From Fervidobacterium pennivorans DSM 9078 (GTDB taxonomy: Bacteria > Thermotogota > Thermotogae > Thermotogales > Fervidobacteriaceae): a stretch of 64,000 nucleotides of DNA. The translations under genes were made by a program, and so were the position numbers. Below, in pieces: positions 1 through 64,000 of this stretch. Location of the stretch: assembly GCF_000235405.2 (NCBI RefSeq), contig NC_017095.1, positions 248,001 through 312,000 of the forward strand, written 5' to 3'. Every line of letters starts with the position of its first letter. Position 1 is the first letter of the stretch. The notes under the pieces are model-generated. The model worked only from the letters and a program-made list of their open reading frames with translations, ran no database searches and was not told the origin of the DNA.

Positions 1-90
1 TTTGTGATATTCCACATCTTTACCTTTCAGATATTCTTTTATATAAAGTTCTTTGCTGAGCTCGGAGTCACCAACGAGGTAAATAACCAT
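1..90 (-). CDS. N-terminal fragment of a protein, possibly DNA polymerase III delta subunit
   Basis: An ATG at 90-88 on the minus strand is preceded by AAGGAGGAG (113-105), which overlaps the stop of the ABC ATPase gene. The 30 visible residues begin MVIYLVGDSELSKELYIKEY and run off the window edge. A short hydrophobic strand followed by a Gly-Asp turn at the extreme N-terminus resembles the start of HolA-type clamp-loader subunits, but 30 residues cannot prove this. It is the last visible gene of the minus-strand series that includes coaD and dnaB. Confidence 0.45.
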   Translation of the reverse strand, partial: MVIYLVGDSELSKELYIKEYLKGKDVEYHK

Positions 91-111
91 ATTCGTCCGT
101 TCTTCTCCTCC

Positions 112-828
112 TTAACCTATAACTTCGATTATTCTACCATTTTCCATTCTCATGATTCTGTTCGCAATTTGTGCAACATTTTGATCATGTGTTACTATGA
201 CAAAAGTTGTTCCAAATTCTTTGTTAAGCTCGATTATCAACTTTTTGATTTGCTCTCCATTTTTCACATCCAATGCACCTGTTGGTTCGTCAGCCCAGAT
301 GATTTTTGGGGTTGTTGAAAGTGCACGAGCGATGGAAACTCTTTGTTGCTCACCACCTGACAACTGCGAAGGATACGCATCTTTTCTGTGAGAGATTCCC
401 ATAAATTCGAGCAGTTCTAAAGCCCTTTTTCGTGCTTCTGTGACTGGAACTTTATTAAGAAGAAGAGGTAGTTCTACGTTCTCAACAGCAGTTAGAACGG
501 GAATAAGGTTGAAAAACTGGAATATAAACCCCATACTCTTTGCTCTGAATTTCGCTTTCTCTTCTTCAGACATTTTTGTTATTTCCTGTCCGTCTATAAT
601 TATTGTACCTGAAGTTGGAATATCAAGACCTGCCAGCAAGTTCAATAGAGTGGTCTTTCCAGAGCCAGACGGGCCAAGTATTGCAACGATTTCTCCTTTG
701 TATATCTCCAAATTCACAGAATCGAGTGCTACGACTTTTGAACTACCAGAACCGTAGATTTTGGAAAGATTTTCGGCTTTCACTATGATTTCTTTCAGTT
801 CATTCGTGGCATTAAAATTTTTTTGCAT
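112..828 (-). CDS. ABC transporter ATP-binding protein, MacB/LolD type
   Basis: A 238-residue ATPase that should power a membrane permease. It has Walker A GPSGSGKT (about 52-59), a Q-loop Gln at about 104, the signature LSGGEQQ (about 156-162), Walker B IIWADE (about 177) and a switch His in VTHD. The ADEPTGALD stretch after Walker B is typical of the LolD/MacB/FtsE-like group, which works with FtsX-fold permeases in lipoprotein export, peptide efflux or cell-envelope signalling. No permease gene lies next to it in the window. The preceding gene is coaD (10-bp gap) and the following one begins inside its stop codon region. The partner is unknown, so the substrate cannot be named. Confidence 0.9.
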   Translation of the reverse strand: MQKNFNATNELKEIIVKAENLSKIYGSGSSKVVALDSVNLEIYKGEIVAILGPSGSGKTTLLNLLAGLDIPTSGTIIIDGQEITKMSEEEKAKFRAKSMGFIFQFFNLIPVLTAVENVELPLLLNKVPVTEARKRALELLEFMGISHRKDAYPSQLSGGEQQRVSIARALSTTPKIIWADEPTGALDVKNGEQIKKLIIELNKEFGTTFVIVTHDQNVAQIANRIMRMENGRIIEVIG

Positions 829-837
829 CTTTCCACC

Positions 838-1323
838 TCATTTTAAGTTCCTAAACTTTTCCCGCAACTTCCTTTCTACAAATTCAGGAACCCACTGAGA
901 AACTTGTCCGCCGAATGATGCAACTTCTTTTACAAGGCTTGAAGAAAGGAAAGAGTAATTCTTATCAGTCATAAGGAAGACGGTTTCAACTCCGTTGCAT
1001 ATTTCTTTGTTAGCAAGTGCCATCTGGAGTTCATATTCAAAATCCGTAACTGCTCTTAAACCTCTAATGACCACATTTATTTTGTTTTTCGTCGTATATT
1101 CAACCAAGAGCCCTGAAAATGTGTCAACACGTACGTTAGGTATGTCTTTTAAACATTCTTTCACCATTTCCACACGTTCTTCTATCGTGAAGGTATAGTG
1201 CTTTCTCTTGTTTTCCATAACCACCACATAAAGTTCATCGAATAATTCGGCAGCTCTTTTGGCGATGTCTATATGACCATACGTTATTGGGTCAAAGGAA
1301 CCAGGGTAGATAGCTCTAACCAT
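838..1323 (-). CDS. coaD: Phosphopantetheine adenylyltransferase
   Basis: Transfers AMP from ATP to 4'-phosphopantetheine to make dephospho-CoA, the fourth step of coenzyme A synthesis, in the cytoplasm. The 161-residue length is normal for CoaD. The nucleotidyltransferase motif [12 protein letters not shown] occupies residues 6-17, and the SSSLVKE stretch near residue 130 matches the second conserved nucleotide-binding segment of the family. The ATG at 1323 has GAAGGAG a few bases upstream. It lies between dnaB and the ABC ATPase on the same strand with short gaps, so co-transcription is likely. Confidence 0.96.
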
Positions 1324-1364
1324 ATTTTCAGCTCCTTCTTTTGGTTGTTTTCTGTTAGACTAAT

Positions 1365-2711
1365 TTAGACTTCCGAATGGAATATATCAGGTTCGAAGAA
1401 GTTTGTAAACGATGGATTGAACATCAGAGTTATTGTTCCGATAGGTCCGTTTCGTTGCTTTCCGATGATTATCTCTGTTTCGTGTGGTAAGTCAACGTGC
1501 TGTTTTTTATAGTATTCTTCTCTGTAAAGGAAAATAACAACGTCAGCGTCTTGTTCGATAGCACCTGACTCTCTGAGGTCGCTAAGACGTGGACGCTTGT
1601 CTTCCCTCTGTTCTACTGCTCTTGATAGCTGTGATAGTGCGATAATCGAAACATCGAGTTCCCTTGCCAGAAGTTTCAATGAACGGGAGATTTCAGAAAT
1701 TTCCTGCTGGCGACTGTCTCTCCTGCCATCACCCAAATCCATAAGTTGCAAATAATCTATGAATATGGCATCTATATTGTATTCTTTCTTCATTCTTCTT
1801 GCCTTCGCTCTCAAGACACGTGGTTCTAGGTTAGATTCATCATCTATTATTATATTCGCTTTCATCAACCTTGAGGCACCTTGGACAAGCCTTTTCCATT
1901 CTTCGTCACTTAACCAGCCTCTTCTAACCTTTTGAAGGTCTACAAGAGATTCCATACACAAAAGTCTTTGAATAAGTTGTTCCTTGCTCATCTCCAGGCT
2001 GAATATTCCCACAGAAGCTTCCCCGACAGTTGCCATATTCCTTGCCAAATTTAATGCGAAAGCCGTTTTACCCACACTTGGTCGTGCCGCTATGATTATT
2101 AAATCGGACTTGTGGAATCCAGATGTCATTTCATCGAGTTTTTTGAACCCGGTTGGGATACCGGTCACTAAACCTGTGAGGCCTTTTAAATGCTTTGACC
2201 TTAACTCTTCGAGGTGTTCAAAAACCTCGGTCAAAGCGCTTCGTATATCTATGTAGGTTTTCGTTGCACGTGACTCAGCAATTCTAAAGACCAATCGTTC
2301 CGCTTCATCAAGCACTTCATCGACGTTAAGTGCCTCATCGTAAGCCCTTTCCACAATCAGGCTACCTGCAGCAATTAATTCTCTCAGTATTGCTTTGTCT
2401 CGAACTATCTGGGCGTACATTTCCGCATGTGCTGAAGTCGGAACGTTGTCTGCAAGTTGCGCAACGTATAGCTCTCCACCAATTTTGTCAAGAACCCCCA
2501 TAGCTTTTAACCTATCGCACACAGAGATAATGTCAATAGGCAACCCCTCATCGTGCAGTTGCTCTATTGCAGCAAATATGTGACGATGCTTCGGGTCATA
2601 AAAATCGGAAGAACTGACTATAGAAACGATATTATCAACTTTTTCAGGTTCAATCAATATACTCCCTATCAATGCTTGTTCGGCTTCTATGCTAGCAGGC
2701 ACATTTTTCAC
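1365..2711 (-). CDS. dnaB: Replicative DNA helicase DnaB
   Basis: Hexameric 5'-3' helicase that unwinds DNA at the replication fork. The N-terminal helical domain (about 1-150) begins PASIEAEQALIGSIL, the usual DnaB opening. The RecA-like C-terminal domain carries Walker A ARPSVGKT at about 209-216 and the DnaB segments FIDYLQLM and LSQLSRAVEQR. At 448 residues it is full length with no intein. The start is GTG at 2711, preceded by AAGGAGGATGGAA. It lies 42 bp upstream of coaD on the same strand. Confidence 0.97.
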   Translation of the reverse strand: MKNVPASIEAEQALIGSILIEPEKVDNIVSIVSSSDFYDPKHRHIFAAIEQLHDEGLPIDIISVCDRLKAMGVLDKIGGELYVAQLADNVPTSAHAEMYAQIVRDKAILRELIAAGSLIVERAYDEALNVDEVLDEAERLVFRIAESRATKTYIDIRSALTEVFEHLEELRSKHLKGLTGLVTGIPTGFKKLDEMTSGFHKSDLIIIAARPSVGKTAFALNLARNMATVGEASVGIFSLEMSKEQLIQRLLCMESLVDLQKVRRGWLSDEEWKRLVQGASRLMKANIIIDDESNLEPRVLRAKARRMKKEYNIDAIFIDYLQLMDLGDGRRDSRQQEISEISRSLKLLARELDVSIIALSQLSRAVEQREDKRPRLSDLRESGAIEQDADVVIFLYREEYYKKQHVDLPHETEIIIGKQRNGPIGTITLMFNPSFTNFFEPDIFHSEV

Positions 2712-2764
2712 ACTTCCATCCTCCTTGTGTAGTCACAAAAAAGCATGAAGGTGATATCCATTGA

Positions 2765-4240
2765 TTAATCAAAAATCGCTTTTCTTTTTTTGGCAGTAAG
2801 TCCTACAATTATTGTGATAAGGAGAGAGATGATAACCATATAATCACCGTATTTAGCATAAAATGTTACAGCATCGTTTGATTCGACGTAAAAAATGCCC
2901 CAAGTTGTTTTGTTGTCAGGCAAAGTGATGTAGTTACCGTACTTGTCTACAACTCCACTGATTCCTGTATTTGAAACTTGAACAACGTTTCTGCGTGTTT
3001 CTACAGCTCTAAAAATTGCTTGAGTAAAGTGCTGGATCAATGGAATTTTTGAATCATACCATCCGTCGTTTGTTATTACTACCAAAAAACCAGCATCTTT
3101 TGAAAGCTTTCTTGATATATATGGGAAGAACGATTCAAAGCAAATCTGGAATCCTACTTTCCCGTATCCCTTTATATCGAATGTTTTCAATTCACCAGGA
3201 CTGAAATAATACATGCCCCTTAGAAATGAAAGACGACCGAATATTCCCTTGTAAGGGAGATTTTCTACGAATGGGAAAAGTTGGACTTTATCGTATTTAT
3301 CAAAAAATTTCCCATCGGAATAAATCACAGCACTGTTGAATGCATCGGTTCCAACCAATGTGGGGAAACCAATCACAAGCGTTCGGTTCTTAAATGATTC
3401 AAGGAGTTTTCTCTCAATATCTGAGTTCCTTATATCTGTTCCTGGGAAAACCCCCTCAGGAAATATTGTCAAGAAATCCGGTGAGTTTGAAAAGTTCTTT
3501 TCAAGGTAATTGACGATGGTATTCGAATCATACGAGTACTTAATCTTCTGTGGCATGTTTGTTTGGGCTAAGACAACAGGTTTATCGCCCACATTCTTTG
3601 GGATGAACGATTCTACCATGCCATTTACAAAGAGAACTAGGGTAATTAATGCTAAAATGAAAACATAGTTGTTCTTGTTCGCACGTATGAGTTTGTAACC
3701 TTCATAATTTATTATAACTATTAGGAAAACGAGTCCAAGAGTTCCTGTAAAGGGAAGTAACTGGAGCAAGCCTTTGAAATTGTAAAGGGCATCACTCAAT
3801 CGCCCACCTGTGAAACCCAGCTCGCCTATACCTCTCAAGTATTCAGATATGACGTAAATAGAAGCAACAAAAATCGGTTCTAAAACGCGGAATCTGACTT
3901 TCTCAGTCCAAAGTCCGTAGAGAAATCCAAAAAGCAAAAATGGTAAAGCCTCAAGAATACAAAATAAGATGAAAACCAGAAAGCCGGTTGTAGCGTTGAA
4001 ACGTCCAAACAATTCAGGTAGACCGGTTGTTAGAGTGTTTATTAGATAATGAAAGTTCACAAAAGAGAAAGTGAAAAAATATAGAAAAGACACTACCGCT
4101 GAAAAAATTGGTCCCTTTTTTTCTAAGGCGAAGAAGAGAGGGATAAGAGAGAAAAATACTATCCCTCCGTAAAAATAACCTGGCATTGATAACGTTGTAA
4201 GGAGTGAAGACATCAATACATTCAGAACTGTTTGAACCAT
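2765..4240 (-). CDS. lnt: Apolipoprotein N-acyltransferase
   Basis: Inner-membrane enzyme that adds the third acyl chain to the N-terminal Cys of lipoproteins. The N-terminal half (about 1-210) is a series of hydrophobic membrane segments. The C-terminal half is a nitrilase-fold domain with the expected catalytic residues in context: Glu in FPEGVFPG, Lys in YDKVQLFPF and Cys in QICFESFF. A final hydrophobic segment near 465-485 closes the protein. The length (491) is normal. The gene sits 53 bp upstream of dnaB on the minus strand. The presence of Lnt implies triacylated lipoproteins, in keeping with a diderm envelope. Confidence 0.93.
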   Translation of the reverse strand: MVQTVLNVLMSSLLTTLSMPGYFYGGIVFFSLIPLFFALEKKGPIFSAVVSFLYFFTFSFVNFHYLINTLTTGLPELFGRFNATTGFLVFILFCILEALPFLLFGFLYGLWTEKVRFRVLEPIFVASIYVISEYLRGIGELGFTGGRLSDALYNFKGLLQLLPFTGTLGLVFLIVIINYEGYKLIRANKNNYVFILALITLVLFVNGMVESFIPKNVGDKPVVLAQTNMPQKIKYSYDSNTIVNYLEKNFSNSPDFLTIFPEGVFPGTDIRNSDIERKLLESFKNRTLVIGFPTLVGTDAFNSAVIYSDGKFFDKYDKVQLFPFVENLPYKGIFGRLSFLRGMYYFSPGELKTFDIKGYGKVGFQICFESFFPYISRKLSKDAGFLVVITNDGWYDSKIPLIQHFTQAIFRAVETRRNVVQVSNTGISGVVDKYGNYITLPDNKTTWGIFYVESNDAVTFYAKYGDYMVIISLLITIIVGLTAKKRKAIFD

Positions 4241-4268
4241 AAGTCCCCTTCCCCCTATGTGTGTATTT

Positions 4269-5429
4269 TTACTTCAAAAGTGTTTCCAATACTATACGTA
4301 GTTTCTCTGCCACATACTCTTGGTCTTCTTGCTCCATATCTGTGTAGAATGGGATAGCTATTGTTCTTTGTGAAATGTCTTCTGTGACAGGTAGCATCCC
4401 TTCTTTCCAACCGAGTTCTCTGTAAGGCTTTTGCAAGTGCACCGGGGCAAAATAGTTTCTGCATTGGACACCTTCGTCTTCAAGCTTTCGAATTAATGTA
4501 TCTCTAACCGCACTTGGTGTTCCTTGTGGTAGTCTGACAACGTATACGAACCACGACATTTTGGTGACATAATCCATGACGACAGGGAGCTCTAAAGGTA
4601 AATCTTTTAAGAGAGCTTTATATCTCTCAGCTACCTTTGCACGTTTTTCTATAATCTCATCCAACCTCTGCATTTGTGACCAACCAAGTGCGGCTGACAT
4701 CTCATCTATTCTGTAGTTGTAACCAACGTAATCGTGAGAGAGCCAGCCTTGACTTTCTCCACGCCCTTGGTTTCTTAATGAAACTGACATCTTGTATATC
4801 TTCTCATTATTTGTAACAACAACCCCACCCTCACCAGTTGTTATCTGTTTGTTTGGATAGAATGCAAACGCTCCCGCTACTCCAAACGTTCCCACTTTTT
4901 TTCCTTTGTATTCACTTCCAAGCGCTTCACAGGAATCTTCAACCACTGTAACATCGTATTTTTCCGCAAATATATTTATCTTGTCCCAATCTAATGGATG
5001 ACCAAAGACATCCACAGCCATCAGGAATATCCTGCGGAATTTGTTGAAGTTTTCTTCAACTATCGTTTTGAAGTGTTCAATGTCCATGTTCATTGTGATT
5101 GGGTCAATATCAACAAACGTAACACTTCCGTATTCGTATAAGGCGACATTTGCAGAAGCAACAAACGTAAAGGATGGAACTATGAGAAGGTCCCCTTTAC
5201 CAAAGTTTAGAGCCTTGAGAATAAGATGGAGCGCACTTGTCCCACTTGAAACAGCGGCGACGTATTTTACTCCAACATACTCCGCTATAGCTTTTTCGAA
5301 TAGTTCAGTGTAAGGACCTATGCTAAGCCTTCCGGATTCTAGAACTTTCGTCACGATGTCAATATCTTCCTGAACTATTTGTGGTTTTGAGAGCGGAACG
5401 AAGCGCTTTTCTTGTCGCTTGTTTGCCAT
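4269..5429 (-). CDS. DegT/DnrJ/EryC1/StrS-family PLP aminotransferase
   Basis: A 386-residue fold-type I PLP enzyme of the sugar-aminotransferase family. Members transaminate keto-sugars of nucleotide sugars for surface polysaccharides. The Schiff-base Lys lies in FYPNKQITTGEGG (about 190), with VVEDSCEALGSEYKG just before it. The N-terminus PLSKPQIVQEDIDIVTKVL is typical of the family. The sugar made cannot be told from sequence. No other nucleotide-sugar genes are adjacent. Its neighbour downstream is lnt. An extended -10 promoter lies about 60 bp upstream (5484-5492). Confidence 0.92.
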   Translation of the reverse strand: MANKRQEKRFVPLSKPQIVQEDIDIVTKVLESGRLSIGPYTELFEKAIAEYVGVKYVAAVSSGTSALHLILKALNFGKGDLLIVPSFTFVASANVALYEYGSVTFVDIDPITMNMDIEHFKTIVEENFNKFRRIFLMAVDVFGHPLDWDKINIFAEKYDVTVVEDSCEALGSEYKGKKVGTFGVAGAFAFYPNKQITTGEGGVVVTNNEKIYKMSVSLRNQGRGESQGWLSHDYVGYNYRIDEMSAALGWSQMQRLDEIIEKRAKVAERYKALLKDLPLELPVVMDYVTKMSWFVYVVRLPQGTPSAVRDTLIRKLEDEGVQCRNYFAPVHLQKPYRELGWKEGMLPVTEDISQRTIAIPFYTDMEQEDQEYVAEKLRIVLETLLK

Positions 5430-5483
5430 ATTGCATTTCGCTCCTTTTGATATCTAGACTTGTGTAGACAGGAACTCAAAAAG

Positions 5484-5492
5484 ATTATACCA
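5484..5492 (-). promoter_or_regulatory. Extended -10 promoter of the aminotransferase-lnt-dnaB series
   Basis: Minus-strand TGGTATAAT, about 55-60 bp upstream of the start at 5429. No good -35 is visible. The same TGG-TATAAT form recurs before many genes in this window. Confidence 0.55.
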
Positions 5493-5519
5493 CCAAATAA
5501 CAAAAAGATATTGCCTAAC

Positions 5520-6617
5520 TCATTCAAGCTTTATCCTTTTCAAAAAGTTGTATTCGTTCATTGCCTCTTCGAACATTCCAGCCTCTTCGTAAAGTTGGGC
5601 AAGAGTAAGCCTTTTATCTTCATTTAATGGATCCTTATCAACAATCTTTCTGTAGGTCAGTGCAGCAAGCTTTTTTAAGCCCAAGACGTGGAATATTTTG
5701 TATCTTACAAATGGTATTGAAAAAAGAATTATTGTAGTCATTACTACGAGAACAATAGTTACAAAGACGAAATTATCAGCAAAACGAGCAAGGCGAGAGG
5801 AAAATTCCATAAACGAGTGCCAGAATTTGTACCAAGTTTTGCTAGTTTTGTTTAATATTTTTTCAAACCGTGCGTCCGAGTATCTGTAAGTTTTGAAGTC
5901 TTTATATAGTTCTAGGATACGATTTCTTGTTTCCTTCTCGGCATTTGAATATCGTTGGTACAATTCTTCAAATATGGCGTTGACAAACACATCCTTCTTC
6001 TCCAGACGTTTCAGAACAGTGTCTAAAAAATGTTTCTTTGCCTTATCGTCCTGTGATATTACATTAAGAACACTTTCAACGTAGTCTTTTACATCGATGG
6101 TAAGAATGTTTGTAAGTAATAGAACGTCAAGGTTATGGGAAACATTATTATTTAAGTATTCTGCTAGGGTTTCTTCTCTGAAGATCTCCAAGATGTAGTA
6201 CTTCAAAGTCGTCTTTATAGAATTTGTCTTTAAGAATTTTATAAGGCCTTCGATGTCTTCTTTAACTGCAAAATCCAGCTCTTTCAATTTTCTTTTAGCG
6301 TTTATAATCCTTCCAACTTGTTCTATTTTTTTACTTTCAGAAGCGGATACGTTCGGACTGAGTTGGGAAATGTATGAAAGATACATATCCCAGGCAAAAT
6401 CTGGGTCGGACTTTGATTTTTCCAATATTTCATCAAGCGTAAGTCCAAAAACTATTACGGGATGAAAGAGAGTTGTTAAAAATGCTAACGTGAGTGTTGT
6501 AAGCGTAGTGCATAACAAGAGCTTCCAGAAATTTTTGAAGAATATCTTCTGGTTAGTTTTTCTCTTTTTTGCCTTTTTCAAAAGCTTCTTTTGTAAGCCC
6601 AAACGGTTCGTGTTCAT
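5520..6617 (-). CDS. Membrane-anchored protein with C-terminal TPR-like repeat
   Basis: A protein of 365 residues without a recognised family. The start at 6617 (ATG) is chosen because GGAGG at 6628-6624 sits six bases upstream. Earlier in-frame starts lie inside the preceding gene and lack such a site. It begins with a basic stretch, then a hydrophobic segment (about 30-55), a long charged helical region, a second membrane segment near residue 290 (FVFVTIVLVVMTTIILF), and a C-terminal stretch with the alanine/tyrosine spacing of one or two TPR units. Its start overlaps the 3' end of the cation transporter gene by 65 bp, so the two are translationally linked. Confidence 0.75.
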   Translation of the reverse strand: MNTNRLGLQKKLLKKAKKRKTNQKIFFKNFWKLLLCTTLTTLTLAFLTTLFHPVIVFGLTLDEILEKSKSDPDFAWDMYLSYISQLSPNVSASESKKIEQVGRIINAKRKLKELDFAVKEDIEGLIKFLKTNSIKTTLKYYILEIFREETLAEYLNNNVSHNLDVLLLTNILTIDVKDYVESVLNVISQDDKAKKHFLDTVLKRLEKKDVFVNAIFEELYQRYSNAEKETRNRILELYKDFKTYRYSDARFEKILNKTSKTWYKFWHSFMEFSSRLARFADNFVFVTIVLVVMTTIILFSIPFVRYKIFHVLGLKKLAALTYRKIVDKDPLNEDKRLTLAQLYEEAGMFEEAMNEYNFLKRIKLE

Positions 6618-7494
6618 CGTTTGCCTCCGGCTCAACATGGATGACAACATCGTAAATCTCCTTCGTCTCACAAAGGTGTTTCTTAATGCATTTAGTGATT
6701 TCGTGTGCATCCCTGACGTTCATTTCACCACTTACCTCGATATCCATATCTATATCAAACTTTCCACCAACTTTTCTTACCCGCACCTTATGCGGATTCA
6801 GAGCTCCACACTTTTGGCATGCTTCAAAGACTTTTTCATATATCCACATTTCTTCATCCTTTAGACCGTCCATCAAGTCATGCGTGTTCTCTTCAAAGAC
6901 TTCCCACGCTACCTTTATTATTATACCAGACATAACGATTCCTACCAAAGGGTCCATCCAAGCCAAACCTATTTTGTTAAGTGCGACTCCGATGAAGACT
7001 AAACTTGACATCATAATATCGTTTCTCATGTTCTTGGCTTCTGCAACCATTGAATTACTTTTATACCTTTTCCCAGTAGTGTATTCAATTATGAACAGGA
7101 ACGTTTTTCCACCAACTGAAAGTATCGCTGCAAACAATGGCCAAAAGCCAACCAAGACCTCGTATTGCCCGGTTATCAACCTCTTTGTGCTCTCAACAAG
7201 CAAACTCACACCTGCATAAAAAATAACAAAAGATATTATCTTTGCACCAATGTTTTCTGCTTTGTGATGACCATATGGATGTTCCTTATCCGGGGGCCTT
7301 CTGGAGATTAACGTTGCGACTAGCATTGTTGAAGACGTTAAAATATCCGTTGAAGTGTCTATACCATCGGCCAAGACTGCCATACTTTTAAAGACAAGTC
7401 CAACGGTGACTTTTACCGAAGCCAGTAATATGTTTGTAAAAACCGCAATTAGTGCAACTTTCCTAATAGTTTTATCTGCGTTGATATCGTTCAC
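6553..7494 (-). CDS. Cation diffusion facilitator (CDF) family transporter
   Basis: Proton-coupled efflux of divalent metals (Zn, Fe, Mn or Co class) across the cytoplasmic membrane. Six membrane segments fill about residues 10-205, including the TM2 metal-site motif ADGIDTSTD and the HPYGHHKAE stretch. A cytoplasmic ferredoxin-like domain with DAHEITKCIKKHL follows (about 210-300). The gene probably starts at GTG 7494 with GGAG eight bases upstream. A GTG at 7503 overlaps that Shine-Dalgarno sequence and is less likely. It overlaps the next gene on the strand by 65 bp. Metal specificity cannot be read from the sequence. Confidence 0.93.
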   Translation of the reverse strand: MNDINADKTIRKVALIAVFTNILLASVKVTVGLVFKSMAVLADGIDTSTDILTSSTMLVATLISRRPPDKEHPYGHHKAENIGAKIISFVIFYAGVSLLVESTKRLITGQYEVLVGFWPLFAAILSVGGKTFLFIIEYTTGKRYKSNSMVAEAKNMRNDIMMSSLVFIGVALNKIGLAWMDPLVGIVMSGIIIKVAWEVFEENTHDLMDGLKDEEMWIYEKVFEACQKCGALNPHKVRVRKVGGKFDIDMDIEVSGEMNVRDAHEITKCIKKHLCETKEIYDVVIHVEPEANDEHEPFGLTKEAFEKGKKEKN

Positions 7495-7530
7495 AAAAGT
7501 CACTCCTTTCCTAAGAACTAAGGCGCAACC

Positions 7531-7567
7531 TACAAAAAATCAAGGGGCTTTACGCCCCTTGATTTTG
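7531..7567 (-). terminator. Intrinsic terminator after rplT
   Basis: Stem CAAGGGGC / GCCCCTTG (7541-7548 with 7554-7561), extended by flanking A/T pairs, with loop TTTAC. On the minus strand it is followed by ATTTTTTG. It closes the infC-rpmI-rplT operon. Confidence 0.88.
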
Positions 7568-7581
7568 AGAATCATTATCAA

Positions 7582-7938
7582 TTATTTTCCAAGAGCTGTC
7601 TTTGCAATCTTTACGTATTCCTTGAAGCTTTCTGGATCGTTTACCGCAAGTTCTGCAAGCATCTTTCTGTTGATTGACACGTTCGCGAGTTTGAGTCCGT
7701 GGATTAATTCGTTGTATTTGAGCCCTTCGTTTCTTGCAGCAATGTTTATTCTTGTAATCCAGAGCTTTCTGAAGTTGCTTTTCTTGTTCTTTCTTCCATC
7801 AAACGCAAACTTTAGTGCTCTGTAGTAGGATTGTTTAGCAAGTGTATATCTTCTGCTGAGTGCACCTCTGAAACCTTTAACAAACTTCAGAAATTTTTTC
7901 TTTTTCTTCTTTGCGTTCACAGCATTTTTAACGCGCAT
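7582..7938 (-). CDS. rplT: Ribosomal protein L20
   Basis: A 118-residue basic protein of the 50S subunit, needed for early assembly on 23S rRNA. It begins MRVKNAVNAKKKKKKFLK and contains the family segments GFRGALSRRYTLAKQ and KLWITRINIAARNEGL. It is the last gene of the infC-rpmI-rplT operon. In enterobacteria and Bacillus, L20 represses its own operon by binding the leader mRNA, which gives a possible role to the structured region upstream of infC here. Confidence 0.98.
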   Translation of the reverse strand: MRVKNAVNAKKKKKKFLKFVKGFRGALSRRYTLAKQSYYRALKFAFDGRKNKKSNFRKLWITRINIAARNEGLKYNELIHGLKLANVSINRKMLAELAVNDPESFKEYVKIAKTALGK

Positions 7939-7976
7939 ATCTATTCCTCCTTATTCGGATTTAATTTGTCATTTGT

Positions 7977-8180
7977 TTACTTTTTACCAAGGAGTCTGAG
8001 AATTCTTGGTTTATCAGCTTGGGAAACAACGTCTTCAAGTCTAAGGGCACGTAATGTTGACCTTCTCTTCTTTCCGGTTTTGTGCCATGCGTTGGCATGC
8101 CTGCGCATGATTTTCCCGTTCTTTGTAACCTTGAATCTCTTGGCCGCAGTCTTGCTAACCTTCATCTTTTTCTTGGCCAT
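7977..8180 (-). CDS. rpmI: Ribosomal protein L35
   Basis: A 67-residue basic 50S protein. It begins MAKKKMKVSKTAAKRFKVT and carries RHANAWHKTGKKRR, the typical L35 pattern. It lies between infC and rplT in the universal order, with a gap of 38 bp to rplT. The Shine-Dalgarno sequence is GGAGGGAAAA. Confidence 0.98.
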   Translation of the reverse strand: MAKKKMKVSKTAAKRFKVTKNGKIMRRHANAWHKTGKKRRSTLRALRLEDVVSQADKPRILRLLGKK

Positions 8181-8224
8181 TGTTTTTCCCTCCTGCTTAA
8201 GTATTTTTTATTTATTATAAGCCA

Positions 8225-8746
8225 TTACAGATTCTTTGGCTTAAGCATCATCCACATGTCTCTTCCTTCAACCTTTGCTTCCTTTTCTACTGTCCCGATA
8301 TCAGAAACGTCTTTTGCAATCCTATCAAGTATTTCTTTACCCTTATCTATGAACGCCATTTCTCTTCCACGGAACATTACAGTGACTTTGACTTTGTTTC
8401 CATCTTCCAAGAACCTTCTAATATGTTTGAGCTTGGTTTGATAATCATGCTCGTTAATAGCGGGTCTGAATTTCATTTCCTTGATTTCAATAATCTTCTG
8501 ATTTTTCTTTGCTTTCTGCTCTCTTTTGGCAAGTTCGTATTTGTATTTGCCATAGTCCAATATTCTCGCAACTGGTGGCTGTGCATTTGGGGCAACAAGA
8601 ATTAAATCCAACCCCTTTGACCTTGCAAGGTCAATAGCTGCACTTTTTGACATGATACCAACGACTTTCCCTTCTTCATCGACCACACGTAATTCACCAA
8701 ATGGAATCTCCTCGTTTTTAATGATTTTTTCTTTTTCGTTCTTAAT
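8225..8746 (-). CDS. infC: Translation initiation factor IF-3, AUU start codon
   Basis: Binds the 30S subunit and checks start-codon and tRNA fidelity. I extend the gene to an ATT at 8746-8744. This codon follows AGGAGGGG (8760-8753) by a normal spacing, the in-frame TAG just upstream rules out an earlier start, and the added residues NEEIPFGELRVVDEEGK form the conserved IF-3 N-terminal strand. The first standard start, GTG at 8686, would delete that strand and has no good ribosome site. The result is 173 residues. An AUU start in infC is known from E. coli, where IF-3 discriminates against it and so limits its own synthesis. The same control is inferred here. Confidence 0.94.
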   Translation of the reverse strand: MKNEKEKIIKNEEIPFGELRVVDEEGKVVGIMSKSAAIDLARSKGLDLILVAPNAQPPVARILDYGKYKYELAKREQKAKKNQKIIEIKEMKFRPAINEHDYQTKLKHIRRFLEDGNKVKVTVMFRGREMAFIDKGKEILDRIAKDVSDIGTVEKEAKVEGRDMWMMLKPKNL

Positions 8747-8946
8747 AGTTTTCCCCTCCTATTATAAAAAATTAATGCGGGCTTGCGCCCGCTATTAAGT
8801 TACGTTTGAAATAATCACTTAAATAAACCCTTACACTATTTTCGCTTCATCGTTCTTACACTTTCCTTACCCAATAGGCTTTTCACCATTGGGTGGGAAG
8901 CCGGGCGCTTCCTCTTTACCAATAAATATTCGTTTTTCAGAAAATC
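8747..8946 (-). promoter_or_regulatory. Structured leader of infC-rpmI-rplT with attenuator-like hairpin
   Basis: This 200-nt stretch lies between tRNA-Lys and infC and holds no gene. On the minus strand it shows a hairpin GGAAGC/GCTTCC (about 8907-8923), a second hairpin CCCAAT/ATTGGG (about 8870-8894), then a GC-rich terminator (8765-8792) ending just before the infC ribosome site. A terminator between a leader and a ribosomal-protein operon fits L20-type transcription attenuation as known in Bacillus. Alternatively it is only the terminator of the tRNA cluster. I cannot match the fold to a known L20 leader by eye. Confidence 0.5.
8765..8792 (-). terminator. Intrinsic terminator or attenuator before infC
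   Basis: GCGGGC / GCCCGC stem (8787-8792 with 8777-8782), loop of four, followed on the minus strand by ATTAATTTTTTAT. It lies about 20 bases upstream of the infC start. Confidence 0.8.
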
Positions 8947-9022
8947 TGGTGGGCCGCGTGGGACTCGAACCCACGGCCACCTGATTAAGAGTCAGGTGCT
9001 CTACCTACTGAGCTAGCGGCCC
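8947..9022 (-). tRNA. tRNA-Lys (anticodon CTT)
   Basis: Minus-strand cloverleaf with acceptor GGGCCGC/GCGGCCC, D-arm AGCTCAGT..AGAGCA, anticodon loop CTCTTAA, T-arm GGTTCGAGTCC and encoded CCA. It is the last of three tRNAs in one cluster. Confidence 0.96.
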
Positions 9023-9027
9023 AATCA

Positions 9028-9102
9028 TGGTGCCCCCAGGAGGAATCGAACCTCCATTTGCGGATTAGGAATCCGCCGTTCTATCCTTTGAACTATGGGG
9101 GC
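9028..9102 (-). tRNA. tRNA-Arg (anticodon CCT)
   Basis: Minus-strand cloverleaf with acceptor GCCCCCA/TGGGGGC, anticodon stem GCGGA/TCCGC around loop TTCCTAA, T-loop TTCGATT and encoded CCA. It reads AGG codons. It is separated by only 5-8 bases from its neighbours. Confidence 0.95.
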
Positions 9103-9110
9103 TTCCGTTC

Positions 9111-9185
9111 TGGCAGCCCCACGGGGAATCGAACCCCGACCCTCGGACTGAGAATCCGATGGACTAGCCGTTATCCTATGGGGCC
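9111..9185 (-). tRNA. tRNA-Glu (anticodon CTC)
   Basis: Minus-strand cloverleaf with acceptor GGCCCCA/TGGGGCT (first pair G-U), anticodon stem TCGGA/TCCGA around loop TTCTCAG, T-loop TTCGATT and encoded CCA. It reads GAG codons. It is first in the tRNA cluster. Confidence 0.94.
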
Positions 9186-9227
9186 ATCTCTTCAAAAATA
9201 AGCTTTCCAATTTTGCTGACCGTGTTA

Positions 9228-9256
9228 TATATTAACATATAAGACTGAATTGTCAA
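9228..9256 (-). promoter_or_regulatory. Promoter of the tRNA cluster
   Basis: A consensus -35 TTGACA (9256-9251) is followed after 17 bases by AATATA (9233-9228), about 43 bp upstream of tRNA-Glu. It may also drive infC-rpmI-rplT by read-through. Confidence 0.75.
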
Positions 9257-9379
9257 GAGCCAAAGTTTGAAAATCTTCGATCAAAATTAGTTATACCAGA
9301 ATTTTATCTTGTTTGTTTTTCAACATGTCTTTTTTGAATTCTGAAACTTAACAGGGCTACAAATAGGTTAAATCGGTAG

Positions 9380-9385
9380 TATAAT
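9380..9385 (+). promoter_or_regulatory. -10 box before the sugar-phosphate transferase gene
   Basis: TATAAT at 9380-9385, 57 bp upstream of the start at 9442. The -35 is poor. The stretch 9257-9379 otherwise holds nothing I can name. Confidence 0.55.
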
Positions 9386-9441
9386 ATAAACATGGTTTTG
9401 CACCTGCAATTTTCAGATAGGAAGTGGGTGACTTGTAAAAA

Positions 9442-10392
9442 ATGCAATCAGCTTCAACGAAAGACTTATGGATTATTCTTGCATCTTTTATAATAAGCGC
9501 ATTGACGATACCTATCTTTGGACGGTTAGCCTACAGATATGGTATTGTTGATAAACCTGATGGAGAGCTCAAGCCTCACGAAAGAATAACACCATACCTA
9601 GGTGGCTTGAGTATTTATCTTGGAGTACTTTTCGTTACACCTTTCGAGTTTGTGACAAAAATTGCTCTGACTGTTCTTGTCCTTTTAGGACTCTACGATG
9701 ATGCCAAAAACTCAGATCCGAATGTTAGACTAATAACCGAATTTGTGATCGCCTCTGTTCTTGTTTACAAATATGTGGGACTCTCTCTTCTTTTTCCACT
9801 TTACGCTGTTTTAATTGTTGCTTTGGTAAATGCCGTTAATATGATGGATGGATTGGATGGTGTTTGTGCAAGTGTTTCTGCAATTTCCGCAATAGGTTTA
9901 TTTATTGTTGCAACGTCACGATACGACAAAGTCTTGTTACTTTCTCTGGTTGGTGCCTTATTTGGTTATTTACTCTACAATTTTCCCCCAGCAAGAATAT
10001 TCATGGGCGATGCTGGAAGTTATTTAATTGGTGGTGTTCTTTCAGTAGGCCTACTCTCATCTATCCGAAATGGGTCTTCCAATCTGCCATATGTGGTGTC
10101 AGCTTTTATTTTTCTTTCCCTCTTCTTTTTTGACCTCGGAGCAGGTGTTTTGAGAAGAGTATTGAACGGACGCTCTCCGTTCAGTGGTGATAGAGGACAT
10201 TTCTATGATAAAATCCAGTCGAAGACCGAGAACAAAAGGTATACACTTTTCGTAGTTGTATTTATACAATTTGCGCTTTTTACGATTGGTATGATAGCAA
10301 AGCAGAATGCGATGTTATCTTTGCTTGCTGTATTAATGTTGCTCGTCATGTACTACTTCATATCAAAATGGCTGAAAATACTAAAATATTAG
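9442..10392 (+). CDS. Undecaprenyl-phosphate sugar-1-phosphate transferase, MraY/WecA family
   Basis: Integral membrane enzyme that moves a sugar-1-phosphate (GlcNAc-1-P in WecA/TagO) from a UDP-sugar to undecaprenyl phosphate, the first step of surface-glycan synthesis. It has about ten membrane segments in 316 residues. The catalytic cytoplasmic loops are visible: DDAKN (about 90), VNAVNMMDGLDGV (about 132) and FPPARIFMGDAGS (about 182). NxxNxxDGxDGL without MraY-specific features favours the WecA/TagO branch over MraY. It is followed at 28 bp by an O-antigen-ligase-like gene, so the two probably form an envelope polysaccharide operon. Confidence 0.92.
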   Translation: MQSASTKDLWIILASFIISALTIPIFGRLAYRYGIVDKPDGELKPHERITPYLGGLSIYLGVLFVTPFEFVTKIALTVLVLLGLYDDAKNSDPNVRLITEFVIASVLVYKYVGLSLLFPLYAVLIVALVNAVNMMDGLDGVCASVSAISAIGLFIVATSRYDKVLLLSLVGALFGYLLYNFPPARIFMGDAGSYLIGGVLSVGLLSSIRNGSSNLPYVVSAFIFLSLFFFDLGAGVLRRVLNGRSPFSGDRGHFYDKIQSKTENKRYTLFVVVFIQFALFTIGMIAKQNAMLSLLAVLMLLVMYYFISKWLKILKY

Positions 10393-10420
10393 CAAGTAAT
10401 TTTTAATACAGGGGAGGAGG

Positions 10421-13400
10421 ATGGAAGTGCTTTCGTTTTTTGAAGAACTTGTTTTGTACGTCACTATACCGCTTGTTGCACTCTTTGCTCACAGAGAGTA
10501 TACTTACGAGTTCAGCACACCAAAGTACGCGATTTTAACAGTCGCCACGTTGTTGATAGGAGTGTATTTACTGTTTAGACTGGTTCAAACAAAGAGGGTT
10601 AAATTTTTTGCATCCAGAGTCCATTTTATTTGGTTGGCATTTTCGATAGTTGCGTTAATTTCAACAATTAACACCTGGAGGGATAATCCATACTTTTTTA
10701 GACAAGCATTTGACATAGGACTTTACTTATTCTTAAATATGCTCTTATCTTTTTATTTCTCAACCATTCTTGATGACAAACAGAAAATTGCGAGATTTCT
10801 TTTTGTTTTCGTGTTGACAGGGTTGTTTATTGCTATCAACGCTATCCTAAACTTCTATATGGGATACGACATAATGCTTGGGCAAGTTGGAGAGCCTTTT
10901 CAGAGGGCGAGTATAAAAGCAAATGTAGGAAATGTCATATTCGTTTCAAACTATCTGAACATGCTTTTACCCATTGCACTTTACTTTGTCATCAGTCTCG
11001 ACCTTGGTGTTATGAACGTGCGAAAATTCTCTGGTATTCTGTTTATGAAATTACTATCGTTACTTTCCGCAATACTCTACTTGGATGTTATCATCTTTTC
11101 TCAGACTAGGTCCGAGTATTTAGCGCTTGTTTTAGAAGTAATATTACTTATTCTTGCATACTTTTTCTTTATCAGGAAGCGAGAAGACAAAGCTGAAGCA
11201 GAACTTCGGAAAAGTGCACCCAGTTTACTTAGGAAACTAAAATCTTTACGCAGGATTTCGATAGCAATATTCATACTTATGTCTATTATCTTGATTGTTC
11301 TTTACAACGTTCCTTCTCCATTCAACAACTTCGGAGCTTTCACAATGACTGATAGGTTTAGTGCGATGGCTTCAGTCTCAAGTAGAGACGAGAGATACTT
11401 GTCTTGGTTTTCGACAATTTACATCTGGAAGAATCACAAACTTCTTGGTCAAGGGATAGGAACTTATCAGTTGTACGGTCTTTACGGAATCGGAGATTTG
11501 ACCGCCGACAAGCCCATATACAGCTACGGTTGGAACAACTTCAAAAGGGCACACAACGACTACTTCCAAGTGCTTAGCGAGACAGGAATAATTGGGCTGG
11601 CTTTGATTGTTGTGATGCTTATCTTACTTGTTATCTATGTAGTAAAGAATATTCAAAAGCTACAGGAACGTGATGATACGACACTGTTCTCCATGCTTGT
11701 GCTGAGCGGAATAGTGTTTGCGTTCCAAAGCTTTTTTAGTTTCCCGGGACATTTGCTACCGAACGCATTGATGGCAACATTTGTTCTGAGCGCAGGCTTG
11801 GGTAAGTATTTTAATAAAGTAGACGGAAAGGAATACGAAATAAAAGGTGCCAAAGCGGTTGTTCTCGGACTTGTTCTTATTTCTTCTGTTGCAGGCTCTA
11901 CCTATCTGAGATGGAATCATTTCATTTCAGAAGTGTACTTCAGAAAAGGTAATGTGGCATTCCAAACGTTGGCAGAATTGAGAAATCAACTGAGTCAGAT
12001 AGACAATTATCTAAATCAACTTGACCAAATAGAATCTGACCTTAACAACTTCTCCGGTCAATTCCAGATTTACTCTCCTGAAAATTGGCACAAGTATAAA
12101 CAATCTCAGGCAGGCAAGTTAGGAGGTTTGTACAACAAAGCGCAGGCGGAAAGTGAACGTCTGCAGAATATTCAAAACATAAGAAACCAGATAGAACAAA
12201 ATCGAAGGGTGTTAACTGCTCAGAAAGAAGCAATACCGCAGGAACTCACAAAATACTATGAACAAGCGAAAGCATACTTTTTAAAGAGTGTAAGGCTTAA
12301 CCACACCTATGGAAAGTCGTATTTCTACCTCGCAGCGCTTGCTTCTGACCCAATAAGAATCAGTATGCTGAAAGAAGCTCTAAAAAAAGACCCAGAAGCT
12401 GTTCTGAGCCAAAACTATGACGAATTTCAGAATATACTTCCTAATAAGTTTAAGTATGCTTACTTCAAAGATTTGGCGGTTTACATAAAAAATAATCCGT
12501 CGTTTATCGACAAAATCGATATGGCAACAGCGCAAGCAATCGTTGATTCGGCTTGTTTATACGAATACTCATTACTTACATTCACCGAAAGAAATACTTT
12601 CAAAACACTAGCTGTTAGGTACAATTCCCTACACCTAATTGCAAGGACACTTACCGACAATATTGAAAATGAGGAGCTTAATAAAAAGACACTGGCACTC
12701 GAATCACTCTTCTTCAACAAGTTCGATACTTGGGTTAGGAAGATACTTTACATAATGCCTGGAGGATGGAACAGATTCCCAGATTGGAAGAACCTTGATA
12801 TTGAGCTTGCAACAACAGGTGGGCAAGATATCTATAGGTATTTTGCCGGTTTGACAGTTCAAGCGCTAGACCCAATCAACCTAGAATCCCGTAACCTGCT
12901 CGTTGACTTAGCAAAATTGGAAGCAAAAACATGTAAATACATGGAAGCAAAAGGTGTCTGGGGTGTCCCTGATGGAGTGCTTGATTATCTACATGCTCTT
13001 GCAAGAGAATATCAAACAGTTTCGGAGTATCAAGAGAGCGTGGTTACATATTCACAACTGCTTGAATGGTACAAAGAAAGTTATGACCTCGTTTCAAAGA
13101 AAGTTAACGACAGAGATTACTGGGAGAAGAACTTCGATACATTCGTTGAGGATATGAAGAAGCGTTTGGATACAGTTTTGGAAAAGGATGAAAAAGGTTA
13201 TGTCTCAAATAGTCTAACTCCAATGTTTGAGGACAGGTTGAGAAGGTTATATAATACAATGATGAACACCGATTTCAAAAAAATTGAAAAAGAGTATATT
13301 GAAGAGCTTGTCAAATATCCTCCGACATTTTGGATGAGGATAGGCAAGTCAGGTGTTTGGAAAACAAATGCTTATAATTCTATGAAAGATTTTGAAAATC

Positions 13401-13699
13401 AAATTCAAGCATTGAATTTCTCCGATAATGCGAAAAAAGAGCTTACATCAATACTAACAGCAGTTATTGACTCGAACTTGATGAAGCTTTATGAAAGGTA
13501 TGCCAGGTTCAAGGCTCATTACGAGTTAATAAAGGAAGAATTCTTGAGAACTGCAGAGAACTTGATAAGTTTATACCAACAAATTACCGAAGAAGAAATA
13601 CTAAAAGATTGGAAAGAACCGTTGTTTGCTATGCCGGAGTTTGATAATAAGACGAAAGTTCTCGAATTCTTAGAGAAACTTGTGGCAGAATATAAGTAA
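10421..13699 (+). CDS. O-antigen ligase/polymerase-like membrane protein with large soluble C-terminal region
   Basis: A 1092-residue protein. Residues about 1-500 hold some twelve membrane segments with a Wzy_C-type signature: SRDERYLSWF, then WKNHKLLGQGIGTYQ and FKRAHNDYFQVLSETGIIGL. The last carries the conserved HNDY..ETG found in WaaL/Wzy enzymes that polymerise or ligate lipid-linked glycans at the outer face of the inner membrane. Residues about 510-1092 are helical and rich in Q, K, E and Y, with TPR-like stretches (for example YYEQAKAYFLKSVRL). This tail is much longer than in ordinary ligases. It lies 28 bp downstream of the WecA-like gene with GGGGAGGAGG as ribosome site. Confidence 0.87.
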   Translation: MEVLSFFEELVLYVTIPLVALFAHREYTYEFSTPKYAILTVATLLIGVYLLFRLVQTKRVKFFASRVHFIWLAFSIVALISTINTWRDNPYFFRQAFDIGLYLFLNMLLSFYFSTILDDKQKIARFLFVFVLTGLFIAINAILNFYMGYDIMLGQVGEPFQRASIKANVGNVIFVSNYLNMLLPIALYFVISLDLGVMNVRKFSGILFMKLLSLLSAILYLDVIIFSQTRSEYLALVLEVILLILAYFFFIRKREDKAEAELRKSAPSLLRKLKSLRRISIAIFILMSIILIVLYNVPSPFNNFGAFTMTDRFSAMASVSSRDERYLSWFSTIYIWKNHKLLGQGIGTYQLYGLYGIGDLTADKPIYSYGWNNFKRAHNDYFQVLSETGIIGLALIVVMLILLVIYVVKNIQKLQERDDTTLFSMLVLSGIVFAFQSFFSFPGHLLPNALMATFVLSAGLGKYFNKVDGKEYEIKGAKAVVLGLVLISSVAGSTYLRWNHFISEVYFRKGNVAFQTLAELRNQLSQIDNYLNQLDQIESDLNNFSGQFQIYSPENWHKYKQSQAGKLGGLYNKAQAESERLQNIQNIRNQIEQNRRVLTAQKEAIPQELTKYYEQAKAYFLKSVRLNHTYGKSYFYLAALASDPIRISMLKEALKKDPEAVLSQNYDEFQNILPNKFKYAYFKDLAVYIKNNPSFIDKIDMATAQAIVDSACLYEYSLLTFTERNTFKTLAVRYNSLHLIARTLTDNIENEELNKKTLALESLFFNKFDTWVRKILYIMPGGWNRFPDWKNLDIELATTGGQDIYRYFAGLTVQALDPINLESRNLLVDLAKLEAKTCKYMEAKGVWGVPDGVLDYLHALAREYQTVSEYQESVVTYSQLLEWYKESYDLVSKKVNDRDYWEKNFDTFVEDMKKRLDTVLEKDEKGYVSNSLTPMFEDRLRRLYNTMMNTDFKKIEKEYIEELVKYPPTFWMRIGKSGVWKTNAYNSMKDFENQIQALNFSDNAKKELTSILTAVIDSNLMKLYERYARFKAHYELIKEEFLRTAENLISLYQQITEEEILKDWKEPLFAMPEFDNKTKVLEFLEKLVAEYK

Positions 13700-13714
13700 G
13701 CTGAGGATGATTTA

Positions 13715-13748
13715 AAAAGCAGGGGATATCCCCTGCTTTTGTTTTATT
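13715..13748. terminator. Bidirectional intrinsic terminator
   Basis: A 26-bp perfect palindrome of AAAAGCAGGGGAT and its complement (13715-13740) followed by GTTTTATTTTT. It sits between the convergent ligase-like and esterase genes. Confidence 0.88.
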
Positions 13749-14487
13749 TTTGCACTTTTCTTTGACTAAATAGCCACTCAATCATTTCTGTATCTTTGTA
13801 AGCAGGAATCCAAGACGCATGTGGAAAACTTCCGATGCTTTCCATGTAGCCTTTTGGGTACTCTGTGTATCGCACAGGAGCGTTTAACTTCTTCAGAGCC
13901 TCAACTAAGTCGCGAGAAAACTTTACAGGAACAACGTCATCGTCTTCGGCATGGAAGAACCATATAGGGATGTGAGAGATTTTTTGGACTTTCGCAACAT
14001 TACCACCACCACAGACAACAACTGCAGCTGCAAATCTTTCTGGGCAAAGTGTTAACAATCCAACGGTACCAAAACCTCCCATCGATAGCCCCGTTATGTA
14101 CATCCTGTCTTCGTCAGTGGGATACTCATCTACAATTTGATTGATTAACAGAAGGACCGTTGAAAGTAGAGAGTTCGGTTCAAGCTCGTCACTAGTTCTA
14201 AATGAAGTTCCCCAGTACCCGTTTTCTGGACACTGAGGGGCTAGTACAAAACAAGGGTGTTTTTCCTGCACTTTTGGACTAGCCCATACGGTAGCACCTT
14301 CGTTTGCGGTAATTTGCTTTTCGTTATCTCTTCCACGCTCACCGGAGCCATGGAGAAAAACAACCAGTGAATATTTCTCACCTGGGTTTTGGCTTTCAGG
14401 GATGAAGAGTCTGTAAGGCATTTCGATAAACTCGTCCTTGTAAACAAATGGTTTGAATTTTTCAAGATAGTTGATTTTATCTGACAT
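13744..14487 (-). CDS. Alpha/beta-hydrolase esterase (phospholipase/carboxylesterase-like)
   Basis: A 247-residue serine hydrolase without a signal peptide, so cytoplasmic. The oxyanion region is VVFLHGSGERG (about 43-53), the nucleophile elbow is GLSMGG, the acid residue lies in AEDDDVVP and the catalytic His in FPHASW. This pattern matches the family of prolyl-oligopeptidase-like or polyhydroxybutyrate-depolymerase-like esterases that includes thermostable Thermotogales carboxylesterases. The natural substrate is not evident. It starts at ATG 14487 with GGGAGGTG upstream and a minus-strand TATAAT at 14526-14521. Confidence 0.88.
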   Translation of the reverse strand: MSDKINYLEKFKPFVYKDEFIEMPYRLFIPESQNPGEKYSLVVFLHGSGERGRDNEKQITANEGATVWASPKVQEKHPCFVLAPQCPENGYWGTSFRTSDELEPNSLLSTVLLLINQIVDEYPTDEDRMYITGLSMGGFGTVGLLTLCPERFAAAVVVCGGGNVAKVQKISHIPIWFFHAEDDDVVPVKFSRDLVEALKKLNAPVRYTEYPKGYMESIGSFPHASWIPAYKDTEMIEWLFSQRKVQK

Positions 14488-14558
14488 TTTTCACACACCT
14501 CCCATTTTTGCTTTGTGAATATTATACATAAAATTTTGTGAAAACGAAAGGGAAGCGA

Positions 14559-14564
14559 TATAAT
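14559..14564 (+). promoter_or_regulatory. -10 box before the PIG-L deacetylase gene
   Basis: TATAAT at 14559-14564, about 30 bp upstream of the ATG at 14597. It lies back to back with the minus-strand TATAAT of the esterase gene at 14521-14526. Confidence 0.5.
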
Positions 14565-14596
14565 AATTATAACTCAAATCAATAGGGGGAATTTGA

Positions 14597-15247
14597 ATGA
14601 TAACTACCCTGCACAGTTACCTCTTCATAGGTGCGCATCCGGATGATATTGAGATATGGGCAGGTGGGTTGATTTTAAGAATACTTCGCGAGAATCCGAC
14701 AGCTCAAGTTCACTGTGTTGTGCTGACAGATGGTTCAGCGGGGTATGCGACTGCCCAAGAACGATACGAAGAGGCTATGAATGCTGCAAAGATGATGAAG
14801 GTTAGCTCGTACGAGTTTTTGAACCTGAAAGATGGTAGTTTGCACTTTAACAACGAGCTTCCGAACATAATCGCTAACCTTATAAGAAAATACAAACCTG
14901 ATTTGTTAATCACACATCCACGAAAAGACAGACACCCTGATCATGCCGCGGCTGGCACAGCAACCGATAAGGCGCTGTTTCTTGCTATGGTGGTTCCCGA
15001 ATTCTTAGATTATGAACCACACTTATGCAAGAATGTACTTCGATTTATGTCGGACCCTTTCAATAGTCCAAAGTCGAAATTGTATGTTGACATCTCAGAA
15101 GTCTATGAGCAGAAAAAATCAGTTATTTCAAATTTTAAAACACAACTTGGAGTCTTGGAACCATATCTGCAACTTAACGAGTTGTACGGACGTCTTATAA
15201 ATTGTGCAGCAGCTGAAATCTTCGAACCCGAAGTGTTAGTGTTCTAA
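14597..15247 (+). CDS. PIG-L/LmbE-family deacetylase
   Basis: A zinc-dependent N-deacetylase of GlcNAc-type substrates. Relatives include BshB1 of bacillithiol synthesis and MshB. The 216 residues contain the zinc motif GAHPDDIE (about 12-19), the VVLTDGSAGY strand-loop and the second zinc/catalytic motif HPRKDRHPDHAAAG (about 112-125). The substrate cannot be fixed from sequence. No glycosyltransferase partner for bacillithiol lies nearby. It is followed at about 25 bp by crcB, likely in the same transcript. Confidence 0.9.
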   Translation: MITTLHSYLFIGAHPDDIEIWAGGLILRILRENPTAQVHCVVLTDGSAGYATAQERYEEAMNAAKMMKVSSYEFLNLKDGSLHFNNELPNIIANLIRKYKPDLLITHPRKDRHPDHAAAGTATDKALFLAMVVPEFLDYEPHLCKNVLRFMSDPFNSPKSKLYVDISEVYEQKKSVISNFKTQLGVLEPYLQLNELYGRLINCAAAEIFEPEVLVF

Positions 15248-15272
15248 AAAACATCGAAAAGGAGGTTTTAAT

Positions 15273-15673
15273 TTGAAATCGGGATTGTGGGTTAAGTTGT
15301 TGGCGGTCGGAACAGGAGGTTTTTTAGGTTCGGTTCTTAGATATCTGATTTCCCTGTGGCTTAACAAAAGATATCCAACCTCTTTGATACCTTACGGCAC
15401 TCTTGCTGTAAACATCTCAGGGAGTTTTTTCTTGGTTTAATTATGCAGGTGGCATTTTACATTCCAATGAATGAGTCCGTCAGGTTGTTCTTCACAACTG
15501 GCATTATGGGAGGATTAACTACGTTTTCAACTTTAACATACGAGACAATGGCACTTGTATACAATCAAAGCTATTTTGGGGCTACCTTGAATATCCTTCT
15601 TAATCTGTCCATAGGTCTTTTGAGTGCTTTGGGTGGAAAAGAATTAGTTGACGTTATTTACGCAAGGTTGTGA
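15273..15673 (+). CDS. crcB: Fluoride channel CrcB/Fluc, split by a stop codon; restored by a -1 shift at 15431
   Basis: The first frame starts at TTG 15273 after AAGGAGG and reads a typical CrcB N-terminus (GTGGFLGSVLRYLISL, then YGTLAVNISGSFF), but meets TAA at 15438. The second frame, from about 15431 to 15673, supplies the rest: LGLIMQV, then GIMGGLTTFSTLTYE, the channel's conserved Phe-box region. Joined by a -1 shift at T TTT TTC (15425-15431), the product is about 133 residues, normal for CrcB, and the join reads SFFLGLIM with nothing lost. It is either recoded, slipped in transcription, or a one-base-deletion pseudogene or sequencing error. The DUF190 gene follows. Confidence 0.85.
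15425..15431 (+). other. In-frame slippery heptamer T TTT TTC in crcB
   Basis: The heptamer has the X XXY YYZ phasing relative to the crcB start (codons ..AGT TTT TTC TTG GTT TAA). A -1 slip leads into CTT GGT TTA ATT ATG and the rest of CrcB. AGGGAG directly precedes it. The U6 run could also allow transcriptional insertion of one U. Confidence 0.5.
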
Positions 15674-15717
15674 TTAATATCTCCACAAATATGATTATAT
15701 CATTTAGGGGTGTGTAT

Positions 15718-16053
15718 ATGGAGAAAATAATTGGCACGTTCGTACGCATTTACGTTAAAGAGAATCAAAGATGCGAAGCATTCGGAAAGAAGCCACTTAA
15801 CAAGGTAATTGCTGAAATGGCTCTGAAGATGGATATCACAGATTTTGTGGAATACAAAGTTTTTGAGGGATATATATTCGACAAAAAACTACACACATTG
15901 GCTAGAGAAGTTATCGACCATGAACTTCCGATAATCATAGAATTTTTCACGACTGATGAAAAAGCACAGAAGTTTTTAGAGGAAATGGCACCTTATTTAA
16001 AAAACACAGTTGTGCTCGTATTTAGGGATACCGAGGGATATTTTTTCAGATAG
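15718..16053 (+). CDS. DUF190 family protein, CrcB-associated
   Basis: A 111-residue protein starting at ATG 15718 with AGGGGTG upstream. An earlier in-frame ATG at 15670 overlaps the crcB stop and has no ribosome site. It begins MEKIIGTFVRIYVKENQRC. DUF190 proteins have a PII/ferredoxin-like fold and are commonly encoded next to, or fused with, crcB, so a role linked to fluoride export is inferred. The biochemical function is unknown. Confidence 0.85.
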   Translation: MEKIIGTFVRIYVKENQRCEAFGKKPLNKVIAEMALKMDITDFVEYKVFEGYIFDKKLHTLAREVIDHELPIIIEFFTTDEKAQKFLEEMAPYLKNTVVLVFRDTEGYFFR

Positions 16054-16115
16054 TTTTTCGAAAATACGAGTTTCATAGCATTGGCTGATGTGGTTAGTTG
16101 AGGGGGGTAGAATGT

Positions 16116-17477
16116 ATGGATATGGTTCCCAAGCTGTTTATAAGGACTATTTTGGTAATATTATTGATGAGCTGTTTCAATATGGTATTTCCAGAAAAGC
16201 CTGTTATAGATGTGTCAGTGAACGTAATTGGAAACGAGAGTATTGAAAAAATAACAAAAAGTGTTTTCTTATCTGAACTTTTGGACACAAACAAGTTTAC
16301 AGTGACCCTTAGGGACAATATAATGCAACTTTTCTCGGAGATGAGCCTACAAGATCTGTTATCTACACAGAACGTGATTCTTTCCAAAAAAGAATACCCA
16401 AAAGGTTCACTGAATGTCTTAATTTATCTAAATAATTTAAGTGTGAGAAAAGAATCTGTTGAATACGTTAGAAACAACATCTCAGGTGAGTATATATACG
16501 CAAATGGTAAGTACATTCGCGTCATTCAAGGAGCACGATTTAAATTCGATGGGAAAAATTATATCCAAGATGACAATGGCATGTATGTAAGAGGAAACGA
16601 CGGGAAATATTACATTGCGTTAGATTTTTATTCAAAAGTTCCACACGAGAATACTTACTACGTCCTTGAATGTAATATTTCTTACGTGCTAAGTTTGGAA
16701 GGAAGTGATGTTAAGAAAGATGCATTCGCTGTAAGTGTGGATGTGCCTTTAGTTTTGCACAAATATGATCCGTATAACAACAGACTTTTAAGAACTGAAT
16801 ATCCAGCTTCGGAAATTCTGAACCAGTTTGCTAAGAACGTAAGCTTTGAATTGGCAAATAGACTTCTGGGGTTGAGGAAACTGTATGGTTTTGTTGATAG
16901 TGTGAAGTTCCCACGAGCGTTGATTGATATTGGTTCGATTGATGGTGTAAAACCTGGGTTTTACTTTGGAGTCTACGATGGAGACAATTACATTGCGGAA
17001 TTGAAAGTTGTTCGAACAGCTGGAGATTACAGTGAGTGCGAAGTAACATACATCAAAAGTGGAGCAAAAATAAAAGAAGGGTTTTTCGTTGCGGAAAAGA
17101 AACCAGACTTTGTTTTTCCATTAGGTATAAGCATTCTATACCTATATCATCCTGAAAGTTTTGGAAGCATTGAATTTGAACTTTCAGTAAAGACGTTGAA
17201 CATACATAGAGAAGAAATCTCTGCGTTGGCTTTTGGGTTTGGTTACGATTTATCTAATTCTGAGATTGGGAGTTTCAGAGTAAGCTATTTCCAACGTATA
17301 CCTTCCTTGCCTGTTTACGCACTTGCAACTCTAAAGATATTCGACAACACCTCTGGTGAGACAATCTCAGCAATTCCTATGGTGGGATTCGATATCAAAT
17401 TTGGTATTTTCGCACTAAGAGCGCTTACTACCATCGATTTTTCTACTCTTGAATTAGGTGGTGGTGTTTCATGGTAA
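16116..17477 (+). CDS. Exported protein of unknown function, paralogue of the next gene
   Basis: Starts at ATG 16116 after AGGGGGG. An N-terminal hydrophobic signal segment (about 6-27) precedes 425 residues without a recognised family. Residues about 130-180 hold a tyrosine/glycine-rich repeat (YIYANGKYIRV, then NYIQDDNGMYVRGNDGKYYI) that also occurs in the next gene. The C-terminal quarter looks like alternating beta strands and the protein ends in Trp, as outer-membrane beta-barrels often end in an aromatic residue. It overlaps the next gene by 7 bp. A location in the outer membrane (toga) is an inference only. Confidence 0.8.
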   Translation: MDMVPKLFIRTILVILLMSCFNMVFPEKPVIDVSVNVIGNESIEKITKSVFLSELLDTNKFTVTLRDNIMQLFSEMSLQDLLSTQNVILSKKEYPKGSLNVLIYLNNLSVRKESVEYVRNNISGEYIYANGKYIRVIQGARFKFDGKNYIQDDNGMYVRGNDGKYYIALDFYSKVPHENTYYVLECNISYVLSLEGSDVKKDAFAVSVDVPLVLHKYDPYNNRLLRTEYPASEILNQFAKNVSFELANRLLGLRKLYGFVDSVKFPRALIDIGSIDGVKPGFYFGVYDGDNYIAELKVVRTAGDYSECEVTYIKSGAKIKEGFFVAEKKPDFVFPLGISILYLYHPESFGSIEFELSVKTLNIHREEISALAFGFGYDLSNSEIGSFRVSYFQRIPSLPVYALATLKIFDNTSGETISAIPMVGFDIKFGIFALRALTTIDFSTLELGGGVSW

Positions 17478-19471
17478 GAAGACATCCAGTTCTATGTTTG
17501 ATTTTTTGTTCGGTGATGATACTTCTTTCATCCTTTTCCTTTGCGCAGAGTAAGAACGTAAAAATAAAAATAGTCTTCGATAAGAGTGTAAAACCTTTCT
17601 ATGAGAATATCGATCTCAATGTTTCTTTAATGACTACCTTTGCGGACATAAAAGAGAACACTGCAAGAATTGTTCATGTGTTAGGTATATCAAAAGAGTC
17701 TACAACAAGAAAAGTAAACGAGTTTGTGCGCGATGAAAAGGGGGATTATGTCAATTTTAAAGGAAATTATTACAAGATAGCAGACAAAAGAAGATATACT
17801 TACGATGAAAAGCAAAAAAGATATGTAGTTGATAAGTACGGCAGATACGTTTACCTTCAAGAATACGCTTGGGCAAGGAAACAGGAAGATAAATACATTA
17901 TTAGCGATTTTTATTCGATGAAAAGTTACGAAATGCCTGTAACAAATTACTATATCTATCTAGTCGTAACTGACATCGATATACAAACATTTTTTATCAA
18001 ATCTATAACTCCTATCGTCGGAAAAGGTTCAACAATTGATAGAGCCATCGAAAACGCAAGGACAACATTTTCAACCGTGGTTAATGAATACAGTCCAGAT
18101 AAGTTAGACGTCGCTGTTCTCTTTGAGAAAGGTTTTGACCCAGTTTTGCGAACGGCTTTGTTGGCAAAATTGCAAGAAGATACAAGATACAACATCTACG
18201 ATAGGTTGTACATAGATGAGATTATGGAAATTGTGAGAACTTCGGACTTATTTGGAACCGAGCAGGTCGTTGTAAAGTTTCAACCACCGAGGTATTTGAT
18301 TACATTTGAAAACTTGGTTAAAGACGATTATCAGTTTATCGAGGATAGGTACTATTTCTTCGAAAATCCTGTTAATGGGGCATATATTAAAAAAAGTGTC
18401 GACGGGTTGGACGTGCCTGTAAAAGTCGAGGTTGGGAGTTACTATCGTTATGATTCTAACACAAAAAGATATGTTTTTGACAAAGCGAAAGGTTCGTATG
18501 TAAGGTACTACAAAGGTCCTTGGGAGAAGGATAACTATGTCTATGAGACGAGGTTTTACGATTATATCCTCTACAAACTAACCAAGCTTAACACATTCTA
18601 TTCGTTACTCATGAAAGTGTTTGATACAGAAAAAGGCACACTTGTTGGCAGCAGGTTTTTCAGTAGGCAGATAGAAACTGTGTTAAAAGAACCTGTTGAC
18701 CGATTCGGAACGGAAGAAGTTGATTTCCATACAGATACGAAGATTGAGAGTTATTACTCGGTGGCAAATGAAGTTCAAGAATTTCTTCAGTTGCTTTTCC
18801 CACTCTCTACAGTTGTTTCACAAATAAGCGGTGAGAAAGCATTACTTGAAAGTGGTAAGAACATAGGTACAAAACCGGGGTATGTTTTCCAGAGTGTTGC
18901 AAATGGTTATACAACCAGTTTTATGAGACTGGAAAGAGTATTTGAAAAAAACTCAGAAGCAAGAATCTTTTACGTTGTTCCTGGAGAAAATATTGAACCA
19001 CATTCTCTTGTTATCGAGACAAAGCAATATCCCAGCAACTTGGGAATAAGATTTGGATTTTTCGTAGAAAAAGAAACTTACGGAATGAAAATTGGATATA
19101 TCAAAAGTGATATTTACGGAAATTACCTGTGGTCATTCACATCTTCGTTTAGCATTCCATACGACACAAGCTCAGTCGATAGGATGATGTTCCCAGTTGC
19201 TTTCGAGTTCTCAAAGTTCTTATTTGGAGAGAACATCGAACTTTTGTTGGGTACATCGTTTAACATCGTTTCGGAAAGCTCAGGAGCAAGTTATATCAGT
19301 GATTACGGCGTTCTCATTGGTCTGGCACTTTCATCGTATTTAAGAAATTCTGTGTTTTCTTACGGAGGTGCTTGTTTTTACACAGAAGTGACATACACAA
19401 TCCCACTGAGTAACTTTGAATTATCACCAAACAATATGAATCTTTCCATAGGGGTAGATATGAGATTTTAA
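17471..19471 (+). CDS. Exported protein of unknown function, paralogue of the preceding gene
   Basis: A 666-residue protein with a signal peptide (hydrophobic 8-25, SSFSFAQS cleavage-like end). It contains two copies of the same tyrosine-rich segment seen in the upstream gene: DYVNFKGNYYKIADKRRYTY with KYGRYVYLQ (about 93-125), and another at about 300-350 (YYFFENPVNGAYIKK, then KRYVFDKAKGSYVRYYKG). The C-terminus is strand-rich and ends in Phe. It overlaps its upstream paralogue by 7 bp and, at its 3' end, overlaps the convergent aminotransferase gene by 4 bp. I do not recognise a function. Confidence 0.8.
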   Translation: MVRRHPVLCLIFCSVMILLSSFSFAQSKNVKIKIVFDKSVKPFYENIDLNVSLMTTFADIKENTARIVHVLGISKESTTRKVNEFVRDEKGDYVNFKGNYYKIADKRRYTYDEKQKRYVVDKYGRYVYLQEYAWARKQEDKYIISDFYSMKSYEMPVTNYYIYLVVTDIDIQTFFIKSITPIVGKGSTIDRAIENARTTFSTVVNEYSPDKLDVAVLFEKGFDPVLRTALLAKLQEDTRYNIYDRLYIDEIMEIVRTSDLFGTEQVVVKFQPPRYLITFENLVKDDYQFIEDRYYFFENPVNGAYIKKSVDGLDVPVKVEVGSYYRYDSNTKRYVFDKAKGSYVRYYKGPWEKDNYVYETRFYDYILYKLTKLNTFYSLLMKVFDTEKGTLVGSRFFSRQIETVLKEPVDRFGTEEVDFHTDTKIESYYSVANEVQEFLQLLFPLSTVVSQISGEKALLESGKNIGTKPGYVFQSVANGYTTSFMRLERVFEKNSEARIFYVVPGENIEPHSLVIETKQYPSNLGIRFGFFVEKETYGMKIGYIKSDIYGNYLWSFTSSFSIPYDTSSVDRMMFPVAFEFSKFLFGENIELLLGTSFNIVSESSGASYISDYGVLIGLALSSYLRNSVFSYGGACFYTEVTYTIPLSNFELSPNNMNLSIGVDMRF

Positions 19472-21057
19472 ATTTCCAAAACCTTTTCCATCTTGATGTG
19501 AGGGATTCCGGCTTCGTGGAAGACATGACCAACCGGTTTGTATCCGAGTTTTTCGTAAAATTCTTTGACCTCAAGCTGGGCGTTTAAGGTTATCGGCTTG
19601 GGGTTCGTCTTTTTTATATAGCCTTCTATAGCCTCCATTATCTTCTTGCCGTAACCTAGCCCTCTGAATTCTTTAAGCACAGCAACCCTTTCAACCTTCC
19701 AATAGTCTCCAATGTCCCTAATTCGCGCAGTTGCAATATATTTGCCAAAGTGTCGAACTAAGAAATGAATGGCTTGTTCATCCCTGCCATCGAGTTCTAT
19801 TTTTTCATCAATTCCTTGACCTACAATAAAAACCTCGCGTCTGATTTTTTTACATTCCTCAAACCGTTTGTCTGGTAGCGTGAAGTGCTCAATTGTTAAG
19901 AGTTTGTCATAAGCGTTCTTCATTCGCGTTAACCCTTCTTGCAAAAGCGCTTTTGGACACGCAAAATTCAGTCTGACAGACTGACTATCGCCAAATTCAG
20001 CTCCGTCGTTTAGGTAAACTCTTGCATTCTCTAAAAAGAACTTTTGAGGATTTTCGAGTCCCAACTCTGAGCAATCGAGCCACATTAGATACGTGCCTTC
20101 TGGTAAGGTGGGCTTAATAATGGGCATGTATTCTTTGATAAATTGATACGCAAAGTCTCTGTTGCCTTTCAAATAACTTTTTAGGTTGGCAACCCATTCA
20201 TCACACTTATACGCTGCCTTCAGCGCTTCAATACTGAGCACGTTACCTGTTAAAAGCTCGAGGGATTCTATATAGTTCTTATAAACCTGCCTAAGTGTTT
20301 TATCGGGGATTATTCCATACGAATTTGTTAAACCTGCAATGTTAAAGGTCTTCCCTGGAGAATTCAGAACGATGATATTTTCTGTTCCAACTTTCAAAAA
20401 ACTTGTAAACTCGTTTGGTTCGTAAACGATATCCGCATGTATCTCATCAGACACGATTATCAAGTTGTATTTCTTAGCAATCCTGTAGAGCTTTTCCAAT
20501 TCTTCGAATGTCCAGACTCTACCAACTGGATTATGTGGATTTGAAATCACTATCATCTTTGTCCTACTGTCAATTGATTTCTCCAAATTTTCGTAGTCCA
20601 TAACCCATTTACCATCTTTTAGAATCAATCTATTCTCAATGAGTTGTTTTCCGTTGTTCACTACTACCCTAAAGAATGGTGGGTAAACTGGGGGTTGAAT
20701 TATTACTTTATCACCTGGAAGTGTGAAAATGTTGATTAAGAATGCAATCATCGGTACAACACCAGGACCGTTGACAATCCATTCTCTTTGGATTTCAATT
20801 TTATAAGATTTTTTGTACCATTCTACAATTGCGTTGTAATAATCGTCTGACCTGAACGTATAACCGAACACGCCATGTTCAGCTCTTTTGATTATTGCAT
20901 TGATAACACGTTCTGGGCTTTTGAAATCCATATCGGCAACCCACATGGGGAGCACATCTTCACCGTATAGTTTGATTATCATATCCCATTTGAACGAGTC
21001 GGTTTTTTTCCGGTCGATAATAGTGTCAAAATTGTTGTTCTTTGCAGTTTCAGGCAT
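19468..21057 (-). CDS. MalY/PatB-type C-S lyase aminotransferase fused to a GNAT acetyltransferase
   Basis: A 529-residue two-domain protein. Residues about 1-390 are a PatB/MalY PLP enzyme with LPMWVADMDF near the start, ISNPHNPVGRVW, SDEIHADIV and the PLP Lys in NSPGKTFNIAGL. Such enzymes cleave cystathionine or cysteine (beta-lyase), or act as aminotransferases. Residues about 395-529 form a GNAT domain with acetyl-CoA loop FRGLGYGKKIMEAIEG and the ending FYEKLGYKPVG..PHIKMEK, close to the ElaA type. An ordinary PatB stops near 390 residues, so this is a genuine in-frame fusion. The substrate of the acetyltransferase is unknown. It starts at ATG 21057, with a -10-like TATAAT at 21106-21101. 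Confidence 0.9.
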   Translation of the reverse strand: MPETAKNNNFDTIIDRKKTDSFKWDMIIKLYGEDVLPMWVADMDFKSPERVINAIIKRAEHGVFGYTFRSDDYYNAIVEWYKKSYKIEIQREWIVNGPGVVPMIAFLINIFTLPGDKVIIQPPVYPPFFRVVVNNGKQLIENRLILKDGKWVMDYENLEKSIDSRTKMIVISNPHNPVGRVWTFEELEKLYRIAKKYNLIIVSDEIHADIVYEPNEFTSFLKVGTENIIVLNSPGKTFNIAGLTNSYGIIPDKTLRQVYKNYIESLELLTGNVLSIEALKAAYKCDEWVANLKSYLKGNRDFAYQFIKEYMPIIKPTLPEGTYLMWLDCSELGLENPQKFFLENARVYLNDGAEFGDSQSVRLNFACPKALLQEGLTRMKNAYDKLLTIEHFTLPDKRFEECKKIRREVFIVGQGIDEKIELDGRDEQAIHFLVRHFGKYIATARIRDIGDYWKVERVAVLKEFRGLGYGKKIMEAIEGYIKKTNPKPITLNAQLEVKEFYEKLGYKPVGHVFHEAGIPHIKMEKVLEI

Positions 21058-21104
21058 TGAAAAGCCCCCTTCTCGAATTGTTTAAATTCTCATCACAAAG
21101 ATTA

Positions 21105-21137
21105 TAACAAAAAAGTGCCCCAGCAAGGAGCACTTTT
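21105..21137 (-). terminator. Intrinsic terminator after guaA
   Basis: Stem AAAAGTGC / GCACTTTT (21130-21137 with 21111-21118), extended by TCC/GGG, followed on the minus strand by TTGTTATAAT. Confidence 0.7.
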
Positions 21138-21164
21138 CATAAATTTTTTCGTAAAAATTGAAAT

Positions 21165-22712
21165 TTATTCCCACTCAATCGTTGCGGGTGGTTTCGATGT
21201 TATATCGTAAACAACCCTATTTACACCTTTTACTTCGTTCACTATTCTCTTTGCGACGTGGTTCAAAAATTCATGTGGCAATTTTGCCCAATCAGCTGTC
21301 ATTCCATCTTCGCTTGTTACTGCCCTCAAAGCAATAACATTCTCGTAAGTTCTATAATCTCCCATAACACCAACGGTTTTGACGGGTAGCAAAACAGCGA
21401 ACGCTTGCCAGACTTTGTTGTATAAATCCCACTTCTTGAGTTCTTCGATAAATATCGCATCTGCTTCCTGCAAGATGCTGACAGCCTCTTTTGTTACAGC
21501 TCCAATAATTCTGACTGCAAGTCCCGGACCTGGGAATGGATGACGATAGAGTATACTTTCGGGCAAGCCTAATTCTTTTCCAAGAGCTCTAACCTCATCT
21601 TTGAAAAGGTATCTGAGAGGTTCAATGATTTTGAAGGGTAGCTTTTCAGGCAATCCACCTACGTTGTGATGGGTTTTAATCTTCGCACCAGCTTTTCGTT
21701 CTGCTACTTTACTCTCTATCACATCTGGATAGAGTGTTCCCTGAGCCAAATATTGAATGTCTCCATGCTTTTGTTTAAGCTTCATCGCTTCTTCGTAGAA
21801 AACGTCTATAAATGTGTGTCCAATTCTTTTTCTTTTTTCCTCAGGGTCTTCGATACCTTCCAAAACTTCGAAGAACCTATCCGATGCGTCTACGTAGTGT
21901 ATCCTTATTCCTAACTCTTCAAATTGTTTCACCACTTCTTGACCTTCGTTTTTTCTTAAGAGCCCAGTGTCAACAAATATAGGAATCAACTTATCTGGCA
22001 CAGCTTTGTATAATAGCATGGCTACAACAGAAGAATCAACTCCTCCGGACAAGCCAAGGATAACCTTTCCATCTATCTTTTCTCTGAGCTCATTTATTAT
22101 TTCTTCAGCAAGGTTTTTCATTGACCAATTTGGAGAAAGTTTCGCAACGACTGTTAAGAAATTGCGCAGTATATCTTTTCCGTACTGAGTGTGGACAACT
22201 TCCGGGTGGAATTGGACTCCGTAGTATTTATTGTCCAAGCTTCGAATAGCTGCATAAGGAGAGTTCTCACTTCTTGCTATAACTTCAAACCCGTCTGGTA
22301 GAACCTCTACCCTGTCCGAATGACTCATCCAAACGGTGAACTTACTAGGTACTCCTTCGAAGATTCCAACGTGTTTTAGAATTTCCAACTGCGCCGGTCC
22401 AAATTCTCTATGCGGAGACTTTTCCACCCTACCTCCGAGTTGATGAACAAGGGCTTGGAGTCCGTAGCAGATTCCAAGAACCGGCAGGTTGCTTTCAAAA
22501 ACGTAGGAAGGTATCTTAGGTGAGTTCTCATCGTAGACGCTTGCGGGACCTCCTGAGAGGATGAAAGCGCTTGGTAATAGTTTTTGGACGCTCTCCCAGG
22601 GTTCGTCATATGGGAGTAGTTCTGCGTAAAACCCAAGTTCCCTGACACGTCTGAGTATCAGCTGGGTGTACTGTGAACCAAAATCAAGTACTACAACTGT
22701 TCTTCTCTCCAT
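21165..22712 (-). CDS. guaA: GMP synthase (glutamine-hydrolysing)
   Basis: Converts XMP to GMP with ATP and glutamine. The N-terminal class I amidotransferase (about 1-190) has the catalytic Cys in GICYGLQ (about 79) with the His/Glu pair in FHPEVVH (about 168). The ATP-pyrophosphatase domain has the P-loop LSGGVDSS (about 224), and the C-terminal dimerisation domain ends in [11 protein letters not shown], the usual GuaA terminus. The length (515) is normal. It is transcribed alone, with a terminator 28 bp downstream. Confidence 0.98.
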
Positions 22713-22876
22713 CGTCTTCCCCCCACGGTTTTCTGGTAATTTCTTATTTGCGATGTTTTACTTATACCAAAAAGCTACCATATGAGTACGTATTCTTCAA
22801 GCAAAAATATTTGAATTTTGTTTTGCAATTGTTATGAACTATTTGCGAGAAAGCTTATATAACCAACTTATGGTGG

Positions 22877-22882
22877 TATAAT
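22877..22882 (+). promoter_or_regulatory. Extended -10 promoter of the GH20 operon
   Basis: TGGTATAAT with TATAAT at 22877-22882, about 60 bp upstream of the GH20 start. The -35 is weak. Confidence 0.6.
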
Positions 22883-22942
22883 TCTTTTTGGAAAACAAAA
22901 AAAGTAGCGACGCTTTTATGCATAAAAAAGGAGAGTGTTGTT

Positions 22943-24811
22943 ATGGATAAAGAATTGTTGCTAATTCCAAAACCAAAGCTGATGCAATGGAAGGTTGAGC
23001 AAGAATCAGGTGTAACTATTCCGAAAAGCGGGTTTATCTACACAACGAACGAAAAGATAGCTAAGTATTTGAGAGAGAAAGAAACAGTATTCAAAGAATA
23101 CACGATAACGAAATCTAAAAAAGGAGATGAATTTCTTCAGTTGATAGTTAACCCTTACATTTTTCCAAAGAAAGAGGGTTATAGATTGACAATAGACAGT
23201 AACATCGTTATAACAGCTCACGATGAGGCAGGTTTGTTTTACGGTGTTCAGACGTTGAGACAAATTCTAAGACAGATTTCACACTTTGAGAATAAACTAC
23301 CAAGACTGTTCATCGAAGACTTTCCGGATTATGAAAATCGAGGAATAATGATTGACATAAGCCGAGACAGGATTCCAAATCTTGAGGTTCTCAAATCCAT
23401 TATCGAAAAGCTTTCGGAACTGAAGATAAATCAAGTTCAACTTTACATGGAACACACGTTTGCTTACAGAGGTCATGAGAAGGTGTGGAAAGAATACAGT
23501 GCGTTGACACATGAAGAAATCATTGAACTGGATTCTTTCTGCAAAGAGCATTTCATAGAGCTTGTTCCTAATCAGAATACATTCGGGCATTTGAGCAAAT
23601 GGCTTATACACGATGAATACAAACATCTTGCGGAGGCACCAGATGGGTATGATACGCCGTGGGGAGGTCGGTACGAGTATCCCTTCTCTATCTCTCCCCT
23701 TGTTCCAAGCTCGCTAGACTTTATAAACGAACTATTAGGAGAGCTTTTGCCAAACTTTTCAAGTGAGCAGGTAAACATTGGTTGTGATGAGACATTCGAT
23801 TTGGGGCAGGGAAAATCTAAAGAATTGTGCGAACAGTATGGCAAAGGCAAGGTATATTTTGACTTTTTGATGAAAATTTACAATATCGCAAAAAGATACA
23901 AAAAGGTAGTAATGTTCTGGGGAGACATTATCGAAAATCATCCTGAGTTCATCCCTCAGTTACCAAAGGATATGATTGCAATGGTATGGGGTTACGAAGC
24001 AAATCATCCGTTCAATGAAAAATGCAAACTTTATTCAGAAAGCGGGTTGTCTTTCTATGTCTGTCCTGGGACATCTACGTGGAATACTTTTATAGGGAGA
24101 GCTGATAATGCCATTGAAAATATAAAGAACGCAATTTACAATGGATACAAGCACGGAGCAATAGGAGTGTTAACAACCGATTGGGGAGATAATGGACATC
24201 CTCAACATCTACCTTTTTCATGGATTGGTTTCTCTTTAAGTGCCGCTTTAAGTTGGAACCTTGCAAGGATTGGAGTAGAGGAACTACTAAATAACATCAA
24301 TCTCCACATATTTGAGACAGAAGAACCTTTAGCGGAGGCAATATACAAATTAGGTCAGTTACACAACGCTCTTCCATACACACCAAATGGGACTCCGTAT
24401 TTCTATGCATTTATCTTCCCGGATGCGTTTAGCCGAAATGAGAAACTCAGAGAAATAAGCGAGGAAACTTTGGGCAAACTTAAAGGTGAGTTGCAAATAA
24501 TAAAAGAAAACCTACGTTCGATGTCAGTGGAAGATAAGAAGCTTGAAAATATTGTTGAACAAGTTGTTAACGATATAGAGTTCGCTAAGTTGGGCATACA
24601 GGTGCTAAGTTTTCTCAAAAATTATGGTTCCATTGAATCCGTCCCAGATAACGAATGGAACGAATTCGATACGGAACTCGAACGTGTCTTGGAAGACTAC
24701 AGGAGAATTTGGTTAAAATGGAATAGACCAGGAGGGTTAGAGCAGAGTATTTTCAAATTAACAAGAATAAGAAGGGTAAGAAACGGTGACAGACGGGGGT
24801 TGATTTTCTAA
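22943..24811 (+). CDS. Glycoside hydrolase family 20 beta-N-acetylhexosaminidase
   Basis: A 622-residue enzyme expected to release terminal GlcNAc or GalNAc by substrate-assisted catalysis. The N-terminal GH20b domain (about 1-125) leads to the TIM barrel, which opens YENRGIMIDISRDRIP. The catalytic Asp-Glu pair lies in NIGCDETFDLG (about 278). There is no signal peptide, so it probably acts on imported oligosaccharides in the cytoplasm. It starts at ATG 22943 with AAGGAGAG. It is followed after 3 bp by a permease gene and then a phosphohexomutase, suggesting a small amino-sugar or glycan use operon. Confidence 0.9.
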   Translation: MDKELLLIPKPKLMQWKVEQESGVTIPKSGFIYTTNEKIAKYLREKETVFKEYTITKSKKGDEFLQLIVNPYIFPKKEGYRLTIDSNIVITAHDEAGLFYGVQTLRQILRQISHFENKLPRLFIEDFPDYENRGIMIDISRDRIPNLEVLKSIIEKLSELKINQVQLYMEHTFAYRGHEKVWKEYSALTHEEIIELDSFCKEHFIELVPNQNTFGHLSKWLIHDEYKHLAEAPDGYDTPWGGRYEYPFSISPLVPSSLDFINELLGELLPNFSSEQVNIGCDETFDLGQGKSKELCEQYGKGKVYFDFLMKIYNIAKRYKKVVMFWGDIIENHPEFIPQLPKDMIAMVWGYEANHPFNEKCKLYSESGLSFYVCPGTSTWNTFIGRADNAIENIKNAIYNGYKHGAIGVLTTDWGDNGHPQHLPFSWIGFSLSAALSWNLARIGVEELLNNINLHIFETEEPLAEAIYKLGQLHNALPYTPNGTPYFYAFIFPDAFSRNEKLREISEETLGKLKGELQIIKENLRSMSVEDKKLENIVEQVVNDIEFAKLGIQVLSFLKNYGSIESVPDNEWNEFDTELERVLEDYRRIWLKWNRPGGLEQSIFKLTRIRRVRNGDRRGLIF

Positions 24812-24814
24812 GTT

Positions 24815-26386
24815 ATGCGAAAGATACAAAAGAGGACGAAATTGATTATTAACCATATAACAGCATCTGTTCCCCTTTTATATTTAGCAGTCGCATTGCT
24901 TATACCATTTATTTTAAGCTTTCGATTTGCCGGTGGGTTTTCTTTCGATGCACTTGTTGATAACAGTTCAAAAATAAAGTTTACGATATATCAGGCATTC
25001 CTATCTTCGGTTCTAACCGCACTTTTAGGTATCCCTGGAGCATACCTTGTTGGTAGAACGAAGATACATCCTGTGATTAAAAAAGTGTTCCGTATTATGT
25101 CGAGCATACCTTTCGTATTACCTGGGATTACAATGGCTATAGGGTTTTTTCTTGTTTTTGGCAACAGAGGATTGTATTTGCAGTTACTAAGGCTTCTTGG
25201 ATTTGATGTTCGTATACTTTACACATTTACTGCAGTGCTCCTCGGTCATGTCTTTTACAACTTTCCTCTCTTTATCAGGATAGTCGGTGAAGCGTGGGAA
25301 AACATGGATGGTTATTTGATAGAGGCTGCAAAAATCGACGGTGCATCAAAATGGCAGGTATTTTCAAAAGTGGAAGTCCCTGTGCTGTTGCCTGCCATAT
25401 TGAGAGCATTTTTTTTAACGTATATTTACACATTCACCAGCTTTTCGGTAGTTTTGATACTTGGTGGAATCAAATATTCAACACTTGAAGTAGCGATTTA
25501 CATGTATTCAAGAATCACTTTCGATTTCAAAGCCGCCTCCACACTTATGCTCTTCCAACTTTTGTTTATCTCGATTATAGGCTTTTTTACATCAGTTAAA
25601 AGGGAGCGCTTTGAGAAGCACCACTACCGACACCTTGAGAAATTTCCACTTTGGGGTTATTTTTTCTTCGTGGTGTCCACACTCTTGATATTTGTCCCCT
25701 TAATTTATTCAGCACTTTCTGGTTTCTTGGATTATTACGGCAAATTTTCTCTGACAAATTTCAAAATGCTCTTTTCCGAAGATTTAGAGTACCTTGCTGG
25801 AACGGATTTAAAGAGTATGATTTTTTACACATTCATTATAGCGTTGTCCTCCTCGTTAATTAGTGTTGTGATTACTATGTTTGCAGGGTATTACTCATCA
25901 AAAGGGAAAAGATTGTATTACCTTGTGCTTATACCTGCAGCAATGTCGTCGGTAACGATAGCGTTTTCGTATGTTTTTATAAACATCCCAGTGTTATTGA
26001 AGCTTATTATTGTTCATTCTTTGATAAACTTACCCATAGTTTTTGGCATCATTGAAACTGGTTGGAGAAATATTCCTCAAAGTATAATAGATGCAGCAAA
26101 GGTAGACGGAGCAAGCACTATGAAGTGGGTATCAAAAATAGCGGTTCCAATGATGAGAAATTACATCTTTACAGCCTTTGTTTATTCATTTACAATCTCT
26201 GTTGGTGAAACTTCGGGAACTTTGACTCTTGCCGAACCGCCGATAACAACGTTTTCAGCTGTTGTGTTCAGATTGATGAGTTCAAGAAACACGGAAATAG
26301 CTATGGCGCTAAACACGTTTTACTTTGCATTTGTTGTTTCATTGTTCATAATAATAGAAATACTAAGAAAGGAGGAACATGCATGA
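24815..26386 (+). CDS. ABC transporter permease with two fused permease domains (FbpB/ThiP type)
   Basis: A 523-residue membrane protein containing two BPD_transp_1 domains, each with an EAA loop: EAAKIDGASKWQVFSKVEVP (about 170) and DAAKVDGASTMKWVSKIAVP (about 425). Fused dual-domain permeases of this type serve iron(III), thiamine, or some phosphonate and polyamine importers. Neither an ATPase nor a binding protein is encoded beside it, so its substrate is open. It follows the GH20 stop by 3 bp and overlaps the phosphohexomutase start by 4 bp (ATGA), so translation is coupled. Confidence 0.88.
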   Translation: MRKIQKRTKLIINHITASVPLLYLAVALLIPFILSFRFAGGFSFDALVDNSSKIKFTIYQAFLSSVLTALLGIPGAYLVGRTKIHPVIKKVFRIMSSIPFVLPGITMAIGFFLVFGNRGLYLQLLRLLGFDVRILYTFTAVLLGHVFYNFPLFIRIVGEAWENMDGYLIEAAKIDGASKWQVFSKVEVPVLLPAILRAFFLTYIYTFTSFSVVLILGGIKYSTLEVAIYMYSRITFDFKAASTLMLFQLLFISIIGFFTSVKRERFEKHHYRHLEKFPLWGYFFFVVSTLLIFVPLIYSALSGFLDYYGKFSLTNFKMLFSEDLEYLAGTDLKSMIFYTFIIALSSSLISVVITMFAGYYSSKGKRLYYLVLIPAAMSSVTIAFSYVFINIPVLLKLIIVHSLINLPIVFGIIETGWRNIPQSIIDAAKVDGASTMKWVSKIAVPMMRNYIFTAFVYSFTISVGETSGTLTLAEPPITTFSAVVFRLMSSRNTEIAMALNTFYFAFVVSLFIIIEILRKEEHA

Positions 26387-27834
26387 TACTTTTTGGAACG
26401 GGTGGTATTAGGGGTATAATGAGGGAAGGCGAGTTCGATGAAAAGACTGTAGCTGTAGCTTCAAAAGGCGTAGCAGAGTATATGAAGATGAATGGACTAA
26501 AAAGGGTTTTGATTGCATACGATACAAGGAATAACTCTGAAAAGTTCGCAAAACTTTCAGCTTCTGTCTTTTCAGGTGAAGGAATGGAAGTGTATGTATT
26601 CGGTGAACCTGTGCCAACGCCAGTTTTATCATACGGTGTGAGAAAGCTTGGCATGGATATGGGAGTTGTGATAACAGCAAGCCATAATCCTCCCGAATAC
26701 AATGGCTACAAGGTTTATACCTCAAACGGTGTCCAGGCTGTTCCGGAAGTTACCGATGTCTTGACCGAATTGGTAAAGCAAGCATGGAACCAACCGATAA
26801 ACGCTGTAGAAAAGTATACGGTAGTACCACGAGAGGTACTCGACGAGTATATCTCAGATGTTGCAAAAGTTGTGAACGCCGACTTGAAAGGTCTGAAAGT
26901 GGTTTACTCACCTCTCCACGGAACAGGTGCAAAATTTGTGCCAAAGCTTTTGAGGATGCTCGGAGCGGAAGTGATAGAAGTTACAGAACAAATAGAACAC
27001 AATGGGAATTTCCCAACCGTAAAGACCCCAAATCCTGAAGATGATAGAGCACTTGAATTGTTGAGAAAATACATGGAAAAGCACAACGTAGACCTTGGAT
27101 TAGCAACAGACCCAGATGCAGACAGAGTAGGTGTTGTTATTAAAGATGTTCGGTTAACCGGTAACCAAGTGGGGGTTTTGCTTTCTAAAATGTTAATAGA
27201 CAGTTACCTCGAGTCTGGAAGAAATAAAGGGATGCTCGTAAAAACCATAGTGACGACAGACATGGTGAGACCAATGTGTGAAGAAAGTGGAATACAATTA
27301 TTTGAAGTCCCAACAGGATTTAAATTCATAGGGGACTTGGTTGAAAGGCACAAAGAACTCGATTTTGTTTTCGGATTTGAAGAAAGCTGTGGATATTTAA
27401 CGGGAGATTTAGCACGAGATAAAGATGCTGTTCTAGCTTGTGGGTTGGTAGCAAAAGCGGCTGTTAACTTTGATTTACTTGACAGAATGGAAGAACTGTA
27501 CAAAAAATGTGGATATTACCTTGAAAAACTTATCAACTTCGAATTCAAATCCGTTAACCAAACACTTGATGTTTATGAAAAATTGAAACAAACAAAAGCC
27601 AAAGATGTTAAAGAAGTAATCGATTACTCAAGAGGGTATAACGGAGTAATTCCAAATGATACCTTGAGGTTGGAATTCGATAGCGGGCGTATCTTTGTCA
27701 GACCATCGGGAACGGAACCTAAGATGAAAGCGTACGTTATGGTGAAAGCAGATACAAAAGAGCACGCCATTTCTAATTTGGAGCAACTTGAAAACAAAAT
27801 CAAAAACATTGTTAATGAGATATTGGCATGCTAA
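26383..27834 (+). CDS. Phosphoglucomutase/phosphomannomutase family protein
   Basis: Interconverts hexose-1- and hexose-6-phosphates through a phosphoserine. The 483 residues carry all four family motifs: the phosphoserine loop TASHNPPEYNGYK (about 98-110), the magnesium loop ATDPDADRVG (about 240), the sugar-binding loop GFEESCGYLTG (about 325) and the phosphate-binding RPSGTEPKMKAY near the C-terminus. Whether glucose, mannose or glucosamine phosphate is preferred cannot be judged. It starts with AGGAGG at proper distance and is last in the GH20-permease operon. Confidence 0.92.
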   Translation: MILFGTGGIRGIMREGEFDEKTVAVASKGVAEYMKMNGLKRVLIAYDTRNNSEKFAKLSASVFSGEGMEVYVFGEPVPTPVLSYGVRKLGMDMGVVITASHNPPEYNGYKVYTSNGVQAVPEVTDVLTELVKQAWNQPINAVEKYTVVPREVLDEYISDVAKVVNADLKGLKVVYSPLHGTGAKFVPKLLRMLGAEVIEVTEQIEHNGNFPTVKTPNPEDDRALELLRKYMEKHNVDLGLATDPDADRVGVVIKDVRLTGNQVGVLLSKMLIDSYLESGRNKGMLVKTIVTTDMVRPMCEESGIQLFEVPTGFKFIGDLVERHKELDFVFGFEESCGYLTGDLARDKDAVLACGLVAKAAVNFDLLDRMEELYKKCGYYLEKLINFEFKSVNQTLDVYEKLKQTKAKDVKEVIDYSRGYNGVIPNDTLRLEFDSGRIFVRPSGTEPKMKAYVMVKADTKEHAISNLEQLENKIKNIVNEILAC

Positions 27835-27850
27835 ATCTGTTAGTCTTGTT

Positions 27851-27875
27851 AAAACGGGGGAGTTCCCCCCGTTTT
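27851..27875. terminator. Bidirectional intrinsic terminator
   Basis: AAAACGGGGG / CCCCCGTTTT stem with a short loop, between the convergent phosphohexomutase and phzF-like genes. Confidence 0.88.
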
Positions 27876-27881
27876 CTAAAA

Positions 27882-28760
27882 TTAAAGAGGTAAAAGTTTT
27901 CCTTCAATAACTATCTTTGCATTTCCACCAACGTAAGCTTTGTATACTCCATCTTTCAATTGCACTTTTCCAAATATGTTCGAACTTCTGCCCATCGTTT
28001 CACCTTGAATTATCTCGTATATCCTTTCCAGCTCAACGATTCCGTGTTTGAACAGATAATAAATCAGCGCACCGTTGGCTGTTCCTGTTGCAGATTCCTC
28101 GGGTATTCCGTAGAGAGGAGCAAAGTCTCTACAGTTTGCAAGGGCTCTATCTTCATCAAGAGTAAACACATGGAAGCTTACAATTTCGTTTCTTCTGCAA
28201 TATTCCGAAATTCCTTCAAAATCAGGTGAAAGTGAGAAAAGTATATCCCTCGACTTTACAGGTATGAGAAGGTCCCAGAGACCTGTGCTAACAATCTTCG
28301 GTTTCAAGTTGTACATCCTATCCCCTATATCTTCCTCGCTTATTCCGAGTAAGTTTGCAATTTTCGAAATCTCGTCGACGTCTAGTTCATCGCCTAAAGA
28401 CGGAGTTGCTTGCTCCATCATCACTATCCCTTCTTCTATAGAAATATCGATAATACCAGCTCGAGTGTGTGCTTTGTATATACATCCTTGCTTAACTAAT
28501 CCTAAGTATTCCAATACTTTGAAAGATGCGATGGTTGCATGACCACATAAATCAACTTCTGCAACTGTTGTAAAATACCGGATGGCAAATTCTTTATCAT
28601 TCTTGGCTTTTACAAAAGCCGTTTCCGAAAATCTGACTTCTTTAGCGATATTTTGCATTACGTCCTCACTGAGACTGTCGTTCGGTCCTAGAATAACAAC
28701 CCCTGCAGGATTCCCCAAGAAAGGAACTTCTGCAAATGCATCTACTACAAAAAACTTCAT
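27882..28760 (-). CDS. PhzF-family isomerase
   Basis: A 292-residue protein of the diaminopimelate-epimerase fold. It begins MKFFVVDAFAEVPFLGNPAGVV, with the catalytic-Glu segment RFSETAFV (about 45), DLCGHATIA (about 73) and the C-terminal EESATGTANG..YYL region. PhzF proteins outside phenazine producers have unknown substrates. The start at ATG 28760 follows AAGGAGGGAGG. A longer frame to 28808 lacks a ribosome site. It is transcribed convergently to the phosphohexomutase gene. Confidence 0.9.
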   Translation of the reverse strand: MKFFVVDAFAEVPFLGNPAGVVILGPNDSLSEDVMQNIAKEVRFSETAFVKAKNDKEFAIRYFTTVAEVDLCGHATIASFKVLEYLGLVKQGCIYKAHTRAGIIDISIEEGIVMMEQATPSLGDELDVDEISKIANLLGISEEDIGDRMYNLKPKIVSTGLWDLLIPVKSRDILFSLSPDFEGISEYCRRNEIVSFHVFTLDEDRALANCRDFAPLYGIPEESATGTANGALIYYLFKHGIVELERIYEIIQGETMGRSSNIFGKVQLKDGVYKAYVGGNAKIVIEGKLLPL

Positions 28761-28846
28761 ATCCTCCCTCCTTTCGTGCGCTTTGTTCAATTTATATTCT
28801 ACCATCAATAAGCAGGAACTAAATTAATATTCCTTAAAACTTTGCA

Positions 28847-28855
28847 TGGTATAAT
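28847..28855 (+). promoter_or_regulatory. Extended -10 promoter of the metallophosphoesterase gene
   Basis: TGGTATAAT, about 53 bp upstream of the ATG at 28908. No clear -35 is present. Confidence 0.6.
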
Positions 28856-28907
28856 CAAAAAAGACAGGAATGTGCCTTTACACCTCATCAAAGAAGGAGG
28901 TTTTCAT

Positions 28908-29711
28908 ATGAAAAAAATAGCGTTTATATCTGACATCCATTCAAATCTGGAGGCTTTGAATGCTGTTTTAGAGGACATCGGAAAAAGGAACGTAGATGAG
29001 ATATATTGTGTTGGGGACCTTGTTGGCTACGGTCCAAATCCGAACGAGGTTGTTGAAATTATAAGAGAGCGCAAAATTCCTACCGTAATGGGTAACTATG
29101 ACGATGCAATTGGCTACGAAAAAGACAGCTGTGGTTGTGCTTACAATCCAGGTAGGGAAACAGAAGTTGGGGATGAATCAATTAGTTGGACGATAAGAAA
29201 TACAACGAAGGAAAACAAAGAGTTTCTCAAATCACTTCCACACAGGTTGTCTATTGAAGCCGAAGGTTTGAAGATTTTACTGGTTCATGGTAGCCCTGTT
29301 AACTACTTACTTGAGTATGTTAAACCTTCCACATCAGCAGAAAGACTAAAATTACTGCTCAAAAATGTTGAAGAAGACATAATAATTAACGGTCATACGC
29401 ACCTTATGATGGCACGTCATCTTTTCGGTAAAACTATCCTGAACCCAGGTAGTGTAGGTAGAACGAAAGATGGGGTTCCAGGAGCTACATATCTCATATT
29501 ATACGTTGACAACGGCGTTTACTGGTACGAGTTTGTGAGGGTTACATACGATATAAAGACAACCGTGGAAAAGATAGTAAAGGCAGGACTTCCAATCGAA
29601 CTTGGAACGGTCTTGGCACTTGGCCAAACGTTTGACATGGGGGAAGCGAAAAATACAAAAACGCAAGAAGAAAAACAAGTGAAAAAAGATAAGCCTCTCT
29701 TCAATATTTGA
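28908..29711 (+). CDS. Calcineurin-like metallophosphoesterase (YfcE/MJ0936-like)
   Basis: A 267-residue phosphodiesterase/phosphatase with the dinuclear metal motifs SDIHSN (about 8-13), GDLVGYGPNP, GNYDDA, HGSP and GHTH. It begins MKKIAFISDIHSN after AAGGAGG. An upstream in-frame start at 28842 overlaps the promoter and is unlikely. A basic C-terminal tail (about 245-267) is unusual and probably disordered. The physiological substrate is unknown. Confidence 0.92.
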   Translation: MKKIAFISDIHSNLEALNAVLEDIGKRNVDEIYCVGDLVGYGPNPNEVVEIIRERKIPTVMGNYDDAIGYEKDSCGCAYNPGRETEVGDESISWTIRNTTKENKEFLKSLPHRLSIEAEGLKILLVHGSPVNYLLEYVKPSTSAERLKLLLKNVEEDIIINGHTHLMMARHLFGKTILNPGSVGRTKDGVPGATYLILYVDNGVYWYEFVRVTYDIKTTVEKIVKAGLPIELGTVLALGQTFDMGEAKNTKTQEEKQVKKDKPLFNI

Positions 29712-29737
29712 AAATAATTCTTCGCAGTTCTCATAAG

Positions 29738-29777
29738 GATGCTTAAACCACTTGATAAATCAAGGGGTTTAAGCATG
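29738..29777 (+). other. Long hairpin without T-tract after the metallophosphoesterase gene
   Basis: ATGCTTAAACC-A-CTTGA / TCAAG-G-GGTTTAAGCAT forms a 16-17-bp stem with a 4-base loop. No U-run follows on either strand. Between here and the rrn promoters (29778-29934) I see only small hairpins and no gene. Confidence 0.5.
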
Positions 29778-29934
29778 TTCAAAACGCCTGAAGAATAGGC
29801 ATATGTTCGTATTGTGTAACACAGATTAGAGCAAATCCGTTACTGTAATGGACTTTACAGTTAACACAAGGCATAGTAAAATGGCAATCGCCGTCCACAA
29901 GAAGGACGAAGCAGACAAAGCAAAAAAAGACCAG

Positions 29935-29963
29935 TTGACAAACCAAAAGAAGTGTGGTAAATT
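29935..29963 (+). promoter_or_regulatory. rRNA operon promoter P1
   Basis: TTGACA (29935-29940), a 17-base spacer, TAAATT (29958-29963), with GTGTGG just before the -10. It is almost identical in layout to P2. Confidence 0.85.
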
Positions 29964-30015
29964 AAAGAGCGCGTTAAGAACGCTTAAGGAAAATTAAGCG
30001 AAAGAATTTCGGGTC

Positions 30016-30044
30016 TTGACAAAAGTGAAAGCGTGTGGTAAATT
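30016..30044 (+). promoter_or_regulatory. rRNA operon promoter P2
   Basis: TTGACA (30016-30021), a 17-base spacer ending GTGTGG, TAAATT (30039-30044). It is the second of two tandem rrn promoters, about 110 bp before 16S. Confidence 0.87.
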
Positions 30045-30092
30045 AACAAAGCGCGACGGAAAGCCGACTCGATGAAGGAAAGAAAGAGTCCG

Positions 30093-30119
30093 GTCATTGA
30101 AATACGAATAGCAGCCACC
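30093..30119 (+). other. 5' strand of the 16S rRNA processing stem
   Basis: This 27-nt stretch is complementary, with three mismatches, to 31676-31702 beyond the 16S 3' end (core GAATAGCAGCCACC with GGTGGCTGCTATTC). It would form the RNase III-type processing stalk of pre-16S RNA. Confidence 0.8.
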
Positions 30120-30154
30120 GAAAAAACAAGAGCAGGGTTGAACCTGGACAAGTT

Positions 30155-31663
<1,509 letters not shown>

Positions 31664-31703
31664 TAAGGAGAGGGTGGTGGCTGCTATTCGGATTTGAGTG
31701 ACT

Positions 31704-31780
31704 GGGCTCGTAGCTCAGATGGTCAGAGCGCACGCCTGATAAGCGTGAGGTCGGAGGTTCGATTCCTCCCGAGCCCACCA
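31704..31780 (+). tRNA. tRNA-Ile (anticodon GAT)
   Basis: Cloverleaf with acceptor GGGCTCG/CGAGCCC, anticodon stem CACGC/GCGTG around CTGATAA, T-loop TTCGATT and encoded CCA. It lies in the 16S-23S spacer, as usual. Confidence 0.97.
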
Positions 31781-31785
31781 TGGGT

Positions 31786-31861
31786 GGGGACATAGCTCAG
31801 CTGGGAGAGCACCTGCTTTGCAAGCAGGGGGTCAGGGGTTCGAATCCCCTTGTCTCCACCA
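31786..31861 (+). tRNA. tRNA-Ala (anticodon TGC)
   Basis: Cloverleaf with acceptor GGGGACA/TGTCTCC, anticodon stem CCTGC/GCAGG around TTTGCAA, T-loop TTCGAAT and encoded CCA. It is the second tRNA of the 16S-23S spacer. Confidence 0.97.
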
Positions 31862-31896
31862 ATGGGGAGAGGGTCATTGAAAAGTGCATAGGGTAA

Positions 31897-34822
<2,926 letters not shown>

Positions 34823-34845
34823 AACCCTATGCACTTTTGAATGAC

Positions 34846-34963
34846 CCTGGGTGCCGATACTGCGGTGGGAAACACCCAGTCCCATTCCGAACCTGGCCGT
34901 TAAGCCACCGCGGGCCGATGGTAGTAAGGGGGCGACCCCTTGCGAGAGTAGGTAGTGCCCAGG
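34846..34963 (+). rRNA. 5S ribosomal RNA
   Basis: About 118 nt with ends pairing CCTGGGTGCC..GTGCCCAGG, the CCGAACCTGGCCGTTAAGC loop region and a GCGAGAGTAGG-type loop. It lies 23 nt after 23S in the standard order. Confidence 0.95.
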
Positions 34964-34978
34964 ATTCCTAATACCCCC

Positions 34979-35012
34979 AAAAAAGCCTCTGCGATAAGCA
35001 GAGGCTTTTTTA
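34979..35012 (+). terminator. rRNA operon terminator
   Basis: Stem AAAAAAGCCTCTGC / GCAGAGGCTTTTTT with loop GATAA, followed by a T-rich run (TATTTTTTATT). Confidence 0.92.
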
Positions 35013-35028
35013 TTTTTTATTGATATGG

Positions 35029-35034
35029 TAAAAT
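35029..35034 (+). promoter_or_regulatory. -10 box before trmFO
   Basis: TGGTAAAAT with TAAAAT at 35029-35034, about 65 bp upstream of the trmFO start. Confidence 0.45.
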
Positions 35035-35099
35035 TACACAAGCGGAAATGGTGGAGAAAACTTTGAAAATAAAAGGATTGAAAAATTGAGGTGGTTGGT

Positions 35100-36401
35100 A
35101 TGAACAAACAGTTTGTTCTAAACGAGGTCCATATTGTAGGAGCAGGTTTGGCAGGTAGTGAAGCAGCTTGGCAACTTGTGAAAAGAGGGCATAAGGTAAT
35201 TATTCACGAGATGAAAAAAATAAAGAAATCCCCAGTGCACAAAAGTGATTACTTTGCCGAGCTAGTATGTAGTAATTCTTTGAAGTCGTTGGATTTGAAG
35301 AACGCAGAGGGACTTTTAAAAGAGGAGATGAAACTTTTTGGTAGTATTATTTTAGATTGCGCCATGGAGAATAGAGTACCGGCCGGAAAAGCGCTGGCTG
35401 TTGATAGGGAGAAATTTTCAAAGTGTGTAACTGAAAGATTGTTGTCATCTGGACTTGTTGAAGTGATAGATGAAGAAGTGACAAAACCAGGAGAAAATGG
35501 CATTTGGGTTATTGCTACGGGTCCCACGACGGATGGAGCTCTAGCAGAATGGCTCAAAGAGGTAAGCGGAGGATTATTTAATTTTTTCGATGCTGTTGCT
35601 CCGATAATAAGTGCAGATAGCATAAACATGGATATTTGCTACGTAGCAGATAGATACGGCGTAGGTTCGGGGGATTACATAAATTGCCCAATGAATAAGG
35701 AACAATACGAGGCTTTTTGGGAAGCCTTAGTTAATGCGGAAGTTGTCGAGATGGAAGATTTTGACAGAAAGTTGCTTTTCGAAAGATGTCAACCTATAGA
35801 AGAAATAGCACGCAGTGGAAAGGATGCTATGAGATACGGTCCGTTGAGACCTGTTGGACTTCCTGACCCAAAGACGGGAAAAGAACCTTACGCTGTTGTT
35901 CAATTGAGAAAAGAAAATGTTGAAGGTACTATGTACAACCTTGTTGGATTTCAAACACGATTGAAATGGGGAGAGCAACTGAGAGTTATAAGGATGATTC
36001 CGGGACTGGAAAATGCGGAAATTCTGAGATATGGTGTTATGCACAGGAACAGTTACATAGATTCACCAAGAGTACTGGACAAATTCTTGAGATTGAAAAG
36101 ACAGCCAAATATATTCTTTGCAGGACAGATAACGGGTGTTGAGGGATACATAGAATCTGCAATGACAGGTCTATACGTGGGTCTCAATGTTGCAAGGCTA
36201 CTGGAAGGCAAAGAGATGGTGGAATTTCCGAAAAAAACCATGTGTGGTGCACTGATAGATTATATTACGAGTGCTGAAGAACTGAAACCTATGTACGCTA
36301 ACTTTGGCTTGCTTGGTGCAGGTAAGAACCGTGAAAAAGCAGCTGAACGTGCACTAAGTGAGATGAAGTCGTTTGCAGAAAGTTTAGAATATAACGAGTG
36401 A
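35100..36401 (+). CDS. trmFO: Folate/FAD-dependent tRNA U54 methyltransferase TrmFO
   Basis: Makes 5-methyluridine at position 54 of tRNA using methylenetetrahydrofolate and FAD. The 433 residues open with the FAD dinucleotide fold VHIVGAGLAGSEAAWQL. The conserved segments YFAELVCSNSLKS, KALAVDRE and GQITGVEGYIESAMTGL follow. The start is ATG 35100 with GAGGTGG upstream. GTG at 35091 overlaps that site and is less likely. The next gene, a MATE transporter, follows after 15 bp. Confidence 0.97.
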   Translation: MNKQFVLNEVHIVGAGLAGSEAAWQLVKRGHKVIIHEMKKIKKSPVHKSDYFAELVCSNSLKSLDLKNAEGLLKEEMKLFGSIILDCAMENRVPAGKALAVDREKFSKCVTERLLSSGLVEVIDEEVTKPGENGIWVIATGPTTDGALAEWLKEVSGGLFNFFDAVAPIISADSINMDICYVADRYGVGSGDYINCPMNKEQYEAFWEALVNAEVVEMEDFDRKLLFERCQPIEEIARSGKDAMRYGPLRPVGLPDPKTGKEPYAVVQLRKENVEGTMYNLVGFQTRLKWGEQLRVIRMIPGLENAEILRYGVMHRNSYIDSPRVLDKFLRLKRQPNIFFAGQITGVEGYIESAMTGLYVGLNVARLLEGKEMVEFPKKTMCGALIDYITSAEELKPMYANFGLLGAGKNREKAAERALSEMKSFAESLEYNE

Positions 36402-36416
36402 TAGGGGGAAGCTGTA

Positions 36417-37835
36417 GTGGAAAATACACCAAGAAACTCAAATACAAAAGTAAACAAAAATATTGAGCTACTCTTGGGAGATTACAAAAAAGCCATTATA
36501 AAGTTGTCTATACCAAACATGATAGCTATGCTCATTCAAACGCTTTACAATCTCGTAGATGCCGTATGGGTTGCTGGCCTTGGTCCTTCCTCGTTGGCTG
36601 GAATGGGTTTATTTTTCCCTATATATATGATAGTGATATCGATTGCTACTGGAATAACAGTTGGGACTAGTTCTGCAATTGCCAGGAGAATAGGTGCAAA
36701 AGATTTCGAAGGTGCAAATTCTGTGGCGGAACACTCTATAATCCTTGCTACCATCGTAGGCTTTTTGACTACTGCCGTTGGGATTTTATCACTTGGTTTT
36801 GTTTTGAAATTCACAGGTGCTTCAGGGACTGCGATGCAAAAGGCGAAAGATTATGGTTCTATAATCTTTCTATCATCGATATTTATGATGTTCAACAACT
36901 CAGCTATCGGTATTCTCCGTGGAGAAGGCGATTCAAAGCGACCAATGTATATAGTTCTTTTTAGCTCAGTATTGAACATGGTTCTTGACCCTATTTTTAT
37001 ATATACTTTCAACTTTGGCATCGAAGGAGCAGCATGGGCAACTAATATCTCCATCTTCGTGGCAAGTGGTATGCTTTTGTACCTTCTGATTTTTTCTAGG
37101 AAAACTTTTTTGAACGTAACTTTCAAAAACTTTTCTTTGGATAGAAAAATCCTCTATGACATCTCCATAGTTGGTTTTCCAACAGCACTTGCTCAAATTA
37201 CGATGTCTGTGGCAATATATTTTCTTAATTTTTTTGCAGCAAAAGCGGCTGGAGATTTGGGAGTAGCAACGTTCACAGGAGCTTGGCGCATAATAAACTT
37301 AGGAACGTTGACGATTATTGGAGTTTCTTCGGCCGTAACAACGGTAACCGGAGCAGCGTATGGGGCGAAAGATATCAAGAAGCTTGAAGGTGCTCTGAAT
37401 TATGCAATAAAATTCGCTGAGTATTTTGCCATTGGCACGATGCTGGGAATTTTCTTTTTCTCAAAGCCACTTGCGCTTATGTTTTCGTATACAAAATCTT
37501 CTTCATTACTTTTAGAGAATGTTTCGCAAGCGCTTAAGATATTGTGTCTGTTCCTTCCAGGGACACCATTTGGAATGTTAACATCAGGAATGTTCCAGGG
37601 GATTGGACATGGATACAAAAGTTTAGTAACAACGATATTGAGAACAATCGTATTCCAAGTTTTCTGGACGTGGCTTTTTGTTGATGGTTTTAGGATGGGG
37701 TTAACCGGTGTGTGGTTGGGGATAGTTATTGGAAATACCACGGCTTCTATAATCACATACACGTGGGGCAGACTCACAATAAAAAAACTATACCTTGCGT
37801 ATGCTCAGCATACTCACGCTGTCAGTGAAGATTGA
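36417..37835 (+). CDS. MATE-family efflux transporter
   Basis: A 472-residue Na+ or H+ antiporter for cationic drugs or metabolites. It has twelve membrane segments in two homologous halves, with the family start IKLSIPNMIAMLIQTLYNLVDAVWVAGLG and the matching second half from about 240 (ISIVGFPTALAQITMS). It starts at GTG 36417 after AGGGGGAAG. It probably shares the trmFO transcript. The substrate is not predictable. Confidence 0.93.
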   Translation: MENTPRNSNTKVNKNIELLLGDYKKAIIKLSIPNMIAMLIQTLYNLVDAVWVAGLGPSSLAGMGLFFPIYMIVISIATGITVGTSSAIARRIGAKDFEGANSVAEHSIILATIVGFLTTAVGILSLGFVLKFTGASGTAMQKAKDYGSIIFLSSIFMMFNNSAIGILRGEGDSKRPMYIVLFSSVLNMVLDPIFIYTFNFGIEGAAWATNISIFVASGMLLYLLIFSRKTFLNVTFKNFSLDRKILYDISIVGFPTALAQITMSVAIYFLNFFAAKAAGDLGVATFTGAWRIINLGTLTIIGVSSAVTTVTGAAYGAKDIKKLEGALNYAIKFAEYFAIGTMLGIFFFSKPLALMFSYTKSSSLLLENVSQALKILCLFLPGTPFGMLTSGMFQGIGHGYKSLVTTILRTIVFQVFWTWLFVDGFRMGLTGVWLGIVIGNTTASIITYTWGRLTIKKLYLAYAQHTHAVSED

Positions 37836-37838
37836 AGC

Positions 37839-38435
37839 TTACACCATCGGTACAAACCTAACATGTCCTAATGATTCTTCGGTAATTTTTTGACCGTATT
37901 TTTTTATTCTCTTCAGAACCTGGATATATTCGTTCCCGACAGGAATTAATAAAATCCCACCTTCGCGAAGTTGTTCAATCAGTGCGGGTGGGATTTCTTT
38001 TGCGTAACACGTGGCAACGATTTTGTCATAAGGAGCAAACTGTGGTAATCCAAGCTTCCCATCACTGAGAAACATTTTGATGTTTTCTATTCCTAATTGT
38101 TCAATAACTTTCTTCGCTCTTTCGTACAAAGGTTCGACGACTTCAACAGTGTAAATTTCCCCCGAAGGTCCAACGAGTTGTGACATTACAGCAGCGTTGT
38201 ACCCACTTCCAGTTCCAATTTCGAGTACTTTGTCTCCTTCTTGTAAATCCAAATATTCGCACATTAATCCAACCATATGTGGTGCTGATATCGTTTGACC
38301 GTAACCTATTGGAAGAGGTGTGTCAATGTATGCACTATCTTGATACTCTGCAGGAACAAAGAGTTTTCTGTCTACTTTATTCATAGCATCTATAACTCTC
38401 TTTGATACGCCGTAATACTCAAGATGCTCGTACAA
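37839..38435 (-). CDS. pcm: Protein-L-isoaspartate O-methyltransferase
   Basis: Repairs isoaspartyl damage in proteins by SAM-dependent methylation, useful at high temperature. The SAM motif I is VLEIGTGSGYNAAVM (about 80). The N-terminal segments DRKLFVPAEY and PLPIGYGQTISAPHMVG are the Pcm hallmarks. I choose TTG 38435 as start because AAGGTGG lies just upstream. GTG at 38444 is an alternative but overlaps that site. The preceding gene on this strand, the antiporter, ends about 35 bp upstream. Confidence 0.93.
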   Translation of the reverse strand: MYEHLEYYGVSKRVIDAMNKVDRKLFVPAEYQDSAYIDTPLPIGYGQTISAPHMVGLMCEYLDLQEGDKVLEIGTGSGYNAAVMSQLVGPSGEIYTVEVVEPLYERAKKVIEQLGIENIKMFLSDGKLGLPQFAPYDKIVATCYAKEIPPALIEQLREGGILLIPVGNEYIQVLKRIKKYGQKITEESLGHVRFVPMV

Positions 38436-38468
38436 GTACGCCACCTTCTTGGGAATATATCGAAAATC

Positions 38469-39437
38469 TTATCCTCTGATTATCAAGTAAGCGGTGTATC
38501 CTACATATGTTGCGACCATGAGAGCTCCTTCGATTTTGTTTATTTTCAAATCCCTTGAGAAGAGTATTAAGAAAACGGTTATAATAAGAAGTAATGCTAT
38601 GTCTACATTTAACGCCGTTGGATAATACACAGGATTAAGAACGGCAGAAATACCCAGTATGAAGAAGATGTTGAATATATTCGAACCAATAACATTTCCC
38701 AGTGCTATTTCGCTATTACCTTTTACGGCGGCAACTAACGACGTAGCAAGCTCAGGTATAGATGTCCCGGCAGCAACGATTGTCAAACCTATCATTTTGT
38801 CCGAAACTCCAAGAGCCCTTGCTATCTGCGTTGCACTGCTCACGATCCATCGTCCACCGATTACAAGCCCTGCTAAACCACCAACTACGTAAAGCACAGC
38901 GAGCCAGGTGCTAATATTTTTTAGTCTTTCCATTTCCATCTCTTCAAACATTTCCCTATCCTTTTTCGCCATTTCGAATACATAAGCAGCAAATATGGCA
39001 AAGAAAGATAAAAGCACAATGCCATCGCCACGCGTTATTATCGAAGGAAGGTTATTTCCCTTGTTTCCAAGGGCAAGAACTGACACGGCAGCTAGGAAGC
39101 TTAGAGGAATCTCTTTCTTGAGCGTCGAGTATTTAACACTTATCGGTCTTATCATAGCTGAGAGCCCTGCAACTACGAGTATGTTGAATATGTTACTACC
39201 GACTATATTACCAAGTGCAATGTCTGAATTTTTCTTGATTGAAGAAACAATGTTTACGACCAATTCCGGAGCCGATGTTCCAAAAGACACTATCGTGAGA
39301 CCGATGACAAGGTCTGAGACCCTAAGCTTTTTTGCAATAGCAGAAGCACCCTCAACAACTTTATCAGCACCTATACTTACAAAAGTAAGTCCTAAGATAA
39401 GTAATAGAAAGCTCAACAACACTAATGTCACCTCCAT
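38469..39437 (-). CDS. Calcium/sodium antiporter, CaCA family (YrbG type)
   Basis: A 322-residue membrane exchanger with ten to eleven membrane segments and the two inverted alpha-repeats that form the ion pathway: GTSAPELVVN with ALGNIVGSNIFN (about 53-85), and GTSIPELATS with ALGNVIGSNIFN (about 218-255). It is expected to export Ca2+ in exchange for Na+ or H+. An extended -10 (TGGTATAAT) lies on the minus strand at 39519-39511. Confidence 0.95.
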   Translation of the reverse strand: MEVTLVLLSFLLLILGLTFVSIGADKVVEGASAIAKKLRVSDLVIGLTIVSFGTSAPELVVNIVSSIKKNSDIALGNIVGSNIFNILVVAGLSAMIRPISVKYSTLKKEIPLSFLAAVSVLALGNKGNNLPSIITRGDGIVLLSFFAIFAAYVFEMAKKDREMFEEMEMERLKNISTWLAVLYVVGGLAGLVIGGRWIVSSATQIARALGVSDKMIGLTIVAAGTSIPELATSLVAAVKGNSEIALGNVIGSNIFNIFFILGISAVLNPVYYPTALNVDIALLLIITVFLILFSRDLKINKIEGALMVATYVGYTAYLIIRG

Positions 39438-39458
39438 TAAGTCTACATTGAATAATAA

Positions 39459-39479
39459 ATCGCGGATATCATCCGCGAT
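39459..39479 (-). terminator. Probable terminator after the diguanylate cyclase gene
   Basis: ATCGCGGAT / ATCCGCGAT stem followed on the minus strand by a weak TTTATTATTC run. It also lies in the leader of the antiporter gene, downstream of that gene's -10, so it might act as an attenuator. Confidence 0.5.
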
Positions 39480-39510
39480 GGTTCAGTAGTTTTTCAATGT
39501 TCATTAAAAA

Positions 39511-39519
39511 ATTATACCA
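39511..39519 (-). promoter_or_regulatory. Extended -10 promoter of the antiporter gene
   Basis: Minus-strand TGGTATAAT, about 75 bp upstream of the antiporter start. Confidence 0.55.
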
Positions 39520-39556
39520 CTTATCTTCCGTTTGGAAATACTGGTTCTTGGGTGCT

Positions 39557-41059
39557 TTAGAAGAGCACTGTTGTTCTGTTTTTGCCATTGGCTTTTGAAA
39601 TATATAGCGCTTCATCTGCTCTTTTCAAAAAGCTTTCAATTGTATCGTTTCCTTTTAATTGAGTAACTCCCAGACTTATTGTAACTTTGTATTGGGTTTC
39701 TTTAAACTTTTCTTCGACCTTTGTGCGAATTCTTTCTGCTATTAAATGCGCCGCATCAATATCTGCCTCAGGGAGGAGTATCAAAATCTCTTCGCCACCC
39801 ATTCTTATTGGAAAATCACTCGCTCGAACGTTTTTCAATATCACTTCAGCTATTCCTTTCAAAACTTCGTCACCCACGTTGTGCCCGAACGTATCGTTTA
39901 TTTTTTTGAAATTGTCCGCATCAATAGAAATGGCAGACAGTGGTATTCTATCGGCCTTACTGGAGACGTATAAGCGTTCGATTTGACTGTTAAAAACGTA
40001 TCTTGTGAGTAATCCGGTGAGAACGTCTTTTTCCAGTAGTTGACGAATTTGCTCATTTAGTGACCTCAGGCTTTGGTTTTTTGTTTCCAATTCCTTGAGG
40101 TAAAGATTAATTTGTTCACGCTGGTGCAAGTAATTTTTAATTGCTTTAGCAAGACTACCGATTTCGTCGCCTCGGTATATGTACTTTTCAACTGTATCAG
40201 GTGTGTGGTTGTCAATAGCGTATATTATGTCGCTGAAAGGTGCCAGCGCTAACTTTTTGAGCTGTAGGTAGAATATGGAGAGTATAGAGATAAGAAGGAT
40301 AATAGACAAAATTACCAAAATTACAACGTAGATAAGGTACTTAGTGAGTAGTGTGAAATTTTTTGAAAAGACCAAATACCCAGAGTTTTTATTACTTTGG
40401 TCCGTAAGCGGGTATGAGTAGACCAACTTGGTCAATGAGGAATTACCAGGATTAGTAGAATAAGAGACTGATGCCCCGGTTAATTCTTCTAATTTGACAA
40501 AATCTGTAACTGTCCAATATTTCCCTACCAAGATGACGCTGGGGGTTTCAACCTCCCACAGTTTCAAGATTTTTGGAGATGGGTAAAGAACAAAAAGCTC
40601 TACTGGAAAGGATGAATTTGGAATATCCAAAAAGAAATGAGTTTTTCCCGTAAGCTGTTTGAGTGAAAGCTGATTTAAAAGATTCTCAATTCTGGTTGAG
40701 TATCGTTCATTCAGATGGTGAACTTCCAAAAGACCACTGTTTTCATAAATTGCGAGAAAGTCTATATTAAGCGCCTTTAGGTTTGATATCAGGCTTTCTT
40801 TGAAAAAAACGTACTCCTCTTCAGATAATGGAAGTCTATCAAATAGACTTTTCAAATTATCAAATGTCCGTTGGAGCTCTTTTGTCTTTTGGGAAAACTG
40901 GAATTCTAAAGCTTTCGAAACGTTTAGAGAGAACTCTTTGAACTGAACATCAAAGGCGCTTTTTAGGTTTTTTAATAGCAGAATACCTAGGACAAATGTG
41001 AAGATGACGAATATGATAGATGATAGAATGACGAGTTTCCTAAGTTTTTGTGCTATCAT
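39557..41059 (-). CDS. Membrane-bound diguanylate cyclase (GGDEF)
   Basis: Makes cyclic di-GMP from two GTP. Residues about 10-30 and 240-265 are membrane segments flanking an extracytoplasmic sensory region. A HAMP-like and coiled-coil linker follows (about 265-340). The GGDEF domain (about 335-500) opens DVLTGLLTR, has the active site MGGEEILIL and, five residues before it, RASD, an intact product-inhibition I-site (RxxD). It is therefore likely active and feedback-inhibited. The ligand of the sensory region is unknown. Its own extended -10 is at 41138-41130. Confidence 0.93.
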   Translation of the reverse strand: MIAQKLRKLVILSSIIFVIFTFVLGILLLKNLKSAFDVQFKEFSLNVSKALEFQFSQKTKELQRTFDNLKSLFDRLPLSEEEYVFFKESLISNLKALNIDFLAIYENSGLLEVHHLNERYSTRIENLLNQLSLKQLTGKTHFFLDIPNSSFPVELFVLYPSPKILKLWEVETPSVILVGKYWTVTDFVKLEELTGASVSYSTNPGNSSLTKLVYSYPLTDQSNKNSGYLVFSKNFTLLTKYLIYVVILVILSIILLISILSIFYLQLKKLALAPFSDIIYAIDNHTPDTVEKYIYRGDEIGSLAKAIKNYLHQREQINLYLKELETKNQSLRSLNEQIRQLLEKDVLTGLLTRYVFNSQIERLYVSSKADRIPLSAISIDADNFKKINDTFGHNVGDEVLKGIAEVILKNVRASDFPIRMGGEEILILLPEADIDAAHLIAERIRTKVEEKFKETQYKVTISLGVTQLKGNDTIESFLKRADEALYISKANGKNRTTVLF

Positions 41060-41129
41060 ATAGCTTTAAAATCCCCCTTGAGATACACACTCTTAAGAAA
41101 ATCATGTCTGTTCACATCTTTGCAAATGT

Positions 41130-41138
41130 ATTATACCA
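41130..41138 (-). promoter_or_regulatory. Extended -10 promoter of the diguanylate cyclase gene
   Basis: Minus-strand TGGTATAAT, about 70 bp upstream of the start at 41059. Confidence 0.6.
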
Positions 41139-41269
41139 TAAGCTTTATGAAAGTTTACAGCAATTTTTTAAAACTACCAGAAACGATATGGGTAAATTCC
41201 TAGATAAAGCTAAAAAGTAACTAATCTCTTTCAAATTTTAGCTTAGTTGCTTAAAACGAACATTCATGG

Positions 41270-42461
<1,192 letters not shown>

Positions 42462-42477
42462 TTCGAAAATCAATAAC

Positions 42478-42497
42478 GGGGGCGCGTCCCCCTTTTT
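42478..42497 (+). terminator. Intrinsic terminator of gap
   Basis: GGGGG / CCCCC stem with CGCGT loop followed by TTTTTTG, immediately after gap. Confidence 0.88.
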
Positions 42498-42539
42498 TGT
42501 ACGCTCATAATTATGCATTTCAAGACTATGACACGGGAG

Positions 42540-43757
42540 TCAACTATGTAAAATTAAATTTTGAGTAGAAGACGAAAATGTATGATCGATGTTGAATTTC
42601 TCGCGCTTTTTCATCATAGCAAATATCGTCCTTAGCAATTTGTGCGCTACACTCATCATCGCTTTTTTGTATACTAACCCTTGCGCTCGTTTTCTTTGAA
42701 AATATGCTTTAAAATATTCGTTGTGTCTCACTACATTCACACTCATCAGCCAAATTATTCGTCTCAGGTGTGCATTGCCCCTTTTGGATATACGGCTTTC
42801 TCCTTTGTGTTTGCCTGATTCATCTACGCTTGGGTCAAGCCCACAATAGGCAATTAGTTTTTTGTAAGTGCTAAATCTTGAAATATCGCCAACTTCGGCA
42901 AGAAAATACAGTGCGCTATTTTCACCAATTCCGTCAATGGACGTGAGTATTTCAACATCTTGATTAAGCGAAGCACATTTGCAATATTCTTTGAGCATCT
43001 CATCAAACTCATTAAGTTGCTGTTGTAAAAATCGAAGTTCCTTGATAGTTTGAATAAGAATCTTCTCTTTCACTGGCCAATACTGAGCGATGGAGTTGTT
43101 AGCAAGCTCTTTAAGAGTTTCTGGGGTAAGTTTTAACTTTCTACCGATTGTTTTTGAAAAGAAAACACGTAGAGAATCAATGGAGGCTTTTTGGATAGCT
43201 TTAGCAGAAGGGAAAGAAGAAAGCAAATCCAAGATAGCATCATTGTAGATGTTGGTCACTTTTTCAAGTTCAGGGAAGAGGAGAGAAAGAAGCTTTTCGA
43301 TGTCGTTTTTGACTCTTGAGATTTGATGAGTGATGCTTTCCTTTTTCCTTGCAATATCCCGAAAATCTGAGTTGAGGAAAGAAGAAGTAGGAAGAATGTG
43401 ATGGGTATAGAAGATGGTAAGAGCAATAGAGCGAGCATCGATTTTGTCAGTTTTAGTTTTCCTAAGCCCAACGGGAAGAGATTTGTTAACAAGCAAAGGA
43501 TTAAGAACGACACAAGAGAAATCATTGAGAGAGAGGAAAGAAAGAAGGTTAAGATGGTAACAGCCAGTAGACTCCATAGCGATAAGGACAGAAGACTTAG
43601 GGAAAACGGAGAGCTTTTGAACAAAGGAGGAAAACCCTTGTTTGGACATATCGAAAGCAGATTCGAAGATGATAGAATTAGGATTTTGGATAGCACAGGC
43701 GTTGAACTTATGCTTGGAGATGTCAATACCGACAAAGATGGAGAAGTTTTGAGACAT
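42540..43757 (-). CDS. IS110-family transposase
   Basis: A 405-residue recombinase. The N-terminal RuvC-like DEDD domain shows GIDISKHKFNA (first Asp about 12), AMESTGCYH (Glu about 62) and KTDKIDARSIAL (Asp pair about 102-105). The C-terminal Transposase_20 domain (about 270-350) has SIDGIGENSALYFLAEVGD and the Ser-rich GESRISKRGNAHLRR stretch that holds the catalytic Ser of the family. The open frame is complete, so the element may be active. AAAGGAGG lies at proper distance from the ATG at 43757. Related enzymes act with an element-encoded bridge RNA. Confidence 0.95.
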   Translation of the reverse strand: MSQNFSIFVGIDISKHKFNACAIQNPNSIIFESAFDMSKQGFSSFVQKLSVFPKSSVLIAMESTGCYHLNLLSFLSLNDFSCVVLNPLLVNKSLPVGLRKTKTDKIDARSIALTIFYTHHILPTSSFLNSDFRDIARKKESITHQISRVKNDIEKLLSLLFPELEKVTNIYNDAILDLLSSFPSAKAIQKASIDSLRVFFSKTIGRKLKLTPETLKELANNSIAQYWPVKEKILIQTIKELRFLQQQLNEFDEMLKEYCKCASLNQDVEILTSIDGIGENSALYFLAEVGDISRFSTYKKLIAYCGLDPSVDESGKHKGESRISKRGNAHLRRIIWLMSVNVVRHNEYFKAYFQRKRAQGLVYKKAMMSVAHKLLRTIFAMMKKREKFNIDHTFSSSTQNLILHS

Positions 43758-43773
43758 ACTAAAACCTCCTTTC

Positions 43774-43935
43774 GATTGAATAGGTTAAAAGGCGAGGGCA
43801 GGGGCCTGCTGAACCAAACCTCCAGTGTGACGAGGGTTAAAAACCCAACCAACTTATCATGGTTAAAGGCAGGCGACAGACTCCCGTAATGGCTTGAAAG
43901 CCAAGGGACACTAAGTCGTCCTGCCCTGCCTATTT
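43774..43935 (-). ncRNA. Putative IS110 bridge RNA
   Basis: Read on the minus strand upstream of the transposase, this stretch forms three stem-loops. The first, 43925-43868, has closing stem GGCAGG-A-CGAC/GTCG-CCTGCC, an internal loop and an apical GGCT/AGCC hairpin. The second, 43864-43812, has closing AACCA/TGGTT, large internal loops and an apical GGGTT/AACCC. The third is a small GCAGG/CCTGC hairpin (43809-43798). Two internal-loop stems upstream of an IS110 transposase are the published bridge-RNA architecture. One loop strand (43887-43879) is complementary to 9 nt at the element's other end. A minus-strand TGGTATAAA lies at 43957-43949. Confidence 0.6.
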
Positions 43936-43983
43936 TTTGACTAAAATATTTATACCATACTTTTACGTAGGAGGTGTCAGAAG

Positions 43984-45183
43984 ATGGAAAAACTCACAAT
44001 TAGAGATGTTGACCTCAAAGGTAAAAGGGTAATAATGAGGGTTGACTTTAACGTTCCTTTGAAAGATGGAAAAGTCGCAGACGATACAAGAATTGTTGAG
44101 GCACTTCCGACAATTAAGTATGCCCTCGATAACGGTGCAAAAGTAATCCTTCTTTCCCACCTTGGCAGACCAAAGGGTGGACCGGATCCAAAATACTCAT
44201 TGAAACCCGTTGCAGAAAGATTATCGGAACTTCTTGGAAAAGAAGTTAAATTCGTGCCCGCACTTTACGGGGAAGAGGTTGAAAAAGCAGTTGCTGAATT
44301 AAAAGAGGGCGAGGTGTTAATGCTCGAGAATACAAGGTTCGACCCAGGAGAAGAAAAGAACGACCTCGAACTCGCAAGAAAATGGGCAAGCCTTGCTGAT
44401 ATACACGTCAACGATGCATTTGGAACAGCCCACAGGGCACACTCAAGTAACGTTGGAATTGCACAATTTATACCATCTGTTGCAGGTTTCTTAATGGAAA
44501 AAGAGATTAAGTTCCTGTCAAAGGCAACACTCAATCCAGATAAACCGTACGTCGTCGTTCTTGGTGGAGCAAAGGTTTCAGATAAAATAGGGGTTATAAC
44601 CAACCTCCTCAACAAAGCTGATAGAATAATCATTGGTGGCGCCATGATGTTCACATTCTGGAGAGCACTTGGCAAACAAACAGGTAATTCACTTGTGGAA
44701 GAAGACAAAATAGAACTTGCAAAACAACTTCTTGAACAAGCAAAGGAAAAAGGTGTTGAGCTTGTTATACCAACAGACGCGGTTTGCGCACAAAAAATGG
44801 AAGCAGGGGTTGAGAAGAAAGTCTTCACATGCGAAGAAGGCATTCCAGAAGGTTGGGCTGGTTACGATATCGGTCCGGCAAGCGTAGAACTCATCAAATC
44901 GAAACTTGCAGATGCAAAGACAGTTGTTTGGAATGGACCTCTCGGTGTGTTTGAAATAGAAGACTTTGCAGTTGGTACAAAGGCAGTTGCAGAATTTATT
45001 GCATCACTCACAGAAAAAGGTGTAACAACTGTCGTTGGCGGTGGAGACAGCGCAGCAGCAGTTGCACAGTTCGGACTTGAAAAGAAGTTTAGCCACGTCT
45101 CAACTGGTGGTGGAGCATCACTTGAATTTCTCGAAGGAAAAGAATTACCAGGTATCGTTTCCATTGCGAATAAAAAAAAATAA
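43984..45183 (+). CDS. pgk: Phosphoglycerate kinase (also N-terminal part of a PGK-TIM fusion)
   Basis: Transfers phosphate from 1,3-bisphosphoglycerate to ADP. The 399 residues begin [25 protein letters not shown], with [12 protein letters not shown] (about 60), [10 protein letters not shown] (about 118), [11 protein letters not shown] and the [13 protein letters not shown] nucleotide loop. The gene ends AAT AAA AAA AAA TAA. The A9 run (45172-45180) permits a -1 shift into the tpi frame. The ribosome site is TAGGAGGTG. Its upstream neighbour is the IS110 element rather than gap. Confidence 0.97.
45172..45180 (+). other. A9 slippery run, probable programmed -1 frameshift site joining pgk and tpi
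   Basis: Nine A residues read as AAA AAA AAA before TAA. Slipping back one base continues ATA ACC AAT AGA AAA TTC.., which is the N-terminus of TIM. Transcriptional slippage at A9 would do the same. A 12-bp stem with one bulge (45231-45243 with 45270-45281) lies about 50 nt downstream. Confidence 0.75.
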
Positions 45184-45950
45184 CCAATAGAAAATTCATA
45201 CTTGCTGGAAACTGGAAAATGAATAAAACACCCAGCGAAGCGCAACTTTTTGCCAACACTTTGGTTAATGCGCTCGCTGGGTTTAATTCTTTTGATATAT
45301 ACATCGCTCCTGTTTTTGTCGCACTTGATAGGGTTAGAGAAGTTGTTAGTTCGAACAATATAAAACTCGCAGCACAGAATATGTACTACGAAGACAGTGG
45401 TGCATTCACAGGGGAAGTATCACCAAAAATGCTGAAAGAACTTGGCGTTCAAGCCGTTATAATTGGACACAGTGAAAGGAGAAGAATATTCGGAGAAACG
45501 GATGAACTTATCAACAAAAAAATCAAAAAAGCTCTTGCAGAAGGTTTAACTCCGATATTTTGTATAGGTGAGACTCTCGAAGAAAGGCAAAAGGGATTAA
45601 CCTTTTGCGTGCTTGAAAAACAAGTTAGAGAAGGCTTGTACGGAATAAATGCGGAAGAAGTTAAGAGGGTAGTTATCGCATATGAGCCTGTATGGGCAAT
45701 AGGAACAGGTGTTGTGGCAACGCCAGAACAAGCTCAAGAAGCTCATGAATTTGTAAGGTCACTCCTTGCAAAGATATACAGTGACGAAGTTGCACAGTCA
45801 GTAACCATCCTTTACGGTGGTAGTGTCACTCCAGAGAACTTCTTTGGACTATTCGTCAAACCAGACATCGATGGTGCACTTGTTGGAGGTGCAAGTCTCA
45901 AAGAAAGTTTTGTAGAACTGGCAAAAATAATGGCAAACGTGTTGGGATAA
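45180..45950 (+). CDS. tpi: Triose-phosphate isomerase, expressed as PGK-TIM fusion by -1 frameshift
   Basis: Interconverts dihydroxyacetone phosphate and GAP. The frame runs from the pgk slippery site, giving [20 protein letters not shown], with catalytic Lys in GNWKMN, His in IIGHSERR, Glu in [10 protein letters not shown] and the phosphate loop YGGSVTPEN. The first ATG (45219) would delete the first strand and the catalytic Lys and has no ribosome site, so an independent TIM start is not credible. The fusion would be about 655 residues. T. maritima is known to make such a 70-kDa PGK-TIM, for which a programmed frameshift was proposed. Confidence 0.93.
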
Positions 45951-45973
45951 TCAGGAAATTCTAAAAACCAACA

Positions 45974-46000
45974 ACAAAGCCCCCTTCTCGGGGGCTTTGT
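45974..46000. terminator. Intrinsic terminator between tpi and pyrBI
   Basis: ACAAAGCCCCC / GGGGGCTTTGT stem with TTCTC loop, followed by CATTTTAT on the plus strand. It serves the two convergent genes. Confidence 0.85.
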
Positions 46001-46013
46001 CATTTTATCGTAT

Positions 46014-47582
46014 TTATATTTTCCAAATCTCGTGGTATTCATGTGGTGTTTCACAGTATTCACACACGAATTTTCCGTCGATTTGGACAAACGAGGCGGT
46101 TACATTTTCACCGTGTGTTGGATTCGTTATGCAGTTCTCATTTTTGCATCTGATTTCCTCAAATCCATAAATACGAGGTGGCATTTTGATTCGATATTTT
46201 TCGACAACTCTAGAGTTTTTGATGATATTTACGGTTGTATTTGGCGAAATTGCTGAAAGTTTCTTAATTTCTTTGAAAGACAAATACTTATCTGGCAAGC
46301 TTATGTAACCTTTGTAACTACCATCTGCTGATTTGAATATTCCGTCTGCACTGTCCACATCGTAGAGTTTAAGTATCTTCCTTATTTTTACAATAGTATT
46401 GTAAATCTCTTCTTGTGATTTTCCTTTTGCAATGTGGTCTATTACTGTTCCATTCTCTATCGGTTTAATGCCTCTTTTTCCTTCTTTCAGAACACCTTTT
46501 GTCCCATCCGTGATTGGTGCTGGGATGATGAAATCTTCATCTTCTTGTTGCTGAGGTCTTGATGTATCGAACGGAGCTTCAAGTGCACCGCCAAGCATTG
46601 ATAAAAGCACGATTCTTACGTAATATCCGTTTATCGCTTGTTCTTCCCATCCGTTGAGTGGCAATGTGTCGAGGAATGTGGGGATTTCTGGATTGAACTT
46701 TGGCCTTGGAAGCGGATGATAGAACTTCGTTCCTTCAGGAATCTTATCGAGCATATCCTCTCTGAACGTTACGGCTTTTCTCAGTATTTTTTCCTTTTCT
46801 AAGATATCCTCGCCCATTCTTTCAAGTTGCAGGCGAGTGAAATACCATATATTTGCTGGTTTTCCATGGCTTAAATACTCATCTATTGAGTAGAACTGCC
46901 TTACTTCAAATCCATTTCTCTTCATTTTTTGAATGTATCCTTCAGGCATTTGCAATTCGGGTGGGGCAATCAAATCAACTTCTACGTTTTTAAAGACCTT
47001 TAGACCATCGGCTTTAGAATGGACCGTTCTACCGTGGAGCAAATCACCGACAAGAGCTATTCTGATGTGCGAATTGTCGAAATTGTTATGTTCAAGGAAG
47101 GTGTATTCGTCAAGGAGTTCTTGTGTGGGATGTTCGTGCTTTCCGTCACCACCGTTGATGAATGCAGGTCTCATGATGCCATGCCTTTCTGCGAACTCTC
47201 CAACTTTTCTTTCGAGCAATCTCACAACACCTTCGAGTCTGGTTCTCAGAACAAAGATGGAATACTCGCTGTAACCTGTTAACATATTAAATGTGTCCAC
47301 GTAGCTTTCTTGCTTGTTAAACGAAGAGTGTTCGGAATCAAAGATATTTACCTTTGCATTTTTGTGGAATTTTGCGGCGTTAATGAAAGATTCTTTGGTT
47401 CGGGTGGAAGGTTCCACGAAGACGATGTAAATACCAACATCACGTTTGATTTGAAATTCCGAAATATCTTCCTTGTTTTTCAGTTTTTCTTTTAAGCGTT
47501 TGGTTGATTGGTACAAGAACAGCTGCTCTTCAACCGAAAAATCGTTGATAACAGCAAGTGTTCGGCTAAGAAAGTTGCCCAT
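46014..47582 (-). CDS. pyrBI: Aspartate carbamoyltransferase, catalytic and regulatory chains fused (PyrBI)
   Basis: Makes carbamoyl-aspartate, the first committed step of pyrimidine synthesis. Residues about 1-330 are the catalytic chain: VEPSTRTKESF (about 54-64), GDGKHEHPTQELLDEY and the C-terminal HPLPRPKFNPEIP. After a linker rich in Q and E (about 345-355), residues about 370-522 are the regulatory chain: KPIENGTVIDHIAKG, then a zinc domain with CKNENC and CEYC. In most bacteria these are two proteins. Fused forms are known from Thermotoga. Nucleotide control through the PyrI part is inferred. The ATG at 47582 has GGGGGGAGTGATG upstream. Confidence 0.95.
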   Translation of the reverse strand: MGNFLSRTLAVINDFSVEEQLFLYQSTKRLKEKLKNKEDISEFQIKRDVGIYIVFVEPSTRTKESFINAAKFHKNAKVNIFDSEHSSFNKQESYVDTFNMLTGYSEYSIFVLRTRLEGVVRLLERKVGEFAERHGIMRPAFINGGDGKHEHPTQELLDEYTFLEHNNFDNSHIRIALVGDLLHGRTVHSKADGLKVFKNVEVDLIAPPELQMPEGYIQKMKRNGFEVRQFYSIDEYLSHGKPANIWYFTRLQLERMGEDILEKEKILRKAVTFREDMLDKIPEGTKFYHPLPRPKFNPEIPTFLDTLPLNGWEEQAINGYYVRIVLLSMLGGALEAPFDTSRPQQQEDEDFIIPAPITDGTKGVLKEGKRGIKPIENGTVIDHIAKGKSQEEIYNTIVKIRKILKLYDVDSADGIFKSADGSYKGYISLPDKYLSFKEIKKLSAISPNTTVNIIKNSRVVEKYRIKMPPRIYGFEEIRCKNENCITNPTHGENVTASFVQIDGKFVCEYCETPHEYHEIWKI

Positions 47583-47996
47583 GTAAACATCACTCCCCCC
47601 ACGTGTTAGTTGTATCTTTTTTGTCGGTTGGACCCGACTCTAATTTTTTCTTATTTCTGTCTTCGATATTATACTACATGGTTTATTTTCTTCAAGGTGG
47701 AATGAAGAAATGAACAAATCAGAAAAGGTCAACACATAACTCTAACTCATTTTCGCTTTGTATGTGTACGTTTCATTTTCGTGGTCCTTTGCTTTTATTG
47801 CATCTTCCATCAAAACAGTAGCAAGCTATAGGAAACCCATCTATAAAGACACGAAGTAAAAAAGTATAGACTTCCAAATACATTTCATATACTTTTATAT
47901 CTCCTCTGAAAATAGGTTTGTCAATTGCATATGTGAATTTCCCTTGTATAATATTGGGTGTATTGTGTTATCAAACGATATAGGGAGGGTTTAAAC
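47583..47996. other. Intergenic region: divergent promoters and possible gene relic
   Basis: A minus-strand TATAAT (47673-47668) about 90 bp before pyrBI and a plus-strand TATAAT (47947-47952) 45 bp before the amylase gene. A hairpin GTCGG/CCGAC (47620-47635) sits in the pyrBI leader. Between about 47757 and 47880 the minus strand can be read as VFIDGFPIACYCFDGRC then a stop, and in another frame as MEDAIKAKDHENETYTYKAK then a stop. Neither has a start with ribosome site, so at most this is a decayed gene end. Confidence 0.4.
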
Positions 47997-49439
47997 ATGC
48001 ATAGTGAAATAACCAATCTTTACCCAATCCCATCTTGGGTGCATGAAAGTGTCATTTACCAGATTTTCCCAGACAGATTTGCAATTGGAAAAGGAAAGAC
48101 AGTAAAAGATAAAGCCGAGCTTTATACAAAGCGTGGAGGAAGAATCGTTGAGTGGAATGTTCCACCAAAAAGGAAGGATAAAGCGGAACATGTGAAGGAC
48201 TTTTATGGAGGCGATTTGTGGGGTATTGCTGAGAAACTTGACTATCTTAAAGACCTTGGAGTTAACGTGATTTACACAAATCCTATCTTTCTTTCGCCGA
48301 CCAACCATAAATACGATGCTATTAACTATATGAAAATCGACCCACAATTCGGTGGAGAAAAGGCTTTTAAATATTACATTAAGAAGGCAAAGAGCGAGAA
48401 TTTTAGACTGATTCTCGATGGTGTTTTTAATCACCTTAGTAGTGAAAATCCTTGGTTCAAAAAGGCGATAAAAGGTGATAAGAGGCATGTGAGTAAGTTT
48501 GCAATATACGGTGACGGTCACAGGGCTTGGTATGGTCACAAATCACTTCCTGAATGGCATCTGGAGGAAGTCGAAGTGATGAACTATATCCTTAGTGTTG
48601 TTGAACATTATTTGAGACAAGGCATAGATGGATGGAGACTTGATGTTGGGTTTGACCTCGGGTACGTGAACAACGCGCTTATTGCAAAGACTGCGAAGAG
48701 CATTTCTATCGAAAAATACGTTGTTACAGAAACGTGGAATTATCCATCGAATTGGCACATGGTAGATGGAATAATGAACTATCACTTTAGGAACTCCGTG
48801 ATTGCTTACTTGAAAGGTGAGTTCGATAACTTGGCAGAAGCTCTTCAAGGTGCTTACAACGATACACCAAACATCCACGGTTGCTGGAATATGCTTGACA
48901 GTCACGACACAGAACGACTTGCTACTGTTATACCAGACAAAGATTTGAGAAAGCTTGCTATAGTCCTTCAATTCACGTATCCTGGTGTTCCAGTTGTTTA
49001 CTACGGCACGGAGATAGGTATCGAAGGTGGAGGCGACCCAGAATGCCGTGCAACGATGAGATGGAACGAAGAAGACTGGGATAAAGATTTGAGAGAGTTC
49101 TACAAGAAACTCATTAAAATTAGAAAATCCGAAACGGCATTGAAAATAGGTACCTTTGAAGTGTTGAATAAAGAACCTCTTGTGTTTTACAGAAGAACCC
49201 CCCATGTGTTAGATGGCATGATAGTTGCGATAAACAAAGGAGAGAAAAAAGCAGTCACAGTTTCGGTTCCAGATGGCAGGTTGCTTGCAGGAACGTGTTT
49301 TACCGACCTGGTAACTGGTGAAGAATTTTGGATTACCGCCGGGGTTATGACCATTGATATCCCAGCTAAAGGTTTCCGATTACTAAGAGTTACGAATAAA
49401 ACAAGAGATGGGTACAACATGTACAAGAGAATTTATTAG
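47997..49439 (+). CDS. Alpha-amylase family glycoside hydrolase (GH13)
   Basis: A 480-residue enzyme acting on alpha-glucans or maltodextrins. The start is ATG 47997 after AGGGAGGG. The longer frame lacks a site. SVIYQIFPDRFAIG near the N-terminus, LDGVFNHL (region I), GWRLDVGFDL (nucleophile Asp), VTETWNYP (acid Glu) and LDSHDTERL (third Asp) define the active site. No signal peptide is present, so it is cytoplasmic. The start and the KRGGRIVEWN insertion resemble cyclomaltodextrinase/neopullulanase-like and maltodextrin-glucosidase subfamilies, but the N-terminal CBM34 domain is missing. Exact specificity is open. Confidence 0.92.
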   Translation: MHSEITNLYPIPSWVHESVIYQIFPDRFAIGKGKTVKDKAELYTKRGGRIVEWNVPPKRKDKAEHVKDFYGGDLWGIAEKLDYLKDLGVNVIYTNPIFLSPTNHKYDAINYMKIDPQFGGEKAFKYYIKKAKSENFRLILDGVFNHLSSENPWFKKAIKGDKRHVSKFAIYGDGHRAWYGHKSLPEWHLEEVEVMNYILSVVEHYLRQGIDGWRLDVGFDLGYVNNALIAKTAKSISIEKYVVTETWNYPSNWHMVDGIMNYHFRNSVIAYLKGEFDNLAEALQGAYNDTPNIHGCWNMLDSHDTERLATVIPDKDLRKLAIVLQFTYPGVPVVYYGTEIGIEGGGDPECRATMRWNEEDWDKDLREFYKKLIKIRKSETALKIGTFEVLNKEPLVFYRRTPHVLDGMIVAINKGEKKAVTVSVPDGRLLAGTCFTDLVTGEEFWITAGVMTIDIPAKGFRLLRVTNKTRDGYNMYKRIY

Positions 49440-49489
49440 ATTCGGTCTGGTGATAACTACGAGAAAAAAGGTGGTGCTAGCGATCGTTC

Positions 49490-50248
49490 GTGTGGAATTA
49501 CAGATTTCCCGCAGAATACTACAATTCAATAGCACACATCTACGATGAAATGTACAAAGATGTTTATTGGAATATTGCGAAAAAACAAATCGGATTGACA
49601 ATTGAAAAGCATATATCTTCCATTGAAGGGTTGAACATTATCGACATTGGTGGAGGAACTGGATACTGGAGCCTCTGGGTATTGAAGAAAGGGGCAAGAG
49701 TAGTGTTTGTCGAACCAGCCGAAAAGATGGTTGAGCAAGCAAGAAAAAGGATAAGCAAAGAGATAGGAATGGATTTACGGGAACTTCCTATCGAGTTTAT
49801 CAATTGTTCCGCGGAAGATTTAGACCTTAACCTTCGACTTGAAGAGAACTTCGATGTGGTTTTTGTATTTGGCGATGTGCTGAGTTATGTGGATAATCTT
49901 GAAAAAGCGATGGAAAATATATCGAGGGCAGCCAAGAAAGGTGCCCTCGTCTTTGGAACAGTTGATAATTATTTTTCGTACCTCAAGGACGTTATTATCT
50001 ACGGTTCTTGGAAGTATTACAGTTATTTAGTAAATCACCGAAAACTTCCCATTGGTTCAGAGTATGGGACGTTTGAAGCAAGAGCTTTTGAACCTACGGA
50101 AATTGAAAATATCTTCAAAGACTATGGTTTTAAAGTTATCGAACTCACGGCGCTCGCAAGCCTGCCAAGTGTTGAATTAAGTATCAAATATGGAAAATAT
50201 TTCATTCTTGAAGCTGAGCATCTGTTTTTTGTTTCGAAAAAGTTTTAG
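49490..50248 (+). CDS. SAM-dependent class I methyltransferase
   Basis: A 252-residue methyltransferase with motif I NIIDIGGGTGYWSLW (about 50), motif II Glu in VVFVEPAEKM and motif IV DVVFVFGDVLSYV. The substrate is unknown. Relatives include UbiE/SmtA-like small-molecule methyltransferases. The start is GTG 49490. A stop lies four codons upstream, and the nearest ribosome site (AAGGTGG at 49469) is somewhat distant, so the start is less sure. The 3' end overlaps the convergent aspA stop by 4 bp. Confidence 0.85.
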   Translation: MWNYRFPAEYYNSIAHIYDEMYKDVYWNIAKKQIGLTIEKHISSIEGLNIIDIGGGTGYWSLWVLKKGARVVFVEPAEKMVEQARKRISKEIGMDLRELPIEFINCSAEDLDLNLRLEENFDVVFVFGDVLSYVDNLEKAMENISRAAKKGALVFGTVDNYFSYLKDVIIYGSWKYYSYLVNHRKLPIGSEYGTFEARAFEPTEIENIFKDYGFKVIELTALASLPSVELSIKYGKYFILEAEHLFFVSKKF

Positions 50249-51642
50249 TAATACCCAAGACCTGTCATCTTTTGGATGTTCAGTTTTTTCAACAATTCGC
50301 TAACGTTTATGTTTTCTTTTTCAGCAAGCAATTGTAAGGCTTTTTCCAAATCGTAATTCGCTTGTCTGATGATTTCCGAGACAACTTCGTAGCCAAAGTA
50401 ATTTATCAATGGTGTAAGATTGGCAGAAGACCTTTCGAGATTTTGCTGGCACCGTTCTTTGTCAACGTCTAAAAGTTTTACGTATTTTGCCAACGCATTG
50501 CATGATAAAGTAAGAAGTCTCATTGATTTGAGCGTGAAATGAACAATGATAGGTGCGAACTGATTGAGTTGTAAGTTACCTTGAGCGCAGGCATGGGAAA
50601 CTATTTCATCATCTCCGAAAACAACGAGTGTGTTTTGCAAAACGTATTCCGGCACTACCGGGTTCACTTTACCAGGCATTATCGTGCTACCAACTTGGAC
50701 AGCGGGGAGGACTAGTTCACCAATTGCTGTTTTTGGTCCACTGCCGAGGAGTCGAATATCGTTGGATATTTTATACAAGTTCACAGCGAGTGATTTCAAA
50801 AGTCCATGAACTTCGGCGAATGTATCAAGGTTTTGAGTGGCATCAATTAGGTTTTCGGCTTTTGCTATTTTCACGTTTGCAACCTGTCTTAGAACTTCTA
50901 CTATCCTTAGGGTGTATTCTTTTGGTGCGCCAACTCCCGTACCTATTGCGGTTCCCCCAAGATTCACGCTTCGTATACGTTCTTCTACCTTGTTTAGTCT
51001 CCATCTATCCCTTGCAAGTGCATCAGCCCATGCACCAAATTGTTGACCCACCATTATTGGAACAGCATCCATCAATTGGGTTCGTCCGATAGTTCGGATG
51101 GAATAGAATTCCTTTTCCTTTTCCTGAATCACTTCCTGGAGATTGATAACTGCATCGACAAGTTCCCTCAATCTCAAAATAACTGCCATTTTCCCTGCTG
51201 TAACGAATGTATCGTTTGTTGATTGGTGCATATTTACGTGATTGTATGGGTCAACGAGATATTCTCCTTTTTTACCGCCAAGTATTTCTGTGGCTCGATT
51301 AGCAATCACTTCGTTTATATTTAAATTCACTGATGTGCCTGCACCACCAGACAAAGGGTCAACAACTACCCATTCTTTCAGCCTTTCCCATTCATCACAT
51401 GCAGTAGTTATTGCAGCAGATACGTTTTTATCAAGCCTTCCGATTTCAGCATTGAGTAGCGCAGCTGATTTTTTTATCATGAAGTAAGCCCAGATGAATT
51501 TTTCGTCGAACTGTTCACCAGTTTTTGGGAACAATTTCAAAGCTCTAATTGTTGCTATGCCGTAATAAGCATCAACAGGTATCTGTTCTGTGCCAAGGTA
51601 ATCGGTCTCTGTTCTGAATTCTAAAGTATTTGGTTTTTCCAT
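50245..51642 (-). CDS. aspA: Aspartate ammonia-lyase
   Basis: Converts aspartate to fumarate and ammonia. The 465 residues start METPN-like at ATG 51642 (GGGGGATTT upstream; the frame to 51672 runs into hydF). DYLGTEQIPVDAYYGI near the N-terminus, GAGTSVNLNINEV, NMHQSTNDTF and the flexible-loop signature GSTIMPGKVNPV (about 310) define the fumarase/aspartase family. The DAYYGI N-terminus is of the aspartase rather than fumarase C type. It lies directly behind hydF, with a start 2 bp before the hydF stop. An ammonia-supplying role for H-cluster assembly is an inference from this linkage. Confidence 0.88.
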   Translation of the reverse strand: MEKPNTLEFRTETDYLGTEQIPVDAYYGIATIRALKLFPKTGEQFDEKFIWAYFMIKKSAALLNAEIGRLDKNVSAAITTACDEWERLKEWVVVDPLSGGAGTSVNLNINEVIANRATEILGGKKGEYLVDPYNHVNMHQSTNDTFVTAGKMAVILRLRELVDAVINLQEVIQEKEKEFYSIRTIGRTQLMDAVPIMVGQQFGAWADALARDRWRLNKVEERIRSVNLGGTAIGTGVGAPKEYTLRIVEVLRQVANVKIAKAENLIDATQNLDTFAEVHGLLKSLAVNLYKISNDIRLLGSGPKTAIGELVLPAVQVGSTIMPGKVNPVVPEYVLQNTLVVFGDDEIVSHACAQGNLQLNQFAPIIVHFTLKSMRLLTLSCNALAKYVKLLDVDKERCQQNLERSSANLTPLINYFGYEVVSEIIRQANYDLEKALQLLAEKENINVSELLKKLNIQKMTGLGYY

Positions 51643-51643
51643 T

Positions 51644-52861
51644 TTAAATCCCCCTGTTGATTTCGATACCAAGTGGTGCTAATGCTCTTTCGAGGACTCC
51701 GTGCATGTAAGAAATAACGATGCCATAGTTTGTCATGGGTATACCAAGGCGTTTGAACATTCTTACCCTTCTCATCATTTGAATTCTTGTGTTTACACAC
51801 CCACCACAGTGTATGACGAGCTTTGCGTCTGCTACCTCTTCGTATTCAGGTAAATCAACACCTGCCCAGACTTTGAAATTTAAATTTGCACCCGTGTGGT
51901 TTACAAGCCAACGTGGAATTTTCACCCTTCCGATGTCTTCTGTGAGAGGCCTATGCGTGCAACCTTCCATGATAATTACCGTGTCTCCATCTTGGAGTTC
52001 TTCGATTTTGTAAACGCTCTCAACAAAATATCTGATATCTCCACGATAATTTGCTTCTAAGATTGAAAATGTAGTTAGTGGCACATCCTCTGGAATGTCG
52101 GAGACAACTTTCATAACCGCTTGTGAGTCCGTTATAACAAGACGTGGAGGTTCGCTGAGCTTTTCTATTGTATATCGCAATTCTCGTTCCTTCGCAACAA
52201 CAGCTACTGCCTCTCTATCGAGTATTTCTCTAATTGCATGGACTTGAGGCATTATTAGTCGACCTTTTGGTGCACCAAGGTCGATGGGGACAACAAGAAC
52301 GACAATATCCCCAGCATCTACGAATTCGGGTATAAACGGAAGTTCTTCGTCACTTGGTATGATTTCGTTCAGTGTTTTACCTATGTTCTCAAACCCTTCT
52401 TTGTTAAGTGCGCTCACAACGAAGGTTTTTACACCAAAGGCTTTCTCATATTCCTGTGCAACTGTCTGAGCCTTTTCACCGAGTATATCTGCTTTGTTTA
52501 CAACAACTATAAAAGGGATTTCAAGTTCTTTGAATATCTCGTTTATCCTTTTTTCGTATTCGCCAGGGAAATCATCAACTACGAGTATGCCGGCATCTGA
52601 TTTGTAGAACGCTTTTAACGCTTTCTTAATCCTTTTTTCTCCAATCTCTCCAACATCATCAAGCCCAGGAGTATCTATCAATGTTACAGGACCAACAGGG
52701 GAAAGTTCCATGGATTTGTAAACAGGGTCTGTTGTTGTCCCAGGCACATCGCTTACTATGGAAATCTCCTGACCAGTTAGTGCGTTCATGAACGATGACT
52801 TACCAACATTTCTTCTTCCTACGATGGAAATGTATTTTCTAAATCCGCTTGTAGGTAACAA
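51644..52861 (-). CDS. hydF: [FeFe]-hydrogenase maturation GTPase HydF
   Basis: Scaffold on which the 2Fe subcluster of the H-cluster is completed before transfer to the hydrogenase. The GTPase domain (about 1-165) has [24 protein letters not shown] and NKAD. The C-terminal Fe-S domain (about 265-405) has the ligands GCTHRP and VIHCGGCVN. The length (about 405) is normal. I place the start at TTG 52861 with GGAGG eight bases upstream. GTG at 52870 overlaps that site. The gene follows the ABC binding-protein gene by 23 bp and precedes aspA. Confidence 0.95.
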
Positions 52862-52884
52862 ACACTGCACCTCCGTTTTTGGTT

Positions 52885-53823
52885 TTATTTAACGATGTAA
52901 AAGAATTTTTCATCTGGTACTTTTGGCATACCATCTGGATAAAGTTCGTTAAGCTTTTTGAGGTATGCGAGAACTTCGTCCCGACATTCTGCAGCAGAAA
53001 TGTAATTGTATTGGCTTCTTTCAAGAGATGCCTTAAGGATGTTTGTAGGTATTCCTAGCTGTTTGCTTGTTATTTCAACAGCTTTGTCTACGTTCTTGTA
53101 TGACCATGAAAGGCTTTCTTTGAACGACTTTTCAAAGAGTTTAACGGTTTGCGGGTAATCTATCAACTTTCCTGTCACGAAGAGTCCTGTTATTGGTATT
53201 CCAAATTTGAAACCGGTTGCCTTGTTCCATTCATCTTGCAAGTCCATGATTACCTTTCCCTTTGACAACGTCATTGTCACAAATGGTTCCGGGATTGCAG
53301 CAATTTTAATTTTTCCGCTATTGAAAAGTGAAACTATTTCTTGTGGCTGGGCGTAAGCAAATGTAACATCCCTGTCGGGTTCTAGTCCGTTCTTTACAAG
53401 TAAGAACCTAAGAAGAACATCCGCTGTTTGACCTCTACCGTGCGCTGTGTATATCTTTTCTCCTTTGAAGCTCTGAAAACCTTTAAATTCAAAATCAGGG
53501 CTTGCCACAACGTAGAACAATCGCCAGCTATAGACGCCTACGAGTCTAACATCGACACCTTTTGTGTAAAGGTTCGCACCAAAGGTTACAGGTAGTGCTG
53601 CAAAATTCACTTTCTTTGAAACAATGTAAGCTGTTGCTTCGTCCATTGTTTTCCAGAATTTCATATCGAGTGCCATGTCTGTCTTTACTTCTTTGCTTAT
53701 TAAACCAGCAACTGGGAATATCGTTGGACCAAACGGGTTAATGAATGTAACCCCGAATAACGCAACTGTGAATAAAACAGATACAAGGATAAAAACTTTC
53801 ACAAATGACTTCATACCTCTCAT
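52885..53823 (-). CDS. ABC transporter substrate-binding protein, SsuA/NMT1-like
   Basis: A 312-residue exported protein with a signal peptide (hydrophobic about 9-25, LFTVALFG) and a type II periplasmic-binding fold of the nitrate/sulfonate/taurine/thiamine-precursor class: [20 protein letters not shown], then [19 protein letters not shown] and [14 protein letters not shown]. There is no lipobox Cys, so it may be soluble. The start at ATG 53823 overlaps the ATPase stop in ATGA, with GGGAGG upstream. It is the third gene of an operon permease-ATPase-binding protein-hydF-aspA. The ligand is unknown. Confidence 0.88.
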
Positions 53824-54566
53824 CCTCTCCACCTCCCTAAGATTTTTGAAAGAATTTGAGATTCGGCCTTATGAAATTCCGGATTTGATATATCCTTTGG
53901 AACACTGGAAACATCAATCTCTTCAATTATGCTACTGGGTTTGTCACTCAATATGTAAATTTTATCTGATAACAAGAGCGCTTCTCTGACATCGTGAGTT
54001 ACAACTATCATCGAGAAATTCATATCTTTCCTTCTTTCAATTATATCCGAAATTATTGAAACCTTTAGATGCACATCAAGGGATGCGAACGGCTCATCCA
54101 AAAGGAGTAATTCCGGTTCAACAATCAAAGCCCTTGCGAGGTTCACTCGTTGTCTCATTCCACCACTTAATTTTGATGGTTCGAAGTTAGCGAAATCATG
54201 TAGTTTTAACGCTTCCAAGGTTTTAAATATTCGTTCTTCGTTTTCTTCAACAAATTTCAGATTGTCGATAACTGTTCTCCATGGTATCAGCCTTGGTTCT
54301 TGAAAGACATACCCTATTTTCTGTACCCTGCATTCGATAGTTCCTTCGTAGTCGTCTATTAAACCAGCGATGATGCGTATGAGTGTTGTCTTTCCACATC
54401 CAGAAGGACCAAGAAGGGCTATAGACTCTCCTCTGCTCAAATCAAAGGATATGTCTTCAATCACTTTCAGTTTTCCGTAAGACTTGCTTATTGATTTCAC
54501 ATTTAGAATAACTTCGTTTAGTATATTGCCCGATGTTTTACGATTTATTTTTTCAAAATTACCCAA
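53820..54566 (-). CDS. ABC transporter ATPase, SsuB/TauB-like
   Basis: A 248-residue ATPase: Walker A GPSGCGKTT (about 54), Q-loop FQEPRLIPW, signature LSGGMRQRVNLARAL, Walker B LLLDEPFASLD and VTHDVREAL. The FQEPRLIPW and LDEPFASLD wording is that of nitrate/sulfonate/taurine importers. The start is TTG 54566, directly after the permease stop, with GGGAG nine bases upstream. The 3' end overlaps the binding-protein gene by 4 bp. Confidence 0.93.
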   Translation of the reverse strand: MGNFEKINRKTSGNILNEVILNVKSISKSYGKLKVIEDISFDLSRGESIALLGPSGCGKTTLIRIIAGLIDDYEGTIECRVQKIGYVFQEPRLIPWRTVIDNLKFVEENEERIFKTLEALKLHDFANFEPSKLSGGMRQRVNLARALIVEPELLLLDEPFASLDVHLKVSIISDIIERRKDMNFSMIVVTHDVREALLLSDKIYILSDKPSSIIEEIDVSSVPKDISNPEFHKAESQILSKILGRWRG

Positions 54567-55313
54567 CTAAACCAACTCCCAGTTCTTTAGAAATTTCCTG
54601 ACAAAGTGATTAAGTATGTTTTCGACGATAAGACCTATGAGTATTATGATTGCTGTGTATGCGTAAACCTTTTCTACTGCAACTGATTGCCTTGCCCAAG
54701 CAATGAGTACGCCAATACCTTTGTCTCCACACATGTATTCCGCTACTACAACGACTTTCCATACATTACCTATGATTACTTGTAAAGCACTAAGAAGTTG
54801 AGGAATAATTGAACCAAGATATATGTCCCTTATTACTTTCGAGCGAGGAACTCTATATACCTTCGCCATCTCTATTAATCTCTTATCAGTTGTTCTTATA
54901 CCAACTGCTGTTGATAATATCGTGTGAGGCAACAGTGACAATATACTGACTATAACTGGTCCAAGCCATCCTATACCCCAAATAAACATTACCAATGCAA
55001 GCCAAGTGATTATCGGTATCGCTTGGATAACGAGTATTCCGGGTCTTAAAATGTCGTATATTAAGTCATTTAATCCTATGAAAAATCCTATCAAAACGCC
55101 GAAGGTTACTGTAATTGCTAAGACAACACCTATCTTCGAAAGAGTTATAAGCAAAGCTTCTAAGACTTCTGATTTCTGAAGCTCTGACACCAAGGTCTTC
55201 AGAACAGTTAATGGGTCAGGAAGTATTAGCTGTGAGTTGATTGCGAAAGAGAGCACTGTCCAAGTGATAAATATAACTAATACGCCTGTTAGGTATTTCC
55301 AAAGATTTTCCAA
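54567..55313 (-). CDS. ABC transporter permease, SsuC/TauC-like
   Basis: A 248-residue permease with about six membrane segments and the EAA loop EMAKVYRVPRSKVIRDIYLGSIIP (about 148). PLLxT-type IIPQLLSALQVIIGNVWKVVVVAEY is typical of sulfonate/nitrate permeases. It starts at TTG 55313 with AAGGAG seven bases upstream. It is first of the operon that continues into hydF and aspA. A minus-strand TATAAT overlaps the divergent promoter near 55417-55430. Confidence 0.93.
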   Translation of the reverse strand: MENLWKYLTGVLVIFITWTVLSFAINSQLILPDPLTVLKTLVSELQKSEVLEALLITLSKIGVVLAITVTFGVLIGFFIGLNDLIYDILRPGILVIQAIPIITWLALVMFIWGIGWLGPVIVSILSLLPHTILSTAVGIRTTDKRLIEMAKVYRVPRSKVIRDIYLGSIIPQLLSALQVIIGNVWKVVVVAEYMCGDKGIGVLIAWARQSVAVEKVYAYTAIIILIGLIVENILNHFVRKFLKNWELV

Positions 55314-55392
55314 CTGAATTCTCCTTTCGTGTTTTTTTATGATTTATTTCTGAAAATTTGGTTCATTTAAAAAATTACATATTGTGACATTT

Positions 55393-55422
55393 TTGACAAA
55401 GTACAGTTTGCTCTGGTATAAT
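55393..55422 (+). promoter_or_regulatory. Promoter of the TM1266-like gene at 55455
   Basis: TTGACA (55393-55398), an 18-base spacer ending TGG, TATAAT (55417-55422), 32 bp before the ATG. The near-palindromic GGTATAATTATAATACC also offers a TATAAT on the minus strand for the divergent transporter operon, so one site could control both. Confidence 0.78.
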
Positions 55423-55454
55423 TATAATACCACATAGAACAAGGGGGTGTGTCT

Positions 55455-55724
55455 ATGCCAAAAGACATCACAGTGAGAACGGTTATGGCTGTTCTTGTTG
55501 ACAAAAGAGAGCAAGCCGCTGTTGAGGTCCAAAAACTTTTGACAGAGTATGGTTGTTATATCAAAACGCGTTTGGGACTCCATGAAGGCGCAGGTCAGTA
55601 TTGTTCGCCCGTTGGACTTATTATCCTTGAACTAGTTGATGATGAGACAAAGCATGAAGAACTTTGTCAGAAATTAAACGCTATCGATGGTGTTCAAGCA
55701 AAATACATGAAACTTGAAGTGTGA
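55455..55724 (+). CDS. TM1266-like small protein (iron-only hydrogenase system regulator family)
   Basis: An 89-residue protein with an ACT/ferredoxin-like beta-alpha-beta pattern: VRTVMAVLVDKREQAAVEVQKLL, then the YIKTRLGLHEG turn and VGLIILELV. The family is named for its place beside [FeFe]-hydrogenase genes. A regulatory or ligand-binding role is presumed but not shown. The start ATG 55455 has GGGGGTG upstream. It is the only gene of the hydrogen block on the plus strand and lies between the divergent hydF transporter operon and convergent hydE. A second family member is at 58552-58806. Confidence 0.82.
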   Translation: MPKDITVRTVMAVLVDKREQAAVEVQKLLTEYGCYIKTRLGLHEGAGQYCSPVGLIILELVDDETKHEELCQKLNAIDGVQAKYMKLEV

Positions 55725-55747
55725 CAGCTATGCCTTGAACATTTCTA

Positions 55748-55774
55748 ATGGCGAGACGATAAGCGTCTCGCCAT
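55748..55774. terminator. Intrinsic terminator between the TM1266-like gene and hydE
   Basis: ATGGCGAGACG / CGTCTCGCCAT stem with ATAAG loop and T-rich ATTTAATTTT on the plus strand. It lies 2 bp beyond the hydE stop on the other side. Confidence 0.85.
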
Positions 55775-55776
55775 AT

Positions 55777-56829
55777 TTAATTTTCAATATTTATCACTTC
55801 TTTTTCTTCATTCATCTCTATCTTTTTTCTGTGTCCGTAGCCCTCTCCAACAACAAGTCCAACACTTCTAATCATTTGCTTTGTACATTCAACACAAGCT
55901 GTATCTCTTTCAAATAGACATATTTTTCCGGGATACAACGAATAATTTGGTCTATACGGATTAGGAGTCAGGTTTGGCATAATAACGTTTGCGCCATATT
56001 TTAGTCCGTACTGTCTTCCAAGCGGGTTTATCGAACCAAGAGCGGTTGTTGCTGGTATGTTCGCAGTTGGAACCACAATTCTTGCAAGTGCTATCATCCG
56101 AAGCGTCGTTTGTAAATCCCCACCTTTTGCATCTTTCAGCGGTGTATCTGGATTTGGTATAAAAGGTCCAATACCTATCATGTCAGCATCAAGTTCTTTA
56201 AGAAATGCAAGGTCTAACGCTAAATCATATGCTGTCTGTCCAGGTAACCCCACCATGAAGCCAGCGCCTGTTTCATAGCCAAGACGTTTTAACTCGTATA
56301 GGTGTGCCTTCCTATTTTCAAAACTATCGCCCGGGTGGAGTTTGGCGTAAAGTTCAGGTGAAGCGGTTTCGTGCCTCATTAAGTATCTGTCAGCTCCCAA
56401 TTCTTTCCAGATACGGTATTCTTCAAACTCACGTTCTCCTATGCTAAGTGTGATTGCAACATCAAGCTTTTTTATCTCGGTTATCAGATGGCTTATGATT
56501 TCAGTTGTATAATACGGGTCTTCACCTGATTGAAGAACTATTGTCTTTATACCAAGCTTTGCGATTAGCCTTGCCCGTTCGATGATTTCTTCAGGACTCA
56601 TCCTGTATCGTTGCAAATTTTTGTTATCGGCTCTAAGCCCACAGTAAAGGCAGTGCTGGGTGCATACATTAGAGAATTCTATAATTGCTCTCAGATGAAC
56701 TTCTTCACCAACATATTTTTTTCTTGTTTCGTCAGCTATTTTGAATATCTCTTCATCATATTTGCCACTCTCTATCACGTGTGTGAGATAATCCAGGTCA
56801 ACGTTTTGTACCTTCTTTATATCCAACAT
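55777..56829 (-). CDS. hydE: [FeFe]-hydrogenase maturation radical SAM protein HydE
   Basis: Radical SAM enzyme that processes the Fe(CO)2(CN)-cysteine synthon made by HydG toward the 2Fe subcluster. The 350 residues carry the CxxxCxxC cluster motif in CTQHCLYCGLRADN (about 56-69), the GEDPYY stretch and a biotin-synthase-like C-terminus. Extra Cys residues in ERDTACVECTKQMI (about 320) may bind a second cluster, as in some HydE proteins. The ATG follows GAGGTGATTTTGT. It is last of the hydrogenase-hydG-hydE series on the minus strand. Confidence 0.95.
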   Translation of the reverse strand: MLDIKKVQNVDLDYLTHVIESGKYDEEIFKIADETRKKYVGEEVHLRAIIEFSNVCTQHCLYCGLRADNKNLQRYRMSPEEIIERARLIAKLGIKTIVLQSGEDPYYTTEIISHLITEIKKLDVAITLSIGEREFEEYRIWKELGADRYLMRHETASPELYAKLHPGDSFENRKAHLYELKRLGYETGAGFMVGLPGQTAYDLALDLAFLKELDADMIGIGPFIPNPDTPLKDAKGGDLQTTLRMIALARIVVPTANIPATTALGSINPLGRQYGLKYGANVIMPNLTPNPYRPNYSLYPGKICLFERDTACVECTKQMIRSVGLVVGEGYGHRKKIEMNEEKEVINIEN

Positions 56830-56854
56830 ACAAAATCACCTCATTAAGCTTTTC

Positions 56855-57121
56855 TCAAGAATCTGATGATAATTTTCGAAATCTGACAACATCACTCAAA
56901 GCTTGCATTATCAAATCTTTCTCGTCATCAGTTATTTCACGCTCGCAGAACACGGCATATTTATCGTCTTCGTATGCGATGTAGCTTTCACAGTAACTTT
57001 CTTCTCCTGCTCTTGCGATACAAGACAACCTCCGCCCTATTTTTTCACATATCCATATTTTTGTGTTTAATCTTTCTGCATATGGCTTTAATAGTTCACT
57101 GAGTTTTTCAAAATCTGACAT
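56855..57121 (-). CDS. Small conserved-looking protein between hydG and hydE, unknown function
   Basis: An 88-residue protein starting at ATG 57121 (GGTGAGAGAG upstream), overlapping the hydG 3' end by 14 bp. It reads SDFEKLSELLKPYAERLNTK, then three Cys residues in ICEKIG, LSCIARAG and YCESYIAY, then VFCEREITDDEKDLI. The Cys spacing does not match a ferredoxin. Its tight position inside the maturation gene series argues that it is real and may assist hydrogenase assembly, but I recognise no family. Confidence 0.7.
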   Translation of the reverse strand: MSDFEKLSELLKPYAERLNTKIWICEKIGRRLSCIARAGEESYCESYIAYEDDKYAVFCEREITDDEKDLIMQALSDVVRFRKLSSDS

Positions 57122-58517
57122 CTCTCTCACCGCGGTCAATCCGCTCAAGGTATTTTTCAACAAGTTCTCTGTTATTTACACGCTCGAGCTCTTTTTGGAT
57201 TAATTCGTAACCGAGTTTTTTGGTTTCTTCTGATGCATAATCGTTCAGATATTCTCTAAGTGTGAAGAGTGCGTTTGGTGTGCAGAATCTTTTCACAAAT
57301 CCAGGAATGGCGAATTCCATGAAGTGTTCTCCGGTTCGTCCCATTCTGTAACATGCTGTACAGAATGAAGGAATGTATCCTTCTTTCAAAAGGTCTTGTA
57401 TTACTTCCTCCAGTGACCTGTTATCACCAAGTATAAACTGGCTTTTTCTTATTTTCTCTGGGTCATCTTGTGAATACGAACCAATGCCAATACTTGAACC
57501 TCCATCGATTTGAGAAACGCCCATTTTGAGAACTTCTCTTCTCAATTCGGCTGGTTCACGAGCGGTGAGAATCATACCCGTGTATGGAACTGCCAGTCTT
57601 ATGATGGCGACAAGTTTTTTGAAGTCTTCATCACTAACTTTATGTGGTGGATTGTACGAAATCTCACTACCAACGGCTGGTTCTATTCTTGGGAAGGATA
57701 TTGTGTGAGGACCAACTCCAAAACGTTCTTCAAGGTGTATTGTGTGGTAAATCAAACCCATTACCTCAAACTTCCAGTTGAACAAACCAAAGAGTGCTCC
57801 AATTCCAACATCATCTATGCCAGCAAGCATAGCACGGTCAAGACCATACAATCTCCAAGCGTAATTCGATTTTGGACCGCGTGGATGAAGTTTTTTGTAA
57901 GTTGGTTGATGATAGGTTTCCTGGAAGATTTGGAACGTTCCAATACCTGCTTCTTTGATGATTTTGTAACCTTCCACAGTTTGGGGTGCTGCATTCACGT
58001 TTACCCTTCTTATCTCTCCGTTACCGACTTTTGTTTCGTAGATTATTCTAATTGTTTCAGCTATGAACTCGGGACTGTATCTTGGATGTTCTCCATAGAC
58101 CACTATCAATCTTTTGTGCCCTCTGGATACTAGTGCCCTAACTTCGTTTCTGAGTTCCTCAAAGGTCAATGTTTTTCTGTAAACCTCTTTGTTAGAACTC
58201 CTAAATCCACAGTAGACACAATCATTAACACAGTCGTTGCCTATGTAGAGTGGTGCAAAAAGGACTATTCTGTTGCCATATATACGCTCCTTAAGAGTTC
58301 TGGCAGCGTGGAAGATTTCTTCAAGCATTTCTGGGTCTTCAACATTAAGCAAAGTCGCCACTTCCTCAGGTTCGAGCCTGTTTTTGTTCAGTGATTTATC
58401 AAGAATTTCTAAAACCCTTTTTTTGTCGGGATTTTTTGTCTTTTCAAGCAATTCCCAAATTTCTGCCTCTGGGATGAATGTTTTTTCCGTATCAATTTCT
58501 TTTGTAAATACATACAT
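57108..58517 (-). CDS. hydG: [FeFe]-hydrogenase maturation tyrosine lyase HydG
   Basis: Radical SAM enzyme that cleaves tyrosine to give the CO and CN- ligands of the H-cluster. The 469 residues hold CVNDCVYCGFR (CxxxCxxC, about 96-106) and the C-terminal auxiliary-cluster motif CTACYRMGRTGEHF with a third Cys in KRFCTPN. The ThiH-like barrel lies between. The start ATG 58517 has GGAGG eight bases upstream. GTG at 58526 overlaps that site. It lies between the TM1266-like gene and the small 88-residue gene. Confidence 0.96.
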   Translation of the reverse strand: MYVFTKEIDTEKTFIPEAEIWELLEKTKNPDKKRVLEILDKSLNKNRLEPEEVATLLNVEDPEMLEEIFHAARTLKERIYGNRIVLFAPLYIGNDCVNDCVYCGFRSSNKEVYRKTLTFEELRNEVRALVSRGHKRLIVVYGEHPRYSPEFIAETIRIIYETKVGNGEIRRVNVNAAPQTVEGYKIIKEAGIGTFQIFQETYHQPTYKKLHPRGPKSNYAWRLYGLDRAMLAGIDDVGIGALFGLFNWKFEVMGLIYHTIHLEERFGVGPHTISFPRIEPAVGSEISYNPPHKVSDEDFKKLVAIIRLAVPYTGMILTAREPAELRREVLKMGVSQIDGGSSIGIGSYSQDDPEKIRKSQFILGDNRSLEEVIQDLLKEGYIPSFCTACYRMGRTGEHFMEFAIPGFVKRFCTPNALFTLREYLNDYASEETKKLGYELIQKELERVNNRELVEKYLERIDRGERDVRF

Positions 58518-58551
58518 ACTTTCCACCTCCGAATTTAATCGAATTAATATT

Positions 58552-58806
58552 TCAGTTTACAGCCACGCTTTTCACTTTCACACCTTTTATATTCCCCAAT
58601 TTTCCAGTAAATGCTCCCATGTTGTCGTTTGTTGTTTTAACTATGAGAAATACAATAGCTATATTTTCATCCGGAACAGGATACCCTACTCTGAGTTTGA
58701 TAATATCTGCGTATTGATGGAGAAGCTCATTTACTTTAGAATAAGCGTTTTCTCTGTCATGAACGATTATGTCAACCGTGTAATATCTTTCTTTTTTTTC
58801 TTCCAT
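58552..58806 (-). CDS. TM1266-like small protein (iron-only hydrogenase system regulator family)
   Basis: An 84-residue protein with the pattern YYTVDIIVHDRENAYSKVNE, then IIKLRVGYPVPDENIAIVFLI and GVKVKSVAVN, an ACT/ferredoxin-like fold. It is the second member in the window and matches 55455-55724 in layout (a strand, a helix, the LRxG turn, the hydrophobic strand). It abuts the hydrogenase stop directly and precedes hydG by about 35 bp, so it belongs to their transcript. The function is unproven. Confidence 0.82.
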   Translation of the reverse strand: MEEKKERYYTVDIIVHDRENAYSKVNELLHQYADIIKLRVGYPVPDENIAIVFLIVKTTNDNMGAFTGKLGNIKGVKVKSVAVN

Positions 58807-60558
58807 TTACTTCCCTCCTGTTGATTTTTCTTGTCTTCTTTCGGCTTTTGACCTGTCCGTATAGTAAGTGTGCAGATAATGGTGTGCTACGTGACCGTTA
58901 GGTTCTCCTACGAATTCTTCGTAAAGTTGAATAATTTCTGGGTTTTCGTGCGAGCGTCTGATAACGCTCATTTCGTCTATGCTGTAGATTGCTCTAGCAC
59001 GCTTTTTAATAATATCTGGGTCTAAACTCTTAGGTTGGCCACCACCACCGATACATCCACCCATACAAGCCATCACTTCGACAAAGTCGTAATTTCTTTT
59101 CCCTTCCTTGATTTCTTTCAGCAATCTCTTCGCGTTTGCAGTTCCATTTACAATTGCAACCTTAAGCTTCCTGGTTTTGAAATCGACCTCTGCTTCTCTG
59201 ATTCCGTCGAGTCCTCTAACTTCTGAGAAAACGAGTCTTGGTAACTTTTCACCAGTGAACTTTTCATACGCAGTTCTTAATGCTGCTTCCATAACACCAC
59301 CAGTGACACCAAATATGGCACCTGCACCGGAGGATGCTCCCAGTGGACTATCGTGTTTTTCCTCGGGCAGATTTACAAAGGAAATGCCTTTGAACCTTAG
59401 CATCTTTGCAAATTCACGAGTTGTTATTACATAATCTGTAACTTTTATGCCGTTTACAACGTGTTGAGAGCGCTCTATCTCATCTTTTTTTGCTGTGCAC
59501 GGCATAACAGCTACCATAACGATATTTTCAGGTGCGACTCCAAGTTTCTTTGCAAAATACTCGCGAGTACTACTCATTATTTGCATTGGAGATTTTGTTG
59601 TCGATAGGTTTGGTATGAACTCCGGAAACTCTTTTTCAACCATGTTTACCCAACCCGGACAACAGCTTGTGAACATAGGTAATACTCCGCCTTTTGTTAG
59701 TCTATGGAGAAGTTCGTGTGCTTCTTCCATTATCGTTAAGTCCGCTCCGAAATTTGTATCAAAAACGTAGTCAAAGCCTAATCTTCTAAGTGCCGCAACC
59801 ATCTTTCCAGTACTCACAGTTCCTGGTTCCATGCCAAATTCCTCTCCGATTGCCACTCTCACCGAAGGAGCAGTCTGTGCTATAAACACCTTTCCGTTTT
59901 TGTTTTCAAGCATGTGTAGTAGTTTTTTCCAAGTTGGAGCTTCGTATATTGCCCCAACGGGACACAAGTAAGCGCATTGCCCACAACTGATACAGTTCGT
60001 TTCATAAACAGGCAATCCAAATTCTGTTTCTGGGACTGTTTCATATCCTCGCTCTATCATAGAATATATGTTCATGCCTTGTATCTCACTACACACGCGT
60101 ACACACCGCTGACATTTTATACATTTTGTTAGGTCTCTGTGAATCGATGGACTGCTTGTGTCTATATACTTGGGGAAACTAACAGAAATCCCAAAGGTAG
60201 GTTGAACATCGTACATATGGACAAGTTTTTGGAGTTCGCACCTACCATCAGCTTCACAATACATACATTCGTGTGGATGGTTTGCCATAACTAATTCAAG
60301 GTTCAGCTTGACTGCATTTTCAACACGTTCTGTGTTTGTCCGTATTACCATTCCGTCGGCAACTTTGGTTGCGCATGCGGGCTGAAGCGTCTTGAATCCC
60401 TCGACCTCTACAACACAAATTCTACAAGCTCCGATGGGCTGAAGTTCAGGATGATGACACAGGGTGGGTATGTGGTATCCAAGTTGTGACGCTACTTCAA
60501 GTATTGTTTTCCCTTCTTCAACCTCATGTTTGTCACCGTTGATATAAATTGTAACCAT
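58807..60558 (-). CDS. [FeFe]-hydrogenase catalytic subunit, copy 1 (leader-regulated)
   Basis: A 583-residue hydrogen-evolving or hydrogen-oxidising enzyme of the HndD/HydA type. From the N-terminus: [2Fe-2S] domain (LCHHPELQPIGACRICVVE, Cys about 34-62), the HxxxCxxC cluster site HPHECMYCEADGRC (about 93), two [4Fe-4S] clusters (CIKCQRCVRVC, CISCGQCAYLCP, about 143-195), then the H-domain with L1 FTSCCPGWVN, L2 VMPCTAKKDE and L3 ACMGGCIGGGGQP. It ends in a short small-subunit-like tail. No flavin subunit is adjacent. It starts at ATG 60558 with GGAGGGG, behind a riboswitch-like leader. Confidence 0.95.
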   Translation of the reverse strand: MVTIYINGDKHEVEEGKTILEVASQLGYHIPTLCHHPELQPIGACRICVVEVEGFKTLQPACATKVADGMVIRTNTERVENAVKLNLELVMANHPHECMYCEADGRCELQKLVHMYDVQPTFGISVSFPKYIDTSSPSIHRDLTKCIKCQRCVRVCSEIQGMNIYSMIERGYETVPETEFGLPVYETNCISCGQCAYLCPVGAIYEAPTWKKLLHMLENKNGKVFIAQTAPSVRVAIGEEFGMEPGTVSTGKMVAALRRLGFDYVFDTNFGADLTIMEEAHELLHRLTKGGVLPMFTSCCPGWVNMVEKEFPEFIPNLSTTKSPMQIMSSTREYFAKKLGVAPENIVMVAVMPCTAKKDEIERSQHVVNGIKVTDYVITTREFAKMLRFKGISFVNLPEEKHDSPLGASSGAGAIFGVTGGVMEAALRTAYEKFTGEKLPRLVFSEVRGLDGIREAEVDFKTRKLKVAIVNGTANAKRLLKEIKEGKRNYDFVEVMACMGGCIGGGGQPKSLDPDIIKKRARAIYSIDEMSVIRRSHENPEIIQLYEEFVGEPNGHVAHHYLHTYYTDRSKAERRQEKSTGGK

Positions 60559-60584
60559 GGTACCCCTCCTTTCATAGCGGAGCT

Positions 60585-60798
60585 AAAAACAAAAATCCCT
60601 CTTTCCTTTACCCAAGGAAAGAGGGACGAATTGATTTTAATAAAGCCCAACTATGTTTGTACAGTGCAAGCCATTATTGCTCAATACAAAGTTTTGCTTT
60701 ACGATATAATCTCCATCCCTCTTTCCTTGGTGTCAGAGCAATTCGCTCCTTCACCTCAGAAAGCACAAACAAACACTTAGCGAAAATATTCACATGTC
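60585..60798 (-). promoter_or_regulatory. Candidate riboswitch or attenuator in the hydrogenase leader
   Basis: On the minus strand an aptamer-like stem at 60763-60721 reads CTTTC-TGA-GGTG-AAG-GAGC, loop GAATT, GCTC-TGA-CACC-AAG-GAAAG: three helices separated by two 3x3 UGA/AAG internal loops. Its closing strand GAAAG lies inside AAGGAAAGAGGG (60728-60717). That 12-mer can pair with CCCTCTTTCCTT (60625-60614), which otherwise forms a 12-bp terminator hairpin with AAGGAAAGAGGG (60608-60597) followed by ATTTTTGTTTTT. The aptamer and antiterminator exclude each other. The ligand and class are unknown to me. Confidence 0.75.
60597..60625 (-). terminator. Conditional terminator in the hydrogenase leader
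   Basis: Perfect 12-bp stem CCCTCTTTCCTT / AAGGAAAGAGGG with 5-base loop and a U-rich tail, 39 bp before the hydrogenase start. Confidence 0.88.
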
Positions 60799-60804
60799 GT
60801 AAAT

Positions 60805-60834
60805 ATTATAACACAAAAACATATGAGTATACAA
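60805..60834 (-). promoter_or_regulatory. Promoter of hydrogenase copy 1
   Basis: TTGTAT (60834-60829), an 18-base spacer, TATAAT (60810-60805). Transcription would begin near 60798 and give a leader of about 240 nt. Confidence 0.72.
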
Positions 60835-60927
60835 GTTGAAATTTTGGACTTATTTTTAGAAAAAGACCAATATTGGAAAATGTATGATAACTTTGTGTAT
60901 TTTTTCACTTTTTCTCCTTCGGATAAC

Positions 60928-60958
60928 AAAAAAGCTGGTGTGCGTAAAGCACACCAGC
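60928..60958 (-). terminator. Intrinsic terminator after hydrogenase copy 2
   Basis: GCTGGTGTGC / GCACACCAGC stem with TTTAC loop, followed on the minus strand by TTTTTTG. It separates the two hydrogenase transcripts. Confidence 0.9.
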
Positions 60959-60975
60959 GCTTCTAAGCGTAAGTT

Positions 60976-62742
60976 TTAGTTAACCTTTTCAACCTCTTTT
61001 TGTTGTTGAGCCTTCCTGACGGCTCTTGACCTATCGGTGTAGTGTGTATGCAACAAGTGGTGTGCGATGTGGCTGTTCGGTTTTTCTAAGAATTCTTCGT
61101 AGAGTTTTATGATATCTGGGTTTTCATGTGACCTTCTCAGTACGCTGAGTTCGTCAATGGTGTAAATAGCTTGTGCACGTTTCTTAAGAATATCTGGGTC
61201 AAGGCTCTTCGGTTGTCCACCGCCACCGATACAACCACCAAGACACGCCATTATCTCGACAAAGTCGTAGTATCGTTTCCCTTCTTTCATTTCTCTCAGC
61301 AATTTTTTCACACTTGCCATACCGTGTGCAATAGCTACTTTGAGTTTTCTTCCTTTAATATCAATTTCTGCTTCTCTTACACCATCCAGGCCTCGTACGC
61401 TTTCGAACACAAGTTTCGGTAATTTCTCGCCTGTCAAAACTTCGTAAGCTGTTCTGAGAGCTGCTTCCATAACACCACCAGTCACACCAAAGAGCGCAGC
61501 AGCACCTGTTGATGTTCCAAGTGGGCTATCATACTGTTCTTCTGGAAGATTTACGAATGGTATACCTTTGAGTTTAATGAGCTTTCCGAGTTCTCTTGTT
61601 GTAATGACGTAATCCGTTACTTTGATACCGTCGACCAATTGTTGTGGTCTTGTTATTTCGTCTTTCTTAGCTGTACATGGCATAATTGATACCATAACTA
61701 TATCTTCAGGTTTCACACCTATCTTTTGTGCAAAGTATGTTTTGACAACACTACTCATCATCTGTTGTGGGGACTTTGCCGTTGAGAGGTGTTCTCTGAG
61801 TTCGGGCCATTCTTTCTCCATTTCGTTTACCCAACCAGGGCAGCAGCTTGTGAACATTGGGAACTTACCGCCGTTTTGGAGCCTTCCAATGAGTTCGTAA
61901 CCCTCTTCCATAATTGTAAGGTCAGCTGCGAAGTTTGTATCAAATACATAGTCGAAACCAAGTCTTCTAAGTGCAGCAACCATCTTCCCTGTGCTTATGC
62001 TTCCGGGTTCCATGCCAAATTCTTCACCTATTGCAACCCTGACAGATGGAGCTGTTTGTGCAACGTAAACTTTGCCGGGTTCCTTGCTGTTTAGCATTTT
62101 CCAAACTTTCTTCCAGTCTGGTGCTTCGTAAATAGCTCCTACTGGACACAAGTTGGCACACTGACCGCAGCTTATACAGTCAGTTTCGTAAAGTGGGACG
62201 CCGAATTCTGTCTCTGGTAGGGATTCGTAACCACGTTCAATCATTGAGTATATGTTCATACCCTGTATTTCACTACACACTCTCACACATCTCTGACACT
62301 TAATACACTTGGACAGGTCTCTGTGAACAGAAGGGCTACTCATATCTATTTCTTTTTCTATGTTAACATTTACACCAAATATAGGTTGAACATCGTACAT
62401 GTGAACAAGTTTTTGAAGTTCACAGCGCCCATCTGCTTCACAGTACATACATTCGTGGGGATGGTTCGACATTATCAAAGAAAGGTTGAACTTGACTGCG
62501 CTTTCTACTCTTTCCGTGTTTGTCTTTATCTTCATTCCATCGGCAACTTTTGTTGTACAAGCAGGTTGGAGCGTTCTTGCCCCCTCAATTTCAACAACAC
62601 ATATTCTACAAGCTCCAATTGGTTCGAGTTCGGGATGGTGACAAAGGGTTGGAATTTTGAAACCTAAATCTGCCGCAGCTTCAAGCACTGTTTTGTTTTC
62701 TGGAACTTGATAAGGTTTGTCGTTGATATAGATAGTTACCAT
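60976..62742 (-). CDS. [FeFe]-hydrogenase catalytic subunit, copy 2
   Basis: A 588-residue paralogue of the gene at 58807-60558, with the same domain order: [2Fe-2S] (TLCHHPELEPIGACRICVVE), HPHECMYCEADGRC, CIKCQRCVRVC, CISCGQCANLCP, then L1 FTSCCPGWVN, L2 IMPCTAKKDE and L3 ACLGGCIGGGGQP. By eye most residues are identical, so this is a tandem duplication. The start is ATG 62742 with GGAGGTGG upstream. The frame reaching 62772 lacks a site. It has a short leader and its own terminator. It differs from copy 1 mainly in a few linker positions and the C-terminal tail. Confidence 0.95.
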   Translation of the reverse strand: MVTIYINDKPYQVPENKTVLEAAADLGFKIPTLCHHPELEPIGACRICVVEIEGARTLQPACTTKVADGMKIKTNTERVESAVKFNLSLIMSNHPHECMYCEADGRCELQKLVHMYDVQPIFGVNVNIEKEIDMSSPSVHRDLSKCIKCQRCVRVCSEIQGMNIYSMIERGYESLPETEFGVPLYETDCISCGQCANLCPVGAIYEAPDWKKVWKMLNSKEPGKVYVAQTAPSVRVAIGEEFGMEPGSISTGKMVAALRRLGFDYVFDTNFAADLTIMEEGYELIGRLQNGGKFPMFTSCCPGWVNEMEKEWPELREHLSTAKSPQQMMSSVVKTYFAQKIGVKPEDIVMVSIMPCTAKKDEITRPQQLVDGIKVTDYVITTRELGKLIKLKGIPFVNLPEEQYDSPLGTSTGAAALFGVTGGVMEAALRTAYEVLTGEKLPKLVFESVRGLDGVREAEIDIKGRKLKVAIAHGMASVKKLLREMKEGKRYYDFVEIMACLGGCIGGGGQPKSLDPDILKKRAQAIYTIDELSVLRRSHENPDIIKLYEEFLEKPNSHIAHHLLHTHYTDRSRAVRKAQQQKEVEKVN

Positions 62743-62789
62743 CGGCCACCCACCTCCGTATAATGATAGCAAAGAAAAAGTCTAATGCT

Positions 62790-62798
62790 ATTCTACCA
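62790..62798 (-). promoter_or_regulatory. Extended -10 promoter of hydrogenase copy 2
   Basis: Minus-strand TGGTAGAAT, about 50 bp upstream of the start at 62742. It leaves no room for a leader like that of copy 1. The stretch 62799-62956 is AT-rich and shows no gene. Confidence 0.5.
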
Positions 62799-62956
62799 CA
62801 TAAGTAAAAATTTCACAAGTGACAAATACTAAAATTCGAAAAGAAAATGAGAGAATTTCTGTTTTATATTTTGAAATTCAGTCCTAATTGCTATTTTTGA
62901 GAACATGCAAAACAAAGAAAAAATCATATTTTTCACATGTGTTACCGCAACTGCGA

Positions 62957-63805
62957 TTAGAACTTTGTTGAAAAACTGAGGTAATAATCTGTCGTTATAA
63001 ATGGAATTGAAATTCTTTGGTCTGGATTAGCGTAAAAAACAATATTGAAATAATTATAAATCCAGTCTGTGAAAGTGTATCCCTGAATCAGTCTGAGTGG
63101 ACTCTCATGACCGTGCAAAGTTATTCGATACCCGATTTCTATTCCAGAGTATCTGTCGTAATACCATATGCCTCCAAATCTTGCCATCACGTACTGTGAT
63201 TGCCTTCTTGCTTCTTCCAAAACACTCTGCCAATCTTCGGGCGGCGCTTGTGACTGCCAAACATTTATCAACATACCACCTTCCAGTAGTCCAAAAACTT
63301 CAAAGTCCTTGCTAAGTAAGATTCCATTGCTCAAAAAACCACGTGCCACTAGAACTGAAACGTACTCAGACTGACCAGGTAAGAAAATCGTTGCAAGTGC
63401 CGATTGCAGATAAGGACGCACGATTATCGGTCCGAGTATTGTGTTGTTGTGAATATGTGCCATATTGAGAAGGATATATGTTTGGAAGCTTGGGTCCACA
63501 GCCTCACCAAGATATGCTTTGTTAATAAAGAATGGATCCCACAAGAATGTTTCAAGGTTGAAGACTGTGGATTCTGATGGGAAATAGCGTATTTTGAGAT
63601 TGAAAGCCCCTACGATATCGAACAGTGGTTGTGTAGAAATTTCCCAGTTGCCAAACGAGTAACCTATAGAGGTAAACTCAACAAACAATCCTTCCTTGTG
63701 TGGTGGTACGATGCTCACCACGAAATCTCCACTTTGCACTGCCAAAGAGATACTAAATGCGATGATTAGAAAACTCAGAGCAAGTATTGTTCGCAGTTTC
63801 TTCAT
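62957..63805 (-). CDS. Exported protein of unknown function, possible outer-membrane beta-barrel
   Basis: The start is ATG 63805 after GAGGAGGTG. The longer frame to 63868 has no ribosome site. The 282 residues begin with a signal peptide (KKLRTILALSFLIIAFSISLA) and continue as alternating polar and hydrophobic strands rich in aromatic residues (YSFGNWEISTQPLF, NLKIRYFPSE, GIEIGYRITLHG), ending YYLSFSTKF. A terminal Phe after a strand is the usual beta-barrel assembly signal. No family is recognised. Confidence 0.78.
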   Translation of the reverse strand: MKKLRTILALSFLIIAFSISLAVQSGDFVVSIVPPHKEGLFVEFTSIGYSFGNWEISTQPLFDIVGAFNLKIRYFPSESTVFNLETFLWDPFFINKAYLGEAVDPSFQTYILLNMAHIHNNTILGPIIVRPYLQSALATIFLPGQSEYVSVLVARGFLSNGILLSKDFEVFGLLEGGMLINVWQSQAPPEDWQSVLEEARRQSQYVMARFGGIWYYDRYSGIEIGYRITLHGHESPLRLIQGYTFTDWIYNYFNIVFYANPDQRISIPFITTDYYLSFSTKF

Positions 63806-63902
63806 GTTTTCACCTCCTCGAGAGATTTGAAATGGATGAATCGAAAAATTTGGAATTATTTTTTTCATCCAGCACTTTTTAGACTCTCTCTTTTGTTGGA
63901 AC

Positions 63903-63918
63903 GTTCAACAAATTGAAC
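63903..63918. promoter_or_regulatory. Inverted repeat near the exported-protein promoter
   Basis: GTTCAA-CAAA-TTGAAC, a perfect 6+6 inverted repeat about 30 bp downstream of the minus-strand -10 box. It could be an operator. No regulator is known. Confidence 0.35.
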
Positions 63919-63947
63919 ATTTCGTAGGTGCGTCTTAAACTTAAGCA

Positions 63948-63956
63948 ATTATACCA
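63948..63956 (-). promoter_or_regulatory. Extended -10 promoter of the exported-protein gene
   Basis: Minus-strand TGGTATAAT, about 140 bp upstream of the start at 63805. Confidence 0.58.
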
Positions 63957-63992
63957 CTTACATAGTTATTTCACCAAAAGGTTTCTTCAGTG

Positions 63993-64000
63993 TGGTATAA
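63993..64000 (+). promoter_or_regulatory. Partial extended -10 at the window edge
   Basis: TGGTATAA at the last bases, probably the start of TGGTATAAT for a plus-strand gene beyond the window. Confidence 0.4.

What the first reader, a model, noticed from the sequence alone, without database searches (positions are those of the whole stretch)
60585..60798. Riboswitch-like leader before one of two [FeFe]-hydrogenase genes
Seen: a stem with two identical 3x3 UGA/AAG internal loops in opposite orientation (60763-60721). Its closing 3' strand lies within a 12-mer (60728-60717) that can base-pair perfectly with the 5' half (60625-60614) of a 12-bp intrinsic terminator just before the hydrogenase ribosome site. 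The terminator's 3' half repeats the same 12-mer. Known: this mutual exclusion is how transcriptional riboswitches and protein-dependent attenuators work. Inferred: hydrogenase copy 1 is switched by a ligand or protein sensing redox state, metal, a cofactor or hydrogen metabolism. I cannot match the aptamer to any class I remember, so it may be new.
Basis: partly seen in the sequence, partly recalled or inferred. Interest (0 to 1): 0.8.

Follow-up and report, generated by a model that had tools for sequence, protein, structure and literature searches.

The report
New RNA switch controlling hydrogenase assembly genes
A short, mirror-symmetric RNA hairpin at the start of hydrogen-enzyme assembly operons is conserved across two bacterial phyla but absent from the public RNA-family catalogue, and it probably shuts these genes off when something, perhaps the uncharacterised protein TM1266, binds it.

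Summary
Window 60763-60721 (minus strand) folds into a 43-nt hairpin with two 3x3 UGA/RAG internal loops related by a two-fold axis. The element is conserved: 60 of 103 Thermotogota genomes at E<1e-3, and at least 28 sampled Bacillota genomes. All three helices covary while the loops stay C-UGA-[4 bp]-RAG-G on both strands. It has no Rfam 15 match above threshold. Nearly all convincing copies precede [FeFe]-hydrogenase maturation genes: TM1266, hydG, hydF, or TM1266-hydE. The hydA context in the window is a local rearrangement; the operon is leader-hydA2-TM1266-hydG-ORF-hydE. Two output designs occur, terminator/antiterminator and direct Shine-Dalgarno burial. In both, the folded hairpin should mean OFF. 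What it senses is not shown. Every genome with a convincing copy encodes TM1266, a NikR-C/ACT-fold protein without a DNA-binding domain, and the RNA is dyad-symmetric. I therefore favour TM1266 as an autogenous RNA-binding regulator (about 0.5) over a small-molecule riboswitch (about 0.35). The RNA element is near-certain; the partner is a testable inference.

The parts
60805..60834 (-). predicted promoter (TTGTAT, 18 nt, extended -10 TGTTATAAT); predicted start near 60798
   Evidence: read directly from the sequence; not listed by the consensus scan because only 3 of 6 positions match in the -35 hexamer; inference only
60778..60795 (-). Rex-like inverted repeat ATGTGAATATTTTCGCTA at the predicted start (11 of 14 matches to TTGTGAAnnnnTTCACAA)
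   Evidence: better matches just upstream of the hairpin in L135, L194, L126, L107; operator consensus quoted in PMC6391272
60721..60763 (-). conserved dyad-symmetric hairpin (sensor): C-UGA-[4 bp]-AAG-G on each strand
   Evidence: R3 match 48.1 bits, E=1.9e-14, the only strong match in the window
60756..60758 (-). outer loop, 5' side (UGA)
   Evidence: conserved
60726..60728 (-). outer loop, 3' side (AAG)
   Evidence: conserved as RAG
60749..60751 (-). inner loop, 5' side (AAG)
   Evidence: conserved as RAG
60733..60735 (-). inner loop, 3' side (UGA)
   Evidence: conserved
60717..60728 (-). antiterminator strand (AAGGAAAGAGGG), overlaps the 3' strand of the hairpin; pairing extends to about 19 bp
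   Evidence: conserved complementarity
60628..60716 (-). linker with a long stem; not conserved outside this genus
   Evidence: comparison of leaders
60595..60627 (-). intrinsic terminator; 5' arm pairs with the antiterminator strand, 3' arm repeats it
58807..60558 (-). hydA2, group A6 [FeFe]-hydrogenase (first gene of the controlled operon here)
   Evidence: NF040763, 834 bits
58552..58806 (-). TM1266-family protein, candidate RNA-binding partner
   Evidence: TIGR03959, 103.8 bits over cut-off 60.8; 2nzc; fold
57108..58526 (-). HydG radical-SAM maturase
   Evidence: TIGR03955, 545 bits
56855..57163 (-). 102-aa ORF of unknown function in the operon
   Evidence: no family; a similar small ORF in the same slot
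55777..56829 (-). HydE radical-SAM maturase
   Evidence: TIGR03956, 369 bits

Best explanation
[quoted passage not shown] Without its partner, the nascent leader forms a long antiterminator and the operon is read through (ON, inferred from energies). When the partner binds the two-fold symmetric hairpin, the hairpin's 3' strand is locked away, the terminator forms and transcription stops (OFF, inferred). In one Thermotogota family the same strand is instead the Shine-Dalgarno of the controlled gene or of a short leader ORF, so binding would block translation. I propose that the partner is the TM1266-family protein encoded in the same operon. It would be a NikR-C/ACT-fold oligomer that reads the two UGA/RAG loops across a dyad, represses its own operon and the other maturation genes, and lets go or holds on according to a ligand bound by its ACT fold. 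Shown: conservation, covariation, dyad consensus, mutually exclusive pairing, gene association, TM1266 in every genome with a convincing copy. Inferred: polarity, TM1266 binding, ligand.
For: Covariation: 9 of 12 pairs change on both sides, 118 double-change cells against 36.6 +/- 7.9 in shuffles, 92% of cells paired; with Bacillota sequences added, 10 of 12 pairs and the central helix 98.8% paired. Loops stay UGA/RAG on both sides. Distribution: 60/103 Thermotogota genomes at E<1e-3; in Bacillota most hits below E 1e-4 lie before TM1266, hydG or hydF. Mutually exclusive pairing in 42 of 53 distinct leaders; for leaders before TM1266 the mean duplex energy is -22.4 against -10.9 shuffled. Energies: antiterminator favoured by about 10 kcal/mol in the nascent RNA, near balance in the full leader (-71.2 against -73.1). 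TM1266 link: all 60 motif genomes have it, 7 of 43 others do; 19 of 20 sampled Bacillota hit genomes have it and the exception is a hit inside an unrelated gene; five HydG+ TM1266- species lack the element. Where TM1266 is unlinked, the element stays at hydG/hydF and TM1266 remains in the genome. TM1266 folds as NikR-C/ACT without a DNA-binding domain.
Against: No binding, probing or expression experiment exists for this RNA. TM1266 and the hyd genes travel together, so co-occurrence cannot separate TM1266 from a metabolite of the pathway. The five-species co-loss may be a single contiguous deletion, because hairpin and TM1266 are adjacent. In Clostridia most TM1266-bearing genomes show no recognisable element (10/145 HydG+ TM1266+ genomes with it, against 0/42 HydG+ TM1266-; p=0.12). 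'Convincing' Bacillota copies were partly judged by gene context, which is circular for those beside TM1266. One Thermotogota genome (G048) has TM1266 and HydG but no element. RNA binding by a NikR-C/ACT-fold protein has no precedent I know of.
Confidence: 0.5

Rival explanations
1. A small-molecule or ion riboswitch: the two UGA/RAG loops form one or two pockets for a ligand of H-cluster metabolism (an iron species, SAM-derived product, H-cluster precursor or related cofactor), and ligand binding stabilises the hairpin and turns the genes off.
For: Architecture typical of transcriptional and translational riboswitches with two output designs; gene set is one pathway plus possible transporters (ECF S component, NitT/TauT-type ABC); no protein binding shown.
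Against: Small element with about 14 conserved nucleotides arranged with two-fold symmetry and an almost free central helix in Bacillota (24 types in 29 copies), which suits a dimeric protein; no convincing copy outside TM1266-bearing genomes.
Confidence: 0.35
2. Another protein of the pathway (for example HydF, HydG or HydE) binds the RNA and feeds back on its own maturation operons.
For: The element precedes hydF, hydG and hydE operons, so any product could be autogenous.
Against: HydG and HydE are kept in the five species that lost the element together with TM1266; no RNA-binding role of these enzymes is known to me.
Confidence: 0.08
3. A DNA operator for a transcription factor that happens to fold as RNA, with an ordinary terminator downstream.
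For: At DNA level it looks like a direct repeat CTGA-N4-RAGG twice, close to the promoter and next to a Rex-like box.
Against: The N4 blocks are complementary (98% and 94% paired) and not identical (26% and 36%), so selection is on RNA pairing; the 3' strand is tied to terminators or Shine-Dalgarno sites; in Thermosipho it lies between hydA and TM1266, away from any evident promoter (L038).
Confidence: 0.03
4. A constitutive partial terminator setting operon stoichiometry, without a sensor.
For: In Thermosipho it sits between hydA and the maturation genes (L038), where constant attenuation would lower the latter.
Against: Strict conservation of the two internal loops across phyla is unexplained; the translational version has no terminator.
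Confidence: 0.04

Closest known systems
PyrR-binding-loop attenuators (RF00515) and ribosomal-protein autogenous leaders such as the L10 leader (RF00557)
   Same: Works like them: a protein of the operon would bind a leader hairpin and decide between antiterminator and terminator; in other lineages it hides the Shine-Dalgarno.
   Different: No significant match in Rfam at the window (RF00515 21.3 bits against 54 needed; RF00557 32.4 against 44 at L199); different genes, loops and putative protein fold.
Transcriptional riboswitches, in particular Moco/Wco riboswitches, which can precede ferredoxin hydrogenase genes (PMC9481103)
   Same: Mutually exclusive terminator and antiterminator driven by an aptamer-like domain.
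   Different: No Rfam match to any riboswitch; single hairpin with dyad-related loops; ligand unknown.
TM1266 family (TIGR03959, PF21699; structure 2nzc), annotated only as putative iron-only hydrogenase system regulator
   Same: The operon carries a clear member and the RNA tracks it.
   Different: No target was known; this work supplies a candidate RNA target.
NikR nickel-responsive repressor
   Same: TM1266 shares the fold of its C-terminal regulatory domain.
   Different: TM1266 lacks the N-terminal DNA-binding domain; the proposed target is RNA.
PyrG leader (RF02371)
   Same: The terminator hairpin of the window scores against it (E=0.0028).
   Different: 35.3 bits against a gathering score of 65, and only the terminator aligns; not a member.

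Membership tests
Any Rfam 15 family | score at or above the family's gathering threshold over the element | tested here: not met
   window, 20 Thermotogota loci, 12 Clostridia loci
PyrR binding site / attenuator (RF00515) | PyrR-binding hairpin upstream of pyrimidine genes | tested here: not met
   21.3 bits against 54; genes are hyd, not pyr
Riboswitch | conserved covarying aptamer-like domain in a leader | tested here: met
Riboswitch | expression platform mutually exclusive with the aptamer | tested here: met
Riboswitch | direct binding of a metabolite or ion without protein | not testable with these tools
   needs in-line probing or in vitro transcription
Protein-dependent autogenous attenuator | candidate protein encoded in the controlled operon | tested here: met
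   TM1266 within 6 kb downstream of 54 of 86 listed hits, mostly within 180 bp
Protein-dependent autogenous attenuator | RNA absent where the protein is absent | tested here: inconclusive
   0 of 5 HydG+ TM1266- Thermotogota, but possibly one contiguous deletion; 0/42 against 10/145 in Clostridia, p=0.12
Protein-dependent autogenous attenuator | protein binds the RNA | not testable with these tools
   needs EMSA or similar
TM1266 family (TIGR03959) | score over the curated cut-off | tested here: met
   103.8 bits against 60.8

The most novel reading that the evidence does not exclude
TM1266-family proteins are a new class of RNA-binding regulators: stand-alone NikR-C/ACT-fold oligomers that recognise a two-fold symmetric RNA hairpin through paired UGA/RAG loops and couple H-cluster status, iron or another ligand to hydrogenase maturation in Thermotogota and Bacillota.
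Probability: 0.45. Interest if true: 0.9.

Novelty: new variant of a known kind. Interest (0 to 1): 0.82.

Why it matters
[FeFe]-hydrogenases are the most active H2-producing enzymes, and how cells match maturase supply to need is largely unknown beyond Rex-type redox repression. A conserved RNA at the maturation operons of two phyla gives a direct, small target to test. It also offers a concrete hypothesis for TM1266, a protein whose structure was released in 2006 and which is still annotated only as a putative regulator. If a small ligand is involved, the RNA may be a sensor for a step of H-cluster biosynthesis and a tool for engineering H2 producers.

Tried and rejected
Rfam membership: rejected; the best sub-threshold match (PyrG leader) aligns only to the terminator. 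DNA-operator reading: rejected because the central blocks covary as complements, not repeats. hydA as the primary target: rejected; hydA2 is a local insertion between leader and TM1266, and the other copy (hydA1, 76% identical) has no element. Weak model hits inside genes (L175-L179, L182-L184; L276, L293 and others) were inspected and discarded. A first complementarity test used a faulty anchor on the 3' strand and was replaced. The genome count listed nine TM1266-only genomes through a script slip; the right number is seven, recomputed. Paper searches found no description of the element; the 2017 survey of 224 candidate RNAs is not in the held library, so prior naming there is checked only indirectly through Rfam 15.

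Full report
WHAT WAS CHECKED. The minus strand at 60763-60721 reads CUUUC-UGA-GGUG-AAG-GAGC-GAAUU-GCUC-UGA-CACC-AAG-GAAAG. This is a hairpin with two 3x3 internal loops, UGA opposite AAG and AAG opposite UGA. The 12-mer AAGGAAAGAGGG at 60728-60717 is repeated at 60608, and its complement lies at 60625-60614. The terminator runs 60627-60595. The leader is far more stable than shuffles (z=-5.7). No Rfam family reaches threshold.

CONSERVATION. A DNA search of 45 genomes of the order found the block 60763-60718 conserved while the surrounding leader is not. A covariance model from 16 sequences, run on all 103 Thermotogota genomes, found the element in 60 at E<1e-3, 25 of 38 genera at the looser E<=0.1, usually one copy per genome. 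Manual inspection found divergent copies in four more (G063, G079, G097, G101), later confirmed with a better model.

STRUCTURE. On 53 distinct Thermotogota sequences, 9 of 12 pairs change on both sides, 92% of cells are paired and the covariation score is 0.477 against 0.241 +/- 0.015 in shuffles; sliding the partners destroys it. Adding Bacillota gives 10 of 12 pairs and a central helix 98.8% paired with all four pairs changing on both sides. The consensus is the same on both strands: C-UGA-[4 bp]-RAG-G, that is, two loops related by a two-fold axis. In 29 Bacillota copies the central 4 bp take 24 forms yet are 94% paired (109 of 116 pairs; 69.5 +/- 3.9 when strands are swapped between sequences). 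One caution: these copies were found with a structure model, which favours pairing, although most are supported independently by gene context.

GENE CONTEXT. In Thermotogota, 54 of 86 listed hits, weak ones included, lie on the same strand upstream of a TM1266 gene, 50 of them within about 180 bp. The remaining good ones precede hydF (L012, L120, L132, L136-L140, L142, L144, L180, L181) or hydG (L123, L127, L130, L134, L135, L141, L191, L194), and one (L128) precedes an ABC transporter. In the window the order is leader, hydA2, TM1266, hydG, a 102-aa ORF, hydE. In Bacillota, a model trained on Thermotogota alone hit six places in 291 Clostridia, four of them just before hydG. The combined model then found it before TM1266, hydG or hydF in at least 18 of 398 genomes of the phylum sample and 12 of 291 of the class sample, two shared, 28 in all.

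HOW IT PROBABLY WORKS. The hairpin's 3' strand is complementary to the 5' arm of a downstream terminator in 42 of 53 distinct leaders. For leaders before TM1266 the mean duplex energy is -22.4 kcal/mol against -10.9 for shuffled downstream sequence, 31 of 35 at p<=0.05. In the window the nascent RNA favours the antiterminator by about 10 kcal/mol (-68.1 against -58.2), and the full leader is balanced (-71.2 against -73.1). The exceptions belong almost entirely to one family (f8). There the 3' strand RAGGAGG sits just before the start codon of hydF or TM1266 (L136, L144, L180; L119, L124, L125, L143), or before a short leader ORF followed by a terminator (L123, L127, L130). Both designs imply that a stabilised hairpin means OFF. 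This polarity is inferred from anatomy and energies.

WHAT BINDS IT. Not shown. For TM1266: every one of 60 motif genomes has it, against 7 of 43 others (p=4e-21 ignoring phylogeny). Of 20 Bacillota hit genomes tested, 19 have it, and the exception is a hit inside an unrelated gene. When TM1266 is unlinked (G052-G055, G063-G065, G101; several Bacillota), the element stays with hydG or hydF while TM1266 remains elsewhere in the genome. Five species of one genus keep HydG but lack both TM1266 and the element, while a sister species has both. TM1266 folds as a NikR C-terminal/ACT domain (pLDDT 95; best matches 2nzc and NikR) and has no DNA-binding domain, and a dyad-symmetric RNA suits a symmetric oligomer. 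Limits: the pathway genes co-occur anyway; the co-loss may be one deletion because the two are adjacent; the Clostridia comparison is not significant (10/145 against 0/42, p=0.12); one genome (G048) is an exception. A small-molecule riboswitch therefore remains a serious rival.

EXPRESSION AND OTHER LAYERS. In T. neapolitana, CO2 raises the TM1266, HydG and HydE genes about 6- to 7.5-fold but HydF only 1.28-fold (PMC7039931), so the operon is strongly regulated, though not necessarily by this RNA. Rex-like boxes lie just upstream of the element in many leaders, and HydG is a validated Rex target in Caldicellulosiruptor (PMC6391272), so redox repression at the promoter and the RNA switch may act in series.

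NOVELTY. No Rfam 15 family, no mention in the papers searched, and nothing reported at these genes in the T. maritima multi-omic annotation or the comparative survey of cis-regulatory RNAs (main texts). I rate it a new RNA family acting through known kinds of output: a new variant of a known kind, with a categorically new protein class as the upside.

Noticed in passing
window 60795-60778 (-); L135, L194, L126, L107: Rex-like inverted repeats at the promoter just upstream of the hairpin, suggesting redox control in series with the RNA switch.
   Followed up: partly
L212, L217, L238, L248, L262: Clostridial leaders carry a second, half-like element (CCUGACGAG...CGAAGGGGG, one UGA/AAG loop; a variant in L238) after the full hairpin, then a terminator.
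   Followed up: partly
L128; L289; L151 and L153: A NitT/TauT-type ABC transporter is preceded by the element in G061 and possibly G688, and its homologue follows unlinked TM1266 in G054/G055: a possible transporter for an H-cluster precursor or iron.
   Followed up: partly
L199, L200, L315: An ECF transporter S component follows TM1266 in some Clostridia, with a copy of the element before it; in L199 and L200 hydG comes next.
   Followed up: partly
L123, L127, L130: In family f8 hydG leaders the element's 3' strand is the Shine-Dalgarno of a short leader ORF ahead of a terminator, suggesting translation-coupled attenuation.
   Followed up: no
window 56855-57163 (-): Small ORF between hydG and hydE without any Pfam or NCBIfam match, with a similar ORF in the same slot in distant Thermotogota.
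   Followed up: no
window 55482-55709 (+): A second, weaker TM1266/NikR-C-like paralogue convergent with hydE; most TM1266-bearing Thermotogota genomes have one such paralogue.
   Followed up: no
window 60976-62772 and 58807-60558 (-): hydA1 and hydA2 are tandem copies 76% identical; only hydA2 is behind the element, so the two copies may be expressed under different rules.
   Followed up: partly
L288, L136, L144, L278: aspA-like genes (aspartate ammonia-lyase, an ammonia source) lie beside hydF or TM1266 in many of these operons.
   Followed up: no
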